Shown here: piece after piece, positions 1-55,107 of the stretch
Layout of the letters: each line of letters begins with the position of its first letter
Numbering within the stretch: position 1 is the first letter of the stretch
Assembly: GCA_022843805.1 (NCBI GenBank)
Contig: JALHMY010000062.1
Span: 1 to 55,107, forward strand
Direction: 5' to 3'
Source: Fuerstiella sp.
Lineage (GTDB): Bacteria; Planctomycetota; Planctomycetia; Planctomycetales; Planctomycetaceae
DNA length: 55,107 nt
The notes under the pieces: model-generated
Seen by the model: only the letters and a program-made list of their open reading frames with translations
The model's database searches: none
Told to the model about the DNA's origin: nothing
Translations under genes and position numbers: made by a program

Positions 1-228
1 CGATGAGCCGAAGTTGGGAGGGCGAGGCTCCTGCCGAGCCGAAGATGGGAGGGCGAGGCTCCTGCCGAGCCGCGAAAAGCTCGGCTCGGCAGGAGCCGAG
101 CCCTCCCGGTAAAAAGCTCGGCTCGGCAGGAGCCGAGCCCTCCCGGTAAAAAGCTCGGCTCGGCAGGAGCCGAGCCCTCCCGGTAAAAAGCTCGGCTCGG
201 CGGGAGCCTCGCCCTCCCGGTAAAAACG
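1..228. repeat. Palindromic GC-rich tandem repeat cluster A
   Basis: Two copies of a GGGAGGGCGAGGCTCC-type unit in forward orientation (about 15-40 and 47-72) are followed by four reverse-oriented copies starting at 78, 115, 152 and 189, an exact 37-bp period. The orientation flips once, near 73-78, so the whole cluster can fold into a large hairpin. The first three reverse units also contain a self-complementary CTCGGCTC/GAGCCGAG stem with a 5-nt loop; the last has a variant arm. The right edge, GTAAAAACGATTTGCCGC, is the reverse complement of the left edge of the other clusters. The left edge lies outside the window. Confidence 0.9.
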
Positions 229-255
229 ATTTGCCGCTTGTCTAAAATTTCGTCG

Positions 256-1761
256 CTATTCCTGCCACCGTCGAGATCGATCCAGCGCTTTTTGCCAGCC
301 TGCACGCAGTTCTTCAACTTTCGTCTTCTTCATGCTCGGCTCAAACGTACGATCCATCTGCCACTGCGAGGCGATCTGGTCGCGATCGGACCAGTATCCC
401 ACCGCCAGTCCGGCCAGATACGCAGCGCCGAGCGCAGTCGTTTCCGATATTTTAGGACGTACGACCGGGACGCCCAGGAGATCCGCCTGAAACTGCATGA
501 GCAGGTTATTTACCGAAGCACCTCCGTCAACTCGCAGCGTCGTAATCTTCAGGCCGGCATCGCCGCGCATCGCATCCAGAACGTCGGCTACCTGATAGGC
601 AATCGATTCCAGTGCTGCGCGTGCCAGGTGAGCAGACGTGGCCCCTCGAGTCAGTCCGGCAACAATTCCCCGGGCATAAGGATCCCAGTGCGGTGCGCCG
701 AGCCCCGCGAAGGCTGGTACGAGATAGACTCCTCCGTTGTCGTCGACCTGCTTTGCAAGCTCTTCCACCTGAGAAGACGTTTTGATGATCTTCAGGCCAT
801 CTCGAAGCCATTGAACGACCGCACCCGCGATGAATACGCTGCCTTCCAGAGCATACTCCGTCTGTCGGCCGATCTTCCACCCAATTGTTGTCAGGAGATT
901 GTTTTGAGAACCCCTCAGTTTCGTGCCGGTATTCATCAGCATAAAACAGCCGGTGCCATAGGTATTCTTAACCATTCCGGGTTTCGTACACATCTGCCCA
1001 AACAGTGCGGCCTGCTGATCGCCCGCGATACCGGCGACGGCGATAGGTTTTCCAAACAATGAACTGATAGTCTCCCCATAGATTTCGCTGGATGAACAAA
1101 TTTCAGGGAGGATGTTCTCTGGCACTTTAAGTGCTTTCAGCAATTCGGGATGCCATTTCGCCGAGTGGATATCGCAGAGCATCGTGCGTGAAGCGTTGGA
1201 AACGTCGGTCTTATGCACAGCCCCGGCGGATGCTTTACCACCGGTCAGTTTCCACAGCAGCCACGAATCAATGGTACCAAAGGCCAGATTTCCGGATTTC
1301 GCGAGTTCCTTTGCTCCCGGCACATTCTCCAGCATCCAGGCCACCTTTGTGCCGGAGAAATAGGCATCAATGACCAGTCCTGTCCGTTCGCGAATATCGG
1401 CTGCCAGTTTTCCTCGTTTAAGGCGATCGCAGATATCGGCCGTTCTGCGGTCCTGCCAGACGATTGCATTGTGAATCGGCTGCCCGGTTGAACGGTTCCA
1501 CAGCACAGTTGTTTCGCGCTGATTGGTGATGCCAATGGCGGCCACATCGTCAGGGCCAAGCTTCGCTTTCTTCAGAGCGGCCTTTGCCACGGCAAGCTGC
1601 GAGCTCCAGATTTCTTCGGGATCATGCTCCACCCAGCCTGGCTGAGGAAAGAACTGTTTAAATTCCTTCTGAGCCACCGCAGCAATCGAACCATCCGCAG
1701 CAAATACGATTGCCCGTGAACTGGTAGTGCCCTGATCGAGTGCCAGAACAAATGATGCCAT
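256..1761 (-). CDS. glpK: Glycerol kinase
   Basis: Cytoplasmic FGGY-family kinase that phosphorylates glycerol to sn-glycerol 3-phosphate with ATP. The 501-aa product has the family's usual length. It starts with the [15 protein letters not shown] phosphate-binding strand, carries [14 protein letters not shown] around residue 185, the second nucleotide-binding segment [13 protein letters not shown] near 245, and the C-terminal [20 protein letters not shown] adenosine motif near 415. The ATG start is supported by an AGGAGC element about 8 nt upstream. Neither a facilitator (glpF) nor a glycerol-3-phosphate dehydrogenase is adjacent, so it is a stand-alone gene here. Its 3' end runs directly into repeat cluster A. 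Full length with no disruption; the identification is secure. Confidence 0.97.
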
Positions 1762-1877
1762 CGTGATGCTCCTGCTGTCGACATTGTCGGGGAATGCCCT
1801 GCCTGTTCAAACCGAGACGCAGAATAACGGCCATCCCTGGGCGGTCCAGCGTCGCACGCCACACGGGATACAGATTC

Positions 1878-2030
1878 ACGAAGGTCCGCTCGATGAGGTC
1901 TTTCGGAACGAAGGTTTACCCATGCGATCGCCCCCACGTAGGCGAGTCTCGGAGAGACTCGCCTACGTGGGGGCAATCTCGCAGGTCAACCTTCGTGCTG
2001 GAGGACCTGTTCGAGAGATCGAATGGAGCG
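1878..2030. repeat. Nested inverted repeat with perfect 19-bp arms
   Basis: The core at 1931-1973 is a perfect hairpin: 19-nt arms CCCCCACGTAGGCGAGTCT and its complement separated by the 5-nt loop CGGAG. Outside it lies a second, imperfect inverted repeat (CGAAGGTTTACC on the left, GGTCAACCTTCG on the right) and a still weaker one (GGTCCGCTCGATGAGG against a GAGGACCTGTTCGAG region). The core belongs to the CGAGTCTCGGAGAGACTCG family found again at about 16.1, 16.2, 26.0 and 26.5 kb. It fills most of the 517-bp gap between glpK and the DUF2306 gene. The rest of that gap (about 1762-1877 and 2031-2278) shows nothing recognisable. Confidence 0.8.
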
Positions 2031-2278
2031 ACTGACGCAGGGAAGCTGAGGATAACGCCGAGTATCGGGCATTCTCAGAGGCCTTTGACGTCATTTCTGT
2101 TCTTAAGGCCAAAGCGCGTCGGGTTCCTGCAAAGTCTTCACGATAGAAGATGGACGCCACTACCAGTACACTTGGCCGCATCCGTCCGGGCGCAGTGATG
2201 CCCTGAGGATTCACGTGCCAGCAGGGATTTGGAGACTCCGCTTGTACGCCGTCACAGCAACCGTTCACATGATTTTCC

Positions 2279-2944
2279 ATGCAGAGTACGGATCAAATCC
2301 TGTTACGAATCTTTAAGTTGCTGTCGTGCCTGCTGATCACGAAAGTCATCGTCGGAGTCGTTCTGAATTACCGCGATTACCTGCCACCGGATTTCGAATC
2401 CGATTTTCTGGTCGGAAGAGAATCTCACTTCTATGGAATTTATCAGTGGGCCTTTTACGCACATGTCTCGTCCGGCCCCTGTTCACTTCTTCTGGGAATG
2501 GTGCTCGTCAGCGACGGCTTCCGCAGACGGTTTTCAGGGTGGCATCGACGACTCGGGAAGTTACAGACGGTAAATGTTGTGCTGTTCGTAACTCCGTCCG
2601 GACTATGGATGTCCTTGTACGCGGACTCGGGAATTGCGGCTGGAGCAGGATTCGCTGTGCTGGGCATCGCCACGGCTTTCAGTGCCGTATTGGGCTGGCA
2701 ACTGGCCGTCCGACGGCAATTCAACTCGCACCGTCGATGGATGTGGCGCTGCTTCGTGCTGCTGTGCTCGGCTGTCGTTCTGCGACTGATCGGCGGCCTG
2801 ACGAGCGCAGCAGGAATTGAATCTGCCTGGGTCTATCCATTGTCGGCCTGGTTGTCCTGGCTGATGCCACTGCTGGCCTGTGAGCTGATCATCAGGAAAT
2901 CGGATGCTCGGTTGAAATCAGTTCGACCAGAGAATGCTCAATAG
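2279..2944 (+). CDS. DUF2306-type integral membrane protein
   Basis: A 221-aa membrane protein with about six hydrophobic segments (roughly residues 10-28, 55-78, 95-115, 120-140, 155-175 and 183-205). Charged loops include GRESHFYGIYQWAFYAHV, FSGWHRRLGKLQ and NSHRRWMWRCFVLL. The conserved histidines in H..LG and SHRRWM resemble DUF2306 proteins, whose biochemical role is not established. The ATG start follows a long intergenic region with no clear ribosome site. Its stop overlaps by 7 bp the stop of the convergent DUF1559 gene, so the two transcripts can be antisense at their 3' ends. Family assignment is from pattern only; the function is unknown. Confidence 0.75.
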   Translation: MQSTDQILLRIFKLLSCLLITKVIVGVVLNYRDYLPPDFESDFLVGRESHFYGIYQWAFYAHVSSGPCSLLLGMVLVSDGFRRRFSGWHRRLGKLQTVNVVLFVTPSGLWMSLYADSGIAAGAGFAVLGIATAFSAVLGWQLAVRRQFNSHRRWMWRCFVLLCSAVVLRLIGGLTSAAGIESAWVYPLSAWLSWLMPLLACELIIRKSDARLKSVRPENAQ

Positions 2945-3738
2945 GCGTTCACCGGCAGATTCTCATTTCCGTTGATAGAAATCAGAGCATTGAAAACATC
3001 TGCAGGCATTTCGTGGAGCAGGTACGTGGTATGGCCGTCAGCATAGGCTGCATTAAACCCGGATCTGTGTGCAGGCTTTTCCAATAGTCTGACTGAATTC
3101 AAAAGAGCCTCGTCCGCATCCACAGGCTGCATCCAGGGCACCGCCTCGCTGGAAGGAATTTCCATCACCAGCAGAGTTTGAGAATGTTCATCGGTGATCT
3201 CTGAAAACGGACGGGATTCCGTTCGATGAAAACATCCGTTTTCGGTGACAATGGCCATATAAGTCGAACAGTTTTTCGGACAATCTGCTCCAGGGCAGCG
3301 ATAGGTGCGGACCTCAGAATTGAATGCCTCTGAATTTGCCGGATCATTCCACGGCTTCGAGAGATCAATTTTCTGATACAGCGAGCCCTCATCCAGATGC
3401 GGAAGAATCAGAGTTCTCCAGCTGTGCAGAGGCTTGCCCTGTGCATCCACGGTGTAAGCGGGAGGAAGCCCGCCATTGCTTTCCGCGTAATTCATGAGTG
3501 CGACTGAAATGGATTTCAGATTATTCCGGCATTGCGTTCGATTCCTAACGTCACGCATGCCCGGCCCGCGGCGAATGCCTGGCAGAAAGACGCCCATCAG
3601 CAACAGCAGGATCCCGGAGATCAGAATGACTCGGAAAAACGAAAATCGTGAGCCGGTCTTCGCCACTTCGTTTTCGAGTGTCGGAGTTGTATAAGGATTG
3701 CCGGGGAACGAACGATCTTCGGCACGTTCTTTTGTCAT
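2938..3738 (-). CDS. DUF1559 pseudopilin-like protein
   Basis: Member of the large planctomycete DUF1559 family, thought to be exported or pilus-like proteins with unknown substrates. The 266-aa product has an N-terminal cytoplasmic stretch, one membrane helix (about 35-53, FRVILISGILLLLMGVFLPG), then the hallmark segment RNNLKSISVALMNYAESNGGLPPAY and SWRTLILPHLDEGSLYQ. Near the C-terminus is the HRSGFNAAYADG variant of the family's H-X9-DG motif. Unlike many paralogues it lacks the classical prepilin cleavage motif GFTLxE, so it may remain a plain membrane-anchored protein. The start codon overlaps the stop of the upstream permease gene (TGATG), indicating translational coupling as the last gene of a five-gene run. 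Confidence 0.88.
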   Translation of the reverse strand: MTKERAEDRSFPGNPYTTPTLENEVAKTGSRFSFFRVILISGILLLLMGVFLPGIRRGPGMRDVRNRTQCRNNLKSISVALMNYAESNGGLPPAYTVDAQGKPLHSWRTLILPHLDEGSLYQKIDLSKPWNDPANSEAFNSEVRTYRCPGADCPKNCSTYMAIVTENGCFHRTESRPFSEITDEHSQTLLVMEIPSSEAVPWMQPVDADEALLNSVRLLEKPAHRSGFNAAYADGHTTYLLHEMPADVFNALISINGNENLPVNAY

Positions 3739-5237
3739 CAGAATGTTCCCAGCATGGTGCCCAGTATCAGAACGGCGACGGTCGCGATGAATGGGCAGGC
3801 AATCGAAACGACCGCCACATCACGATAACTCTGTCGATGAGTGGAACCGCAGATAATCAGCAGTGTAATCAGAGCGCCGTTGTGTGGCAGGCTGTCCAGT
3901 CCACCGCATGACATCGACGCAATGCGATGCAATAGCTGAGGATCAATTCCTGCGTCAATGCCTCGCTGAAGAAACGTGCTGCCCAACGCTTCCAGGGCGA
4001 TACCAAGTCCGCCGGAGGCAGACCCGGTGATTCCCGCCATCGCATTGACCGCAATCATCTCTGAAACCAGGGGATTCCCCGGTGCGATATTGACCACCGC
4101 CTGCCTGACGGTTGCAAATGCGGCGAGTGCGGCGATCGTCGAACCGTAACCAAACTCAGAGGCCGTATTGAACACCGGAAGAAGAGAAGACTGTGCTCCG
4201 GTTGCCAGGGCTTTTTTCAGTCGCTCCCAGCATCGATAATGCAGCACAATCGTCAGCAGCAGGGCGCTCACCATCGCCAGAATTGTGGACCAGAGTCCCC
4301 GCACTCGTTCGATGTCAGTCGAACCAAACTTCGCCTCAGCGAGGTACTCCGTTTTCCAGCCGGGAAGCACGTACTGCGAAAAAACAAAATTCAGAACAAT
4401 CACACAGGCCAGGGGCGCGAATGCCGACCACGCTGACGGCAATGCGGCGGTATGATCTTCGGAAGCTGATTCAATCGACCCGGTTCCTGCATCCGTGACC
4501 TTTGCAGTCACTGATTGCGGAGAGGCTGAAGACGACACCGAACCTCCCGATGAAGCAGCAGATTCCAGTGCCTCCCTCCCGGCATTCGGCGCAGGCCCGT
4601 CAAATCCTTCGCCCCGCTGTCGGGCACGCGAGGCCTGAAGGTTCAGCCACAACATTCCGAGCAGAAACATGATTGCACCGCCGATGCAACCCAGACCCGG
4701 AGCGGCAAACGAAGTCGTGCCAAAGTACTTCATGGGGATCATGTTCTGAATCTGCACGGACCCCGGAAGTGACGTCATGGTAAACGTGAATGAACCGAGT
4801 GCAATGGCGGCCGGAATCAGACGCCGAGGCAGTCCGGCCTGCCGAAAGAGCGAACTGCAGAGCGGGAATACGGTGAACACAATAACAAAGAGTGACACAC
4901 CGCCGTATGTCAGGATGCCGCAGCTAATCACGATGGAAAGGATGGCCCTTTCCGGTCCGGCGACTCGTGAAATGAGACTGGCAAGTTTCATGACGCAGCC
5001 CGAGTCATCCATCAGCTTTCCAAAGACCGCACCCAGCAGAAACAGAGGAAAATAACTGACAACAAACTTCCCCACGGCGCCCATAAAAATCTGAGTATAG
5101 GCTGCCAGCAGCGGAGTATCTCCATCCAGCAGCACCGCCAGCAGAGCGCAGACGGGAGCCAGCAGGATGACACTCACGTCACGATAAGCGAGATACATCA
5201 GCAACAGTAATGAAAGCAGGATGCCGACAACGCCCAT
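3738..5237 (-). CDS. GntP-family-type permease
   Basis: Polytopic inner-membrane transporter of 499 aa resembling the GntP family (gluconate and related hydroxy-acid symporters). The N-terminus VVGILLSLLLLMYLAYRDVSVILLAPVCALLAVLLDG and the repeated glycine-rich helices are typical. Hallmark regions include VKFVVSYFPLFLLGAVFGKLMDDSG-like sequence, ITGSASGGLGIALEALG and SCGGLDSLPHNGALITLL. A hydrophilic Ser/Pro/Ala-rich loop (about residues 205-270) splits the two halves. The substrate cannot be read from sequence. The gene begins 19 nt after the small W-motif gene and overlaps the DUF1559 gene by 1 bp, so it sits centrally in the putative operon. Family call good, substrate unknown. Confidence 0.85.
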   Translation of the reverse strand: MGVVGILLSLLLLMYLAYRDVSVILLAPVCALLAVLLDGDTPLLAAYTQIFMGAVGKFVVSYFPLFLLGAVFGKLMDDSGCVMKLASLISRVAGPERAILSIVISCGILTYGGVSLFVIVFTVFPLCSSLFRQAGLPRRLIPAAIALGSFTFTMTSLPGSVQIQNMIPMKYFGTTSFAAPGLGCIGGAIMFLLGMLWLNLQASRARQRGEGFDGPAPNAGREALESAASSGGSVSSSASPQSVTAKVTDAGTGSIESASEDHTAALPSAWSAFAPLACVIVLNFVFSQYVLPGWKTEYLAEAKFGSTDIERVRGLWSTILAMVSALLLTIVLHYRCWERLKKALATGAQSSLLPVFNTASEFGYGSTIAALAAFATVRQAVVNIAPGNPLVSEMIAVNAMAGITGSASGGLGIALEALGSTFLQRGIDAGIDPQLLHRIASMSCGGLDSLPHNGALITLLIICGSTHRQSYRDVAVVSIACPFIATVAVLILGTMLGTF

Positions 5238-5256
5238 GATCCGGATAGCCCAGTCT

Positions 5257-5505
5257 TTAAAGAGAAAATCGATGTTCGCGAGGATGACTGCATTCGTGTT
5301 CCGCAGTTCGCATCACACTGGACAGTTTAGTCGCCGCATCCAGCAGACAGCGAATTTGTGCATGGATGGGGATCAGGAATTCTTCTTCAACCTTCTGACT
5401 TACCGGATCGTCCCACAACTCCTTGGTGGCCACCCAGCTGTGTTCAAGCTTCCTCATCGCATCCTCCAGCCTGGCAGCCGGGGTGAGAAAATCAGATCGT
5501 TTCAT
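5257..5505 (-). CDS. Small helical protein with W-x6-W-D motif (WXG-like)
   Basis: An 82-aa, largely helical protein. Residues about 12-66 form two predicted amphipathic helices around Trp24 and Trp31 (EHSWVATKELWDDPVSQKVEEEF), then IHAQIRCLLDAATKLSSVM. The size, the central tryptophans followed by an acidic residue and the helix-turn-helix pattern resemble WXG100-like helical-hairpin proteins, but the WxG tripeptide itself is absent. The ATG overlaps the stop of the upstream gene as ATGA, so it is translationally coupled to the 218-aa coiled-coil protein. No signal peptide or membrane segment. The function is unknown; a role as chaperone, adaptor or secreted partner of the neighbouring WXG-like protein is inference. 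Confidence 0.65.
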   Translation of the reverse strand: MKRSDFLTPAARLEDAMRKLEHSWVATKELWDDPVSQKVEEEFLIPIHAQIRCLLDAATKLSSVMRTAEHECSHPREHRFSL

Positions 5506-6158
5506 TCAGGAGTCTCCTGTTCAGAATGGATGTCCGGGCTGCCGGAAGAATCTTCCACGGAGACTGCGGCGCTGGTCTCTGTGTTCTGCGATGGCAAATT
5601 CTGCGATGCGAGTACATTGGCTTCAATCTGAGCTATCAGGCTTGTCAGTCTGGATGATGCAGAGACCGTGGCGGGTGTCGAGACAGTCGTATAAGCTTCG
5701 AGGCGATCGACGGCAAACCTGAGCAGTGCCAGCAGGCGAGGAATTTCCCGTTCCAGAATCATGATCATCTGGCTGGCCCGCCCGTGAAACTCGTTGGCTT
5801 CATGCTGAGCAGCAATGCTCCAGCGTTTCACCGTGGGGATTTGCTTTTGAGCAAACTCCAGATTGCGCTTAGCCTGTTCGACATCCTTTTGTTCTTCGAA
5901 ACAGGTCGGTCGAAAATCACCCACGCGTCGCATTCGACACTGATGCAGTCGGTTTCGCGCGTCCGTGACGTTACGGGTACAGGTTTCGATTTCGAGTTTC
6001 CAGAAGACGGGCCGATCCTGCTCCAGCCATCCCTGTACCTGACGAAGCTGCGAATCCATCGCGGTCAGAGAAAGCCTCGCTTCTTCCTGAAACTTTGCCA
6101 CAGCCATTGCAAACTGGCAGACGGCATCAATTGACGAGACGTTTGCCGAATCGGACAT
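5502..6158 (-). CDS. Coiled-coil protein of the WXG-like gene cluster
   Basis: A 218-aa soluble protein I do not recognise by name. Residues 1-160 are almost entirely helical and rich in E, Q, R and K, with long heptad-like stretches (FQEEARLSLTAMDSQLRQVQ; FEEQKDVEQAKRNLEFAQKQ; HGRASQMIMILEREIPRLL). The last 60 residues are Ser/Thr/Glu-rich and probably disordered. It has no signal peptide. It starts 22 nt after the WXG-like gene, and its stop overlaps the next start (ATGA). This arrangement of WXG-like gene, coiled-coil gene and second small helical gene suggests one complex. Long helical partners are known in type VII (Esx) secretion gene sets, but no secretion ATPase lies in this window. 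Confidence 0.65.
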   Translation of the reverse strand: MSDSANVSSIDAVCQFAMAVAKFQEEARLSLTAMDSQLRQVQGWLEQDRPVFWKLEIETCTRNVTDARNRLHQCRMRRVGDFRPTCFEEQKDVEQAKRNLEFAQKQIPTVKRWSIAAQHEANEFHGRASQMIMILEREIPRLLALLRFAVDRLEAYTTVSTPATVSASSRLTSLIAQIEANVLASQNLPSQNTETSAAVSVEDSSGSPDIHSEQETPE

Positions 6159-6180
6159 TGCGACACACTGTCTCCGGAAA

Positions 6181-6453
6181 TTATTGCTGCTGCAGATATT
6201 CTTCGATCAGCTGAGCTTTTCGCAGCAAATACGGGATAAACTGTTCGTTGGATTCCACAAATCGTCCAAGAGCCTTCATGTTACCGACAAACTCTTCAGA
6301 AAACCGCAATTGCTCCTGATCCCGCCATGTTTGAGCCAGATGATTCAGCTGTCCGGCAACCGCTCCGGTTTTCTCATTGAGTTCCTCGTTCAATCGACGA
6401 AGCATTTGAGCGAACCGTCGCAATTCGCCGGGATCAACAATGGCTTGTGTCAT
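6181..6453 (-). CDS. WXG100-like helical-hairpin protein
   Basis: A 90-aa protein with the size and layout of WXG100/ESAT-6-like proteins: helix 1 (about residues 7-38, DPGELRRFAQMLRRLNEELN), a turn containing Trp43 (AQTWRDQEQLRFSEEF), and helix 2 (about 48-88). The WxG signature is W-R-D here. Known WXG100 proteins form helical-hairpin dimers and are often substrates or partners of FtsK/EssC-type secretion. I use the ATG at 6453 because the reading upstream of it (ten residues from 6483) looks non-conserved and a GAG-rich stretch lies about 10-14 nt upstream; 6483 is an alternative start. It is the first gene of a tight minus-strand run, followed after 22 nt by the coiled-coil gene. Confidence 0.68.
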   Translation of the reverse strand: MTQAIVDPGELRRFAQMLRRLNEELNEKTGAVAGQLNHLAQTWRDQEQLRFSEEFVGNMKALGRFVESNEQFIPYLLRKAQLIEEYLQQQ

Positions 6454-6603
6454 AAATGTCGCTCGATTCTTCAGGTGCGCCACATTTCTTCAGGTGCGCC
6501 ACAGGTAATGCGGCTGCGACTTTCAATCATTGAACGATGTTGTGTTATAACGAATTTCGTTTGCACATCTCCGGCCAGATTTCGCTTCCGGAAAGATTTT
6601 AAG

Positions 6604-6840
6604 GCGAGTGCCAAAATCGTTTTTCTCGGGAGGGCGAGGCTCCCGCCGAGCATTTTTCGGGAGGGCGAGGCTCCCGCCGAGCATCTCCGGGAGGGCGAGG
6701 CTCCTGCCGAGCCGAGCATTTCTCGGCTCAGCAGGAGCTTCGCCCTCCCACTTGCATTTCTCGGCTCAGCAGGAGCTTCGCCCTCCCACTTGCATTTCTC
6801 GGCTCAGCAGGAGCTTCGCCCTCCCATTTGAATTTTCGGC
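6604..6840. repeat. Palindromic GC-rich tandem repeat cluster B
   Basis: Left edge GGCGAGTGCCAAAATCGTT, then three forward units (about 6628-6651, 6659-6682, 6689-6713). These are followed by three reverse units beginning at 6721, 6759 and 6797 (38-bp period; core GGAGCTTCGCCCTCCC). As in the other clusters there is a single orientation switch at the centre. The right edge abuts the stop codon of the PEP-CTERM gene. Spurious open frames run through it in several phases because the period lets short frames stay open; none is believable as a gene. Confidence 0.9.
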
Positions 6841-6845
6841 TCAGC

Positions 6846-7655
6846 CTAAGAACTAAACAGCGTGCGAATGACTGAAATCTTTGAACGGCACAATATACAC
6901 ATTGCGACCAGTCCACTGAACACCATAAACGACGGTTCAGGCACAGCCGCCAGACTGATTGCTCCCAGCGTAACATCAGCACCGGCACTGCTTGTGTTAT
7001 CACCAAGAAACAGAAAATTTGTCTGAGTATACGGGAAACCAAAGCTTGAGTAGTCGCGAAGTGCCCCGTTCAGAACCAGCGAATTATTGCCGTACAGCGA
7101 ATATGCATTTCCGAAAACAGACAGCCGCCAGTCCACTTCAGCAACTGTATTGTTGAACGCCGCCCCTTCTGCATGCGTAAACAGAGGAGAATCGGACTGA
7201 GCCCACACTTCCTGTTCCCAGAAACCCAGTTCAATTCCCCGTGCATCGCTGGTCAATACGATCGTACTGAATCCGGCGCGATTGGTATTCGAATGGTTTT
7301 CTGAGTTCACTTTCAGTTCGAAGTTCAGGGAAAATCCCTGTTGGCGATTGAGGACTGGAAATGCTGGATTCTTCAGTGTTCCCGTGATTCCCCGATTACT
7401 GTAGCCGGCAGAAACACCGATTGACGACGTAAGTCGTACGCCCGTCCCCGGCACGATGGTTTGCGATGCCACCCCATTTGCGGCAAACGCCAGCCATGGC
7501 TGTTCCGATGGACGCTGTGATGTGCTGTCGTCAAACAACAGAACATCGGCCCAACCGGCTGTCGACGCCATTGCATAGCAGGCAAGCAGCAGCATTCCCT
7601 GCCAAACGGTGACACTGAAGAATCGAATTCGTCGGATGCCTTCAGCCCAGCACAT
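6846..7655 (-). CDS. PEP-CTERM sorted choice-of-anchor (type Y-like) protein
   Basis: An exported 269-aa protein probably anchored through the exosortase/PEP-CTERM route. A signal peptide spans about residues 1-36 (hydrophobic stretch VTVWQGMLLLACYAMASTAGWA). The mature part is a beta-rich lectin-like domain with GFSLNFELKVNSENHSNTN, RAGFSTIVLTSDARGIELGF and NFLFLGDNTSSAGADVTLG, which matches the choice-of-anchor Y style of domain. The C-terminus has the VPEP motif, then a transmembrane helix (SFMVFSGLVAMCILC) and basic residues. The ligand is unknown. No exosortase gene is present in this window. Its stop codon touches repeat cluster B. Confidence 0.85.
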   Translation of the reverse strand: MCWAEGIRRIRFFSVTVWQGMLLLACYAMASTAGWADVLLFDDSTSQRPSEQPWLAFAANGVASQTIVPGTGVRLTSSIGVSAGYSNRGITGTLKNPAFPVLNRQQGFSLNFELKVNSENHSNTNRAGFSTIVLTSDARGIELGFWEQEVWAQSDSPLFTHAEGAAFNNTVAEVDWRLSVFGNAYSLYGNNSLVLNGALRDYSSFGFPYTQTNFLFLGDNTSSAGADVTLGAISLAAVPEPSFMVFSGLVAMCILCRSKISVIRTLFSS

Positions 7656-7936
7656 ACTTCGTTCCAGCCAGATCCTCGCGATTCAACACGCTCAGCGACA
7701 AAACCTCTGAGCCCCACGGAGCAGATCCTAGCCGGATTGGCGAGCCGATTGATAGAGATTAGTCTGGAGAAAAACACCGTCAGCAACAGACAAACACAGT
7801 CTGTCGGTATCACCCTGCACCGCGCCAACGCCATATTTCACGAAATGCAAGGAAAATCCGATCCGATTTCCGGATGCGGTGCCAAAGTTTTACGGAAACA
7901 TCGTCTGTGCTGCCAGCAGATCGTGCGGTAAGGCGA
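7656..7936. other. Gene-free upstream region of the PEP-CTERM gene
   Basis: About 280 bp between the PEP-CTERM start and the first palindromic element. Frames here look random in codon composition. The region presumably contains the PEP-CTERM promoter on the minus strand, but I could not pick out convincing -35/-10 boxes. Confidence 0.4.
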
Positions 7937-8051
7937 GTGCTCTGTCAAGATACAGAGTTCGGGTTGGAGGTAGTGGATCTTGCTAAAGATCCCCTGGCTG
8001 CAGGACCTTTAGCAAGGTCCACTACCCGAAATTCAAAGCTTGACAAAGCAC
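7937..8051 (+). repeat. 115-bp palindromic element (family 2, copy 1)
   Basis: Terminal inverted repeat GTGCTCTGTCAAG (7937-7949) against CTTGACAAAGCAC (8039-8051), one mismatch. Inside are two facing arms, GTAGTGGATCTTGCTAAAG and CTTTAGCAAGGTCCACTAC, separated by a short GC-rich spacer. Related copies are at 9893-10009 (same orientation), 25830-25944 and 26351-26465 (opposite orientation). There is no coding capacity, so it is most like a non-autonomous MITE or REP-type element. It is placed directly beside repeat cluster C. Confidence 0.85.
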
Positions 8052-8059
8052 GAGCGGCA

Positions 8060-8480
8060 AAATTGTTTTTACCGGGAGGGCAAGGCTCCTGCCGAGCCAT
8101 GCTTGTTACCGGGAGGGCGAGGCTCCTGCCGAGCCGTGCTTTCTCGGCTCAGCGGGAGCTTCGCCCTCCCATTTGCTTTCTCGGCTCAGCAGGAGCTTCG
8201 CCCTCCCCTTGGCTTTCTCGGCTCAGCGGCAGCTTCGCCCTCCCCTTTGCTTTCTCGGCTCAGCGGGAGCTTCGCGCTCCCATTTGCTTTTTTCGGCTCA
8301 GCGGGAGCTTCGCCCTCCCCTTTGCATTCTCGGCTCAGCAGGAGCTTCGCCCTCCCAATTGCATTCTCGGCTCAGCAGGAGCTTCGCCCTCCCAATTTCA
8401 TTCTCGGCTCAGCGGGAGCTTCGCCCTCCCAATCTGGCGCGCTGATTGGTTGTTCTTGACTGCCGGTCGCCTAAGGCGTG
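8060..8480. repeat. Palindromic GC-rich tandem repeat cluster C (largest)
   Basis: Left edge GAGCGGCAAAATTGTTTTTA, two forward units (about 8076-8099 and 8112-8135), then eight reverse units of about 37 bp from 8140 to 8435 with core GGAGCTTCGCCCTCCC. The units differ at scattered positions, for example GGCAGC at about 8226 and GCGCTCCC at about 8272. The right edge CTGATTGGTTGTTCTTGACTGCCGGTCGC matches the right edge of the minimal copy at 33100-33219. The expansion is only in the reverse arm. Confidence 0.9.
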
Positions 8481-8566
8481 TGCGGACTTGCAGCAGTCAC
8501 CGGTGAGATGGTCGGTTCAGCGGAACCGACCGTCTCCCAGTCTGAACGGTATCGGAAGGATCGACG

Positions 8567-9367
8567 TCATGCGGCTCGTGGCAGTGCTGACGTCATCGGC
8601 AGAATATCCATTGGCTGATGCAGAGGTTCCTGCTGTTGATCCTGCTGAGCCGCAGCTTCCACGAATGCTTCAAAGATCTGCAGATCGAGAGCTGAAGCGG
8701 TATTGCTTTCCGGATGCCACTGCACACCCAGGCAGAACCAGTCGTCTTCAATCGATTCGTATGCTTCGATCACGCCGTCCGGACAGGTTGCGGAAACCCG
8801 GAAGCGATTCGACAACTGATTCACGGCCATGTGGTGATTGCTGTTCACACGAACTTCACCCGGCCCATAAATTGAATCCACACGGGTGCCAGGAACAATC
8901 TCCAGGACGTGTCGCAGATTCTTTTCAACCGGATCCCGATGATGAATCGATCGCGGCAGGTCTTCCGGAATATGCTGATACAAAGTTCCGCCACACAGGA
9001 CGTTGACAAGCTGCATGCCTGACCCAATTGCCAGAATGGGCACACGCTGTTCAATCGCCAGTTCTGTAATTTTCCGATCAAAATCCTCACGGCGCTTTGG
9101 CATGATCTTTACGGCAGGATGAGGATGCATTTTCATGCGAGTGGGATCAAGGTCCAGAATACAACCGGCCAGGACAAGACCATCCAGGCGCTCCATAATC
9201 TGACGCAGATCCTGTTCATTTTCAAATGGTGGCAGCAACAATGGTATTCCACCAGCTGCGATCACACTGTCATAATAGCCGGTGTTAAACCAGCTCAATG
9301 CAGCTCCATCGTATCGTTCAGGACGAAAATCTCCGGTAATTCCAATGACGGGCTTTGGCTTGCTCAT
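8567..9367 (-). CDS. Class I glutamine amidotransferase-fold protein (peptidase C26-like) lacking the Cys nucleophile
   Basis: A 266-aa cytoplasmic protein related to gamma-glutamyl-GABA hydrolases (PuuD/peptidase C26). Family landmarks are clear: PVIGITGDF at the N-terminus, LDGLVLAGC near residue 61, VNSNHHMAV near 174, and GVQWHPE at 214-220 holding the catalytic His218 and Glu220. The nucleophile elbow, normally GxCxG as in GICRGMQ, reads AIGSGMQ at 113-119, so residue 115 is Gly instead of Cys. The DGLVLTGGGD loop is also altered to LAGCILDLD. Normal hydrolase chemistry is therefore unlikely. The C-terminal 30 residues are Gln/Pro-rich. It may be a binding or regulatory protein. It lies between repeats with no operon partner. 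Confidence 0.85.
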   Translation of the reverse strand: MSKPKPVIGITGDFRPERYDGAALSWFNTGYYDSVIAAGGIPLLLPPFENEQDLRQIMERLDGLVLAGCILDLDPTRMKMHPHPAVKIMPKRREDFDRKITELAIEQRVPILAIGSGMQLVNVLCGGTLYQHIPEDLPRSIHHRDPVEKNLRHVLEIVPGTRVDSIYGPGEVRVNSNHHMAVNQLSNRFRVSATCPDGVIEAYESIEDDWFCLGVQWHPESNTASALDLQIFEAFVEAAAQQDQQQEPLHQPMDILPMTSALPRAA

Positions 9368-9892
9368 TTACAGGTTCCCTCCCAGGCGAGCGAAACTGAC
9401 CACAATGCGGTCAGCGAAAAAAGAAAACGGGCTGGCTTAGCGACAGAAAGCGGGGCATTCACCGCAAGATTCCAGACAGCAACACTCCAGTCAGTGCAAT
9501 TCAAAACATCACTGCGAAAACAATCGCAGCGGGAATTCAGACTGAAAGAATGTATTGTCAAAGCAGACTCCCTTCCGCAACAACTTCTTAAACCGATTCC
9601 GTTCGGTTTATTGACAGACCGGCAGGCAAACCAGATTCAACAGCCTGAACGACCTTTAGAATCGTTCATTATGTTTCACCGGCCCTGGGGATCTGTCGAG
9701 CCCCAATAGCTAACCCCCAAAAGCGTGTTGACTGACCTGATTCAATTCCTGTGAATCCGTCAGAACGAGGCGGACAATAGTAAGCCGCGAACGCCGTGTA
9801 AATCAAATCGCTTATTTTGTGCTAAAGTTCTTGTCTCCTACCACATCTTGTGGTGGATGAATACGTGTCGCGCGTCAATTGAAAATGAACCG
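9368..9892. other. Gene-free region upstream of the amidotransferase-fold gene
   Basis: About 525 bp with no convincing gene. A 65-codon minus-strand frame ends in an ATGA overlap with the amidotransferase-fold start, but it needs a TTG start and its composition looks non-coding. TTGACA on the minus strand at about 9556-9561 could be a -35 box, without a clear -10 partner. The remainder holds no repeat I can recognise. Confidence 0.35.
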
Positions 9893-10009
9893 AGTGCTCC
9901 GTCAGGATAATGAGTTCGGGTTTGAGGTAGTGGATCTTGCTAAAGATCCCCCGGGCTGCAGGACCTTTAGCAAGGTCCACTACCCGAACTTCAACGCTCG
10001 ACAACGCAC
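9893..10009 (+). repeat. 117-bp palindromic element (family 2, copy 2)
   Basis: Same architecture as 7937-8051: terminal repeats GTGCTCCGTCAGG and CTCGACAACGCAC, inner arms GTAGTGGATCTTGCTAAAG and CTTTAGCAAGGTCCACTAC around a CCCGGGCTGC spacer. It sits 180 bp upstream of the PQQ-propeller gene. It has no coding capacity. Confidence 0.85.
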
Positions 10010-10187
10010 GACGGCATTGGTTGAACAGGGCTGCGCTTGCATCGAAGTTGAAATCCGGTAAAAACGCTTAGCGTTCCAGAGATTCCGAACCTGCCGAGAA
10101 TCGTGGTCAGCAGAATGAACTGCATACTCCTGAACGGCATGATTTTGTTGAACATTTTGTCTACCACACTGTCGCTTAAGGCAGGTC

Positions 10188-11540
10188 ATGACTGCCGGAA
10201 GCCGGGAAAGAGTGATTGCGATGAATGTTAATTCCATTCCGGCTCCTGAACGTTACAGAGCGAACAACAGAACGAACAACGGATCGTTGCGTCGTCTGGC
10301 TATATTTGTCATGGCGTTTCTGGTCACTGTGCACAGCAGTTTCGCCACTGACTGGTCTCAATTTCGAGGCCCGACGGGGATGGGCGTTTCTGACGAAACA
10401 CAGCTGCCTGTGAAATGGTCTGATTCACAAAACATCTATTGGAAAACGGCTCTTCCGGGAGCTGGAGCGTCCAGTCCAATCGTCTTTGCCAAGCGAATTT
10501 ATCTGACGACATACACCGGATATTTTGTGCCAGGCGAATCATCTGGAAGTCGTGAAGACCTGAAACGCCATCTGATGGCGATTGATAAAGAGACCGGCAA
10601 AGTTGAGTGGACTCGCGACGTGGCTGCAAAACTTCCCGAAGAGGAAAAGATTCGCGACCATGGCTTCGCTGCCAATACACCAGCTGCCGACGCAGAACAC
10701 ATTTATGTCTTCTTTGGCAAGTCCGGGGTTTACGCATTTGATCATAGTGGGGAACAGGTCTGGCATGCTGAAGTCGGAGACAAAACGCATGGATGGGGAA
10801 CGTCAGCATCACCGCTGCTTTATGGTGACCTGGTCATTATTAATGCGAGTGTGGAAAGTGAATCGCTGATCGCTCTGGATCGAAAGACGGGCAAAGAAAA
10901 ATGGCGAGCCGGTGATATTCGCGAGTCATGGAATACTCCGGTACTCGTAAAATCCGCAGACGGGCGTGAGGAGCTGGTCATTGCAGTTCAGGGCAAAGTT
11001 CTGGCGTTTGACCCATCGACCGGTTCATCTCTCTGGTCCTGTAACACAGACATTACCTGGTACATGGTGCCGAGCATCGTGGCGGCGGAAGGAATCGTTT
11101 ATTGTCTGGGCGGCCGATCGGGAGTTGCAGCGCTTGCGGTAAGAACAGGTGGCAGTGGCGATGTGACAAAGACTCATCGGCTCTGGACAGGCATGAAAGG
11201 TTCCAATGTCACCTCGCCGGTATCCCATAACGGTTATCTTTACTGGGTGCATGAACAGAGGGGGATCGCCTACTGCGCGAATGCTGCAACGGGGGAGATC
11301 GTGTATGAGCACGCCCTTGAACGAGACGCACAATTCTATTCTTCCGCATTGCTGGCTAACGGACGAATCTACTACACAAGCCGCACGGGACGCACATGGG
11401 TCATTGACGCCCAGCCCGTTTTTAAGCAGCTTGCTTTGAATGAATTTGAGGATCGCAGTCAGTTCAACGCCAGTGCCGCAGTGACTGACAATCGACTTCT
11501 CATGCGTTCAGACAGGTTTCTGTATTGCATTGGCAAGTAA
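10188..11540 (+). CDS. Secreted PQQ-like beta-propeller protein
   Basis: Exported 450-aa beta-propeller of the PQQ-binding-like/BamB-like type common in planctomycetes. An N-terminal signal anchor (about residues 34-55, LRRLAIFVMAFLVTVHSSFA) precedes the family start DWSQFRGPTGMGVSDE. Blade motifs recur: AIDKETGKVEWTRDV, YAFDHSGEQVWHAEV, IALDRKTGKEKWRAG, LAFDPSTGSSLWSCN and YCANAATGEIVYEHAL. No catalytic residues are apparent, so the role is probably structural, binding or electron-transfer related. An alternative ATG at 10221 has a GGGAAAGAG element 8 nt upstream and would shorten the N-terminus by 11 residues. A paralogue with an EF-hand insert lies at 53449-54921. It stands alone as a gene. 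Confidence 0.85.
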   Translation: MTAGSRERVIAMNVNSIPAPERYRANNRTNNGSLRRLAIFVMAFLVTVHSSFATDWSQFRGPTGMGVSDETQLPVKWSDSQNIYWKTALPGAGASSPIVFAKRIYLTTYTGYFVPGESSGSREDLKRHLMAIDKETGKVEWTRDVAAKLPEEEKIRDHGFAANTPAADAEHIYVFFGKSGVYAFDHSGEQVWHAEVGDKTHGWGTSASPLLYGDLVIINASVESESLIALDRKTGKEKWRAGDIRESWNTPVLVKSADGREELVIAVQGKVLAFDPSTGSSLWSCNTDITWYMVPSIVAAEGIVYCLGGRSGVAALAVRTGGSGDVTKTHRLWTGMKGSNVTSPVSHNGYLYWVHEQRGIAYCANAATGEIVYEHALERDAQFYSSALLANGRIYYTSRTGRTWVIDAQPVFKQLALNEFEDRSQFNASAAVTDNRLLMRSDRFLYCIGK

Positions 11541-11614
11541 AGAGCGGCAGTCGGATCATCTCGTGCCAAATTGACTGACGTTTCCGAACGAGTATTGGTT
11601 CTTGAGATCACGGT

Positions 11615-11635
11615 TCATGAAAGCAGCTTTCATGA
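11615..11635. other. Perfect 10-bp-arm hairpin between PQQ and AlkP genes
   Basis: TCATGAAAGC, one A, GCTTTCATGA: a perfect inverted repeat with a single central base, 57 bp upstream of the AlkP-fold start and 75 bp past the PQQ stop. With no loop and no T-run it is more like an operator for a dimeric protein than a terminator. The function is unproven. Confidence 0.45.
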
Positions 11636-11691
11636 CGCCTTTGCGAGTTTCGTCATAACACATCAGACACCTGAGAACATCGCCAGTCACT

Positions 11692-13107
11692 ATGACATTA
11701 TCCGGAACAAGTGCCGACATTGGGCGACGTTTGATCGTGATCAACGTTGTGGGTCTGACGTATGAGATGATCGGAGACGATACGCCTCATCTGAAGGCGT
11801 TAATGAATTATGGATTTGGTCGTCCGATGCAGACGGTGCTGCCTGCCGTTACCTGTACGGTCCAGGCAACGATGCTTACCGGCCTGATGCCGAATCAGCA
11901 TGGTATTGTTGCCAACGGATGGTACTTCCGTGACCTTGCGGAAGTGATGTTCTGGAAACAGTCCAATCATCTGATCCAGGGCGAGAAGGTTTATCAGGCG
12001 GCCCGGAAAAAGTCTGCAGGCCATACGACGGCAAAGATGTTCTGGTGGTACAATATGTATGCCGACACTGCATGGTCCGTCACGCCGCGGCCCTCTTATC
12101 CGGCCGACGGGCGAAAGATCCCCGATATCTATAGTGAGCCGCCATGTCTGCGAGACGATTTGCAGGCCAGCCTGGGAAAGTTCCCTCTGTTTCATTTTTG
12201 GGGACCCACAGCAGACATTCAAAGTACCCGGTGGATTGCCGATTCGGCGATTGAAGTTTGGGGGCGATATCAGCCCAGCCTGATGCTCGTCTATCTGCCA
12301 CATCTTGACTACAACCTGCAGCGACTCGGTCCGGCTGATCCGGCGATCCGGTCAGATATCCGGCTGGCAGACGGGGAAGCAGGAAAGCTGATTCAGGCAG
12401 CTCAGGCAGTTGACGCGGACGTCGTCGTACTTTCGGAATACGGGATCACACCCACGGAACGCGCGATCCCGATTAATCGAATTCTCCGGGAAAACGGGCT
12501 GCTGCGAGTTCGCATGGAACCGCTTGGGTATGAGACGCTGGATTGCGGAGCATCAAAGGCATTTGCAGTTGCTGACCATCAGGTGGCGCATGTGTACATT
12601 CAGGACTCGTCGGAGATTTCCCGGGTAAAGCAGCTTTTGCAGCGGACAGAGGGAATCGAACGGGTGCTGGATGCGGCTGGTCAGGCGGAATTCGGCCTGA
12701 ATCACGAGCGAAGCGGAGAACTTGTCGCGGTCAGCAGCCGAAATTCCTGGTTTTCCTACTATTTCTGGCTTGATGATAATCTGGCGCCGGATTACGCCCG
12801 AACGGTCGACATTCATCGAAAGCCCGGATACGACCCAGCAGAACTGTTGGTGGATCCGAAAATTCGGTTACCAAAACTGAAGATTACCGGCCGGTTACTG
12901 CAAAAGAAGCTGGGATTTCGGTACTACATGGACATGATTGGGCTGGATGCCGGGGTAGTTCGGGGAAGCCACGGTCGGTTACCTGATCGTGACAGGATGG
13001 AAACCGACGCCCCGGTCCTGATATGTTCGTCGAAACGAGCGGAACGTGACGATCTGCATGCTCGTGATGTACGAAATCTGATTCTGCAGCTGCAATTCAC
13101 GCCATAA
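11692..13107 (+). CDS. Alkaline phosphatase/NPP-fold protein with altered metal ligands
   Basis: A 471-aa protein of the type I phosphodiesterase/nucleotide pyrophosphatase clan. The nucleophile region PAVTCTVQATMLTG (Thr54), NQHGIVANGWY (from 68), PHLDYNLQRLGP (Asp206) and a C-terminal GSHGRLP are readable and place it in the AlkP fold. Other ligand positions differ from the classical enzymes. The N-terminal DG is VG (INVVGL, Val20), the D-x3-H partner of Asp206 is Gln210, and the SDHG motif is SEYG (249-250). It has no signal peptide, so it is probably cytoplasmic. Substrate unknown; it may be a distinct subfamily with one metal or none. The gene is followed 141 bp later by the GspE-like gene, on the same strand. 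Confidence 0.8.
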   Translation: MTLSGTSADIGRRLIVINVVGLTYEMIGDDTPHLKALMNYGFGRPMQTVLPAVTCTVQATMLTGLMPNQHGIVANGWYFRDLAEVMFWKQSNHLIQGEKVYQAARKKSAGHTTAKMFWWYNMYADTAWSVTPRPSYPADGRKIPDIYSEPPCLRDDLQASLGKFPLFHFWGPTADIQSTRWIADSAIEVWGRYQPSLMLVYLPHLDYNLQRLGPADPAIRSDIRLADGEAGKLIQAAQAVDADVVVLSEYGITPTERAIPINRILRENGLLRVRMEPLGYETLDCGASKAFAVADHQVAHVYIQDSSEISRVKQLLQRTEGIERVLDAAGQAEFGLNHERSGELVAVSSRNSWFSYYFWLDDNLAPDYARTVDIHRKPGYDPAELLVDPKIRLPKLKITGRLLQKKLGFRYYMDMIGLDAGVVRGSHGRLPDRDRMETDAPVLICSSKRAERDDLHARDVRNLILQLQFTP

Positions 13108-13248
13108 TGCTGGAGGCGACGTGGTTTTGCTGCCAAAATCTGCAGTCGAGCGGACAGGCAGAACTTGATCGAAAACAAATGCAGCGAGTAACCCGCCAGG
13201 TCGAAACTGGGGCCTCGCGGGAAAGTGAACGGGAAAGGTTATATCAAG

Positions 13249-14661
13249 ATGGCCGGTGGGAAGCAGTCTCCGAAAGATGCGAAGGCGAGTAAGGACGCGA
13301 AGGCGAAAGCAAATACCAAGGGAAGCCCGCCGCCCGAGAATGAAGAGGATCTGGAGCAGGTCCTCTTTCAGGGGCCACTTTTTGATCGGGAAGCCAACCT
13401 GAAGGCCAATGCCCGTCTGGTGCAGGCCGCACTGGTTCCTGTGAAGTCAATGATTTCGGATGCTCTTTCCCGTCGCGCTCATACGATCGTAATGGAGCCG
13501 CGCGAAGGACGCGTCTCCGTGCGTTTCGTCATTGACGGTATTGCCTACCCGGCGGCTGCGATTCCCGGCCAGAAGGGTATGGCCATGCTGCAAATGGTCA
13601 AACTGCTGGCAGGCCTGGATATCAACGAGAAAAAGGCTCTCCAGTCAGGCGGTATCAAGGCCGAGTATGAAAAAATCCCCTACCATCTGATGGTCGATGC
13701 CGTTCCTCAGCGAACGGGTGGAGAACGCATTCGGATCAAGGTCGAGAACTGCAAAGTCAGTCTCACAAAACCATCGGATGTGGGATTCCCGAGTGCACTG
13801 AAGGATCGCATTCGACAGTTCACAGCGGACCGCAGCGGCGTCATCCTGATCTGTGGTCAGCCAGAGTCAGGATCGACCACGCTTTCCATTGTCACTCTGC
13901 ACGCGATTGATCCCTACCTGTATTCCGTCTTCAATCTGGCCGACGTCAAAGGCAAAGAACTCACCAACGTCACAGACTTCACTCCGGAACCAGGACACGA
14001 CCTGGAACTGAGCCTTGATCGACTGCAGCGTCGCGAGGCCGATGTTTTGTTTCTGGATCCGCTGACCAGCCCTCAGGTTGCTCAAACAGTATTCGAATAC
14101 AGTGATCGCCTGTCCTTTGTCGCAGAAATCTCTGCGGCAACGCCAACCGACGCCATTCAGAAACTGATTGAATGGGTGGGAGCGGATGCTGTTATTAAAG
14201 GACTGCGCGGGATCATCACCCAAAAAATGATTCGGCGTCTGTGCGAAGACTGTAAACAGGCATTTCGCCCCAATCCGCAGTTACTCAAGAGACTGAATCT
14301 GCCGCCGGAAACGAGTGTGCTTTATCGGGCGCCCCTGCCTCCTCCGCCAGATGACCTCAAAGCACAAACTGTCGAAGAGCTATGCGAAAAATGTGACGGC
14401 TCACCATATCATGGAAGAGTGGCCGCTTTTGAAATGCTGGAGATGACCGACGGCATGAAGGAAGTCATTGCCGATGGAGCAGATCCGGCAGAAATCCGAA
14501 AACAAATGATCGTCGATAACATGGTGACACTGCAGAAGGACGCATTGCGACTTGTTGTCGAAGGGAAAACTTCGCTGGAAGAAGTGCAAAGGGCATTTAA
14601 TGCCGGTGGGCCGGCGAAAAAACGGCCAGCCAAGCGCCGACCTCAGCCTCCAGGCAAATAA
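13249..14661 (+). CDS. GspE/PilB-like secretion ATPase homologue with degenerate nucleotide site
   Basis: About 470 aa, related to type II secretion/type IV pilus assembly ATPases. A Lys-rich, probably disordered N-terminus (to about residue 40) precedes an N2-like domain (SRRAHTIVMEPREGRVSVRFVIDG) and the C-terminal domain. The Walker A segment reads GQPESGSTTL instead of GPTGSGKTT, so the lysine is Ser. The Walker B/Asp-box region reads EADVLFLDPLTSPQ where GEIRDxETA is expected. The His-box HTNDA is TPTDA. The paired zinc motif is retained (CEDC and CEKC). ATP hydrolysis is doubtful; a structural or regulatory role is likelier. I prefer ATG 13249, which has GGAAAGG upstream, over the GTG at 13225. 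No gsp/pil genes adjoin. Confidence 0.82.
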   Translation: MAGGKQSPKDAKASKDAKAKANTKGSPPPENEEDLEQVLFQGPLFDREANLKANARLVQAALVPVKSMISDALSRRAHTIVMEPREGRVSVRFVIDGIAYPAAAIPGQKGMAMLQMVKLLAGLDINEKKALQSGGIKAEYEKIPYHLMVDAVPQRTGGERIRIKVENCKVSLTKPSDVGFPSALKDRIRQFTADRSGVILICGQPESGSTTLSIVTLHAIDPYLYSVFNLADVKGKELTNVTDFTPEPGHDLELSLDRLQRREADVLFLDPLTSPQVAQTVFEYSDRLSFVAEISAATPTDAIQKLIEWVGADAVIKGLRGIITQKMIRRLCEDCKQAFRPNPQLLKRLNLPPETSVLYRAPLPPPPDDLKAQTVEELCEKCDGSPYHGRVAAFEMLEMTDGMKEVIADGADPAEIRKQMIVDNMVTLQKDALRLVVEGKTSLEEVQRAFNAGGPAKKRPAKRRPQPPGK

Positions 14662-14816
14662 GTTTCGGTGCTGATCGCAGTTTTTTGAGTGGTACTGTAC
14701 CCAGGCATGTCTCGGTTTTAATTCCCGACATCGCCGTACAAAACGAACACAATCAGGATCGTTGCGATGATCGTCAGCGTCTGCCGACAATCTCCGGGAT
14801 CCGCGGAGTTGATCCC

Positions 14817-16058
14817 ATGATGACAATCCAGTGCGTGCGTTCAGCCAATTCAGTTCATGTCGGCAGTCCCGGCAAAGGTTTGAGAAGCACTTTGCTCGTC
14901 GTATTGTTCCTGCTGAATGGCGGCTTCTCGCTGACCGGCAGCAGCCATGTATTCGCTGAAGAAACTCCTGGAATGGTTGCTGAAAAACCGACAGAAGGAT
15001 TTTCGGTAAAGACCGAAAATGGCTGGATGGTGCCCTACGATGTGCTCATACCGGAAACCGAAGTTCGGTTCCGCATGGTTCCGATTCCGGCAGGCGAATA
15101 TTTGATGGGAAGTCCGGACAGCGAAGCTGGGCGAGCGTCATCAGAAGGTCCGCAGCGAAGAGTTTCTGTTGAACCCTTCTGGATGGCGGAGTGCGAAGTG
15201 ACATGGGAACAGTACAAACTGTTCATGAATCTCTATCGTTCTTTCAAGGAGTTCCAGTCACTGAATCAGCGAGTGGTGACGGACACCAATCGGATTGATG
15301 CGATTACTGCGCCCACACCGCTGTATGAACCCGACTTCACGTTCGAATATGGTGAAGAACCACAGCAGGCCGCTGTGTCCATTACCCAATATTCCGCTAA
15401 ACAGTACACAAAGTGGATCTCCGGCATTACGGGGCACCAGTTTCGACTTCCGACAGAAGCGGAATGGGAATATGCCTGTCGTGCGGAAACCACAACAGCG
15501 TGGTTCTTTGGTGATGATCCAGCTTTGCTGAAAGAGTATGCAAATTATGCGTATGACGGCAGTCCCCATGGTGCTCTGGCGGTGCGTCAGAAGAAACCCA
15601 ACCCATGGGGACTTTATGACATTCATGGCAATGCGGCCGAATGGGTACTCGATGGTTTTGCACCGTATAAGCCATCTGACAAACCTTTAAACGCCGCCGC
15701 TGACTGGGTACGAAGCGATAAGCCGTATCCTCGAGTTGTCCGGGGCGGATCCTGGGAGTTTTCTGCCGCTGAATGTCGGTCGGCCGCCCGACTCGGTTCA
15801 AATGATCTTTCCTGGAAGGAATACGATCCGAATCGCCCGCGAAGCCCATGGTGGTTTACGACCGACCCCGCTCGAGGGGTTGGCTTCCGACTGATTCGAC
15901 CGCTAAAGACCGTTGATCGCGAAGCGATGGAAGAATTCTGGAAAATTGACTGCGAAGATACTCAGTATGATGTGGAAGATCGCCTGAATGAAGGGCGGGG
16001 TGTGCTGGGATTGGTCGACAAGGAATTGCCGGCGGCGATTAAGGCGCTGTCGAAATGA
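14817..16058 (+). CDS. Exported SUMF1/FGE-domain protein
   Basis: A 413-aa secreted protein with a formylglycine-generating-enzyme (SUMF1/EgtB/PvdO) domain. The signal peptide contains STLLVVLFLLNGGFSLTG. The domain runs from FRMVPIPAGEYLMGSPDSE through VEPFWMAECEVTWEQYKLFM, FRLPTEAEWEYACRAET, NPWGLYDIHGNAAEWVLDGF and RVVRGGSWEFSAAECRSAARLGS to GVGFRLIRPL. True sulfatase-activating FGE uses two cysteines spaced as SYMCxxxxC. Here the first is Phe and only the second is kept, so copper-dependent formylglycine formation is unlikely. I choose ATG 14817 because a GGAG lies 8 nt upstream and a signal peptide follows; the frame is open back to 14685. It is the gene after the GspE-like ATPase, 155 bp downstream. 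Confidence 0.87.
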   Translation: MMTIQCVRSANSVHVGSPGKGLRSTLLVVLFLLNGGFSLTGSSHVFAEETPGMVAEKPTEGFSVKTENGWMVPYDVLIPETEVRFRMVPIPAGEYLMGSPDSEAGRASSEGPQRRVSVEPFWMAECEVTWEQYKLFMNLYRSFKEFQSLNQRVVTDTNRIDAITAPTPLYEPDFTFEYGEEPQQAAVSITQYSAKQYTKWISGITGHQFRLPTEAEWEYACRAETTTAWFFGDDPALLKEYANYAYDGSPHGALAVRQKKPNPWGLYDIHGNAAEWVLDGFAPYKPSDKPLNAAADWVRSDKPYPRVVRGGSWEFSAAECRSAARLGSNDLSWKEYDPNRPRSPWWFTTDPARGVGFRLIRPLKTVDREAMEEFWKIDCEDTQYDVEDRLNEGRGVLGLVDKELPAAIKALSK

Positions 16059-16069
16059 GGATGCCGGGG

Positions 16070-16230
16070 GGTTGCGAGTCTCGGAGAGACTCGCCTACGT
16101 GTCGTCACTCACGTAGCAGCGTCTCTCTGAGACGCTGGAATTGGCGCTTGATTTGCGGGTCATTCTGACTGACTGGCAAGTGGCGGCCCTGCAGGTGCGA
16201 GTCTCGGAGAGACTCGCCTGCGTGAGGGGC
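16070..16230. repeat. Three short hairpin repeats (family 3)
   Basis: CGAGTCTCGGAGAGACTCG followed by CCTACGTG at about 16075-16100; the related ACGTAGCAGCGTCTCT/AGACGCT hairpin at about 16108-16138; and a third GCGAGTCTCGGAGAGACTCG copy at about 16197-16220. All lie between the SUMF1-domain gene and the metallophosphoesterase gene. The first could act as a terminator stem for the upstream gene, but no T-run follows it. The same units occur at 1931-1973, about 25735, 25980, 26255 and 26500. Confidence 0.85.
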
Positions 16231-16271
16231 TTGATCTTTGAGAACGACTTGAGTTGGGAATGCGAGAGTTT

Positions 16272-17060
16272 ATGAAGCCAGTTCGAATTCTGCAGCTGAC
16301 AGACCTGCATGTGCTTGAAGACTCTGAGGCAAGACTGAAGGGCATTCCGACTCGTGAACTTCTCCAGGATGTGATCAGAAAAATCCAGGACTCGGCGGAA
16401 GTGGTCGATCATCTGGTGATCACAGGCGATCATACGCATGATGAGCTGCCCACAAGTTATTCTGCAGTTCGATCGATATTGTCTCCCTGGCTGGATCGGC
16501 TCTGGCAGGTGCCCGGCAATCACGATGATCGTACCGTGATGCGATCTGTTTTTGGCGATCGGATTTCCGGAGCGGGTCAGCAGCGAATCAATTTTTCCTT
16601 TAAGGCAGGCTCATGGCTTTGCCTTGGGCTTGATACTCATCTGCCCGGTTCTGTATCCGGGCTGATTGAAGATCAGCAGATCGAATGGATTGTTGAGCAG
16701 TTGCACAATTCGCCAGACAGCCGTGTGGCGTTGTTCATGCATCATCCGCCGGTATTGCTGAACAGCGTCTGGATGGATCGTATTGGACTGGATGGGAGGG
16801 AACGCCTGCAGAAGTGCATTGAACAGAATCCGGCGATTCAGCTGGTGTGCTGTGGCCACGTGCATCATGAATCCAGCCATCGTGTGGGCGGGGCAGAGAT
16901 TGTGACGACTCCATCGACGGGCATACAGTTTTCTCCCGACGGGGAATCGGCCACGTTTGTCGCTGCACCCCCGGGTTACCGCGTGATTGAGCTCACGGAG
17001 CACGGCTATCGGACCGAAGTCCGTCGGCTTTCAGAAACACGGTACGTACCGGTCCCGTAG
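16272..17060 (+). CDS. Calcineurin-type metallophosphoesterase (CpdA-like)
   Basis: A 262-aa cytoplasmic phosphoesterase of the class III cyclic-nucleotide phosphodiesterase/CpdA group. All dinuclear-metal motifs are visible: RILQLTDLHV (D-x-H), LVITGDHTHDE (GD), VPGNHDD (GNHD), LFMHHPP (H) and CCGHVHHESSH (GHxH). The usual substrates are 2',3'- or 3',5'-cyclic nucleotides, but the exact one cannot be read. The ATG at 16272 has GAGAG about 8 nt upstream and begins with the conserved strand MKPVRILQLTDLH; the frame is open to 16254. It ends 50 bp before the convergent VOC gene's stop. The active site is intact. Confidence 0.9.
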   Translation: MKPVRILQLTDLHVLEDSEARLKGIPTRELLQDVIRKIQDSAEVVDHLVITGDHTHDELPTSYSAVRSILSPWLDRLWQVPGNHDDRTVMRSVFGDRISGAGQQRINFSFKAGSWLCLGLDTHLPGSVSGLIEDQQIEWIVEQLHNSPDSRVALFMHHPPVLLNSVWMDRIGLDGRERLQKCIEQNPAIQLVCCGHVHHESSHRVGGAEIVTTPSTGIQFSPDGESATFVAAPPGYRVIELTEHGYRTEVRRLSETRYVPVP

Positions 17061-17109
17061 TGACTACGCAGTTAGTCATCATGCAATATTTTCACCACGC
17101 AGTACCGTA

Positions 17110-17937
17110 TCAGGAGCCTGCCGAAGAATCCGCGGAGCTGACTGTGGGCGACATTTCGAGTCGAATGACATTAAACGCGGCCGCCTGATTATCTGCCATG
17201 ACCGCGATTCGGCCAACAGGAGTATCGAAGGGAGCGATCACCAGGGCTCCATCCATTTCCTGAACCTTCGCTGCCGTTGCATCCACTTCCTCCACATTGA
17301 AGTAGATCGTCCAGTGCGACGGCATGTCCCCCCAGTCGTCGGTCATTTGCATGATTCCGCCAATCTCTTCCCCATCAGCCGACTGGATAATGAAGTAAGG
17401 GGCTGGAGCCATCGGGTTATCCCGGAAAGTCCAGCCGAACAGCGCGGAATAAAATTCACAGGCGGCGATGGAATTGCGACTGGCCAGTTCATTCCAGCAA
17501 ACCGCGTTGATGTCACCTCGCAGCGATTCTCCTCCATGAGTTCCCTTTTGCCAGAGTCCAATGATGCCGCCTGTTGGATCCTGAACAAAGCCGATCAGAC
17601 CGTGCTCTCCCGCACTGGTTGCCGGACAGGTAATTCGTCCACCCAGCTGAACAGCCTTATCCAGCGAAAATTCGAGGTCGTCGACGCACACATAGGAATT
17701 CCAGACGCTGGGAAGACCGGCCTCTCTTAACGATTCGTTCATCTGAATCAGTCCGGCCACTGGCTGACCCAGTGATTCGAACTGGACATGGGGCATACTG
17801 TCGTCACAGGATGCGTTCAAATCAGTGGTTTTCCAGTTCATAACGTTGTTGTAGAATAGGATTGCTGACGGCATATCCTTTGCCACCAGCTCAGCCCAGC
17901 AGAACTGCCCGTGTGAATAGGAACTGATCAGTGGCAT
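17110..17937 (-). CDS. Two-domain VOC (glyoxalase/bleomycin-resistance fold) protein
   Basis: A 275-aa protein with two tandem VOC domains: residues about 5-125 (HGQFCWAELVAKDMPSAILFYNNVMNWKTTD) and about 138-258 (CWNELASRNSIAACEFYSALFGWTFRD). Each starts with the W-x-E-L strand and ends with a DPTGG or DNQAAAFNVI strand. Such proteins are often annotated as glyoxalase-like or hydroxylases; the substrate is unknown. The last residues are Ser-rich. The start is set at ATG 17937 because a clear GGAGG (17946-17950) precedes it by 8 nt; the frame continues upstream to a TTG at 17958. Its start region overlaps the 5' end of the divergent SGNH gene. Confidence 0.85.
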   Translation of the reverse strand: MPLISSYSHGQFCWAELVAKDMPSAILFYNNVMNWKTTDLNASCDDSMPHVQFESLGQPVAGLIQMNESLREAGLPSVWNSYVCVDDLEFSLDKAVQLGGRITCPATSAGEHGLIGFVQDPTGGIIGLWQKGTHGGESLRGDINAVCWNELASRNSIAACEFYSALFGWTFRDNPMAPAPYFIIQSADGEEIGGIMQMTDDWGDMPSHWTIYFNVEEVDATAAKVQEMDGALVIAPFDTPVGRIAVMADNQAAAFNVIRLEMSPTVSSADSSAGS

Positions 17938-17940
17938 CTC

Positions 17941-19581
17941 ATGATCCTCCAGGAACAAGGCCTCGTGGAAATCACCCGTTCGGATTGTAGTCGCAGCCGC
18001 CCGTTTACTCCATCTGCTTCAAAAGAAACCGAAAGCGATGGGACTGTACGGTCACGATTCAGGGGACGCGGCCTCGGACGAGGCATGGTAATTCGCCTGC
18101 TTGCAGTTCTGTGCGGACTGACAGTCTTTCCTGCCATTGAGCTGGTATGCGTCATTGGCGGCTGGGGCGAAGTCGACATTAATGACGATCCGTTTGTCGG
18201 ATTCGCATCAATTCATCCGCTGTTTGAACGATCGGCTGACAACTCCCAGTTCCACACATCTCCTGCTCGGCGAGGATTCTTCGAAGAGGAGAGTTTTTCG
18301 GCAGTTAAAGCAGAAAATGAGTTTCGCATCTTTGTCTTCGGAGGATCCACTGTCCAGGGCAGTCCGTTTTCGATTGATACAAGTTTTGCCCGATTTCTGC
18401 AGCTTGCGTTGCATGAAGCTGATCCTTCGCGGAAATGGACTGTCGTCAACTGCGGAGGTATCTCCTACGCCTCCTATCGACTTTTGCCTCTCATGAGCGA
18501 ATGTGTCCGGTATCAGCCGGATTTGTACATCGTGTGCGAAGGTCACAACGAGTTTCTTGAGGATATCTCGTATACGGACATTCGAAAGACGCCGCCTGCG
18601 GTCGTCTCCGTCTATTCTGTGGCTGGTCAGTTTCGAAGTTTTCGGATTCTGCAGAGCTTTCTGCAAACGATCAGGCAGCATTCGGCCGGCTCAGCCGGTC
18701 AGTATGGCACATCTGAGAAGTCGAATGCTGATGAGTTGAAGCCTGTGCTCTCAGCGGAGGTCGATGCTTTACTGGATCATACCGGCGGTCTTGAAGCTTA
18801 TCAGCGAGACGACCTTCATGCTGAGCGAGTGGTCACTCATTTTCGATCCAATCTGATCCGGATGGTGGAGCTTTGCAAACAGCAGAGGTTACCTGTTCTG
18901 TTCATCCAGCCGCCTTCGAATCTGAGTGACTGTCCTCCGTTCAAAGCTGAGTTTTCGTCGGAATCGACTGCCGACACGGTCCGAAGAGTAGGCGATCTCA
19001 TGGATCAGGCCGCCGCCGTTCTCAGAGATGATCCTGAACGTTCGATTGAGCTGCTTCATCAGGCTACCGCTGCAGATCCTCGTTTTGCATGGAGCTGGTA
19101 TCAGCTGGGACACGCTCTGATGGCTGTGTCCCGGTATAGCGAAGCACGTGCGGCATTTGTCAAAGCCCGAGATGAAGATATCTGCCCTCTTCGAATGACA
19201 ACGCCATTGGAACAGACGATGCAGCAGGTGGTTCTGGAATTTGGTCAGGATTTCCTGAACGCTGCCGAACTGCTCGAACGGAATTGCCGGGGCGGAATAC
19301 TGGGTGACAACGTGCTTGTTGATCATGTGCATCCCTCCTTTCGGGGACATCAGGAAATTGCACTGGCAATTGCCGACTGGATGCTGCGAGAACAGTTGAC
19401 CGTGCCAGCACGAAGCAACTGGAAGGAGACAAGCCAGCAGGTCTTTAGTGATCATTTGCAGTCGCTGGACAATTTATATTTCCTCAGAGGACGCCGACGA
19501 TTGCAGGATCTGAGGGGCTGGGCTGCCGGACGTTCGGAGGGCCCGCCGCTGATACGAAAGTCGGTATCGTCAGGCCGGTAA
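17941..19581 (+). CDS. SGNH/GDSL-fold hydrolase with TPR segment, membrane-anchored
   Basis: A protein of up to 546 aa. After an Arg-rich stretch, one membrane helix (VIRLLAVLCGLTVFPAIELVCVIGG, about 50-74) anchors an SGNH-like domain. Block I is FVFGGSTVQGSP (about 131-142), followed by NCGGISYASYR, then CEGHNEFLED (block III with the Asn) and the C-terminal VDHVHPSFRG with the Asp/His pair. A TPR-like region (SIELLHQATAADPRFAWSWYQLG and onward) is inserted before the last block. Ser, Asn, Asp and His are all present, so it is probably an active esterase or acyl-transferase-type enzyme; substrate unknown. The frame opens at ATG 17941, only 4 bp from the divergent VOC start, with no clear ribosome site. 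ATG 18085 is an alternative start. Confidence 0.8.
   Translation: MILQEQGLVEITRSDCSRSRPFTPSASKETESDGTVRSRFRGRGLGRGMVIRLLAVLCGLTVFPAIELVCVIGGWGEVDINDDPFVGFASIHPLFERSADNSQFHTSPARRGFFEEESFSAVKAENEFRIFVFGGSTVQGSPFSIDTSFARFLQLALHEADPSRKWTVVNCGGISYASYRLLPLMSECVRYQPDLYIVCEGHNEFLEDISYTDIRKTPPAVVSVYSVAGQFRSFRILQSFLQTIRQHSAGSAGQYGTSEKSNADELKPVLSAEVDALLDHTGGLEAYQRDDLHAERVVTHFRSNLIRMVELCKQQRLPVLFIQPPSNLSDCPPFKAEFSSESTADTVRRVGDLMDQAAAVLRDDPERSIELLHQATAADPRFAWSWYQLGHALMAVSRYSEARAAFVKARDEDICPLRMTTPLEQTMQQVVLEFGQDFLNAAELLERNCRGGILGDNVLVDHVHPSFRGHQEIALAIADWMLREQLTVPARSNWKETSQQVFSDHLQSLDNLYFLRGRRRLQDLRGWAAGRSEGPPLIRKSVSSGR
17946..17950 (-). promoter_or_regulatory. Shine-Dalgarno GGAGG deciding the VOC start
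   Basis: GGAGG on the minus strand, 8 nt before ATG 17937. It rules out the upstream TTG at 17958, which would place this site inside the coding sequence. Confidence 0.75.
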
Positions 19582-19589
19582 CAGCTGGC

Positions 19590-19700
19590 AAACAACGATA
19601 GCGTCGCGGAGCGATCCACCGTCCAGCGCTGGACCGAATCGTTGTGGATCGCTTTGCAGGTTACGCGTTGGATCGCGGAGCGATCGACGACAATTGACTA
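19590..19700. repeat. Structured intergenic repeat with CGCGGAGCGATC units
   Basis: GTCGCGGAGCGATCCAC at about 19603 pairs with GTGGATCGCT at about 19643. The perfect 14-bp palindrome GTCCAGCGCTGGAC (19621-19634) sits between them, and a further GGATCGCGGAGCGATCGACG follows at about 19670. The GCGGAGCGA core is shared with the element at 35207-35326. It occupies most of the roughly 200-bp gap before the M20 amidohydrolase gene. Confidence 0.7.
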
Positions 19701-19784
19701 TCCGGGGAAGCCGCGTTAAGACGTGTGTCCGGATTCGATTTTCCCGGTTGTCCGATGTTTTGCCTTCCTTCGTGGAGTTGCCCA

Positions 19785-20960
19785 GTGAACGTAATCCCCG
19801 GTCTGCAGAATATGCATGCAGAGATGACCGACTGGCGTCATAAGCTGCACGCCCATCCTCAAACTGCCTTCGAAGAAACATATGCGTCTGACCTGATTGC
19901 CGCATGTCTTGAATCCTGGGGCGTGGAAACTCACCGAGGACTTGCAGGTACGGGAGTGGTAGGCACCATTCGAGGGTCACTGAACGATCCGGAGCGAGGC
20001 GGACGGCGCATTGGGCTCCGAGCCGACATTGATGCTCTGGATATTACTGAACAGAATGATCTGCCGTATCAGTCTGTATATCCGGGAAAGATGCATGCGT
20101 GCGGGCATGACGGCCACACGGCGATGTTGCTGGGTGCTGCCGGTTATCTGGCAAAGACCAGGCAGTTTTCAGGAACTGTGCACGTGATCTTTCAGCCGGC
20201 CGAAGAAAATGAGGGCGGCGGTCGAGTGATGGTGGAGCAGGGCCTTTTTGATCTCTTTCCCTGCGACATGATTTTTGGAATGCACAACTGGCCCGGTATG
20301 GATGTGGGACAATTTGCGCTGTGTTCGGGGCCAATCATGGCTGCTTTTGATGTTTTTGAAATCATCGTTCAAGGTCGGGGATGCCATGCCGCGATGCCTC
20401 ATGTTGGCGCCGATCCGGTGGTCGCTTCAGCCCAGATTGTTTCGGCTCTGCAAACCATCGCCAGTCGCAATGTGAATCCGATGGAACAGGTCGTGGTCAG
20501 TGTGACGCAGATCCACGGCGGCGACACATGGAATGTCATTCCGGGCGAAGTCCAGCTCCGCGGTACCGTTCGGACATTCCTCCCGGCAGTTCAGACACTG
20601 ACGGAACAGCGAATGAAGACGATTGTCACGGGGATTGCCGCTGCCATGGGATGCTCGGCCGATGTGGACTATCAGCGACGGTATCCTGCCACGGTTAATA
20701 CCACGGCGGAAACGTCCATTGCGGCATCCGCCGCAGCTGATATTGCCGGAAAGGAGAATGTGGATTTGCAGGCAATTCCCTGCATGGGGTCCGAAGATTT
20801 CGCGTTTATGCTGCAAAAATGCCCGGGGTGCTACATCTGGGCCGGAAATGGCCCCAGTTCTGAGGGACGCGTTCTTCACAACGGTCGCTACAATTTTAAC
20901 GACGATTTGTTGCCGGTTGGTGCCAGCTATTGGGTTCGATTGGCAGAGTCGTGTGTGTAA
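19785..20960 (+). CDS. M20D-family amidohydrolase
   Basis: A 391-aa metallo-amidohydrolase of the N-acyl-L-amino-acid/hippurate hydrolase type (M20D). Evidence: WRHKLHAHPQTAFEE at the N-terminus, GLRADIDALDITE, the metal cluster HACGHDGHTAMLLGAA, QPAEENEGGGRVMVEQG, FGMHNWPGMDVG, and the C-terminal MGSEDFAFMLQKCPGCYIW. These hold the Cys, His and Glu residues of the dinuclear metal site and dimerisation lid, so it should be active on N-acylated amino acids or similar amides in the cytoplasm. I place the start at GTG 19785, preceded 7 nt upstream by GGAG; this gives the usual family length, and the frame continues upstream to 19725. It is a monocistronic unit. Confidence 0.92.
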   Translation: MNVIPGLQNMHAEMTDWRHKLHAHPQTAFEETYASDLIAACLESWGVETHRGLAGTGVVGTIRGSLNDPERGGRRIGLRADIDALDITEQNDLPYQSVYPGKMHACGHDGHTAMLLGAAGYLAKTRQFSGTVHVIFQPAEENEGGGRVMVEQGLFDLFPCDMIFGMHNWPGMDVGQFALCSGPIMAAFDVFEIIVQGRGCHAAMPHVGADPVVASAQIVSALQTIASRNVNPMEQVVVSVTQIHGGDTWNVIPGEVQLRGTVRTFLPAVQTLTEQRMKTIVTGIAAAMGCSADVDYQRRYPATVNTTAETSIAASAAADIAGKENVDLQAIPCMGSEDFAFMLQKCPGCYIWAGNGPSSEGRVLHNGRYNFNDDLLPVGASYWVRLAESCV

Positions 20961-21075
20961 ATCGGCTGGAAAAGTGTTATCATTCCATCAATAAATTCTT
21001 AACATAACACGGCTGTCCCAATCACTTTGGGGCCTGTCAGAGCTTCCCATGCTTCCCTCATAAGCGTCTGCAGAC

Positions 21076-23661
21076 ATGTACCAGCACTCATTGAATACAG
21101 AAATCCTGAACGCTGATCATGCGGCTTTGAGAACGGTACAGCGGTACGTCCGCGGACCGATGAAGGTTGTATGCCTTGCAGCCATTCTGCTCGCTTTGCC
21201 GGGAGGAATAACGCTGAATCTGGTGGCAACCGCATCCGCGGATGAAGATGTTCAGGCTCAGCAGAGAACTCATTTTGAGAAACATGTGCGTCCGCTGCTG
21301 GTCACTAAATGCCTGAAGTGCCACGGTAAAGACAAACAGGAAGGCGGGTTGCGGCTGGACACTGCGGCAGCCATTCTGAACGGTGGAGACAGTGGACCGG
21401 CTGTTGTTCCCGGTAACCCAAAAGAAAGTTTGCTGATTCAGGCCATCCATTATGATGGTCGGGAAATGCCGCCGTCGGGAAAGCTGGAACCATCTGAAAT
21501 CACGCGACTTGAACAATGGGTCAGCACAGGAGCCATGTGGCCGGATGACCTGCATGAACTGCGTCCTGAACCGCATGGGATTTCTGAGGAAGATCGAAAG
21601 TGGTGGGCGTTTCAGCCGATTCATTTGCCGGAAGTTCCCGGTATTCCAAATGACACATGGTCCCGAAACCCGATTGATCGTTTCGTGTTAGAGCGATTGA
21701 ACGCAGAAGGCCTGACACCTGCACCTCAGGCCAGTCGGGAAACTCTGGTCAGACGATTGTTTTATGACGTAATCGGTTTGCCGCCCACACCGGAAGAGAT
21801 CGACGCATTCGTTCATGATGCCTCTCCGGATGCCTGGGAGCAGCTTGTTGATCGTCTGCTGAATGATTCACGATATGGCGAACACTGGGCTCGAAGCTGG
21901 CTGGATCTGGTTCGATACTCGGAGTCCGATGGATGGAATCAGGATGCTTATCGGCCTCACCTCTGGAGATACCGTGACTATGTGATTCGGTCTCTCAATG
22001 CGGATAAGCCTTATCCGCAATTTGTCCGCGAACAGCTGGCGGGTGATGAAATTGGCGGTGACAATCCGGAGAATCTGGCGGCTGTCGGTTTCCTGCGGCT
22101 CGGGATCTACGAATACAATCAGCGAGATGCCCGTGGCCAGTGGAATGACATTATGAACGAAATGACGGATGTCACGGCCGACGTTTTTCTTGGAATGGGA
22201 ATGGCGTGTGCCCGCTGCCATAACCACAAGTTCGACCCAATCCTTCAGACCGATTACTTTCGACTGAGAGCCTTCTTTGAACCGGTCATCTGGCGTGACA
22301 ATGTCACAGCAGCCACAGACGTGGAAAAAGAGGCATATAAGAAAGCACTGGTCGGCTGGGAAGAAGCGACTGCAGAAATTCGGCAGGAAATCGACGAGCT
22401 GTTAAAGCCTTATAACGATCGCAAGTGGAAGTCCACGGCGGACAAATTTCCGCTCGATATTCAGGCCTGTTTCTATAAGCCTGTTGAGCAGCGAAATTCG
22501 TGGGAACACCAGATGGCTTATCTGATCTCGCGACAGTTCCTTGAGGAAGGTGGCGGGCCGCTGAAAAGCCTTTCGAAAGAGGATAAGGAAAAATACGACG
22601 GGCTGGAGAAGCGACTTGCCGAGTTTGATCACCTGAAGCCAGCTCCTCTGCCCGAGGTAATGACGGTTTCAGATTTTCCGGGTGCTGTCGCTCCCACGGT
22701 CATCCCGGATGTTCCTCAGCCCGCTGAGATCGCTCCGGGAATTCTCACGGTGCTTTCACCGTCGGAAGCGGGTGCGAGTCTGGACATACCCGCTGTTCCC
22801 AATTCAAGCGGCCGACGACTTGCACTGGCTGAATGGATTGGCAGCCGTGACAACCCGTTAACCACTCGAGTGATCGTAAATCGAATCTGGCAGCAGCATT
22901 TTGGACAGGGACTAGTCGCGACGGCCAGCGATTTTGGACATCAGGGACAACTGCCGTCTCATCCGCAGTTACTCGACTGGCTCACCGCAACATTCGTTGA
23001 GAATGGCTGGAGCTTCCGGCAGCTGCATCGCCTGATCCTGACGTCAGCAACCTGGCAGCAATCCGCCAATCATCCCGATGCTGGAAGACAGCAGTCCGTC
23101 GATCTGACCGACAGTCTGCTCTGGCGAGCCAGAGTTCGGCGCCTTCGGGCAGAACAGATTCGAGATGCCATGCTGGCCTGCAGCGGTGAACTTGACGGAC
23201 ATCTGGGCGGACCAAGTGTGGATGCAAGCGAACCGCGGCGAGCGATTTATGTCAAAAGCCTGCGAAATACGCCCGAACCTTTTCTGCATGCATTCGACGT
23301 GGCCAACGGACTTCAAAGCAGCTCTGAACGGAGTAATACCACGACTCCTCTTCAGGCCCTCCTGATGGTCAATGGGAGGTACGCGATTGATCGAGCCTCC
23401 GGAATGGCCGAACGAATGAAGAAACAGGAGTTCGTTACAACAGACGAAATGCTGACGGCTCTTTTTCGACTGACATGGGGTCGGCAGCCAAATCCGACTG
23501 AACTCAGTCGTGCTCTGACGTTTGTTGTATCTTCCGACGCGAGCGGCAACCCTGCGGGTGCCGGTGCCGATGATGATCCGACTGCGGCAGTTGATATGGA
23601 AAAACTGGCTGATTTCTGTCACGTTCTGTTTAACTCCAACGAATTTCTTTACGTGGACTGA
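21076..23661 (+). CDS. PSCyt1/DUF1549/DUF1553 planctomycete cytochrome protein (module 1)
   Basis: An exported 861-aa protein with the typical planctomycete three-domain order. After a signal sequence (VCLAAILLALPGGITLNLVATASADE) comes the PSCyt1 haem-binding region with CLKCHG (about residue 79). DUF1549 follows (NPIDRFVLERLNAEGLTPAPQASRETLVRRLFYD and RYGEHWARSWLDLVRYSESDG), then the second motif CARCHNHKFDPI, and finally DUF1553 (RLALAEWIGSRDNPLTTRVIVNRIWQQHFGQG). These proteins are thought to act in the periplasm with DUF1501 partners; the biochemical role is unknown. The start may instead be ATG 21160. The DUF1501 gene follows after 19 bp. Paralogue at 43659-46400. Confidence 0.93.
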   Translation: MYQHSLNTEILNADHAALRTVQRYVRGPMKVVCLAAILLALPGGITLNLVATASADEDVQAQQRTHFEKHVRPLLVTKCLKCHGKDKQEGGLRLDTAAAILNGGDSGPAVVPGNPKESLLIQAIHYDGREMPPSGKLEPSEITRLEQWVSTGAMWPDDLHELRPEPHGISEEDRKWWAFQPIHLPEVPGIPNDTWSRNPIDRFVLERLNAEGLTPAPQASRETLVRRLFYDVIGLPPTPEEIDAFVHDASPDAWEQLVDRLLNDSRYGEHWARSWLDLVRYSESDGWNQDAYRPHLWRYRDYVIRSLNADKPYPQFVREQLAGDEIGGDNPENLAAVGFLRLGIYEYNQRDARGQWNDIMNEMTDVTADVFLGMGMACARCHNHKFDPILQTDYFRLRAFFEPVIWRDNVTAATDVEKEAYKKALVGWEEATAEIRQEIDELLKPYNDRKWKSTADKFPLDIQACFYKPVEQRNSWEHQMAYLISRQFLEEGGGPLKSLSKEDKEKYDGLEKRLAEFDHLKPAPLPEVMTVSDFPGAVAPTVIPDVPQPAEIAPGILTVLSPSEAGASLDIPAVPNSSGRRLALAEWIGSRDNPLTTRVIVNRIWQQHFGQGLVATASDFGHQGQLPSHPQLLDWLTATFVENGWSFRQLHRLILTSATWQQSANHPDAGRQQSVDLTDSLLWRARVRRLRAEQIRDAMLACSGELDGHLGGPSVDASEPRRAIYVKSLRNTPEPFLHAFDVANGLQSSSERSNTTTPLQALLMVNGRYAIDRASGMAERMKKQEFVTTDEMLTALFRLTWGRQPNPTELSRALTFVVSSDASGNPAGAGADDDPTAAVDMEKLADFCHVLFNSNEFLYVD

Positions 23662-23680
23662 TCGGCTGAAAGGTTCAGTA

Positions 23681-25162
23681 ATGCCAGAAGTGAAGAATCC
23701 TGAATTCCAGACGATTGTGCCGGAAAGCAGCGCGAGCAGCGTTCAGGCGGCTGCTGAACACAACCGCAGGCGTTTCCTGTCTGGAAATGCACTGGGTATT
23801 GGTTCCATAGCGCTGAACTGGATGTTCCAGCGCGATGGTCTGGCTAAAGAAGCTGGCTCGAACGCCTCTGCTGCTCATCTCGCTCATCATGTGGCTCGAG
23901 CGAAAAGTGTTATCTGGCTGTTTATGGAAGGTGGACCGAGCCATCTCGATCTGGTCGACCCCAAACCTCTGCTCAATAAACTGGCCGGACAGTCACTGCC
24001 GGACGGATTTCGTGAACCGATTACCGCAATGGGGGAACGTGGTGCTCCGCTGCTGGCGGCACCCAGAAAATGGCGTCAGCATGGCGAGAGCGGACTCTGG
24101 GCCTCTGAGTGGATTCCGTACACTGCTGAATGCATGGACGATATTGCTGTCATCCGTTCCTGCTGGACCAACGGAATCAACCATGCCGGTGGCGTATGCC
24201 AGATGAATACCTGCATCAATTTTGCCGGCCGACCATCTCTGGGCGCATGGGTCAACTACGGCCTAGGGTCTTCCAGCGAAAACCTTCCGTCGTTTGTCGT
24301 GATTTGCGACAGCGCTGGTCGTCCGGTAAATGGGACCAGGAACTGGGGAAGCGGTTTTATGCCGGCGACCTGGCAGGGCGTGCAGATCAGCGGATCAGGT
24401 AACGAACCGATTGCCAACCTGAATCTGCCGGAAGGATTTTCGGCGGAACGTCAGCAGGCGAAGTTATCGCTGCTTCAGGACTTCAATCTGGAACATGCCG
24501 CTTATCGTCCGCAGCAGACAGAACTGGAAGCCCGTATTCGCAGTTATGAATTGTCCTTCCGAATGCAGGCTCAGGCACCTCTGGCTGTTGATTTGACGAG
24601 CGAAACGGAATCGACACGATCGCTTTATGGCATGGACGCAAAGGAAACCGAGACCTTTGGCAAAAACTGCCTCCTGGCCCGCCGACTTGTGGAGCGAGGT
24701 GTGAGGTTCGTGCAGCTGTTCCATGGCACCGGCAGCAAATGGGACTCTCACACTGCGATTGAAGCCAATCATTCAAGGCTTTGTAAGGCCATGGATAAAC
24801 CAGTCGCCGGGCTGCTGAAGGATCTGAAACAGCGAGGACTTCTGGACGAAACGCTGGTCATCTGGGGTGGAGAATTTGGACGGACTCCGATGAGCGAAAA
24901 GGGAGATGGCCGCGACCATAATCCTACCGGTTTTTCGATCTGGATGGCCGGTGGGGGTGTCAAAGGCGGTCAGACCATCGGGGCAACCGACGATCTGGGT
25001 CTGTACGCAGTGGAAGACAAGATGCATGTTCGCGATATTCATGCATCAATTCTGGGACTGCTGGGTCTGAATAACATGCAGCTCACCTACAATCACCATG
25101 GCCGCCCGGAACGTCCAACGATCAATGAGGGATCTTTCAACCGCAAACTCATTGGAGGCTGA
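23681..25162 (+). CDS. Tat-exported DUF1501 protein (module 1)
   Basis: A 493-aa DUF1501 protein. The N-terminus carries a twin-arginine motif (NRRRFLSGNALGIGSIALNWMF). The fold is sulfatase-like: SVIWLFMEGGPSHLDLVDPKP near the start, WIPYTAECMDDIAVIRSCW, NQxHAGG-type sequence around GINHAGGVCQMNT, VIWGGEFGRTPMSEKGDGRDHNPTGFSIWMAGGGVKGG and HDIHASILGLLGL-like sequence near the end. DUF1501 proteins are predicted alkaline-phosphatase-superfamily members of unknown substrate. The start is set at ATG 23681, since it lies after the PSCyt1 stop with AAAGG upstream; the frame is open back to 23522 inside the previous gene. It is presumably co-transcribed with the 21076-23661 gene. Confidence 0.93.
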   Translation: MPEVKNPEFQTIVPESSASSVQAAAEHNRRRFLSGNALGIGSIALNWMFQRDGLAKEAGSNASAAHLAHHVARAKSVIWLFMEGGPSHLDLVDPKPLLNKLAGQSLPDGFREPITAMGERGAPLLAAPRKWRQHGESGLWASEWIPYTAECMDDIAVIRSCWTNGINHAGGVCQMNTCINFAGRPSLGAWVNYGLGSSSENLPSFVVICDSAGRPVNGTRNWGSGFMPATWQGVQISGSGNEPIANLNLPEGFSAERQQAKLSLLQDFNLEHAAYRPQQTELEARIRSYELSFRMQAQAPLAVDLTSETESTRSLYGMDAKETETFGKNCLLARRLVERGVRFVQLFHGTGSKWDSHTAIEANHSRLCKAMDKPVAGLLKDLKQRGLLDETLVIWGGEFGRTPMSEKGDGRDHNPTGFSIWMAGGGVKGGQTIGATDDLGLYAVEDKMHVRDIHASILGLLGLNNMQLTYNHHGRPERPTINEGSFNRKLIGG

Positions 25163-25219
25163 CGGCAGACATTTTTCAACAATCATTGTCAAACTGAATC
25201 GTCCTCAGGTCCTGAAGAT

Positions 25220-25705
25220 ATGAATGCCGTTAAGAAGAGTAAGTCAGCCAAAGATGATCCGAACTCCCGGGTTGTCTGCACCAATCGTAAGGCTCGCCAC
25301 GAATTCGATGTGATAGATGAACTGGATTGCGGGCTCGTACTGCATGGGAGTGAAGTCAAGAGTATTCGCAATAACAAGATTTCAATTGAAGAATCTTATG
25401 CTCGAGTCGATGACAACGAGGTTTGGCTGATTGGAGCAGACATTGCCGAGTATCCGCAGGCGACCATGTTTAATCATGAGCGTCGGCGAAAACGTAAACT
25501 GCTGATGAATCGTCGGGAGATTCGAAAGTTTGCGGAGACGGCGGAACACGATGGACTGACTCTGGTGCCGTTGTCCGTATTCTTTACAAATGGCTATGTC
25601 AAAGTTCGTCTCGGCCTGTGCCGTGGCCGAAAGACCCACGACAAACGCGAACGCATGAAGGAGCAGGCCGATCGCCGCGAAATGCGAGACGCCCGCCGCC
25701 CCTGA
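25220..25705 (+). CDS. smpB: SsrA-binding protein SmpB
   Basis: A 161-aa partner of tmRNA in trans-translation rescue of stalled ribosomes. The conserved oligonucleotide-binding core is complete: VCTNRKARHEFDVIDELDCGLVLHGSEVKSIRNNKISIEESYARV, then RKLLMNRREIRKFAETAEHDGLTLVPLSVFFTNGYVKVRLGLCRGRKTHDKR. The C-terminal tail is basic (MKEQADRREMRDARRP), as needed for entry into the mRNA channel. The N-terminus has a short lysine-rich extension. It follows the DUF1501 gene by 57 bp. The 3' 70 codons are duplicated 521 bp downstream. No tmRNA gene was recognised in this window. Confidence 0.96.
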   Translation: MNAVKKSKSAKDDPNSRVVCTNRKARHEFDVIDELDCGLVLHGSEVKSIRNNKISIEESYARVDDNEVWLIGADIAEYPQATMFNHERRRKRKLLMNRREIRKFAETAEHDGLTLVPLSVFFTNGYVKVRLGLCRGRKTHDKRERMKEQADRREMRDARRP

Positions 25706-25829
25706 TCTGTCCCAGGATTTTAGATCGATCCCCCCACGTAGCAGCGTCTCTCCGAGACGCTGAAATCCGCGTCTGATCTGCAAATTCAGACGTCTAATTT
25801 GCAGGTTCAGGTGTATGCTTTGCGACCTG

Positions 25830-25944
25830 GTGCATTGTCAGGCTTTGAATTTCGGGTAGTGGACCTTGCTAAAGGTCCTGCAGCGAGGGGATCTTTAGCA
25901 AGATCCACTACATCCAACTCGAACTCTTTATCCTGACGGAGCAG
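25830..25944 (-). repeat. Palindromic element (family 2, copy 3)
   Basis: Reverse orientation relative to 7937-8051: GTGCATTGTCAGG at the left, CCTGACGGAGCA at the right, inner arms GTAGTGGACCTTGCTAAAGG and CTTTAGCAAGATCCACTAC. It lies inside unit 1 of the 521-bp duplication. Confidence 0.8.
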
Positions 25945-26013
25945 AAGCCGTTTGGTTTGCAAGTCCAGTCGCCTGGTTTGCGAGTCTCGGAGAGACTCGC
26001 CTACGTGGAACAA

Positions 26014-26226
26014 CGTAAACTGCTGATGAATCGTCGGGAGATTCGAAAGTTTGCGGAGACGGCGGAACACGATGGACTGACTCTGGTGCCGTTGTCCGTA
26101 TTCTTTACAAATGGCTATGTCAAAGTTCGTCTCGGCCTGTGCCGTGGCCGAAAGACCCACGACAAACGAGAACGCATGAAGGAGCAGGCCGATCGCCGCG
26201 AAATGCGAGACGCTCGCCGCCCCTGA
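26014..26226 (+). pseudogene. Duplicated 3' fragment of smpB
   Basis: Seventy codons beginning at the RKLLMNRREIRK segment are repeated in frame to the stop. The encoded residues are identical to SmpB residues 92-161, and the only base changes in the copy are synonymous. Upstream the frame is fused to a repeat-derived sequence (open from 25957), giving an 89-codon frame that lacks the N-terminal half of the RNA-binding barrel. It cannot encode a functional SmpB. It might produce a free SmpB C-terminal tail peptide if translated, but no ribosome site is evident. Confidence 0.85.
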
Positions 26227-26350
26227 TCTGTCCCAGGATTTAAGATCGATCCCCCCACGTAGCAGCGTCTCTCCGAGACGCTGAAATCCGCGTCTGATCT
26301 GCAAATTCAGACGTCTAATTTGCAGGTTCAGGTGCATGGTTTGCGACCTG

Positions 26351-26465
26351 GTGCATTGTCAGGCATTGAGTTTCAGGTAGTGGGCCTTGCTAAAGGTCCT
26401 GCAGCGAGGGGATCTTTAGCAAGATCCACTACATCCAACTCGAACTCTTTATCCTGGCGGAGCAG
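26351..26465 (-). repeat. Palindromic element (family 2, copy 4)
   Basis: Copy of 25830-25944 in unit 2 of the duplication, offset by exactly 521 bp, with a few substitutions (for example GGGCCTTGC for GGACCTTGC). This leaves its arms slightly less complementary. Confidence 0.8.
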
Positions 26466-26545
26466 AAGCCGTTTGGTTTGCGAGTTCAGCCGCCTGGTTT
26501 GCGAGTCTCGGAGAGACTCGCCTACGTGGGGCACGGACAGGAACT

Positions 26546-27328
26546 TTATTTGCGTCTCAGGATATAAACGACATCTTCAGTTGCGGCAGTGACTTTGATG
26601 GGATTCTTCAGGTCATAGGAAAAGTCGTAGGTTTCGGCGATTTCGAATTCGGGTACGCGTTTCAGAAGACTCAGGAACTGACTCTTCTGGTAAGTGCGGT
26701 ACTCCATATGGTCGACAATCCTCATCCGTTTGGAAGGGGTGAAGACGTCGATGTGAAGACCAAGATGCTCCATCCGATTTCGACGATCAATGCCTTTTGA
26801 CCACATATACGAATTAACGACCAGATTGCCTCGACGAGCTGTCCATTCTTCTTCCTGCATGGGCAGGCAGGCGGTGGGTTCAAGATGAATTCCAAGCACA
26901 TACAGACCTCCGCGATTGAGTGCGGCGGCCATGCAGTTCAGATGGGCCTCGGCGCTGGCTTCTGTGGGCAAATGTCGGAACGTGTTGATCATATTGAACG
27001 AGGCGTCGTACTTCTTTCTGACCTTGAATGCTGACATGTCGCCAACAGTCGCTGTTTCAGGAAAACCATAGCGGGCAAATCTTGCATTACAAAACCTGAT
27101 GGCTTTTGGATTCAGATCATTCCCTGCCACCTCAAAGCCCTGTTTGGCCAGTTTGATCAGCAGTCGCCCGGTACCACATGCGGGTTCAAAGATTCGAGCG
27201 ATTTTGCGGCCCGCGTGTTTTTCGAAGCAGCCTCGCAGAAAATAGTATTCGGCCTTCCAGTCGGAACCGAAAAGCAGGTCATAATATTTCGGATAGTCAT
27301 AAATGCTGGCGGCAACGTCGGTGTTCAT
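26546..27328 (-). CDS. Class I SAM-dependent methyltransferase
   Basis: A 260-aa Rossmann-fold methyltransferase. Motif I reads ARIFEPACGTGRLLIKLAKQG (about 44-64), followed by VAGNDLNPKAIRFCNARF with the acidic residue at the end of strand 2. Motif II/III is TVGDMSAFKVRKKYDASFNMINTFRHL, and a GGLYVLGIHLEP strand follows. The N-terminus YDYPKYYDLLFGSDWKAEYYFLRGCF is typical of small-molecule methyltransferases. The substrate is unknown. The stop lies just beyond unit 2 of the smpB duplication, so the gene is convergent with smpB. There is a 116-bp gap to the next upstream gene, and no partner suggests a pathway. Confidence 0.88.
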   Translation of the reverse strand: MNTDVAASIYDYPKYYDLLFGSDWKAEYYFLRGCFEKHAGRKIARIFEPACGTGRLLIKLAKQGFEVAGNDLNPKAIRFCNARFARYGFPETATVGDMSAFKVRKKYDASFNMINTFRHLPTEASAEAHLNCMAAALNRGGLYVLGIHLEPTACLPMQEEEWTARRGNLVVNSYMWSKGIDRRNRMEHLGLHIDVFTPSKRMRIVDHMEYRTYQKSQFLSLLKRVPEFEIAETYDFSYDLKNPIKVTAATEDVVYILRRK

Positions 27329-27444
27329 GGGTATGGGGCTGGTAATCAGGAGTCTGATGAGATCTAAAATAGCTGACCGGAACGTATGTTGAATGAATGG
27401 CAGGAATCCAGTTGATCGAGATGACCGGGTTGTCCGGCGGAAGC

Positions 27445-28431
27445 TCAGGACCTGCGTGGCAGAGTAAAGTCGTCATCCGGGAAAACCGGAGTGACACCCG
27501 GAGGCAGCTCCGAGGGGCGGGAGAAGCGAGTCAAATCAATACCTCCCCGCTGTTCCATCTCGACCAGTTTCAGTCTTTGTTCAATTTTCATTAAGCGAGC
27601 TTCCAGAAAGCCAGGCAACTTTTCCGTTTCGTCTTCCCGAGCGTTTCGGGGGACGGACGGGTAATCCAGTTGTCTCTGCAGCGCGGCGAAAAAATACAGC
27701 GGATCGCGTCCAATATTTGCCCGCGCGATGCGACCTTCCTGTTCTCCAAAAAGAATGTTCCGAGGTTCACGGCGATCCGAAGGATTTCCGCCCGAATCAA
27801 CTCCGGCTGAGGAGACCTCCGGTTGAGCAGACGAGATGACGGGTCGTACTGAAGTGACTGCCCCGCCGGTGCCTTTTTGAGAACTCCTGCGATTCTGGAA
27901 ATGCTGCGACGCATGGTAGACAATTTCAGCAAGCTCCTTTGCACCCAGATCCACTGCCAGCGACATAATCCACTGTCGCCACTGTTCATCATAAAGCGGA
28001 TCCTGAGACATCGCTTTCAGACCATCGTTGTACCCCAGTCGATTACGCGCAATGCATTCGAACTGATACACAAACAGACCGGCGGGCACTGCGTTCTTTG
28101 ATCGATAATGGGCTTCCCGTTCCAGAATCCGCAGTGCCGTGAGCTGCTCAAATCTTGACTCATCTTCCTCAGCCCGCCTGATAACGAACGCCTGGAACGG
28201 AGCGAAGTAATGTGTCAGGCGTCCCATTCCGTCGCTGATGCGACCACTGTGCATGATTTCTGTTCTGAGAAAATCGATGGCCAGCGGCAACCGGGTTGTG
28301 GCGAGTATTTCTTCCTGAATCGTTTGCAGAATTTCCTGTGACGGAACGTTCTGCTGAAGACGTTCACGATAAACGCGAAAGAAATACTCCTGTTCGACAT
28401 ACTCTTCGCGGTCAAGGACCGGTGTCACCAT
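27445..28431 (-). CDS. Conserved hypothetical protein downstream of thiC
   Basis: A 328-aa soluble protein that I do not recognise. Residues 1-200 are mostly helical with repeated aromatic and acidic residues (EEYVEQEYFFRVYRERLQQN; IDFLRTEIMHSGRISDGMGRL; THYFAPFQAFVIRRAEEDESRF; GLFVYQFECIARNRLGYNDGL). A Ser/Gly-rich linker (about 205-240) leads to a short coiled-coil C-terminus (LEARLMKIEQRLKLVEMEQR) and a proline-rich end. It has no signal peptide or membrane helix. The ATG is 2 nt after the thiC stop, so the two genes are almost certainly co-transcribed and translationally linked. A role near thiamine synthesis is inference from position only. Confidence 0.75.
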   Translation of the reverse strand: MVTPVLDREEYVEQEYFFRVYRERLQQNVPSQEILQTIQEEILATTRLPLAIDFLRTEIMHSGRISDGMGRLTHYFAPFQAFVIRRAEEDESRFEQLTALRILEREAHYRSKNAVPAGLFVYQFECIARNRLGYNDGLKAMSQDPLYDEQWRQWIMSLAVDLGAKELAEIVYHASQHFQNRRSSQKGTGGAVTSVRPVISSAQPEVSSAGVDSGGNPSDRREPRNILFGEQEGRIARANIGRDPLYFFAALQRQLDYPSVPRNAREDETEKLPGFLEARLMKIEQRLKLVEMEQRGGIDLTRFSRPSELPPGVTPVFPDDDFTLPRRS

Positions 28432-28433
28432 GT

Positions 28434-30239
28434 TTACTGCCTGCCACCCAGTTCGACGAACTGCAGAGTCTGTGCTTCGTCGGCCACTGTCAGGTCACTG
28501 TGACAGGACGCTTTACCCGCATCCGCTCCCATGGTTCGTCGAGTCTTACTTGCCAGGCGATGGATTTCTTCCGGAGAAAGAACGCCTCGTTTTTCGAGAA
28601 TCTCCTGTTGTTCTGCCGTCAGCGCGGCCGTCACACGAGCTTTATCCCACTGATATTCTTCTTCTTTTCCACTGGCAAACTGCTGGATCTCACGGCTGAT
28701 TCGAACACTGCACCAGTCGTGCCCGCACATGGCACAAAAATCGGTGTCCACATCCAGGTCTTCATCGTGGTAGGCTCTAGCAATGTCAGGATCAAAGCTG
28801 AGATCAAAATGCTTTTGCCAGTTCAGAGCTGCTCGAGCTCGCGTGAGGTCGTCGTCCCGGTCACGGGTGCCGGGAATTCCCAGGGCAACGTCGGCCGCAT
28901 GGGCGGCGATCTTGTAGGCCACGCATCCCTGCTTCACATCATCCCGTTTTGGCAGGCCCAGATGTTCTTTGGGTGTAACGTAACACAGCATACTCGCGCC
29001 ATGCCATGCCGCATTGGTCGCTCCAATGCAGCTGGTGATGTGGTCGTAGCCTGGAAACATATCCGTTACCAGAGGTCCCAGCACATAAAATGGAGCACCG
29101 TGGCAAAGCCTGCGCTGCAGCTTCATATTGAATTCAATCTGGTCGAGCGGAACGTGTCCAGGGCCTTCGATCATGACCTGCACGCCCTTCCGCCATGCTC
29201 GCTCGGTGAGTTCCCCCAGAGTCGACAGTTCTGCCAGCTGAGCAAGATCGGTCGCGTCCGCCAGTCCCCCGGGACGCAGTCCGTCTCCGATGCTGAAAGT
29301 GACGTCATGTTCATGCATGACATCACAGATGTCTTCCCACAGAGTATACATGGGATTCTGCAGATTATGGTGAATCATCCATTTTGCCAGCAGCGAACCG
29401 CCTCGGCTGACGATGCCGATCAAACGGTCCTTCACAAGCCGCAGGTGCTCCTGAAGAACCCCGGCATGAATTGTGAAGTAATCCACTCCCTGCCGAGCCT
29501 GATGCTCCAGAGTCTTTAGGATCGTCGGAGCATCCAGATCCTCAATCCGCCTGCCGATAATCATCGAATAAATTGGCACGGTACCGATGGGAACCGTGCT
29601 GTTGACGATGATCGCTTCGCGGCAGGCGTCCAGATCACCGCCCGTCGACAGATCCATTACGGTGTCCGCGCCCCAACGTTCGGCCCACTGAAGTTTTTCA
29701 ACTTCCTGTTCGGTTCCGGATGAAACGGGCGATGCCCCCATGTTGGCATTGATCTTGGTTTTTGATGCTCTTCCAATACACATGGGCTGCAGCTGGAAGG
29801 CAAGATGATTGCGGTTCGCAGGAATTACCATCCGTCCCGCAGCAACTTCATCCCGAATCTGTTCGGCGGTCAGGTGGCTTTCTCGTTCAGCAACTCGATG
29901 CATTTCGGGCGTGATGAGGCCACAACGAGCAAACTCCAGCTGTGTCCGAGGCTCGAAATTCTCAGGACGCTGCCACGCATCAGCCTGTTCATAATCGTTC
30001 TCAAAACCGGCTCTCAAAGCCCAGTCGGGCGGCATAAAGTCCCACGCCGTCTTGTCCGATGGCGTCGGCATACCCGGCGTGTCGGGCGATGAATACGTCA
30101 GAGCACCACCGCGGCCTGCAGCGATTCGCGGACGACTGGCAAAACTGCCAGGGGTTGTACCGGCATGAGTACTGCTGGGATCAGAAGCCGTTACCGGTGG
30201 CAAAAATTCGGCTACCCGCTGAATATGGTCGATCGTCAT
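28434..30239 (-). CDS. thiC: Phosphomethylpyrimidine synthase ThiC
   Basis: Radical-SAM enzyme that rearranges aminoimidazole ribotide into the hydroxymethylpyrimidine phosphate moiety of thiamine. The 601-aa product has the bacterial family's length. Visible landmarks are [116 protein letters not shown] and, near the end, [17 protein letters not shown]. The last carries the C-x2-C-x4-C [4Fe-4S] ligands. I use ATG 30239; the frame extends upstream to TTG 30290 without a ribosome site. It is followed after 2 nt by the 328-aa gene. I see no TPP riboswitch (thi box) upstream. Confidence 0.96.
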
Positions 30240-30667
30240 CTGAATCAGAATTTTCCGTTTTGAGAGTTTCTGTCGCGACGCCTGAAGCAAACATCAGCAT
30301 GCGTTCCTGATACTGACATCACATCCATGTCATCGCGAGATTACCAGCCGCAAAAATATCATTCGCCAGAACTTTTTTACAGGAATCAAGTTCCGGAATC
30401 TGAGCTGAAATTGTTCGCGTCCATGTTCCGTTCTGGTGCTGTTCCGTCGCTGTTCGTTGTGCTATTGTTCCAGATGTGCATCCGAACGTCACGTGTTTAA
30501 GCACTGAACTGCGCCGAAAAAGTCAGCTTAAAAATTCAGCTCAAAAAAGTCAGTCGGATCCGGCACTCTGCTGTCAGAATGTTTGTGCTCCGACATCTGA
30601 CGACGTTATAGAAACAGTTTCCCTGTAAATCACCAGAGTTTAACAATTAAAAATGGCGGAAGGCGCG
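30240..30667. other. Divergent promoter region between thiC and the PfkB kinase
   Basis: About 430 bp separate the two divergent genes. No open frame there looks coding and no repeat family is present. The thi-box consensus (CUGAGA and the AUGCCAGCG-type half) was looked for on the minus strand and not found. A GGAAGG at about 30657-30662 serves the kinase start. Confidence 0.5.
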
Positions 30668-31654
30668 ATGAAGTACGACGTCGTTGGCGTAGGTAATGCA
30701 CTTGTGGACATTCAGGCTCAGATCACCGATGAGTGGCTGGGACTGACTGGTTTTGAGAAGGGCATCATGACGCTGGTGGATGACGCTGACCAGGTAGCGG
30801 TGCTCGGGCGACTGCACGGTGTACCTTTGAATCGCTGCGCCGGCGGTTCCGCAGCCAACACAATTGTGGGTGTGGCAGATTTCGGAGGCCGGGCTGCGTA
30901 TATCGGAAAAGTGAGTCAGGACAACATTGGTCACTTTTTCCTTCGCGATATGCGTGAACTCGGGATCACTGTCGATGTGCCTCCTGCGGAACACGGTCAG
31001 ACTGGCACCTGTGCAGTACTGATCAGCGAGGACGCTCAGAGAACAATGCTGACGAACCTCGGAGTTTCCGCGACGCTGAGTGCAGCTGATGTGGATGAGG
31101 ATTTAATTCGTCAAGCCAAATATGTTTACGTTGAGGGATATCTCTTAACGGGCGAGTCAACTCGCGGTGCCGCATACCGAGCGATCGAGCTGGCGAAAAA
31201 ACACGGATGCAAAGTGGCTTTTACCGCATCTGATCCGTTCCTTTGTCATCTGGTCCGGGACGAGATATGGAAGCTGGTCGAAGGTCCGGTTGACCTGTTC
31301 TTCTGCAATGAAGAAGAAGCAAAGAGCCTCACCGGGAAAACCGATCCGATCGAATGTGCGGCCGAACTTCATCGCCATGCAGAAAACGTCGCCATGACGA
31401 TGGGGCCCAATGGCTCGATTCTCATGCACGGAGGCTCCGCCATTGCGATTGAGGGAGTCTCGGTAAAGGCGGTTGACACCACGGGTGCGGGAGACATGTA
31501 CGCCGGTGCACTGCTCTATGGGATTACGAATGGGCTGGACTGGAAACAGGCTGGGCATTTGGCGTCACATGCTGCGTCGCGAATCGTTTCTCAGCTTGGA
31601 GCGAGAATGAATCAGAAGTTTACTGCTCAGGAAATTCAGCGTTTGCTTGGCTGA
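30668..31654 (+). CDS. PfkB-family sugar/nucleoside kinase (adenosine-kinase-like)
   Basis: A 328-aa ribokinase-superfamily enzyme. Motifs: [17 protein letters not shown] at the N-terminus, [26 protein letters not shown] (PfkB signature 1), [37 protein letters not shown], and the C-terminal signature [17 protein letters not shown] holding the catalytic Asp. The NALVDI start and overall layout resemble the adenosine-kinase/PfkB group; ribokinase is an alternative. I choose ATG 30668, which has GGAAGG about 6 nt upstream, over the in-frame ATG at 30653. The ECF sigma gene follows 56 bp downstream on the same strand. Confidence 0.9.
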
Positions 31655-31710
31655 ATTTGTCCAACACCACCCGGCCCTTCTGCGTAATTAAAGGCAGAAA
31701 GGCCGCCGAG

Positions 31711-32367
31711 ATGCAGAAAATGTCCGAGCCGGACGCAGATGACGTGCCATATGAGATGGCTGAGCCAGGTGACGCAGAGCTTCTGCTGTCAGCCAGTGAG
31801 GCACGTCTTGTGCATGACGCTCGGAACGGCGATCAGGAGTCATTCGGACTTCTCGTGCAGCGGTATGAACGTCGAGTTGTGAAGGTGATTCGTCGATTCG
31901 TTCCCGATGTTGAGATGGCTCAGGATTTGATGCAGGAGTCGTTTTTACGGGCTTATGAGCGTCTGGAGCAGTTCGATCCATCTCGACGGTTTGGGCCATG
32001 GTTATTTCGGCTGGCTGTGAATCTGACTTATGACCATTTAAGGAAACAGCGTCGTCGAGGTCGATGGTCATTGTTCAGCGAAGCGGGCGAAGGAGATAGT
32101 CCTGATCCGCCTTCCGCGGACCCTCGAACTGACCGCGATCTGGCGCAGGAAGTGCAGGCGGTTCTGGAGCAGATTCCGGAAACCTACCGCACGGTACTTG
32201 TTTTACGCGACCTCGAAGGATTTTGTACATCAGAAGTGGCGGCCGTCACGGATCGCAGCGAAGCGACAATTCGCTGGCGGCTTGCAGAGGCGAGGCGAAT
32301 GTTTAAAGAGGCGTGGGAACGCAGGGAACGGAACATTGAGGAGGAATCCCTGTCTCAGGGACCTTAA
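31711..32367 (+). CDS. ECF RNA polymerase sigma factor
   Basis: A 218-aa sigma-70 family factor of the ECF type. Region 2 reads DQESFGLLVQRYERRVVKVIRRFVPDVEMAQDLMQESFLRAYERLEQFDPSRRFGPWLFRLAVNLTYDHLRKQRRR, containing the -10 recognition helix. Region 4 reads VQAVLEQIPETYRTVLVLRDLEGFCTSEVAAVTDRSEATIRWRLAEARRMFKE, the -35 binding helix-turn-helix. The linker is Asp/Pro-rich. The ATG at 31711 has AAAGG about 9 nt upstream; the frame opens from a TTG at 31657. The next gene encodes a zinc anti-sigma candidate, so the two probably form a sigma/anti-sigma pair sensing an envelope or redox cue. Target promoters are not known. Confidence 0.92.
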   Translation: MQKMSEPDADDVPYEMAEPGDAELLLSASEARLVHDARNGDQESFGLLVQRYERRVVKVIRRFVPDVEMAQDLMQESFLRAYERLEQFDPSRRFGPWLFRLAVNLTYDHLRKQRRRGRWSLFSEAGEGDSPDPPSADPRTDRDLAQEVQAVLEQIPETYRTVLVLRDLEGFCTSEVAAVTDRSEATIRWRLAEARRMFKEAWERRERNIEEESLSQGP

Positions 32368-32414
32368 TTTAGCTGGCTGATCGCAGTCATGGTTGTTGAA
32401 CGGAGAAGAAAAGA

Positions 32415-33086
32415 ATGAACTGTGCGGATTCGCGTCATTTGATTCATCTGGATGCCGGTGGCGACCTTCCCGCTGAAGACGAGCAGCGCCTTGCGGGCCA
32501 TATGGAATCATGTGCAGAATGTCGTGCTTACAGTGCCGGAATGGTGAGGGCAATGTCGGCCCTGCATGTGCTGCGGGACTTTGCCCCGGCGTCAGTAGTC
32601 GTGGCTTCAGCCGGGGCAGTGCCATCGGCAGTGAGTTCGTCCGCCGGTCGGAAGAGGTATGCGGCCGCTGATTCTGCATGGCCTGCGATAGCGTCGAGAT
32701 TGCCGGTTCGATCACGGGCTGTTCGGTCTCTGCGTCAGTTTAATGCTCGAGTTGTCGGATTGTGCGTTTGTTCGCTGGCGCTCGCCGTTGTCACAATTGT
32801 TCAGAACCTGCCAGTTTCCCGAGTTCCCTCAGCCGAGTTTATTGGTAGCGGGCAGCTGACTTCCATGCAGAATGGAATGACACCTCGGATGCACTATGGT
32901 CAGCGATTTCCTGCGTTTGCTCCGGGGGCATCTGATGGGACAGCTGTTTCGGGGGACAATGTGCAGAGGGGGGTGTCCGGGCACACGATTCAACCCGCCG
33001 GATCGGCCTCTGGCAATTTTCTGATCATTCCTTCCCGACCGCTTCCGGCTCTGCCGGCAGCCAGTGCTGATGCTCACTCTCTGTAG
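32415..33086 (+). CDS. Membrane zinc-finger anti-sigma factor candidate
   Basis: A 223-aa protein with a putative zf-HC2/ZAS domain at the N-terminus: HLIHLDAGGDLPAEDEQRLAGHMESCAECRAY, with H29-x3-C33-x2-C36 as zinc ligands. A Ala/Ser-rich linker follows, then a single membrane helix (about 111-131, ARVVGLCVCSLALAVVTIVQN). The low-complexity periplasmic tail ends around residue 223. This topology fits a membrane-tethered anti-sigma factor that holds the upstream ECF sigma until a signal releases it. GGAGAAG upstream of the ATG supports the start. It lies 47 bp after the sigma gene. The assignment is by arrangement and motif; the inducing signal is unknown. Confidence 0.82.
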   Translation: MNCADSRHLIHLDAGGDLPAEDEQRLAGHMESCAECRAYSAGMVRAMSALHVLRDFAPASVVVASAGAVPSAVSSSAGRKRYAAADSAWPAIASRLPVRSRAVRSLRQFNARVVGLCVCSLALAVVTIVQNLPVSRVPSAEFIGSGQLTSMQNGMTPRMHYGQRFPAFAPGASDGTAVSGDNVQRGVSGHTIQPAGSASGNFLIIPSRPLPALPAASADAHSL

Positions 33087-33099
33087 AGGATCCCTATAG

Positions 33100-33219
33100 G
33101 CGAGCGGCAAGTTTGTATTTACCGGGAGGGCGAGGCTCCTGCCGAGCTTTTCTCGGCTCAGCAGGAGCTTCGCCCTCCCATCTGCCGCAATGATTGGTAT
33201 GTTCTTAACTGCCGCTCGC
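33100..33219. repeat. Minimal GC-rich palindromic element (cluster D)
   Basis: Terminal inverted repeat GCGAGCGGCA (33100-33109) and TGCCGCTCGC (33210-33219), enclosing one forward and one reverse GGGAGGGCGAGGCTCC-type unit that face each other. This 120-bp copy looks like the unexpanded form of clusters A-C. The stop codon of the alcohol dehydrogenase gene starts 2 bp beyond it (33221). Confidence 0.85.
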
Positions 33220-33220
33220 T

Positions 33221-34258
33221 TTACGGCAAAGTCAGGACAGTAACGCCCGAGCCGGGAAAAGTATCCAGGATGGGCAGTAGATCTGCAGCCTCCTGCAGTG
33301 TGATCTGATTGCTGATCAGGATTTCAGGATTCAGCCTTCCACTGACAATCATTTGCAGCATTCGGCCGTATTCAAAGGCCTGCATTCCATGGCTGCCGAT
33401 GATCTCGAGTTCGCTGGCAATCACGGCGCCCATCGGAACGGCTGGATCGGCGTCGGCGCCCAGCATCAGGCCAACCTGAACATGTCGTCCTCGTTTTCTG
33501 AGGCATCGAATTGAATTGTGACAGGTGACTCGGCTGCCTAACGCATCGATTGAAAGATGCGCACCTCCGTGAGTGATTTCTCTGATGACTGCGACTACGT
33601 CCTGATTCGAGGCATTAATCGTCACGGCTGCACCGCATCGATGTGCCAATGCAAGGCGGTCGTCGCGGATATCAACTGCAATCACGTTTGCACCAGCCGC
33701 AGCAGCAATCATCACAGCTGACAGTCCGACCCCGCCACAGCCATGCACTGCCACCCAGTCTCCCGAAGACACTCTTCCCTGAACGATGACCGCCCGAAAT
33801 GAAGTGGCAAACCGGCATCCCAGACTGGCGGCTGTGACAAAGCTGACCTGCTCGGGTAACGAAACCAGATTGACATCGGCAAAACGTATCTCGACATATT
33901 CAGCAAATGCGCCCCAGTGAGTGAAACCGGGTTGAGTATAGTTGTCGCAGATCTGCTGATGACCACGCTCACACTGGGCACATGTGCCACAACCACAGCA
34001 AAAGGGAACAGTGACACGCGCACCGGCGTTCCAGCGCTGAACCAGTGCTCCCACGGCAACAACTTCACCGGCCAGTTCATGCCCGGGAACATGCGGTAAG
34101 TGCACGTCGCTGTCGTGCCCCATCCAGCCATGCCAGTCGCTTCGACAAACACCACACGCTCTTACCGCAATGATGGCGGCGTCCGGGTGCGGAGTGGGAT
34201 CATTCACTTGTTGAACGGAAAGTGGCCGCTGAAACTGTTCGAACAGAGCAGCTTTCAT
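33221..34258 (-). CDS. Zinc-dependent medium-chain alcohol dehydrogenase
   Basis: A 345-aa NAD(P)-dependent oxidoreductase of the MDR family. The catalytic zinc site is [15 protein letters not shown] with [14 protein letters not shown] and the downstream Cys of the family (LGCRFATSF). The structural zinc lobe [19 protein letters not shown] holds four cysteines. The cofactor-binding strand is [34 protein letters not shown]. The Asp of IAVDIRD favours NAD over NADP. The true substrate is not clear. The ATG at 34258 is one codon inside the frame's TTG. It is monocistronic; the stop sits beside palindromic element D. Confidence 0.92.
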
Positions 34259-34340
34259 CAATAACAGTCTGAAGAAATCGGGGATTATTGTCGGAAGGGC
34301 CGACGCCGGATTCGTTGCGAATGACTGTTGATGATAGCAA

Positions 34341-34449
<109 letters not shown>

Positions 34450-34487
34450 TCGTGGCAGGTCACGGGAGCTGACGGACTGGCCGCCGT

Positions 34488-34898
34488 TCAAATCTGTTCC
34501 TGGCGTTCTTCCCGTTGTTTCTTTCGTTTTTCCTGCTGAACTTCTTTTCGGCGGTTTTGTTTATCCATTTGCTCTTTGAGACGTTCGGCCTGAGCCTTTT
34601 CCTGCTTTTCCGCCTTTTCGAAGACCTGTTCCAGCTTGTTTAATGACTCTTTGACGGGAGCCTGTTTAAAGGACGATCCGGCTGTCATCGCTCCGCATCC
34701 CTTTTGTGCGGGAATCGTGTAGCTCTGATCGAGGCTGCGAATCGCGTATCCGACATCCCGGAGCTCTTCGTTAACGGAAGTCGCCACGACACTCATTCCA
34801 GCCGTCAGGCCAACGACGGCCACTGTACCGACTACCACAGCCTCGGCCGATAACAGAATTCCCGCCTCATCGTGCCATAGTTTGCTCACCAAACGCAT
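34488..34898 (-). CDS. Flp-pilin-like protein with charged coiled-coil tail
   Basis: A 136-aa protein. The N-terminus LWHDEAGILLSAEAVVVGTVAVVGLTAGMSVVATSVNEELRDVGYAIRSLDQSY has the Flp-family layout: a short charged leader, a Glu near the start of a hydrophobic helix, then amphipathic residues. After an insert containing CGAM, the last 55 residues are extremely rich in Lys, Glu, Gln and Arg (EKQEKAQAERLKEQMDKQNRRKEVQQEKRKK) and should form a long charged helix. That tail is unusual for a Flp pilin and could interact with nucleic acid or a partner protein. The ATG has GGAGA upstream. No tad/cpa pilus genes adjoin. It is a candidate surface or assembly protein; function inferred only. Confidence 0.65.
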   Translation of the reverse strand: MRLVSKLWHDEAGILLSAEAVVVGTVAVVGLTAGMSVVATSVNEELRDVGYAIRSLDQSYTIPAQKGCGAMTAGSSFKQAPVKESLNKLEQVFEKAEKQEKAQAERLKEQMDKQNRRKEVQQEKRKKQREERQEQI

Positions 34899-35206
34899 TG
34901 TTCATTCTCCTGCTTCTCTTCCGCTCAACAAAATCCCCTCGTTCACCATGAACAACAACAGGATCCGGTTGCATCGGTTTTGACGATTGTGCAGGTTACG
35001 AAACATCAATGCAAAGTTAAAATAGGTGCTTTACACAGTTTGTATAAAATTATTTACAGTTGGAAATTCATCGATTGCCCGGCAAATTCCGGCTGTTCCG
35101 GTTTTTAAACGCCGGCTCCCTTCATGCTGTGATCGTTTGCCGCATTGCTGTGCGATCCACAATGGTTAAACATACTCGCACCCTTTGCAGATCATCTCGA
35201 GCGAAT
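34899..35206. other. AT-rich gene-free stretch before the hairpin element
   Basis: About 300 bp with AT-rich parts (for example AAATAGGTGCTTTACACAGTTTGTATAAAATTATT-like composition at 35020-35055). TATAAAAT at 35041-35050 could be a -10 box on the plus strand, but no gene starts within 380 bp. No coding frame here is credible. Confidence 0.3.
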
Positions 35207-35326
35207 CCCCAATGGCGTGGACTTAAGCATCGTGCGGATTTCCATAGTCGTTTTTCGCTCCGCGAAAACACGCGAAAACGCTACTTTCGCGGAGCGAAAG
35301 GCGACAATAAGTCCACGCCATTGGGG
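35207..35326. repeat. 120-bp inverted-repeat element upstream of dus
   Basis: Perfect 19-bp terminal inverted repeats, CCCCAATGGCGTGGACTTA (35207-35225) and its complement (35308-35326). Inside, TTTCGCTCCGCGAAA and TTTCGCGGAGCGAAA are complementary too, so nearly the full element folds into one long hairpin. It has no coding capacity, and no clear target-site duplication was found. It stands 107 bp before the dihydrouridine synthase start. Confidence 0.9.
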
Positions 35327-35433
35327 CGGATCCCGGTCGGGGCTCAAAAGCATAAAAACGATAAGTTGAACACAATGGCCGTTCGGTCGTATCATTCCAC
35401 CGTTCTGATCCTGAGTTTCCCCGTTTCCTTTGC

Positions 35434-36603
35434 GTGAAAGCAGTTTCGATTAAGGCTGCAATTGTCGACATTTTTAAGCCAGCTGTGTTGTCGGCTGGCC
35501 CGCTGCCGCTCCCGACTGCAGCGCAGACGCTGGAAGTGCGGCCCGATTTCAGAGCACAGGTGTTCTACGGGCGAATTGCGCTTCCCAGCCGTTATTTGCT
35601 GTCTCCACTGGCAGGTTTTACGACCCTGCCTTTTCGCCGTATTGTCCGAAGAATTGGCGGAGTAGGGCTTGCGACGACCGATCTGGTAAATTCCAGAGCG
35701 TTATTGTCACGCAACGAACGCACCATGCAGATGGTGGAAACTCATCCGGAGGATCGTCCCTTCGCGGTTCAGATTTTTGGCAGCGAGCCGGACGTCATGG
35801 CCGATGCCGCTCAGATGCTGCAGGCTCACGGGGTCGATACGATTGACATCAACATGGGGTGTCCGGTTGATCGGATCGCCGAAGCCGGTTCAGGTGCCGG
35901 CATGATGTGTAATGTGGGAGGATCCGTGGAACTGGTACGTCGGGTGGTGGAAGCAGTCAGTATTCCTGTCAGCGTGAAGATGCGGCTCGGCTGGGATTCT
36001 ACTTCCCTGAGTTCACCATTGTTTGCCCGTCTGTTTGAGGAAGTTGGAGTCGCGGCAATCGCCATTCACGGTCGTACTCGGGAGCAGGGATTTAGTGGCA
36101 CCGTTTCGCTGGACGGGATTCGACAGACAGTAGAAGCCGTGAAGCGGATTCCCGTCATCGGAAACGGTGACATTCGCAACGTTGCTGATGCCGCTCGAAT
36201 GCTTCGCGAAACCGGCTGTCATGGAATTTCCATCGGTCGTGCAGCTCTGGCGAATCCCTGGATTTTTCGCCAGCTTTCTGAATGGGAACAAACGGGCGGG
36301 TATTCGCCTGCAGGTACATTTGATGAACGACTGCAACTGATGCTGATGCAGTTCCGCTGCATTGAAGAGCGCCATGGCACGGATCGTGCGATCGTACTTT
36401 TCCGAAAAATGGCCCACTGGTATTTGAAGGGGATGCGGGTTCAAAAGAAATTTCGCGGAGATTTTCAGAAGATCCGCACGCCGGAAGAAATGGCCGAGGC
36501 CCTTGAGAAGATCAAATCATCCGGGCCGGTCGATGGAAATCGCACGGGCGTTCTTACCGACTGTCATATTCCGGTTCCGTCCGGTCCGGTTGACAAATGG
36601 TAA
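35434..36603 (+). CDS. dusB: tRNA-dihydrouridine synthase (DusB-like)
   Basis: A 389-aa FMN-dependent enzyme that reduces uridines in tRNA to dihydrouridine. Evidence: LSPLAGFTTLPFRRIVRR (FMN-binding start), FAVQIFGSEPDVM, DINMGCPVDRI (catalytic Cys), VSVKMRLGWDS, IAIHGRTREQGFSG, IPVIGNGDI and GISIGRAALANPWIFRQL. The C-terminal extension FRKMAHWYLKGMRVQKKFR is the tRNA-binding helical domain. The GTG at 35434 gives about 50 residues before the barrel; no better start was found, so the exact N-terminus is uncertain. It overlaps the following membrane-protein gene by 7 bp. A hairpin element lies 107 bp upstream. Confidence 0.93.
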   Translation: MKAVSIKAAIVDIFKPAVLSAGPLPLPTAAQTLEVRPDFRAQVFYGRIALPSRYLLSPLAGFTTLPFRRIVRRIGGVGLATTDLVNSRALLSRNERTMQMVETHPEDRPFAVQIFGSEPDVMADAAQMLQAHGVDTIDINMGCPVDRIAEAGSGAGMMCNVGGSVELVRRVVEAVSIPVSVKMRLGWDSTSLSSPLFARLFEEVGVAAIAIHGRTREQGFSGTVSLDGIRQTVEAVKRIPVIGNGDIRNVADAARMLRETGCHGISIGRAALANPWIFRQLSEWEQTGGYSPAGTFDERLQLMLMQFRCIEERHGTDRAIVLFRKMAHWYLKGMRVQKKFRGDFQKIRTPEEMAEALEKIKSSGPVDGNRTGVLTDCHIPVPSGPVDKW

Positions 36604-38705
36604 GTCATCTCGAACCCGAAGAACGGCCAGCCGACGTATCGTCGACAGTCTCTGAACAGTCGCCAGTTCCGGCCGAATGTGGCCGCGAAACGCATCGATG
36701 GCAAAGATGGTGGTGGATTATCTGGACACTGGCGATGGGTGTCTGCGTCTATGGAGAGTGGCCTCGTCTGCTGCACGCGGTTCAGTCCCCCGCTGGAGTT
36801 CTGAGCTGGTTCACCGACTGGAATTCTGAAACGACGCTGCCGTCAATGGTGCTTCTGAGCCTTCCGCTGCTGATACGCTTCGGCCCCCTTCTGGGCTGCG
36901 GCCCAAAGCGTCGCGGAACGGGCAAAAGGAATGGCCGGTTCCTGACGGCAGTCAGCCCAGGCGGCACTTCATCGAATATTGAAACGCCACTGTCCGCTGG
37001 AAAGAAATCCTCGACCGGCCGATTCGGATATCTGCTGATCAGTGCCAGTCTGATGTTTTGTATTTCTCTGATGGCCAGTGTCAGCATTGGACGTCGCATC
37101 ATTGAAGTACCGGAACTCCAGAGAGTTGCATTATTGCCATTTATGGACTTGCCTCCCGCCTATCATGATGAATTCAGCTATCTTCTGCAGGCCAGAACAT
37201 TTCTGGCGGGCCGGTTATCCTGGCCGCCGACAACGGTGCAGCCTGAACTGTTTCATCAGGTTCACGTTCTGAATCACCCGCGAACCGCCAGTCGTTATTT
37301 CCCCTGGACTGGTCTCTGGATTGCGCCATTCGAATCGCTGGGATGTGCCGTCGCGGGTCACTGGCTTGCCGGAGCTGTCTCGTGCGTCTTTTTTTATCTC
37401 TCACTCACACAGCTGGTAAACCTTCGGACCGCCTTTTTCTGCGGTCTGCTGATTGCCATCAGCCCGGGCCTCAGCGTGTTCAGTAATTTACTGCTCGCTC
37501 ATCATCCTGTTCTGATGGCTCTGTCGATTTTTCTTTGGGCGTTTCTGCATTACATGAAGTCGTTTCGTTCAGGATATTTGCCGATCGCAGGTGTGGCATT
37601 AACTCTGGCAATGCTGGGGCGTCCGATGACGGCCGCAGGCTTTGCCCTGCCTTTCGGGATTTGGTTCCTGAACCACGTTCGTAAAGCTGTAACAGCCTCG
37701 GACGCTTCCGTCTCCGCTGTTCCGCTTCTGCGTCGTCCCGCGGTTCGACTTTCAATAGGGAATGTGATTTTATTGGGCACACCTCTGCTGATCGGCGGCG
37801 CAGTATTGCTGATCATGAATCGCAGCATTACGGGCCACTGGCTGAGTTCTGCATATCAGTATTACACAGATAATTGGACTCCCCGGCATCGTTATGGATT
37901 CAACAACGCGGATCGAGGTGCCCTGTTTGCTCGTCCGGACAACGTGATGGCAGCATATGACGAATGGGCCATCAATCTGACGCCCTGGGTTGCGTTGTCC
38001 AATGTCATCGGTCGAATGTATGCCAGTATCCTCTGGTCCTTCGGTCTGCTGCCCCTTGCCGCTGGCCTGCTCTTCGCTTTTCCCATGACCTGGTTTGGAA
38101 ATACGGAGTTTGGAAATACGCGGTTTGGAAATACAGACACTCGGCTGAAAATGCTCTGGTGGTCCATTCTGAGTCTGCATGCAGTCCATATCCCGTATTG
38201 GTATGACGGAATCATGCACTGGCATTACGTTTTTGAAACGGGTCCGCTTCTGCTGATGCTCGGCGGAATCGGACTCTGCGGTATCCCGGCAGTCCTGCGC
38301 TCGTGGCTCTCGGAAAAGTGCAGCGTCGTTTGGGTGTTTCTTTTCGCGTGCACAGCCGCACTGCCCGGCTGGGCAGACGCCGATTCGCTCTGGGGATTCT
38401 CAAAGGTTTCCATGGCTGTCAGTGAGCAGTCGTTTTCACGAATTCGAATGCATCAGTTTCGACAGCTGACCAATTCCGAAGGAGTGCATCATCCATGTCT
38501 GGTGCTGGTTGATGAACGCAACTCGGATCCTCAGCTGAGTTACATCGTCAACCCACCCGACCTGAATTCTGATGTACTGGTCTGCCGGCTGCCCGCTGAT
38601 ACTTCAGTCCTTTCAGAATTGCGGCAGGCCTTCCATGATCGCAGGTTTTATACGTTTGATCCTGCGAGCGGTACGATGCAGCCTTTGGATGCGTCACCCC
38701 CATGA
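36597..38705 (+). CDS. GT-C-fold glycosyltransferase-like integral membrane protein
   Basis: A 702-aa membrane protein with about 12 hydrophobic segments. After a cytoplasmic N-terminus and two helices, the first large external loop reads PPAYHDEFSYLLQARTFLAG, with the Asp-Glu pair typical of GT-C (PMT/ArnT-type) enzymes that transfer sugars from lipid-linked donors. HPRTASRYFPWTGLWIAPFESLG and a set of helices such as LLLAHHPVLMALSIFLWAFLHYM and GMALTLAML-like segments follow, with a C-terminal soluble domain after residue 590. The transferred sugar and acceptor are unknown. A triple FGNT repeat (WFGNTEFGNTRFGNTDTR) lies in a loop near residue 500. The ATG overlaps the dus stop by 7 bp, so it is translationally coupled. 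Confidence 0.8.
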   Translation: MVSHLEPEERPADVSSTVSEQSPVPAECGRETHRWQRWWWIIWTLAMGVCVYGEWPRLLHAVQSPAGVLSWFTDWNSETTLPSMVLLSLPLLIRFGPLLGCGPKRRGTGKRNGRFLTAVSPGGTSSNIETPLSAGKKSSTGRFGYLLISASLMFCISLMASVSIGRRIIEVPELQRVALLPFMDLPPAYHDEFSYLLQARTFLAGRLSWPPTTVQPELFHQVHVLNHPRTASRYFPWTGLWIAPFESLGCAVAGHWLAGAVSCVFFYLSLTQLVNLRTAFFCGLLIAISPGLSVFSNLLLAHHPVLMALSIFLWAFLHYMKSFRSGYLPIAGVALTLAMLGRPMTAAGFALPFGIWFLNHVRKAVTASDASVSAVPLLRRPAVRLSIGNVILLGTPLLIGGAVLLIMNRSITGHWLSSAYQYYTDNWTPRHRYGFNNADRGALFARPDNVMAAYDEWAINLTPWVALSNVIGRMYASILWSFGLLPLAAGLLFAFPMTWFGNTEFGNTRFGNTDTRLKMLWWSILSLHAVHIPYWYDGIMHWHYVFETGPLLLMLGGIGLCGIPAVLRSWLSEKCSVVWVFLFACTAALPGWADADSLWGFSKVSMAVSEQSFSRIRMHQFRQLTNSEGVHHPCLVLVDERNSDPQLSYIVNPPDLNSDVLVCRLPADTSVLSELRQAFHDRRFYTFDPASGTMQPLDASPP
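38094..38138 (+). repeat. In-frame 15-bp triplicate repeat in the GT-C gene
   Basis: TTTGGAAATAC occurs at 38094, 38109 and 38124 with an exact 15-bp period. This encodes FGNTE/FGNTR/FGNTD, one after another, in a loop of the membrane protein. The period is a multiple of three, so copy-number change keeps the frame. Confidence 0.9.
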
Positions 38706-38766
38706 CCATATGCCTGTGACAGTTTGCGAAACGGTGGCAGGCAGCGTCGGTTCTGGTTTACTGTTT

Positions 38767-38919
38767 AGAACCCCTAACAAAACCTCCGTGGCCGCGTTGT
38801 GTTGAGAGTGGTTGAGCTGCAAGGAAGAGCGACGCGGCGACAAATGTCGTCGAGGAGTGATGACGCCGCAGATCGACCGCTCTCGACACAACCCTCACGC
38901 AGGTTTTGTTAGGGGTTCT
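38767..38919. mobile_element. 153-bp MITE-like element with perfect 19-bp terminal inverted repeats
   Basis: AGAACCCCTAACAAAACCT (38767-38785) and its exact complement (38901-38919). A second inner pair, GTTGTGTTGAGAG against CTCTCGACACAAC, has one mismatch, so the interior also folds. It has no coding capacity. Both the GT-C gene (ends 38705) and the kinase gene (ends 38909) abut it, and the right terminal repeat supplies the kinase stop codon. No obvious target-site duplication is seen. It is assigned as a non-autonomous element from structure alone; a long terminator-like hairpin is an alternative. Confidence 0.75.
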
Positions 38920-41900
38920 CAGACGCATTGCCGGTTTTCGCATTCAGTCTCGCACGACTCTCCCGCAATCTGGTCAGAAGGGGCTGAATACTTCCCTTCA
39001 CTCGGCTTCGCGAACTCAGCTTCTCCATTCGTGATATCGCAGAATCATAATACTCCTGAGCTGCGTCCGGCTGGTTTCGGGCCACAGAGACCTGAGCCAT
39101 TTGCTGCAATGTTCTGACCAGGGCCAGTTGATACACCGGCACATCAGGATACTGATCAGCAAGCAGTTGCTGCTGTTTGAGTGAGTCTTTCAGGGATTGT
39201 TCTGCTCGATCCCGGCGACCAGTAGAAAACTGTATCGCAGCAATTCGAGCCAGTGTCGATGCGTATAGACTGCGATATTCGGGCACATCAGGCCAGGCTT
39301 CGACAAGTTCCTGACAAAGCTGCTCTGATTCCGAAAGACGTTGCAGATCTGCCGGACGAAGAGAAACCGCCGCACTAAGAGTATCTGCAAGCTCATATTT
39401 AAATCGTGCCGATGTCGGATGCCGATCCCTCAGATCCTTCAGGATACCAATGGCCTCATTCATCGCAGCGTCGGCCTTCTGCCAGTCTCTGGTCACTTGT
39501 GCCAGGCGTGCCTCCCCCTTCTTCGCCTGAGCGAGTAAGGCAAGATAAGAGACATTGCCTGGTACTTCCTCGGTCAGTGATCTCAGCAGCGACAGCGACT
39601 CCGCATTCATTTCAGATTCTCGTCGCAACCTCGCATTCTGCAGTGGTCCGATCGGAGGCGCACCACCGTCATCCGGATTGTTGTTTCGGTCCAGAAACGA
39701 GTTTCGCAGGCGAAGACGCGGCTCAACGCCATTTCGCAGACCAAATGAAACCATACTGTTAATCGTTGTCGCCAGTGCAAACCGTCCTTCCCGCGAGTCC
39801 CGCAGTTCAGGCGATGCGGTCAACAGCCTGCGAATTGTCTGAAATGTCTCCATCGCCCGGTTCAGCTCCCCGCGTTTTCCGGCAATCAGGATCAGCTGTT
39901 GCAAAATGTCAGTCTGAATGAGAATCAGGCTTGTATCACCGCTGCTTTTCCCTGCAATCGACTGATACTCTGCGAGAGCAGTTCGATATGATCGTTCTGA
40001 GTCTTCCAGACGTCCCAGTTGTTGCTGGATGTCGGCCACTCGACGCCGGGCAGCGGCAGACTGAGTACTCAGGTCTTTATTGTTTCCGGCGGCCAGACGA
40101 TCAAAGAAGCCGAGCAGCGTTTCAAGCAGTACAACATCCGCACTGCTGAGAACGGAATCCTCGCTCGGAATAATGTTGTCGTCATCTGCGAGATCATCCA
40201 GCAGGGATTCCGCCTTTCCGCGTGAGGCAATGTTGTTGATGACTTCTTCAAATGCTGCAACGGCGAGGTCAAGATTTGTCTCGGCCCGAGTACGTTCACG
40301 TTCGACATTCGCGAGTGCTTCAGTTTTTTCCTGCAGCGTCTTCTGAGTCAGTAATTGCTCACTGCGAATGGCTTCAATCGCCTTCTGTTTCTGAAGGTTT
40401 CCAATTCCAAGCAGAGCGGCAATCGCGATCAGCAAAACCATCGTCGCGGCGGAAAGGCTGGCGATCAGGGGATTCCGTCTGGACCACCGCCAGAGTCGTT
40501 CGATACTGCCGACTCGCCGGGCATAAATTGGACGATCTTCCAGAAATCTCCGCAAGTCCGTCTCAAGATCGCGGGCCGCTTGATATCGACGGGCAGGCTC
40601 CGAAGCACACGCCTTCAGCGTAATCGTTTCAAGATCCGCCGGAATCTCCCGACGAATAGAGCGAGGAGTTCGAGCGATCTGACGCTGACTCTGTCCACTG
40701 AGCGCCTGTGGCGCATTCAGCGCAGGTTCCAGTGTCAGCAGCTCGTACAGTGTAATTCCCAGTGCATAAATGTCGGTTCGAGCGTCTGCTTTTCCATGCA
40801 GCTGCTCAGGCGCCATATAGCGAAGCGTGCCGACGATTTCTCCGGTCTGAGTCACCCCGTCCAGTTCGGCCTTGCGGGCAAGTCCGAAATCGGCCACCCA
40901 GATCGTGCTGTTTCTGTCCAGCAGCAGGTTGGCTGGCTTGATGTCACGATGAAGAATGCCCTGATGATGAGCGTATTGCAGTGCATTGGCCACATTCGCC
41001 ATCAGCCGCGCAATATTGCGGAAATAGACTGCATTCAGAGGAGTGGACTCACGGACGGTTGCACCTTTCCAGACTGGCCGCTTCCTTACAGGTCGATCCC
41101 TCTTCGATCGATCTCCGATCGTTTGAGGTGATTCGGCCGCATCGGTTACATGTCCGGATTCTGCTGACAAAGCGGCGGCATCTTTGTGAGTTTTTTTGTT
41201 GCCGGAGGACGTTCCTTTGCCAGCATCATCCGGCGCAAACGGCTTGTCAGGTTCATTCCAGGAAGTGGAACCGAGAAGTTGTTGAATGGCCTCGTCAGTG
41301 CAGAACTGACGCGAAGGAAACTGAGTGGAAGCCGATTCAGATACGAATACGGATGCGCCGGACGGCGACAATGTTACGGCAGCGTCCGAACGAATATTCA
41401 GAGGAGCGGCGACCAGTGTCGCATCGCAGGACAACTCAGCCCCGCAGCAGCCACTTCGAAGACTTTCGATAACAGCGGCGAGCGTTACTCCGTCGATCAG
41501 CTGCATCGCGTAATATTGCAGTCCATGATCAACTCCAATACCGTAGACCGGTACAATATTGCTGTGGTGCAGTCCGGCTGCCGACTCGGCTTCTCTTCGA
41601 AATCGCCGGAGCTGGCGTTCAGAGCCGGCGATCAGGCTGCTAATCACTTTCAGAGCAACATGCCTCTTCAGCGAATGCTGCACAGCCTCATAGACAACGC
41701 CCATTCCTCCACGGCCGATTTCGCGGATGATTTCAAAGTCCCCGAGCAGCGTCGGCATGCCGGCACCGGCCGGCGATTCCGGAAGACCTGCCGTTGAACC
41801 CCGCGGATCAAGTTCCTTTTTGCTGACTCGCTCGACAAGCTCGATCGAAGCGAAAACGGCACGAATCAGGTCAGCGTGTTCGGGGCACGCACGAACGTAC

Positions 41901-41989
41901 TCGTCAATCGTCGGCTGTTGTCCAGCGCGAAGCCTTGCGGCGAATTCTTCCGCCAGATGATCAACCGGATGTCGTTCTTCATCGACCAT
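38909..41989 (-). CDS. Membrane-spanning Ser/Thr protein kinase with TPR-like sensor domain
   Basis: A 1026-aa planctomycete-type kinase. The cytoplasmic kinase domain has IGRGGMGVVYEAVQ (about 91-104), VALKVI with the Lys, HRDIKPANLLLD (347-358), VADFGLAR and GTLRYMAPEQLHG. A large insert of about 145 residues (roughly 175-320, Ser/Ala-rich) splits the domain between the hinge and the catalytic loop. One membrane helix is at about 512-533. Beyond it come coiled-coil (LLTQKTLQEKTEALANVERERTRAE) and TPR-like repeats (for example LGRLEDSERSYRTALAEYQSIAG), probably a periplasmic or cytoplasmic binding surface. It overlaps its sigma-factor gene by 11 bp. The C-terminus and stop are supplied by the adjacent MITE-like repeat. 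Confidence 0.93.
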   Translation of the reverse strand: MVDEERHPVDHLAEEFAARLRAGQQPTIDEYVRACPEHADLIRAVFASIELVERVSKKELDPRGSTAGLPESPAGAGMPTLLGDFEIIREIGRGGMGVVYEAVQHSLKRHVALKVISSLIAGSERQLRRFRREAESAAGLHHSNIVPVYGIGVDHGLQYYAMQLIDGVTLAAVIESLRSGCCGAELSCDATLVAAPLNIRSDAAVTLSPSGASVFVSESASTQFPSRQFCTDEAIQQLLGSTSWNEPDKPFAPDDAGKGTSSGNKKTHKDAAALSAESGHVTDAAESPQTIGDRSKRDRPVRKRPVWKGATVRESTPLNAVYFRNIARLMANVANALQYAHHQGILHRDIKPANLLLDRNSTIWVADFGLARKAELDGVTQTGEIVGTLRYMAPEQLHGKADARTDIYALGITLYELLTLEPALNAPQALSGQSQRQIARTPRSIRREIPADLETITLKACASEPARRYQAARDLETDLRRFLEDRPIYARRVGSIERLWRWSRRNPLIASLSAATMVLLIAIAALLGIGNLQKQKAIEAIRSEQLLTQKTLQEKTEALANVERERTRAETNLDLAVAAFEEVINNIASRGKAESLLDDLADDDNIIPSEDSVLSSADVVLLETLLGFFDRLAAGNNKDLSTQSAAARRRVADIQQQLGRLEDSERSYRTALAEYQSIAGKSSGDTSLILIQTDILQQLILIAGKRGELNRAMETFQTIRRLLTASPELRDSREGRFALATTINSMVSFGLRNGVEPRLRLRNSFLDRNNNPDDGGAPPIGPLQNARLRRESEMNAESLSLLRSLTEEVPGNVSYLALLAQAKKGEARLAQVTRDWQKADAAMNEAIGILKDLRDRHPTSARFKYELADTLSAAVSLRPADLQRLSESEQLCQELVEAWPDVPEYRSLYASTLARIAAIQFSTGRRDRAEQSLKDSLKQQQLLADQYPDVPVYQLALVRTLQQMAQVSVARNQPDAAQEYYDSAISRMEKLSSRSRVKGSIQPLLTRLRESRARLNAKTGNASENP

Positions 41990-42635
41990 CGTGAGTACTC
42001 TGGGAATTTAATCGACTCAGCATTTCACCCAAACGTGCTGCAGCTCTGAGATAGCGGTTGCTGGCCGCAGTGGGACTGAGCCCAAGTACTTCGGAAACCT
42101 GCTGATTTGTCAGTTGTTCAAAATGCCTCAGCGCCAGAACTTCACGATCAATTTCATTCATCGAATTCAGTGCTTCCTGAAGCCATGTTGTTTCTTCAGC
42201 TCTCACCGCTGCGAGACTCGGTGACGTAATCTGATCGATAAGAAACCGGGCAATCGAAAGGCTTGTTCCCGTTCCCTGATCATCAGGGTCAGCAGAGAAT
42301 CGTACTTCCCGATTAATGTCCCGTCTTTCTCTAAACTGTCTGCGCTGCATATCGATCAGCGTTTGCACCGTCCGTTGTCGCGCCCAGACAAAGAAGGAGA
42401 CGTCGCTTCGCGTGACAAATTCATCAATGCGTTTCGCGATTTCAATGTAAGCTTCCTGCAGGACATCGGCCGGGTCCAGTCGCCCACGAATTCGCGAATC
42501 GATGCGAAAACAGACAATTCGTTCGAGTCGGTCGCGGTATTGCAGAAAAAGACTGGCGAGAGCCGGTTTTCCGCCTTCCAAAAGTACTCGCTTCTCGGAC
42601 TCTTCAGCAGTTTCCATGATTTCAGCGGGGTCCAT
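41979..42635 (-). CDS. ECF-type sigma factor paired with the Ser/Thr kinase
   Basis: A 218-aa sigma-70 family protein of the ECF type seen in Planctomycetes, which often lies beside large kinases. Region 2 is PALASLFLQYRDRLERIVCFRIDSRIRGRLDPADVLQEAYIEIAKRIDEFVTRSDVSFFVWARQRTVQTLIDMQRRQFRERRD. Region 4 is WLQEALNSMNEIDREVLALRHFEQLTNQQVSEVLGLSPTAASNRYLRAAARLGEML, holding the DNA-binding helix. ATG 42635 is used because GGAG lies 8 nt before it; 42650 is an alternative. Its stop overlaps the kinase start by 11 bp, so sigma and kinase are coupled and probably co-regulated. The kinase may phosphorylate or otherwise control this sigma factor (inference). Confidence 0.92.
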   Translation of the reverse strand: MDPAEIMETAEESEKRVLLEGGKPALASLFLQYRDRLERIVCFRIDSRIRGRLDPADVLQEAYIEIAKRIDEFVTRSDVSFFVWARQRTVQTLIDMQRRQFRERRDINREVRFSADPDDQGTGTSLSIARFLIDQITSPSLAAVRAEETTWLQEALNSMNEIDREVLALRHFEQLTNQQVSEVLGLSPTAASNRYLRAAARLGEMLSRLNSQSTHDGR

Positions 42636-42905
42636 AGCGGAAAACTCCATTTGAAACAGCTGAGCGGGCAGAGGGTCTGCAGAAAACGAAAAGTCGATCT
42701 GCCAGTGTAAAACCATGCTCGGGCAGGTTTTGCGCTTCAGAATTCCGTGAATTTGACGGGGTAAAGAAAAATTTAAAAATTGCCAGTGGATGAATTCCGT
42801 GCCGCGTCGGTACCCCATTCAGGCCAGCTAAAGAACTTGTGGAATCAAAAATCTGTCTGGTCCTGCGAAGACAGCGTAAACTACTACAAATCAGTCTCTG
42901 CTGAA

Positions 42906-42912
42906 AAGGAGG
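42906..42912 (+). promoter_or_regulatory. Strong Shine-Dalgarno AAGGAGG for the EF-hand gene
   Basis: AAGGAGG is 6 nt from ATG 42919, the best match to the anti-SD sequence seen in this window. It fixes the start of the EF-hand protein and suggests high translation. Confidence 0.8.
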
Positions 42913-42918
42913 ACTTCC

Positions 42919-43539
42919 ATGCGAATTCCCGTCGTTATTCTGACTCTCCTGACCCTGGGTGGCGTTGCCAGTGCACAGGATGCGGAAAAGAAACAGAAGG
43001 CAGAACGCCCCGATAAAGCGGCCATTCGTCAAAAAATGTCTGAGCGACGGCCTGAAATGGGTGCGGCGATGGCAAGGCGATTGCCCGTTATGATGGCACT
43101 CGACGTGGACAAAGACGGCGCTCTGTCAGCCAGCGAAATCGAGAATGCATCCAAAACTCTCGCCAAACTGGACAAAAACGGCGATGGTCAGCTGAGCGCT
43201 GAGGAACTCCGCCCTGACTTCGCGGCAATGGCACGCGAAGGAATGCCCGGCAAAAAGGGACAGGAAGGCGGTCGTTCAAAAGAAATGATGGTTCGTATGT
43301 TTGATACCCGCGATACAAATGGAGATGGCAAACTCACGGGAGATGAAATTCCCGAACGTCTGCAGGGCATGATGTCCCGCATTGATGAAAACAGCGACGG
43401 CAGCATCGATCGACTGGAAATGGAAAAAGCGGCCGTCAGGCTCGCCGAACGAAATGGCCAGCGTTCCGGTGAACGTGAAGGCAAAGACGGAGCAGGTGTT
43501 CGCCCGAAACGACCTCCTCAGGAAGAACCGTCTAACTGA
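42919..43539 (+). CDS. Exported EF-hand protein
   Basis: A 206-aa protein with a signal peptide (RIPVVILTLLTLGGVASAQ, cleavage near residue 19-20) and four EF-hand calcium loops. They are DVDKDGALSASE, DKNGDGQLSAEE, DTNGDGKLTGDE and DENSDGSIDRLE. Canonical Asp at loop position 1 and Glu at position 12 are kept in all of them. Linkers are rich in Arg, Met and Lys, and the C-terminal 25 residues are basic and Pro-rich. Probably a periplasmic or secreted calcium-binding protein of unknown partner. A strong ribosome site (42906-42912) lies upstream. It is divergent from the kinase and sigma genes, with a gap of about 280 bp. Confidence 0.9.
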   Translation: MRIPVVILTLLTLGGVASAQDAEKKQKAERPDKAAIRQKMSERRPEMGAAMARRLPVMMALDVDKDGALSASEIENASKTLAKLDKNGDGQLSAEELRPDFAAMAREGMPGKKGQEGGRSKEMMVRMFDTRDTNGDGKLTGDEIPERLQGMMSRIDENSDGSIDRLEMEKAAVRLAERNGQRSGEREGKDGAGVRPKRPPQEEPSN

Positions 43540-43658
43540 AATGTTCCTCAAACTGAACTGCCTGAAATGCCTGAACTCGTGATATTGTTACTCTGACTAA
43601 CACTGTTCTTCGATCGAGTCTTTCGACTGACACGGATCCTCTGACAGAGAGCTGACCT

Positions 43659-46400
43659 ATGTGGCCAACCTTCATATTTGATCGTCAACATGTGGCGTCC
43701 AGCATGGCACACGTCCGCCAGGCTGGCCCGAAGGTCAGACATGCCTGCCATCATCTGCTGTTCACTGTGGCAGTGCTTTCATTTGGTGCGCCCCTGGCGG
43801 CAGATGAAAAGATTCCGGAACCGTCAGCCGAAGCCGTCCGATTCTTTGAAGCAAAGATTCGCCCGGTTCTGGTTGAACAATGCTATCGGTGCCATTCGGC
43901 CGACGGGCAGGGAATTCGAGGCGGACTGGCCGTTGACAGTCGAGATGCATTGCTGGCTGGTGGAGAATCAGGGCCAGCCATTGTTCCCGGTAACCTCGAC
44001 GACAGTTTGCTGTGGAATGCGATCAACCATCGCGACTTCAGCATGCCACCAAAACAAAAGCTGCCGCCCGAAGTGATCGCCGATTTTCGAACATGGATCG
44101 AAATGGGAGCTCCCGACCCGCGCGTTGCCGAAACGACCGTCGTAAAATCCCGTGTTTCTGAAGAAGATATTCAGGCTGGCAGGCAGTTCTGGGCATTCAA
44201 AACTCCAGTGATGCCTGTGATTCCTCCACAGTCTGACTGGGCTCGAACAAATATCGATCGACTGATCGAGAAGACATTTGCAGACCATCAGCTGAAGCCA
44301 GCCTCCGATACCGATGCATTTACGCTGCTCCGCCGATTGCACCTCGACCTCGTGGGACTCCCTCCTGCACCGGAAGAAGCTACTCGGTTCGCCTCATCGT
44401 GGAAACAGAATCCGGAAGACGCGATCAGCAGCGAAGTTGAACGGTTGCTGGAGAGCGCACAGTTTGGAGAACGGTGGGGCCGACACTGGCTCGATGTCGC
44501 CCGATATGCAGAATCCAGCGGTAAAGAGGTTGATATGTCGTATCCTCACGCATGGCGATACCGTGATTATGTGATCAATGCATTCAACGCAGACAAACCA
44601 TATGACCGATTCGTGCAGGAACAGATCGCCGGAGATCTGCTGCCAGCGAAGAATGACGAAGAGTGGGCTCAGAATCTGATCGCGACGTCGTTCCTGGCAC
44701 TCGGCCCAAAAGCTCTGATTGAGCAAAACCCCAGACAGTTTCAGGCGGATTTGATCGACGAACAGATTGATGTCGTCACGAGAGTGGTCCTGGGAGTCTC
44801 CGTGGCCTGCGCTCGATGCCATGATCATAAATTTGACCCAATCCCCCAGACCGACTACTACGCACTCGCCGGAATTTTTCAAAGCACGGAAACGTTTTAT
44901 GGCGGGTTCAGAAGTCAGCGAAATCGTCAGCCCAGTAATCTGATCATTCTTCCCATTGATGACCCAAATGCCGGTGACGAACCCCTTTCAAAATCGCAGA
45001 TTGCCGAACTGACGGAGCAGCGAGACCAGGCTCGGAAGGATTACACCGAAGCCCGGCGTCTCGCACGTCAACCTGCGACTCAGGGAAAACCAGGTGATAC
45101 TCGGCGACCGCTGCTGAATGCCGCACTGCTCGATCGGACCATTGCTCAGCTGACCAATCGGATCAACAGTGTGGATGAAAACGGGCAGCCACTAACCTTT
45201 TGCATGGGTGTACAGACGGCGGAAAAACCGAAAAATGCAAGAGTGCTGATTCGAGGTGAAATTGATCAGCCCGCACAGGAAGTGGAAAAGGGATTTGTCA
45301 CCGTTCTTTCTTCTTCACCAGCAAAAATTGCCCCGGATTCAACCGGTCGTCTGGAACTCGCTCGATGGATGACCGGCAAAGACAATCCTTTGACCGCTCG
45401 AGTGATGGTCAATCGCATCTGGATGCACCTGCTGGGAGAGGCCATTGTTCGTGAAACAGAGAATTTTGGAGCGTCCGGTCCGGGAGCCACCCACCCCGAA
45501 CTGCTCGACTATCTTGCCGTCCGATTTATGGAGCAGAACTGGTCTGTGAAAAGTGTGATCCGGGAAATCGCGAACTCCCGCGTATATCGGCTTTCGTCAA
45601 GGTTCGATGCTGAACGATTCGAAAAGGACCCGGATAACCTGTACTTTGCCAGAGCCAATGCAAGGCGTCTTGATGCTGAAACAATTCGAGATGGTATGCT
45701 GGCTGCCAGCGGTCAGCTCGACCTGAAGCGCCCCCGAGGTTCCATGATTTCTGATTTTGGCACGACCCTGATTGGTCCGAATGGTCCTGTGGTACTTCCT
45801 CCACTTGCTTCGACTTCGGCCGGGCCGAGTGACAGCAATAAACGACCCGGCCAGAATCGCAATAATTCGATGGCAGGAAAACTGATGTCCATGGCCAGAA
45901 ACGCGGGACGATCAGCCTCAGGAAATCTGTTTGATGCTCCTGTCTATTACCGATCTGTTTATTTGCCAGTGGCCCGAAATAATCTGCCACGCTCTCTTGA
46001 GGTATTCGATTTCGCAGAACCGAGCATGGTAATTGGCCAGCGAGAGCAGTCCAATACTCCTGCTCAGGCACTCTACATGCTGAATAATCCATTCGTCACA
46101 GAACAGAGTGATGCGCTTGCACGTCGCATCCTGCGTGAAGCGAGTACTCCCGAGGATCGGATTGCCCTGGCGTTTCAGCTCGTCTGCAGCCGACCAGTGC
46201 AGGACGAAGAACTTAAGGCGAGTGTCAGGTTTCTAAAAACAGCAGACGCTGAATCAGCAGAAGAAGTCAGCAATAACATTCAGGGTAAATCCAGACGGGC
46301 GAGGACCGAACGTCGCTCTAAGGAAGAAGAAATGTTTCTGGTGTTCAGCGAATTCTGCCAGGCCCTGTTTGCCTCTGCTGAGTTTCGCTATGTGAATTAG
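43659..46400 (+). CDS. PSCyt1/DUF1549/DUF1553 planctomycete cytochrome protein (module 2)
   Basis: A 913-aa exported paralogue of the 21076-23661 protein. It starts with an extended basic N-terminus and a hydrophobic stretch (HHLLFTVAVLSFGAPLAADEK) as a signal peptide. PSCyt1 has CYRCHSADGQGIRGG (about residue 75) and the family's GGESGPAIVPGN. DUF1549 has RLHLDLVGLPPAPEEATRF and RWGRHWLDVARYAESSG. A second haem-like motif is CARCHDHKFDPIPQTDYYAL. DUF1553 reads RLELARWMTGKDNPLTARVMVNRIWMHLLGE, ending with FSEFCQALFASAEFRYVN. Periplasmic redox or binding role with DUF1501 is inferred. The DUF1501 gene follows after 125 bp. Confidence 0.93.
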   Translation: MWPTFIFDRQHVASSMAHVRQAGPKVRHACHHLLFTVAVLSFGAPLAADEKIPEPSAEAVRFFEAKIRPVLVEQCYRCHSADGQGIRGGLAVDSRDALLAGGESGPAIVPGNLDDSLLWNAINHRDFSMPPKQKLPPEVIADFRTWIEMGAPDPRVAETTVVKSRVSEEDIQAGRQFWAFKTPVMPVIPPQSDWARTNIDRLIEKTFADHQLKPASDTDAFTLLRRLHLDLVGLPPAPEEATRFASSWKQNPEDAISSEVERLLESAQFGERWGRHWLDVARYAESSGKEVDMSYPHAWRYRDYVINAFNADKPYDRFVQEQIAGDLLPAKNDEEWAQNLIATSFLALGPKALIEQNPRQFQADLIDEQIDVVTRVVLGVSVACARCHDHKFDPIPQTDYYALAGIFQSTETFYGGFRSQRNRQPSNLIILPIDDPNAGDEPLSKSQIAELTEQRDQARKDYTEARRLARQPATQGKPGDTRRPLLNAALLDRTIAQLTNRINSVDENGQPLTFCMGVQTAEKPKNARVLIRGEIDQPAQEVEKGFVTVLSSSPAKIAPDSTGRLELARWMTGKDNPLTARVMVNRIWMHLLGEAIVRETENFGASGPGATHPELLDYLAVRFMEQNWSVKSVIREIANSRVYRLSSRFDAERFEKDPDNLYFARANARRLDAETIRDGMLAASGQLDLKRPRGSMISDFGTTLIGPNGPVVLPPLASTSAGPSDSNKRPGQNRNNSMAGKLMSMARNAGRSASGNLFDAPVYYRSVYLPVARNNLPRSLEVFDFAEPSMVIGQREQSNTPAQALYMLNNPFVTEQSDALARRILREASTPEDRIALAFQLVCSRPVQDEELKASVRFLKTADAESAEEVSNNIQGKSRRARTERRSKEEEMFLVFSEFCQALFASAEFRYVN

Positions 46401-46525
46401 TCCCTGCAACTTTTGATTTGCAGGCCGTGACTTCCAGCCTGATGTTGAACTCTTTAGCCCAGATACTCCGTCTTTTGTCCGAAGAATCGTATCCATTTCT
46501 GTAAGATCCGAATCAGAGAATCAAT

Positions 46526-47923
46526 ATGAATCACTTCACAATGCCGTTGAATCGCCGAGAAATGCTGCAATCAGCGTCCGCCGGATTTGGATTTCTGGCG
46601 TTTGCAGGTCTGAGTACTCAGGCTGCTGAAGCCGAATCTTCAAATCCACTTTCGCCGAAGCAGCCGCACTTTGCGGCTAAGGCGAAACGAGTCATCTTTC
46701 TGTGCATGCAGGGCGGACCTTCGCATGTCGATACATTTGACTACAAGCCGCAACTGGCTGTCGATGCTGGCAAAGGCGGACGTTACGGTGGCAGTAAACT
46801 GATGGGCTCACCCTGGGAGTTTAAACAGAGCGGACAAAGCGGCTTGTGGATCTCGGAACTTTTCCCGGAATTGTCCCGGCATGCCGACGAGATGTGTCTG
46901 ATTCGTTCGATGCACTGTGATCAGCCAACGCATCCTCGGGCGATGACTCAGATGCATACTGGCAACGCGCAGTTTGTGCGTCCGTCTCTGGGTGCATGGA
47001 CTCTCTACGGACTTGGAACGGACAATGACAGCCTGCCAGGTTTCGTCGCATTAAATGCTCCGGCGGCATCCGCTCAAAACTACGGAAGTGCATTTCTTCC
47101 AGCCATTTTTCAGGGTACCAAAGTAGGGCGTGCTCAGCAGCGAGGCCCTGCCGCAGCTCGAGGGAATGGCAATTCGGGGCCGTCGTTGCCGGATATCACC
47201 AATGCCCGGCTGTCAGACAAATCGCAGCGGAAACAACTTGATTTTATTCAAACTCTCAATAAACAAATGCTGAAACGGGAAGAACGTCAGCCGGGCGTGG
47301 AAGGTGTGATCGAATCCTATGAACTCGCGTTCCGCATGCAGGATGTCCTGCCGGAGCTGATGGATGTCTCCGGTGAATCCGCCAGCACGATGGATTTGTA
47401 TGGCATCGACGGAGGCAGCTCCGACTCCTTCGGCCGCCAGTGTCTGATGGCCCGCCGTTTCGTGGAAGCAGGGGTCCGCTTTGTGGAACTTACTCATGGA
47501 AACTGGGACCATCACACTCGGCTGAAGACCGCACTTCCGGAAAACTGTTCAGAAATTGACAAGCCCATCGCGGGACTTCTGAAGGATCTGGCACAGCGCG
47601 ACCTTCTCAAAGATACACTGGTCGTCTGGGGCGGCGAATTCGGACGGACTCCTGATGCCCCCAATGGCGACGGTCGTGACCATAACCACAAGGGCTACAC
47701 AACCTGGATGGCTGGCGGCGGTGTCCGAGGTGGCATGAGTTATGGGGCAACCGATGAGCATGGGCATGCAGCCGTCGAAAACAAGTGTCATATCCACGAC
47801 TGGCATGCAACCATTCTGCATCTGCTGGGACTTGATCACCAGAAACTGACATACCGCTACGCAGGCCGTGATTTCCGACTGACGGATGTTTATGGCAATG
47901 TCATTCAGGATATTATTTCCTGA
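46526..47923 (+). CDS. Tat-exported DUF1501 protein (module 2)
   Basis: A 465-aa paralogue of the 23681-25162 protein. Twin-arginine signal: NRREMLQSASAGFGFLAFAGL. The core has VIFLCMQGGPSHVDTFDYKP, HADEMCLIRSMHCDQPTHPRAMTQMHTG, SLPGFVALNAP, QCLMARRFVEAGVRFVELTHGNWDHHTRL, VVWGGEFGRTPDAPNGDGRDHNHKGYTTWMAGGGVRGG and HDWHATILHLLGLDHQKLTYRYAGRDFRLTDVYG. The fold is that of alkaline-phosphatase-superfamily DUF1501; substrate unknown. It pairs with the preceding PSCyt1 gene as in module 1. It ends 169 bp before apt. Confidence 0.93.
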   Translation: MNHFTMPLNRREMLQSASAGFGFLAFAGLSTQAAEAESSNPLSPKQPHFAAKAKRVIFLCMQGGPSHVDTFDYKPQLAVDAGKGGRYGGSKLMGSPWEFKQSGQSGLWISELFPELSRHADEMCLIRSMHCDQPTHPRAMTQMHTGNAQFVRPSLGAWTLYGLGTDNDSLPGFVALNAPAASAQNYGSAFLPAIFQGTKVGRAQQRGPAAARGNGNSGPSLPDITNARLSDKSQRKQLDFIQTLNKQMLKREERQPGVEGVIESYELAFRMQDVLPELMDVSGESASTMDLYGIDGGSSDSFGRQCLMARRFVEAGVRFVELTHGNWDHHTRLKTALPENCSEIDKPIAGLLKDLAQRDLLKDTLVVWGGEFGRTPDAPNGDGRDHNHKGYTTWMAGGGVRGGMSYGATDEHGHAAVENKCHIHDWHATILHLLGLDHQKLTYRYAGRDFRLTDVYGNVIQDIIS

Positions 47924-48092
47924 ACGAACAGCCCCGATCCGCTGCCCTGATGTATTTTGGGGTCGTTTTGGCGCAAGTTCAGCGTGGTCCGCCTTTTACT
48001 GAATGCGGCTTCGCGACTATACTCCGAAAAGGCGGGCAGGGTGTTACTCGGCCCGCGTTTATCGGAAGCCAGTTGCGGGTCACAGGAAGTTT

Positions 48093-48626
48093 ATGGATCT
48101 CAAAGATTACGTTCGGTCGGTACCCGACTTCCCGAAACCCGGGATTATGTTCCGGGATATTACGCCAATTCTGAAATCACCTGTGGCCATGGCCGAAGTG
48201 ATTGATCGAATGGCAGCCCCCTATCGCGATCAAAATATCACGACGATTATGGCGGCGGAAGCACGAGGCTTCGTCTTTGGTGTTCCTCTGGCAATGGAAC
48301 TTGGCGCAGGTTTTATTCCTGTCCGCAAGCCCGGAAAACTTCCCGGAGCCACTCATAAGTCGCGATATGAACTTGAGTACGGTTCAGATTCTCTGGAAAT
48401 CCATCAGGATGCCATTGAGCGAGGCGACCGGATTCTGCTGGTCGACGATCTTCTGGCAACGGGCGGCACGGTGGGAGCCTGCCTGCAGCTTGCCGGACTC
48501 CAGGAAGCAACAATCGTCGGCGCCGTCTTCGTGATCGAGCTGTCGTTCCTGAAGGGACGGGAACGACTGAGTCCGCTTCAAATCACCAGCCTGATTACCT
48601 ATCACACAGAGGATCCGGACGAGTAG
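48093..48626 (+). CDS. apt: Adenine phosphoribosyltransferase
   Basis: A 177-aa purine-salvage enzyme that turns adenine and PRPP into [30 protein letters not shown] is the standard APRT start, and the PRPP-binding loop is [54 protein letters not shown] forms the hood and substrate segment. ATG 48093 is used because AGGAAG is about 6 nt upstream and the product has the standard length; the frame opens from ATG 48003. The next gene, the degenerate phosphohexomutase, follows after 62 bp on the same strand. Confidence 0.97.
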
Positions 48627-48688
48627 CCATTGCTTCTCCAGGAACGTGGATGGATTTCTGACAGATCGCTGGCAATGGGAGTGCCGGA

Positions 48689-50095
48689 GTGAAAGACAAG
48701 CTGCTTCGCCTTTCCAGTCTGCTCGACGATCGACTTTCGGATGCATTGGAGCTTCGTCATTTTGGTGATCAGCCAGTTTCGTCCCCATATGTTTGTCCGG
48801 GCAGCAACACAGCAATTTCACGAACCATCCATCTTGCCAGGCTAAACGCTGCATGGAGCGGCTGTGATCAATGTGAATGGAGAGACGACACAGAAGGACT
48901 GGCTGTTCGATCGGTCACAGACACAGAGCGGATTCGCAGAAGTCGAAATGACGGAATTCGGCGAACCGAATTCGGTATTCGAGGACAATACGTCAACTAT
49001 GTCACCCGATCTGTAGCCGCACACCTCGTTCAAATCTTTTGTGCATGTCTGACGCGAACGGTATCTGATGGACGAACAGACGCTGACATTAAACGCTCTA
49101 TTCAACCGCCAGACTCCAGTGAGCCGCGGCGGACGCTGCTTCCCTCAATCGTCCTGGGTTACGACGGCCGACCGTCCTCCCCGGATCTGTTTGTTGGTGC
49201 TGCTTCTGCAATTCGGGAATTCGGTCTGGATGTGATCGATATCGGTCGCTGCACGTCCGCATCATCTCAGGAGGCCGTTCGATGTTTTCCGGAGGCAGCT
49301 GGCGTTGTGATAGTCACTGGTGCAGGGGCCGAACCTTCCTTTGCCGGTTTCGACGTTTTTGATCGGCGAGGTGAATCAGTTCCGGTCATCTGGAAGGAAC
49401 ATGAAGTTCGACTGCAGGCGACTGAGATCGAATCTGTACGGCAATGTGAATCAACTTCTGAAACCGGCGGCGAGGACACCTCCCAACGATCTGCGGACGT
49501 TAGTGTATCTGCGACATATCCTGGATCAGGCAATCTGAGAATGCTGCTGAGCCTGCCTGAAGGAAGTCGTCGCCGAACTGTGCGGCGAAATTCCCGACGA
49601 TCAGGAAGTCACCGTCCTGTTGATTTCGAAAGCCAGTATCGCCGATGGCTTCGAGCATGGTATCCGAGTGGAAATGCGCTGAAGGCGGTTGTTCGAACTC
49701 AGGATCCGGTCATCGCTGACCGTGCACGCTGGCTCGCCGCCGAGACTGGTGTGGAAATTGTCTGTCGCGGAATACATGACAGGGACCTTTCTCCGGACCG
49801 ACACTCGTCGTCGGATCGCCATCTGAATATCACAGTCTTCGAGGATGATCGCGGTTTCCGGCTGACCGATAGTTCCGGCGCTGAGCTCAGTTATTCACAG
49901 ACAGCCGCACTAATGAATCGTCTGTTGCGCGCACATGCGTCCCATATATCAGCTCATGCTGATGATGCAGGCAATCGATTCTGGCTGACAGATACCGCTC
50001 GCCCGTCATCGGGAGAATCAACCGAACACATTCGTGACGCCCTCGCATGCATTGGCCTGTTGCTTAAGCTCCAGCCAGCATCCGCCAGCCCCTGA
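48689..50095 (+). CDS. Degenerate alpha-D-phosphohexomutase homologue
   Basis: A 468-aa protein with the domain order of phosphohexomutases but without the active-site serine. The N-terminus of the fold is near RRTEFGIRGQYVN (about 92-103, compare FGTxGIRG). GYDGRPSSPDLFVGAASAIREFGLDVIDIGRCTS follows, then AAGVVIVTGAGAEPSFAGFDVFDRRG where TASHNPxxxNGFKV is expected. The serine and the asparagine are both gone. The metal loop DGDGDR is reduced to FEDDRGFRLTDSSG. An extended N-terminus (about 85 residues) contains Cys-x2-Cys. Catalysis is unlikely; it may be a regulatory paralogue. GTG start, with GGGAG 7 nt upstream. It is 62 bp after apt. Confidence 0.82.
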   Translation: MKDKLLRLSSLLDDRLSDALELRHFGDQPVSSPYVCPGSNTAISRTIHLARLNAAWSGCDQCEWRDDTEGLAVRSVTDTERIRRSRNDGIRRTEFGIRGQYVNYVTRSVAAHLVQIFCACLTRTVSDGRTDADIKRSIQPPDSSEPRRTLLPSIVLGYDGRPSSPDLFVGAASAIREFGLDVIDIGRCTSASSQEAVRCFPEAAGVVIVTGAGAEPSFAGFDVFDRRGESVPVIWKEHEVRLQATEIESVRQCESTSETGGEDTSQRSADVSVSATYPGSGNLRMLLSLPEGSRRRTVRRNSRRSGSHRPVDFESQYRRWLRAWYPSGNALKAVVRTQDPVIADRARWLAAETGVEIVCRGIHDRDLSPDRHSSSDRHLNITVFEDDRGFRLTDSSGAELSYSQTAALMNRLLRAHASHISAHADDAGNRFWLTDTARPSSGESTEHIRDALACIGLLLKLQPASASP

Positions 50096-50286
50096 AATTC
50101 CGGTATATGATCCACAGCCACCCGACTCTTACTGCCATCATTGACCTCGATCCCTTTACTCTCTCTACTCCCATTTTTCGCTAAAGCAAATACTCCACCA
50201 AAAGCAAACAGAAATCCCATTACCCGCCCAAACCCGCCTCCGCTGGCAGATTGCTCAGCGGTTCTTCTACGATGAAGGACGCCATC

Positions 50287-50685
50287 ATGATCGCACTTAA
50301 AGATGTTTCGGCAAAAATTGTCACCTCAGCAATGCCAGCAGAACTGCCTCCCATGCCCATCGAGCCGGCATGGATTCGCTCGGGCTCGCCCGAAGCTCGG
50401 GGAACAATTCTGACACAGAGCGAAGATCGCCTCGTTTCATCCGGCTTCTGGAGTTGCACTGCCGGAAAATTTGAATGGACTTTCGCGTGGGACGAATTCG
50501 TGCATATTCTTGAAGGCGAAGTAATTATCCGGGAAATTGACAAAGATGGCGCTGAAGTTCCAGGTACTGTCAACAGACTGCAGGCCGGAAGTGTTGCTCA
50601 TTTTCCTCGAGGTCTGAGGACACTGTGGGAAGTTCCAGGGTCTGTTCGCAAGTTCTTCACTTTGCGTACAGTCGAACCTCTGTAA
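50287..50685 (+). CDS. Cupin-domain protein
   Basis: A 132-aa single-domain cupin (cupin_3/DUF861 style). The barrel core reads RGTILTQSEDRLVSSGFWSCTAGKFEWTFAWDEFVHILEGEVIIREIDKDG, then AGSVAHFPRGLRTLWEVPGSVRKFFTLR. The usual metal-binding His residues of cupin motif 1 are mostly absent (F/W/E at those sites), so it may bind a small ligand rather than act as an oxygenase. I use ATG 50287, which has AAGGA about 8 nt upstream; ATG 50272 is an alternative and the frame opens from a TTG at 50251. It is convergent with the aldolase operon. Confidence 0.82.
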   Translation: MIALKDVSAKIVTSAMPAELPPMPIEPAWIRSGSPEARGTILTQSEDRLVSSGFWSCTAGKFEWTFAWDEFVHILEGEVIIREIDKDGAEVPGTVNRLQAGSVAHFPRGLRTLWEVPGSVRKFFTLRTVEPL

Positions 50686-50687
50686 AC

Positions 50688-50718
50688 AGGCTTTTGCAGG
50701 TGCAGACAGCCTTTTTTT
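50688..50718 (+). terminator. Possible intrinsic terminator of the cupin gene
   Basis: AGGCT (50688-50692) can pair with AGCCT (50708-50712), followed by a run of seven T. The stem is only 5 bp with a 15-nt loop, so the assignment is weak. Confidence 0.35.
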
Positions 50719-50746
50719 GCAGGCAGTGCCTTGCTGACATCCATGC

Positions 50747-51685
50747 TCACAAATCAAGTATCACGCCGGCAGATTCTCCCTGCAGAATCTTTGGAAATGT
50801 TCTTAGCACAAGAACCAGGCCGTTTTGAACGGACCGGATTGGATGCGGTACGGACCCATCCAGGGGGTAAACAGTGCCAATCAGTTCGCCTGCCTGAATC
50901 GGATCACCAGGCCGCAGCATGGTTTCGAAGTAACCGGAACAGGGAGCAGGATTACAGACCTGCATGTGTCCGGACCCAGGAGTTGCGTTCTCCACAATAT
51001 GCTGAACGCAATTCTCCGGCCGTGCCCTGTCGAGAAAACCGAGTTCGGCCATGACATTCAGGCAACCCTCGACATAAGCGTCAACACCCTCGCTGCAGCA
51101 GGTTGCAGATCCGAGATATTCGCAGTAGATGGCCGGCACACCGGCATCCCGGGCCACTGACAGTGATCGGCCTTCCAAATTGGCAGCAGTACCCCAGACA
51201 ACCGGAAGATTGAATGCCTTCGCCATTCGTCGCTGCACGTCCAGCACCGCCGCGTTCGAGTGCATTACATAACCGGACAGCGGATACACTGATAGTTCCG
51301 TGCCACCGGTATGAAGATCGATGTAATAATCGGCCGTGCGAATGAGCTGACTGAGTGCAAATGCAGTCTGCTCGGTTACGCTTCCGTCCGCACGTCCGGG
51401 GCATGTGCGGGCCAGATCCAGACCGTCTTCGCCACAGCGATGTCCTCGGAAAAATGCCGACTCGTTGACGACCGGAACAAAAGTGATCCTGCCCCGAAAT
51501 CCATCAACCATCGGATCATGGCGACGGAAAAGATCTATCAGCCTCCGAATCGCAGCGATCGGTTCAAACTCGTCACCATGCACCCCTCCTGTAATTAGCA
51601 GATGAGGCTGCCTGGTATCTGCCTGTACCTTCAATACCTCGGCAGTGTTCCCGGCAAAGGATTCCGTTTTCAATGTAACCGTCAT
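50747..51685 (-). CDS. Succinylglutamate desuccinylase/aspartoacylase-family zinc hydrolase
   Basis: A 312-aa zinc carboxypeptidase-like hydrolase of the AstE/AspA group. Zinc ligands are in LLITGGVHGDEFEPIAAIRRLI (H-x2-E) and DYYIDLHTGGTELSVYPL (His). The conserved NESAFFRGHRCGEDGLDLAR arginine and NxR-type region is visible. The C-terminus has LRPGDPIQAGELIGTVYPLDG, a barrel-sandwich-like end. It would deacylate a small acyl-amino or acyl-acid compound. ATG 51685 overlaps the stop of the SDR gene by 4 bp (ATGA). It is the last gene of a three-gene catabolic-looking operon. Confidence 0.88.
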   Translation of the reverse strand: MTVTLKTESFAGNTAEVLKVQADTRQPHLLITGGVHGDEFEPIAAIRRLIDLFRRHDPMVDGFRGRITFVPVVNESAFFRGHRCGEDGLDLARTCPGRADGSVTEQTAFALSQLIRTADYYIDLHTGGTELSVYPLSGYVMHSNAAVLDVQRRMAKAFNLPVVWGTAANLEGRSLSVARDAGVPAIYCEYLGSATCCSEGVDAYVEGCLNVMAELGFLDRARPENCVQHIVENATPGSGHMQVCNPAPCSGYFETMLRPGDPIQAGELIGTVYPLDGSVPHPIRSVQNGLVLVLRTFPKILQGESAGVILDL

Positions 51686-52479
51686 GATGTTTTATTCCGC
51701 AATGCTGGCATCTGAACCGGTCGGCAGTCTTTAAAGCGAAAACAACCGTCAACCGGCAAAACGACACCAGTGATATAACTTGCCTGCTCGGACGCCAGAA
51801 ACGCGACAGCATTGCCAATGTCTTCCGGAAGTCCCAGTCGACCCCATGGCAATTTTGCCCCTTCCGCGGCAATGGTTTCTTCGCTGAACGTGACATGCTC
51901 TCCTGGCGTATCAATCCAGCCAGGTTCAATCGCATTGACGTTAATGCGATGTTCACACAGCTCAACGGCAATCGACCGCATCATATGGTTCAGTCCGGCC
52001 TTCGCTGCTCCGTAAGCAACACAGAATGCCAGGGGCATTTCTGCCTGAACACTGGAAATGAAAATGATCTTCCCGCCACGCTGACGGGAAACCATATGGC
52101 GGGCAACCAGCTGACTCATATGGAATCCGCTGGTTAAAGTTCCCTGAATGGTCCGTTCGAATAATTCAGGGCTATAGTCCAAAAACGTTTCACGCCGGCT
52201 GAATGCCGGATTGCTGACAAGAATGTCGACATGGCCTGCTGCCGCCAGAGCACGTTCCAGCAGATCTTCGCAACCTTTGCGTGAAAAGACGTCCGATTCC
52301 AGCGCATCGCAGCGACGGCCAAGCGATCGAATCTCACTGGCCGTCGCTTCCAGATCCGGACTGCCGGGCCGATCGTTAATAATCAGATCGGCCCCATTTC
52401 GAGCCAGCTCCAGTGCGCATCCCCTGCCGATCCCCCGACCCGCTCCGGTCACCAGAGCGGTTTTGCCCAGCAGGTTCAT
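51682..52479 (-). CDS. SDR-family NAD(P)-dependent oxidoreductase
   Basis: A 265-aa classical short-chain dehydrogenase. Cofactor motif KTALVTGAGRGIGRGCALELARNGAD (TGxxxGxG), then DILVSNPAFSRRE, where the family's NNAG is SNPA. The catalytic triad region is FISSVQAEMPLAFCVAYGAAKAGLNHMMRS (Ser, Tyr and Lys in S-x(13)-Y-x(3)-K spacing). INVNAIEPGWIDTPGE follows, and ITGVVLPVDGCFRFKDC near the end. Substrate unknown; position suggests a step between the aldolase and the deacylase. Start and stop overlap neighbours by 4 bp each. Confidence 0.93.
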   Translation of the reverse strand: MNLLGKTALVTGAGRGIGRGCALELARNGADLIINDRPGSPDLEATASEIRSLGRRCDALESDVFSRKGCEDLLERALAAAGHVDILVSNPAFSRRETFLDYSPELFERTIQGTLTSGFHMSQLVARHMVSRQRGGKIIFISSVQAEMPLAFCVAYGAAKAGLNHMMRSIAVELCEHRINVNAIEPGWIDTPGEHVTFSEETIAAEGAKLPWGRLGLPEDIGNAVAFLASEQASYITGVVLPVDGCFRFKDCRPVQMPALRNKTS

Positions 52480-53255
52480 GATTTCATACCCTTTTCTGCC
52501 GCATCAAAGGCTGCCGAACATTCCTGCAGCATTCGCATGATGGCACCAAATTCTCCACCATGATTCATGAGCTGGCCGCCCTGCTTATGACGCTGCAGCA
52601 GAATCTCCGGCGTTCCCGCTGGCGCACCCCATGCTTTGCCATGCTTTTTGCAGGCAGCGGCGACATGCTCAAACGCCGCTTCCATGGTCATTTCGTTGGG
52701 ACGAAGCTTCATGCGAAGTCCAAGATCCCCGGGACCAATAAACAAACCATCCACTCCGGGAACCGCTGCGATCTCCTCAGCATTGCGGACCGCTTCCAGC
52801 GTTTCAATCTGAACGACGAGAAAGGTTTCGGAATTTGCTTTGGTGGTGAAGCCTTCGGTTCCTTCCACCATGTAGTCGGCATCCAGACCTGCTCCGTCCA
52901 GTCCCCGGTCTCCAATCGGGGGAAACTTTGTCGCGTTGACCAGCATTCGAGCCTTCTCAGCAGTGTCGACCAGAGGAATCATTAAGCCGGTCGCACCATC
53001 TTCGAGATATCGATAGAGGCGAGTTTTTTCCAGCGTCGGGGGACGCAGCATGATGTCAATGTCATGCAGGTGCGAATGCACCAGCAGAGTCTGCAGATCT
53101 CGATCAGGAAAACCGCGATGCTCAGCATCCAGCCAGATACAGTCAAATCCGAAATGCGCAGCCTGTTTGATGAAGGCCGGAATATAATGACCAAGGCAGC
53201 ACATTCTCACGGGCTGGCCATTGCGGATTCGTTCAAGCGTCTTGCTTCTTCTCAT
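52476..53255 (-). CDS. HpcH/HpaI-family class II aldolase
   Basis: A 259-aa metal-dependent aldolase of the HpcH/HpaI family (2-keto-3-deoxy acid or dihydroxyheptenedioate type). FGFDCIWLDAEHRGFPDRDLQTLLVHSH carries the catalytic base region; the metal and phosphate region is LVVQIETLEAVRNAEEIAAVPGVDGLFIGPGDLGLRM. RPPTLEKTRLYRYLEDGATGLMIPLVDTAEKA is the central barrel. It would split a keto acid into pyruvate and an aldehyde. It is the first gene of an operon with an SDR and a deacylase (overlaps of 4 bp). Confidence 0.92.
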   Translation of the reverse strand: MRRSKTLERIRNGQPVRMCCLGHYIPAFIKQAAHFGFDCIWLDAEHRGFPDRDLQTLLVHSHLHDIDIMLRPPTLEKTRLYRYLEDGATGLMIPLVDTAEKARMLVNATKFPPIGDRGLDGAGLDADYMVEGTEGFTTKANSETFLVVQIETLEAVRNAEEIAAVPGVDGLFIGPGDLGLRMKLRPNEMTMEAAFEHVAAACKKHGKAWGAPAGTPEILLQRHKQGGQLMNHGGEFGAIMRMLQECSAAFDAAEKGMKS

Positions 53256-53448
53256 AAAGTCATGCTTCCTTATGGAGCATCAGGTTAAAAAACATACCGA
53301 ATGTCGCCATCCGGTACAGAAATCAATTACCTCGTCAATGATTCCGGACATCAGCAGTGACCAGAAATCGTCAGAGGGTCGGGGTCGATGGGCCTGGTTG
53401 CACGCTGAACTGTTGCATTCTGAACTCTGGCCAGGATGTGGCTTCAGG

Positions 53449-54921
53449 CTACTGAATTTTCAGCAGGTGCTTTCGGGTCCGTACGAACAGCGCGCCGTCT
53501 GCAATCGCCGGAGTTCCCAGCACCGCATCCCCCAGATCGTTGACAGCCAGAACCTCCAGTTCCGCGCTGTCACGCAGGACGACAATGCTGCCGTTTTCGC
53601 CAGCCACATAGATCTTTCCGTCACCATAAACAGGTGATGCGAAATAGCTGGCCGCATTGTTGATTCGGCCCGGACCAAACACAGATCGTCCTTCCTTGGT
53701 TTCGAAACACGTTGCAATGCCACCCTCCTTGATCAGCAACATGCGATCACTGACCACCAGAGGAGACACAATATGGTCCGTATATTTTGTCGGGTGCTTC
53801 CAGAGCACATGAGTGTCCGTCACATCGCCTTCGCCACCACCTTTGACCGCAAGCACAAACTCATCTGCCGGATTCGTTGAATCAAATGCGGCACCTGCAC
53901 GGTTGTTGGGCGCAAGAAAGGCGACATCAAGTTCTTCGCCTTCAAGATCCCCGTCTTTGTCAAGATCCCCGCGATCAAAAGTCTTCTTATAAAATTCCTC
54001 GGGGACCGGACGTGCCCCAAAGAACGCCTGTACTTCATCCCGTGTGATTCGATTGTCACTATTTCCAGTTTCTGCCTGATCGATCGATGCCAGCCACTGA
54101 CTGGCAATGCCCTTACTTTGCACAGAGACATAAACAATGCCGTTGTGACTCACCGGAGTTGTCTTGATGTTCCTCAGCAGAGTCCTTGCATGCCATTTTC
54201 TCTGACCGGTTGACGGATCATAGCCAATCAGAATGCCTGTTCCGGCAACCACAATTTCATCACCTGTACTGCTTTCGCAAATGACGGGATGCGAATAATT
54301 TACGGCCATGTCATTGCGATCATCCTTCCATTTGAGCTCGCCCGTCCTGCGATCAAACGCATACATCGCGGGATGCAAATCATCATCCTGACAAAACAGC
54401 ACCAGGTCCTTATACAGCACAGGCGACATCCCTGTGCCCCATTTGAATATGAAATACGGCGTAGGCAACTTCTGATGCCAGACGTCACTTCCGGTTTTCG
54501 CGTCAACACTCACCAGTCCCAGTGTCGTAAAATAGAAGTACACGCGTTCAGAATCGGCGGCCGGAGTGGAGAATGCATGACTGTTGGTCAGATGGATTTC
54601 GTCAACATCGCCGATGGGCCATGACCGCATCCAAAGAGTTTCACCAGTCGCGGCATCATGGGCATACAACCCAATTGTCTTTTCATCGACCATCGCCGAG
54701 TTGAATACTCGGCCGGAGACAACCGCCGGACTGCCAATGCCATCCCCCAGAGGAACGGACCACTTCACGTTCTCTGTCGAGGAGAATTTTTCCGGCAGCG
54801 GTGAAGTGCTGTTGGAAACGCCTGAACAGTTGGGACCTCGAAACTGCGGCCAGTCTTCAGCCTGCACCGAAACAATCGCCACCAGTGCGGGAAGAGCCAT
54901 GCAGGCAAAAATTCTAAACAT
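53449..54921 (-). CDS. PQQ-like beta-propeller with inserted EF-hand pair
   Basis: An exported 490-aa protein. Signal peptide FRIFACMALPALVAIVSVQAEDWPQFRGPN, then propeller blades: YAHDAATGETLWMRSW, VSVDAKTGSDVWHQKL, YAFDRRTGELKWKDD and IGYDPSTGQRKWHA. Between the later blades (about residues 285-335) is an insertion with an EF-hand pair: DQAETGNSDNRITRDEVQAFF and FDRGDLDKDGDLEGEELDVAFL. This follows VYVSVQSKGIASQWLASI and precedes AVKGGGEGDVTDTHVLWKHPTKY. The rest, YVAGENGSIVVL, restores the propeller. It is probably a calcium-responsive secreted protein. The first residues suggest lipid or signal-peptide export. It has no operon partner. Confidence 0.88.
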   Translation of the reverse strand: MFRIFACMALPALVAIVSVQAEDWPQFRGPNCSGVSNSTSPLPEKFSSTENVKWSVPLGDGIGSPAVVSGRVFNSAMVDEKTIGLYAHDAATGETLWMRSWPIGDVDEIHLTNSHAFSTPAADSERVYFYFTTLGLVSVDAKTGSDVWHQKLPTPYFIFKWGTGMSPVLYKDLVLFCQDDDLHPAMYAFDRRTGELKWKDDRNDMAVNYSHPVICESSTGDEIVVAGTGILIGYDPSTGQRKWHARTLLRNIKTTPVSHNGIVYVSVQSKGIASQWLASIDQAETGNSDNRITRDEVQAFFGARPVPEEFYKKTFDRGDLDKDGDLEGEELDVAFLAPNNRAGAAFDSTNPADEFVLAVKGGGEGDVTDTHVLWKHPTKYTDHIVSPLVVSDRMLLIKEGGIATCFETKEGRSVFGPGRINNAASYFASPVYGDGKIYVAGENGSIVVLRDSAELEVLAVNDLGDAVLGTPAIADGALFVRTRKHLLKIQ

Positions 54922-55107
54922 TTTCCGCCTCTCGATGATTCAGTTCATGAGCCAGACATCGCCAGTTCCTTCAAACGCTACTCGATTCTCCGACGGGATT
55001 GCCTGCACTTTCTGGCAACTGCAGGCCATACACATCCAGGAAGCCACGGATTTATTGATGGATGGTTTCTAAAGAGTTCGCATTTTGTAACCACAGATGA
55101 CACAGAT
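54922..55107. other. Upstream region of the last PQQ gene, to window edge
   Basis: 186 bp upstream of the PQQ/EF-hand gene. It should hold that gene's promoter on the minus strand. No gene start or repeat was recognised. It ends in ACAGATGACACAGAT, a short direct repeat of CACAGAT at the window edge. Confidence 0.35.

What the first reader, a model, noticed from the sequence alone, without database searches (positions are those of the whole stretch)
2938..6453. Compact five-gene operon linking two WXG-like proteins, a coiled-coil protein, a GntP-type permease and a DUF1559 protein
Gaps are 22 nt, -4, 19 and -1 nt, all on the minus strand. The first gene has the size and Trp turn of WXG100 proteins (W-R-D), the third has W-x6-W-D, and the second is a long helical protein. 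No FtsK/EssC ATPase, known from type VII secretion, is in view, and a polytopic permease and an exported pseudopilin-like protein follow. This combination may be an uncharacterised surface or export system. The observed spacing and motifs are direct; the shared function is inference.
Basis: partly seen in the sequence, partly recalled or inferred. Interest (0 to 1): 0.68.

Follow-up and report, generated by a model that had tools for sequence, protein, structure and literature searches.

The report
Planctomycete type-VII-like export gene set
Three of the five genes look like parts of an uncharacterised bacterial protein-export machine whose motor gene sits elsewhere in the same genome; the two genes behind them appear to be chance neighbours.

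Summary
The five open frames and the stated gaps are real. The five-gene unit is not conserved; its first three genes are. A (WXG100-like, 90 aa), B (218 aa, long helical hairpin) and C (82 aa, WXG100-like hairpin) go with a fourth gene, T, a ~1,350-aa FtsK/SpoIIIE ATPase nearest to EccC/EssC. Of 101 sampled genomes of the family 68 carry all four, 25 none, 8 part, also where the genes are scattered. Of 294 sampled genomes of the phylum: A 40, B 38, T 41 (my cut), as nested sets. Order A-B-C-T on one strand holds in 60 of 61 loci. YukC/EssB was found in 0 of 9 genomes and YukD in 1 of 9. Best reading: a pared-down type-VII-like exporter with B as a toxin-free carrier; function is inferred. WXG plus a three-module FtsK ATPase in planctomycetes was noted in a 2012 table footnote; the titles listed by six capped paper searches showed nothing further. 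Permease D and DUF1559 protein E are not part of the set.

The parts
6181..6453 (-). A: WXG100-like protein, 90 aa, WRD in the turn
   Evidence: Pfam WXG100 E 7.9e-5 (below cut-off) for the window copy, 36 of 36 aligned relatives match at E<=0.01; profile finds HP0062 (2.1e-8), EsxB (2.7e-6) and EsxA (0.003) in PDB; all 36 aligned rows are 90 aa
5502..6158 (-). B: long helical-hairpin protein, 218 aa, with a variable C-terminal tail
   Evidence: AF2 helices 10-76 and 87-158, pLDDT mostly 97-98, a short helix 167-185, rest low confidence; no Pfam family at E<=1, only generic coiled-coil matches in PDB; relatives in 69 of 101 family genomes and 38 of 294 phylum genomes
5257..5505 (-). C: small WXG100-like hairpin, 82 aa, W-x6-W-x-D
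   Evidence: AF2 helices 7-28 and 34-73; VIA-align's top 8 entries are WXG100 (Z 7.9-8.8; five are one protein, EsxB; a designed bundle follows at 7.3); Foldseek: 19 of 42 hits are type-VII proteins, best E 3.1, none significant; W-x-D in 36 of 36
3738..5237 (-). D: GntP-like permease; adjacent, judged not part of the system
   Evidence: weak GntP match; found in 5 of 30 relatives including this genome; in three of the other four (G047, G100, G004) it lies away from A, B and C; the fourth (G387) was not compared
2938..3738 (-). E: DUF1559 protein with one hydrophobic segment and H-x9-DG; adjacent, judged not part of the system
   Evidence: Pfam DUF1559 E 1.5e-27; H-x9-DG found; falls in a cluster of 9 similar proteins in 7 genomes

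Best explanation
A, B and C, together with the unlinked ATPase T (G000:C75:37974-41954), are the four parts of a reduced type-VII-like export system of Planctomycetota. [quoted passage not shown] I infer that A and C, both short W-x-D hairpins, pack on the long hairpin of B to make a three-part export complex that T recognises and moves across the inner membrane. This is analogous to an LXG carrier escorted by its two small WXG100-like targeting factors, but with no toxin attached. Shown here: the four families, their co-inheritance and gene order, T's relation to EccC/EssC, and predicted folds of B and C. Inferred: the complex, export, and the role of B as carrier.
For: Co-inheritance: 68 of 101 sampled family genomes have A, B, C and T, 25 none, 8 part. 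In the phylum A 40, B 38, T 41 (my cut) of 294; B within A, A within T. It persists when the genes are apart: 8 of the 68 have all four apart, two of these (G048, G070) single-contig assemblies. Order: in 61 loci with two or more of the genes all are on one strand and 60 keep A-B-C-T order. All 20 loci fetched from other families (of 27 such genomes with B) hold A, B and C, 15 with T. T: sister copy EccCb 108 and EssC 101 bits against 26 for FtsK, below the models' cut-offs; own copy in PDB: 4nh0 120 bits (titled FtsK/SpoIIIE; T. curvata EccC by recall), EccC5 98, FtsK 33; one Walker A in each of 44; module D3 matches D2 at 4e-10. A. C. Plasmid relatives of T in four of five neighbourhoods read sit beside an A-like protein (74, 44, 29, 20 bits; best control 7.2). 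In Helicobacter the slot between A and T holds a WHH nuclease and a SMI1/KNR4 protein.
Against: No export or complex has been measured. YukC/EssB was found in 0 of 9 genomes and YukD in 1 of 9, not the window's, so these membrane and accessory partners of known type VII systems are missing or unrecognised. The YxxxD/E export motif is absent from the last 35 residues of A (0 of 36) and C (0 of 36) and present in 5 of 38 of B. B's relation to the plasmid toxin carriers is not significant by HMM (12.0 bits against 11.1 for the best reversed control). C's likeness to WXG100 rests on a common simple fold: no significant Foldseek E, Z under the level the tool calls trustworthy for helical models, and a Pfam match in only 3 of 36. 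D1 matches D2 only weakly (P 0.088). No further substrate was identified. In most 'scattered' genomes contig breaks could mimic separation.
Confidence: 0.72

Rival explanations
1. One reading: permease D and DUF1559 protein E work with A, B and C in one machine.
For: Tight spacing and one strand; possibly one transcript in this genome.
Against: D found no partner in the neighbourhood clusters. D has relatives in 4 other of 30 genomes; in the three where A-C are placed (G047, G100, G004) it lies on another contig or megabases away, and G387 was not compared. In sister genome G047 the stretch runs A-B-C-T, with no clustered D or E. DUF1559 proteins are many in planctomycetes (recalled).
Confidence: 0.05
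2. T, A, B and C are not a secretion system but a DNA- or envelope-related machine: an FtsK-like motor with helical adaptors acting in the cytoplasm or at the membrane.
For: T is FtsK/SpoIIIE family; no YxxxD/E export motif on A or C; no YukC in 9 genomes and YukD in only 1 of 9.
Against: T is nearer EccC/EssC than FtsK; a WXG100 protein with such an ATPase is the shared core of type VII systems (PMC11217815 abstract); a plasmid relative carries a nuclease and an immunity-type protein in the same slot.
Confidence: 0.15
3. It is a mobile interbacterial toxin exporter, as the 2012 footnote suggests for this class, with B as a degenerate or unrecognised effector.
For: Zhang et al. 2012 call the class mobile; one plasmid relative has a clear nuclease plus immunity-type pair, others have large uncharacterised proteins in that place.
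Against: In nearly every family genome with a match there is one copy of A and of B, in single-contig assemblies on the main contig. The T tree keeps the 44 family rows on one side (support 97) and the 15 rows of other families on another (94). B of the window has no toxin domain in Pfam, and its tail is variable.
Confidence: 0.08

Closest known systems
Planctomycete 'solo WXG plus three-module YueA-like ATPase' class (Zhang et al. 2012, PMC3482391, table footnote 6; passages read)
   Same: WXG protein with an EccC/EssC-like ATPase with three FtsK modules, only the middle active, in planctomycetes: A and T fit this.
   Different: The passages I read name neither B nor C, give no co-inheritance or gene order, and call the class mobile; here the T tree fits descent within the phylum.
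Helicobacter pylori HP0062 with a clustered FtsK/SpoIIIE protein (PMC3397514; passages read)
   Same: Best PDB relative of A (2.1e-8); also W-R-D in the turn; also in a gene cluster with an FtsK/SpoIIIE protein.
   Different: Different phylum; whether it has B and C partners was not examined.
T7SSb LXG toxin with its targeting factors Lap1 and Lap2 (PMC9600955; abstract and section list read)
   Same: A carrier with two small WXG100-like helpers forming a three-part pre-secretion complex; an analogy for B with A and C.
   Different: B matches no LXG model and has no toxin domain; one carrier per genome; YxxxD/E not found in A or C.
T7SSc-T7SSj subtypes (PMC11217815; abstract, section list and passages read)
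   Same: Variable systems that share the ATPase and a WXG100 protein.
   Different: By the abstract the subtypes are in Bacillota or Actinomycetota and most have a YukD-like protein, which was not found in the window's genome.

Membership tests
Type VII secretion system | EccC/EssC-type FtsK/SpoIIIE ATPase with N-terminal TM helices and several ATPase modules | tested here: met
   sister copy: EccCb 108 and EssC 101 bits against FtsK 26, below the models' own cut-offs; own copy: 4nh0 120 bits, EccC5 98 bits, FtsK 33; two hydrophobic segments and one Walker A; D3 resembles D2
Type VII secretion system | WXG100 protein encoded with the ATPase | tested here: met
   A, B, C and T in one cluster in 32 of the 68 family genomes with all four; unlinked in the window's genome
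Type VII secretion system | EssB/YukC membrane component (T7SSb) | tested here: not met
   PF10140: 0 of 9 genomes at E<=0.01; B. subtilis control rings
Type VII secretion system | YukD/EsaB ubiquitin-like component | tested here: not met
   PF08817: 1 of 9 genomes (G089, another contig than A-C), not the window's; B. subtilis control rings
Type VII secretion system | EccB, EccE, mycosin, EsaA | not tested
Type VII secretion system | ATPase-dependent export of the WXG100 protein | not testable with these tools
   needs a secretion assay
WXG100 family (protein A) | Match to the family profile | tested here: met
   36 of 36 relatives at E<=0.01; window copy 23.3 bits, cut-off 27.3; 8 of 9 genomes searched have a match over the cut-off, the window's not
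WXG100 family (protein A) | W-x-G in the turn | tested here: not met
   0 of 36 W-x-G, 36 of 36 W-x-D; HP0062, the best PDB relative, also has WRD
WXG100 family (protein A) | C-terminal HxxxD/ExxhxxxH pattern (pattern recalled; that one exists) | tested here: inconclusive
   loose pattern in 18 of 36; YxxxD/E in 0 of 36
WXG100 family (protein C) | Match to the family profile | tested here: inconclusive
   3 of 36 relatives match at E<=1, best 4.5e-4
WXG100 family (protein C) | Two-helix hairpin | tested here: met
   AF2 hairpin; top 8 VIA-align entries are WXG100, Z 7.9-8.8, rmsd 1.4-3.1, five of them one protein; next row, a designed bundle, is tied at 7.3; Foldseek E values not significant
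Zhang 2012 planctomycete WXG/three-FtsK class | Three FtsK modules with only the middle active | tested here: met
   one Walker A in each of 44, at the middle module; D3-D2 E 4e-10, D1-D3 1.3e-4, but D1-D2 only 0.088
Zhang 2012 planctomycete WXG/three-FtsK class | Mobile | tested here: inconclusive
   T tree keeps family and non-family rows on separate sides (97, 94), which points against recent mobility; no species tree was compared
LXG carrier (protein B) | LXG profile and C-terminal toxin | tested here: not met
   no Pfam family at E<=1 for the window copy; tail variable, mostly low confidence

The most novel reading that the evidence does not exclude
Planctomycetota carry a domesticated, toxin-free type-VII-like exporter. 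It has four genes, one copy per genome, and descends within the phylum. Its carrier B is the stripped-down counterpart of the toxin carriers that plasmid versions of the same machine use, and it exports the A-B-C complex for a housekeeping or cell-surface purpose in bacteria with two membranes. If so, it would be a minimal type VII machine without EssB, YukD or a mycobacterial-type accessory set, working in a diderm.
Probability: 0.35. Interest if true: 0.78.

Novelty: new variant of a known kind. Interest (0 to 1): 0.6.

Why it matters
Type VII secretion is described as a system of Bacillota and Actinomycetota (PMC11217815 abstract), and one survey of diderm secretion left it out as absent from diderm-LPS bacteria (PMC4793230, passage). 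A four-gene version in about two thirds of the sampled genomes of one planctomycete family, with two uncharacterised small partners and no recognised YukC component, would help define the minimal working set and gives a short list of genes to delete in cultivable strains. Because the genes can be scattered, inspection of a single locus misses the system, as happened here.

Tried and rejected
Five-gene unit with D and E: rejected on gene order. A fifth conserved partner: the next neighbour clusters after T, B, A and C were in at most 13 genomes; judging by eye from one sequence each for ten of them they look like large general families, and I judged none specific. B as a known fold: Foldseek and VIA-align gave only generic coiled coils; absence from such a list excludes nothing. 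B as a homologue of the plasmid toxin carriers: 12.0 bits for the best carrier against 11.1 for a reversed control; hhalign P 0.0002, 0.012, 0.048 and 0.64 on four single sequences. A shared Cys-pair motif was found in 27 of 38 B, 3 of 5 carriers and 43 of 493 control genes, but it was chosen after seeing the sequences. So B-as-carrier stays an inference. A-C by profile: P 6.6e-4, probability 27%; B-A: P 0.0016, probability 16%. Viral contigs: three scans with three T queries found no relative. One phage-collection search with the Caballeronia T gave 4 records, not followed up. Promoter and terminator scan: 1 and 6 sites against 1.8 and 4.2 in shuffles.

Limits: my gene calling was plain ORF calling. 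The family sample (101) and phylum sample (294) were drawn by the tool from larger groups. C was not searched phylum-wide. The 68 uses C at E<=0.1, A and B at 0.01, T at 1e-20; of the 8 partial genomes, two (G074, G095) rest on a marginal C hit alone and the other six are at most 90% complete. 'Apart' means not on one contig within 8 kb, so contig breaks count as apart; only the single-contig genomes are certain. Genomes are not independent; by genus the family figures are A 37, B 36, C 37 and T 37 of 58. Of the 114 genomes with a hit I counted 41 with E<=2.2e-16 as T and set the other 73 aside as ordinary FtsK because those I looked at match the catalytic module only; the cut is mine. TM calls are Kyte-Doolittle only. 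The T tree's plasmid rows have long branches.
Full report
What is in the window. Five minus-strand genes lie at 6181-6453 (A), 5502-6158 (B), 5257-5505 (C), 3738-5237 (D) and 2938-3738 (E), with gaps of 22, -4, 19 and -1. The earlier in-frame GTG of A at 6483 is not the likely start: all 36 aligned rows are 90 aa from the equivalent start.

Which genes belong together. Neighbourhoods of A, B and C relatives were fetched from the family (60 loci) and clustered. A, B and C formed three large clusters, and a fourth appeared unprompted: a protein of median 1,368 aa in 25 loci, lying after C. D formed no cluster. The new protein, T, has an FtsK/SpoIIIE domain (three copies scanned); the copy of sister genome G047 scores EccCb 108, EssC 101 and FtsK 26 bits, all below those models' cut-offs. 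The window's own genome has T on another contig, C75:37974-41954.

Co-inheritance. In 101 sampled genomes of the family: A in 71, B in 69, C in 73 at E<=0.1, two of them marginal, T in 72. All four are in 68, none in 25, part of the set in 8. Linkage among the 68: all together 32; ABC apart from T 8 (the window's state); AB|C|T 8; all four apart 8; A|BC|T 6; AB|CT 6. In fragmented assemblies contig breaks can mimic separation, but G048 and G070 are single contigs with all four genes far apart. Genes that are scattered yet still occur together point to a shared function rather than shared DNA. In 294 sampled genomes of the phylum: A 40, B 38, T 41 by my cut, where 114 genomes have some hit and the other 73 are weaker (E 4e-15 and up), which I take as ordinary FtsK. 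Every genome with B has A, and every genome with A has T; G202 and G351 have A and T without a detected B, and G309 has T alone. In 61 loci with at least two of the genes all are on one strand, and by domain position 60 keep the order A-B-C-T; the exception is L141 (B-C-A). All 20 loci fetched from other families, out of 27 such genomes with B, hold A, B and C; 15 of them also T. These 20 were chosen for having B.

What the proteins are. A: Pfam WXG100 matches all 36 members. Its profile finds HP0062 of H. pylori first, then EsxB and EsxA. HP0062 has WRD in its turn, like A, and lies in a gene cluster with an FtsK/SpoIIIE protein (PMC3397514, passages). A and C have W-x-D in 36 of 36 each and W-x-G in none. 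C: AlphaFold2 gives a short hairpin. Its eight best structural alignments are WXG100 proteins, but five of these are one protein, they come from Foldseek's own shortlist, and the next row is tied. Foldseek alone has 19 type VII proteins among 42 hits, none significant. Pfam WXG100 matches 3 of 36 C proteins, and profiles link A and C only weakly. B: AlphaFold2 gives two helices of 67 and 72 residues with a short turn, at high confidence, then a short helix 167-185 and a poorly predicted tail. I found no known family at E<=1 for the window copy and only generic coiled-coil folds. T: two hydrophobic segments at 224-242 and 266-284 in the own copy, and one Walker A motif in each of 44 copies. In PDB the own copy matches 4nh0 at 120 bits (titled FtsK/SpoIIIE; that it is T. 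curvata EccC is recalled), EccC5 at 98 and FtsK at 33. Module D3 is clearly related to D2 (4e-10); D1 only weakly (D1-D3 1.3e-4, D1-D2 0.088), with reversed controls at 0.24 and 0.71.

Relatives outside the phylum. T finds 9 plasmid records at E<=1e-15. I read five neighbourhoods. Four of the five have an A-like protein above all controls (74, 44, 29 and 20 bits; best control 7.2); the fifth, Rhodococcus pseudokoreensis, does not. In Helicobacter sp. NHP19-012 the order is 89-aa WXG protein, 340-aa protein with a WHH nuclease domain (1.1e-11), SMI1/KNR4 protein (1.6e-6), 77-aa protein, ATPase. So in a relative of this machine the place of B is taken by a toxin-like nuclease and its likely immunity protein. 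The corresponding large proteins of the other plasmids had no Pfam toxin domain. That B is a toxin-free form of such a carrier is an inference: the HMM score (12.0 against a best control of 11.1) does not show homology.

How it most likely works. Shown: four co-inherited proteins, one a T7SS-type ATPase with predicted TM segments, one a WXG100 relative, one a WXG100-like hairpin, one a long hairpin. Inferred: A and C pack on B, T recognises the complex and exports it. The model is taken from the LXG-Lap1-Lap2 pre-secretion complex (PMC9600955, abstract and section list). Known partners are missing: YukC/EssB in 0 of 9 genomes, YukD in 1 of 9 and not the window's. The export motif YxxxD/E is absent from the ends of A and C. 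EccB, EccE, mycosin and EsaA were not tested.

Against what is known. The class was noted in a table footnote of Zhang et al. 2012 (PMC3482391, passages): solo WXG domains with a distinct three-module ATPase in planctomycetes and other lineages, called mobile. T and A fit that note. B, C, the co-inheritance and the scattering are not in the passages I read. The T tree (44 family rows, 15 from other families, 5 plasmid) separates the family (97), the other families (94) and the plasmid rows (92), which fits descent within the phylum; I compared no species tree, and the plasmid branches are long. The 2024 survey of T7SS subtypes covers Bacillota and Actinomycetota (PMC11217815, abstract and passages). 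In six paper searches, of which four listed only part of their hits, I saw no title on a planctomycete type VII system. The library lacks most subscription papers, among them Sutcliffe's survey of WXG100 distribution, which I recall but could not read, so novelty is provisional.

Taxonomy. 78 of the 80 titles carry planctomycete names (including Fuerstiella, Schlesneria, Planctomicrobium, Phycisphaerales, Pirellulales and Isosphaeraceae); 2 say only bacterium.

Verdict. A real and well-supported finding, but a different one from that claimed: three genes, not five, belonging to a reduced type-VII-like system whose ATPase lies elsewhere in the genome. Function is inferred.

Noticed in passing
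window 6605-6845 and 8051-8468: Arrays of a G+C-rich repeat, spacing 30-38 nt, present in both orientations, on either side of the gene upstream of A; they give repetitive reading frames.
   Followed up: partly
window 6849-7655 (-): The gene upstream of A encodes a protein with a weak PEP-CTERM motif near its end (E 0.015, below cut-off).
   Followed up: no
L254 3761-8163 (Helicobacter sp. NHP19-012 plasmid): WXG protein, WHH nuclease, SMI1/KNR4 protein, 77-aa protein and ATPase in a row: a probable toxin exporter in Campylobacterota. [quoted passage not shown]
   Followed up: partly
L253 2573-13395 (Caballeronia sp. SBC2 plasmid): The same kind of ATPase and WXG pair sits among VWA, CARF (DUF1887), PP2C, kinase and AAA genes, a neighbourhood unlike the planctomycete one.
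   Followed up: no
G173 contigs C126 and C138: This genome has two long T matches on different contigs (E 1.6e-211 and 1.4e-204); the neighbours of neither were read.
   Followed up: no
G038, G076, G097, G317, G328 (genus g39): Five near-complete genomes of one genus in the same family show no A, B or T at the thresholds used: a candidate clean loss for comparing phenotypes.
   Followed up: no
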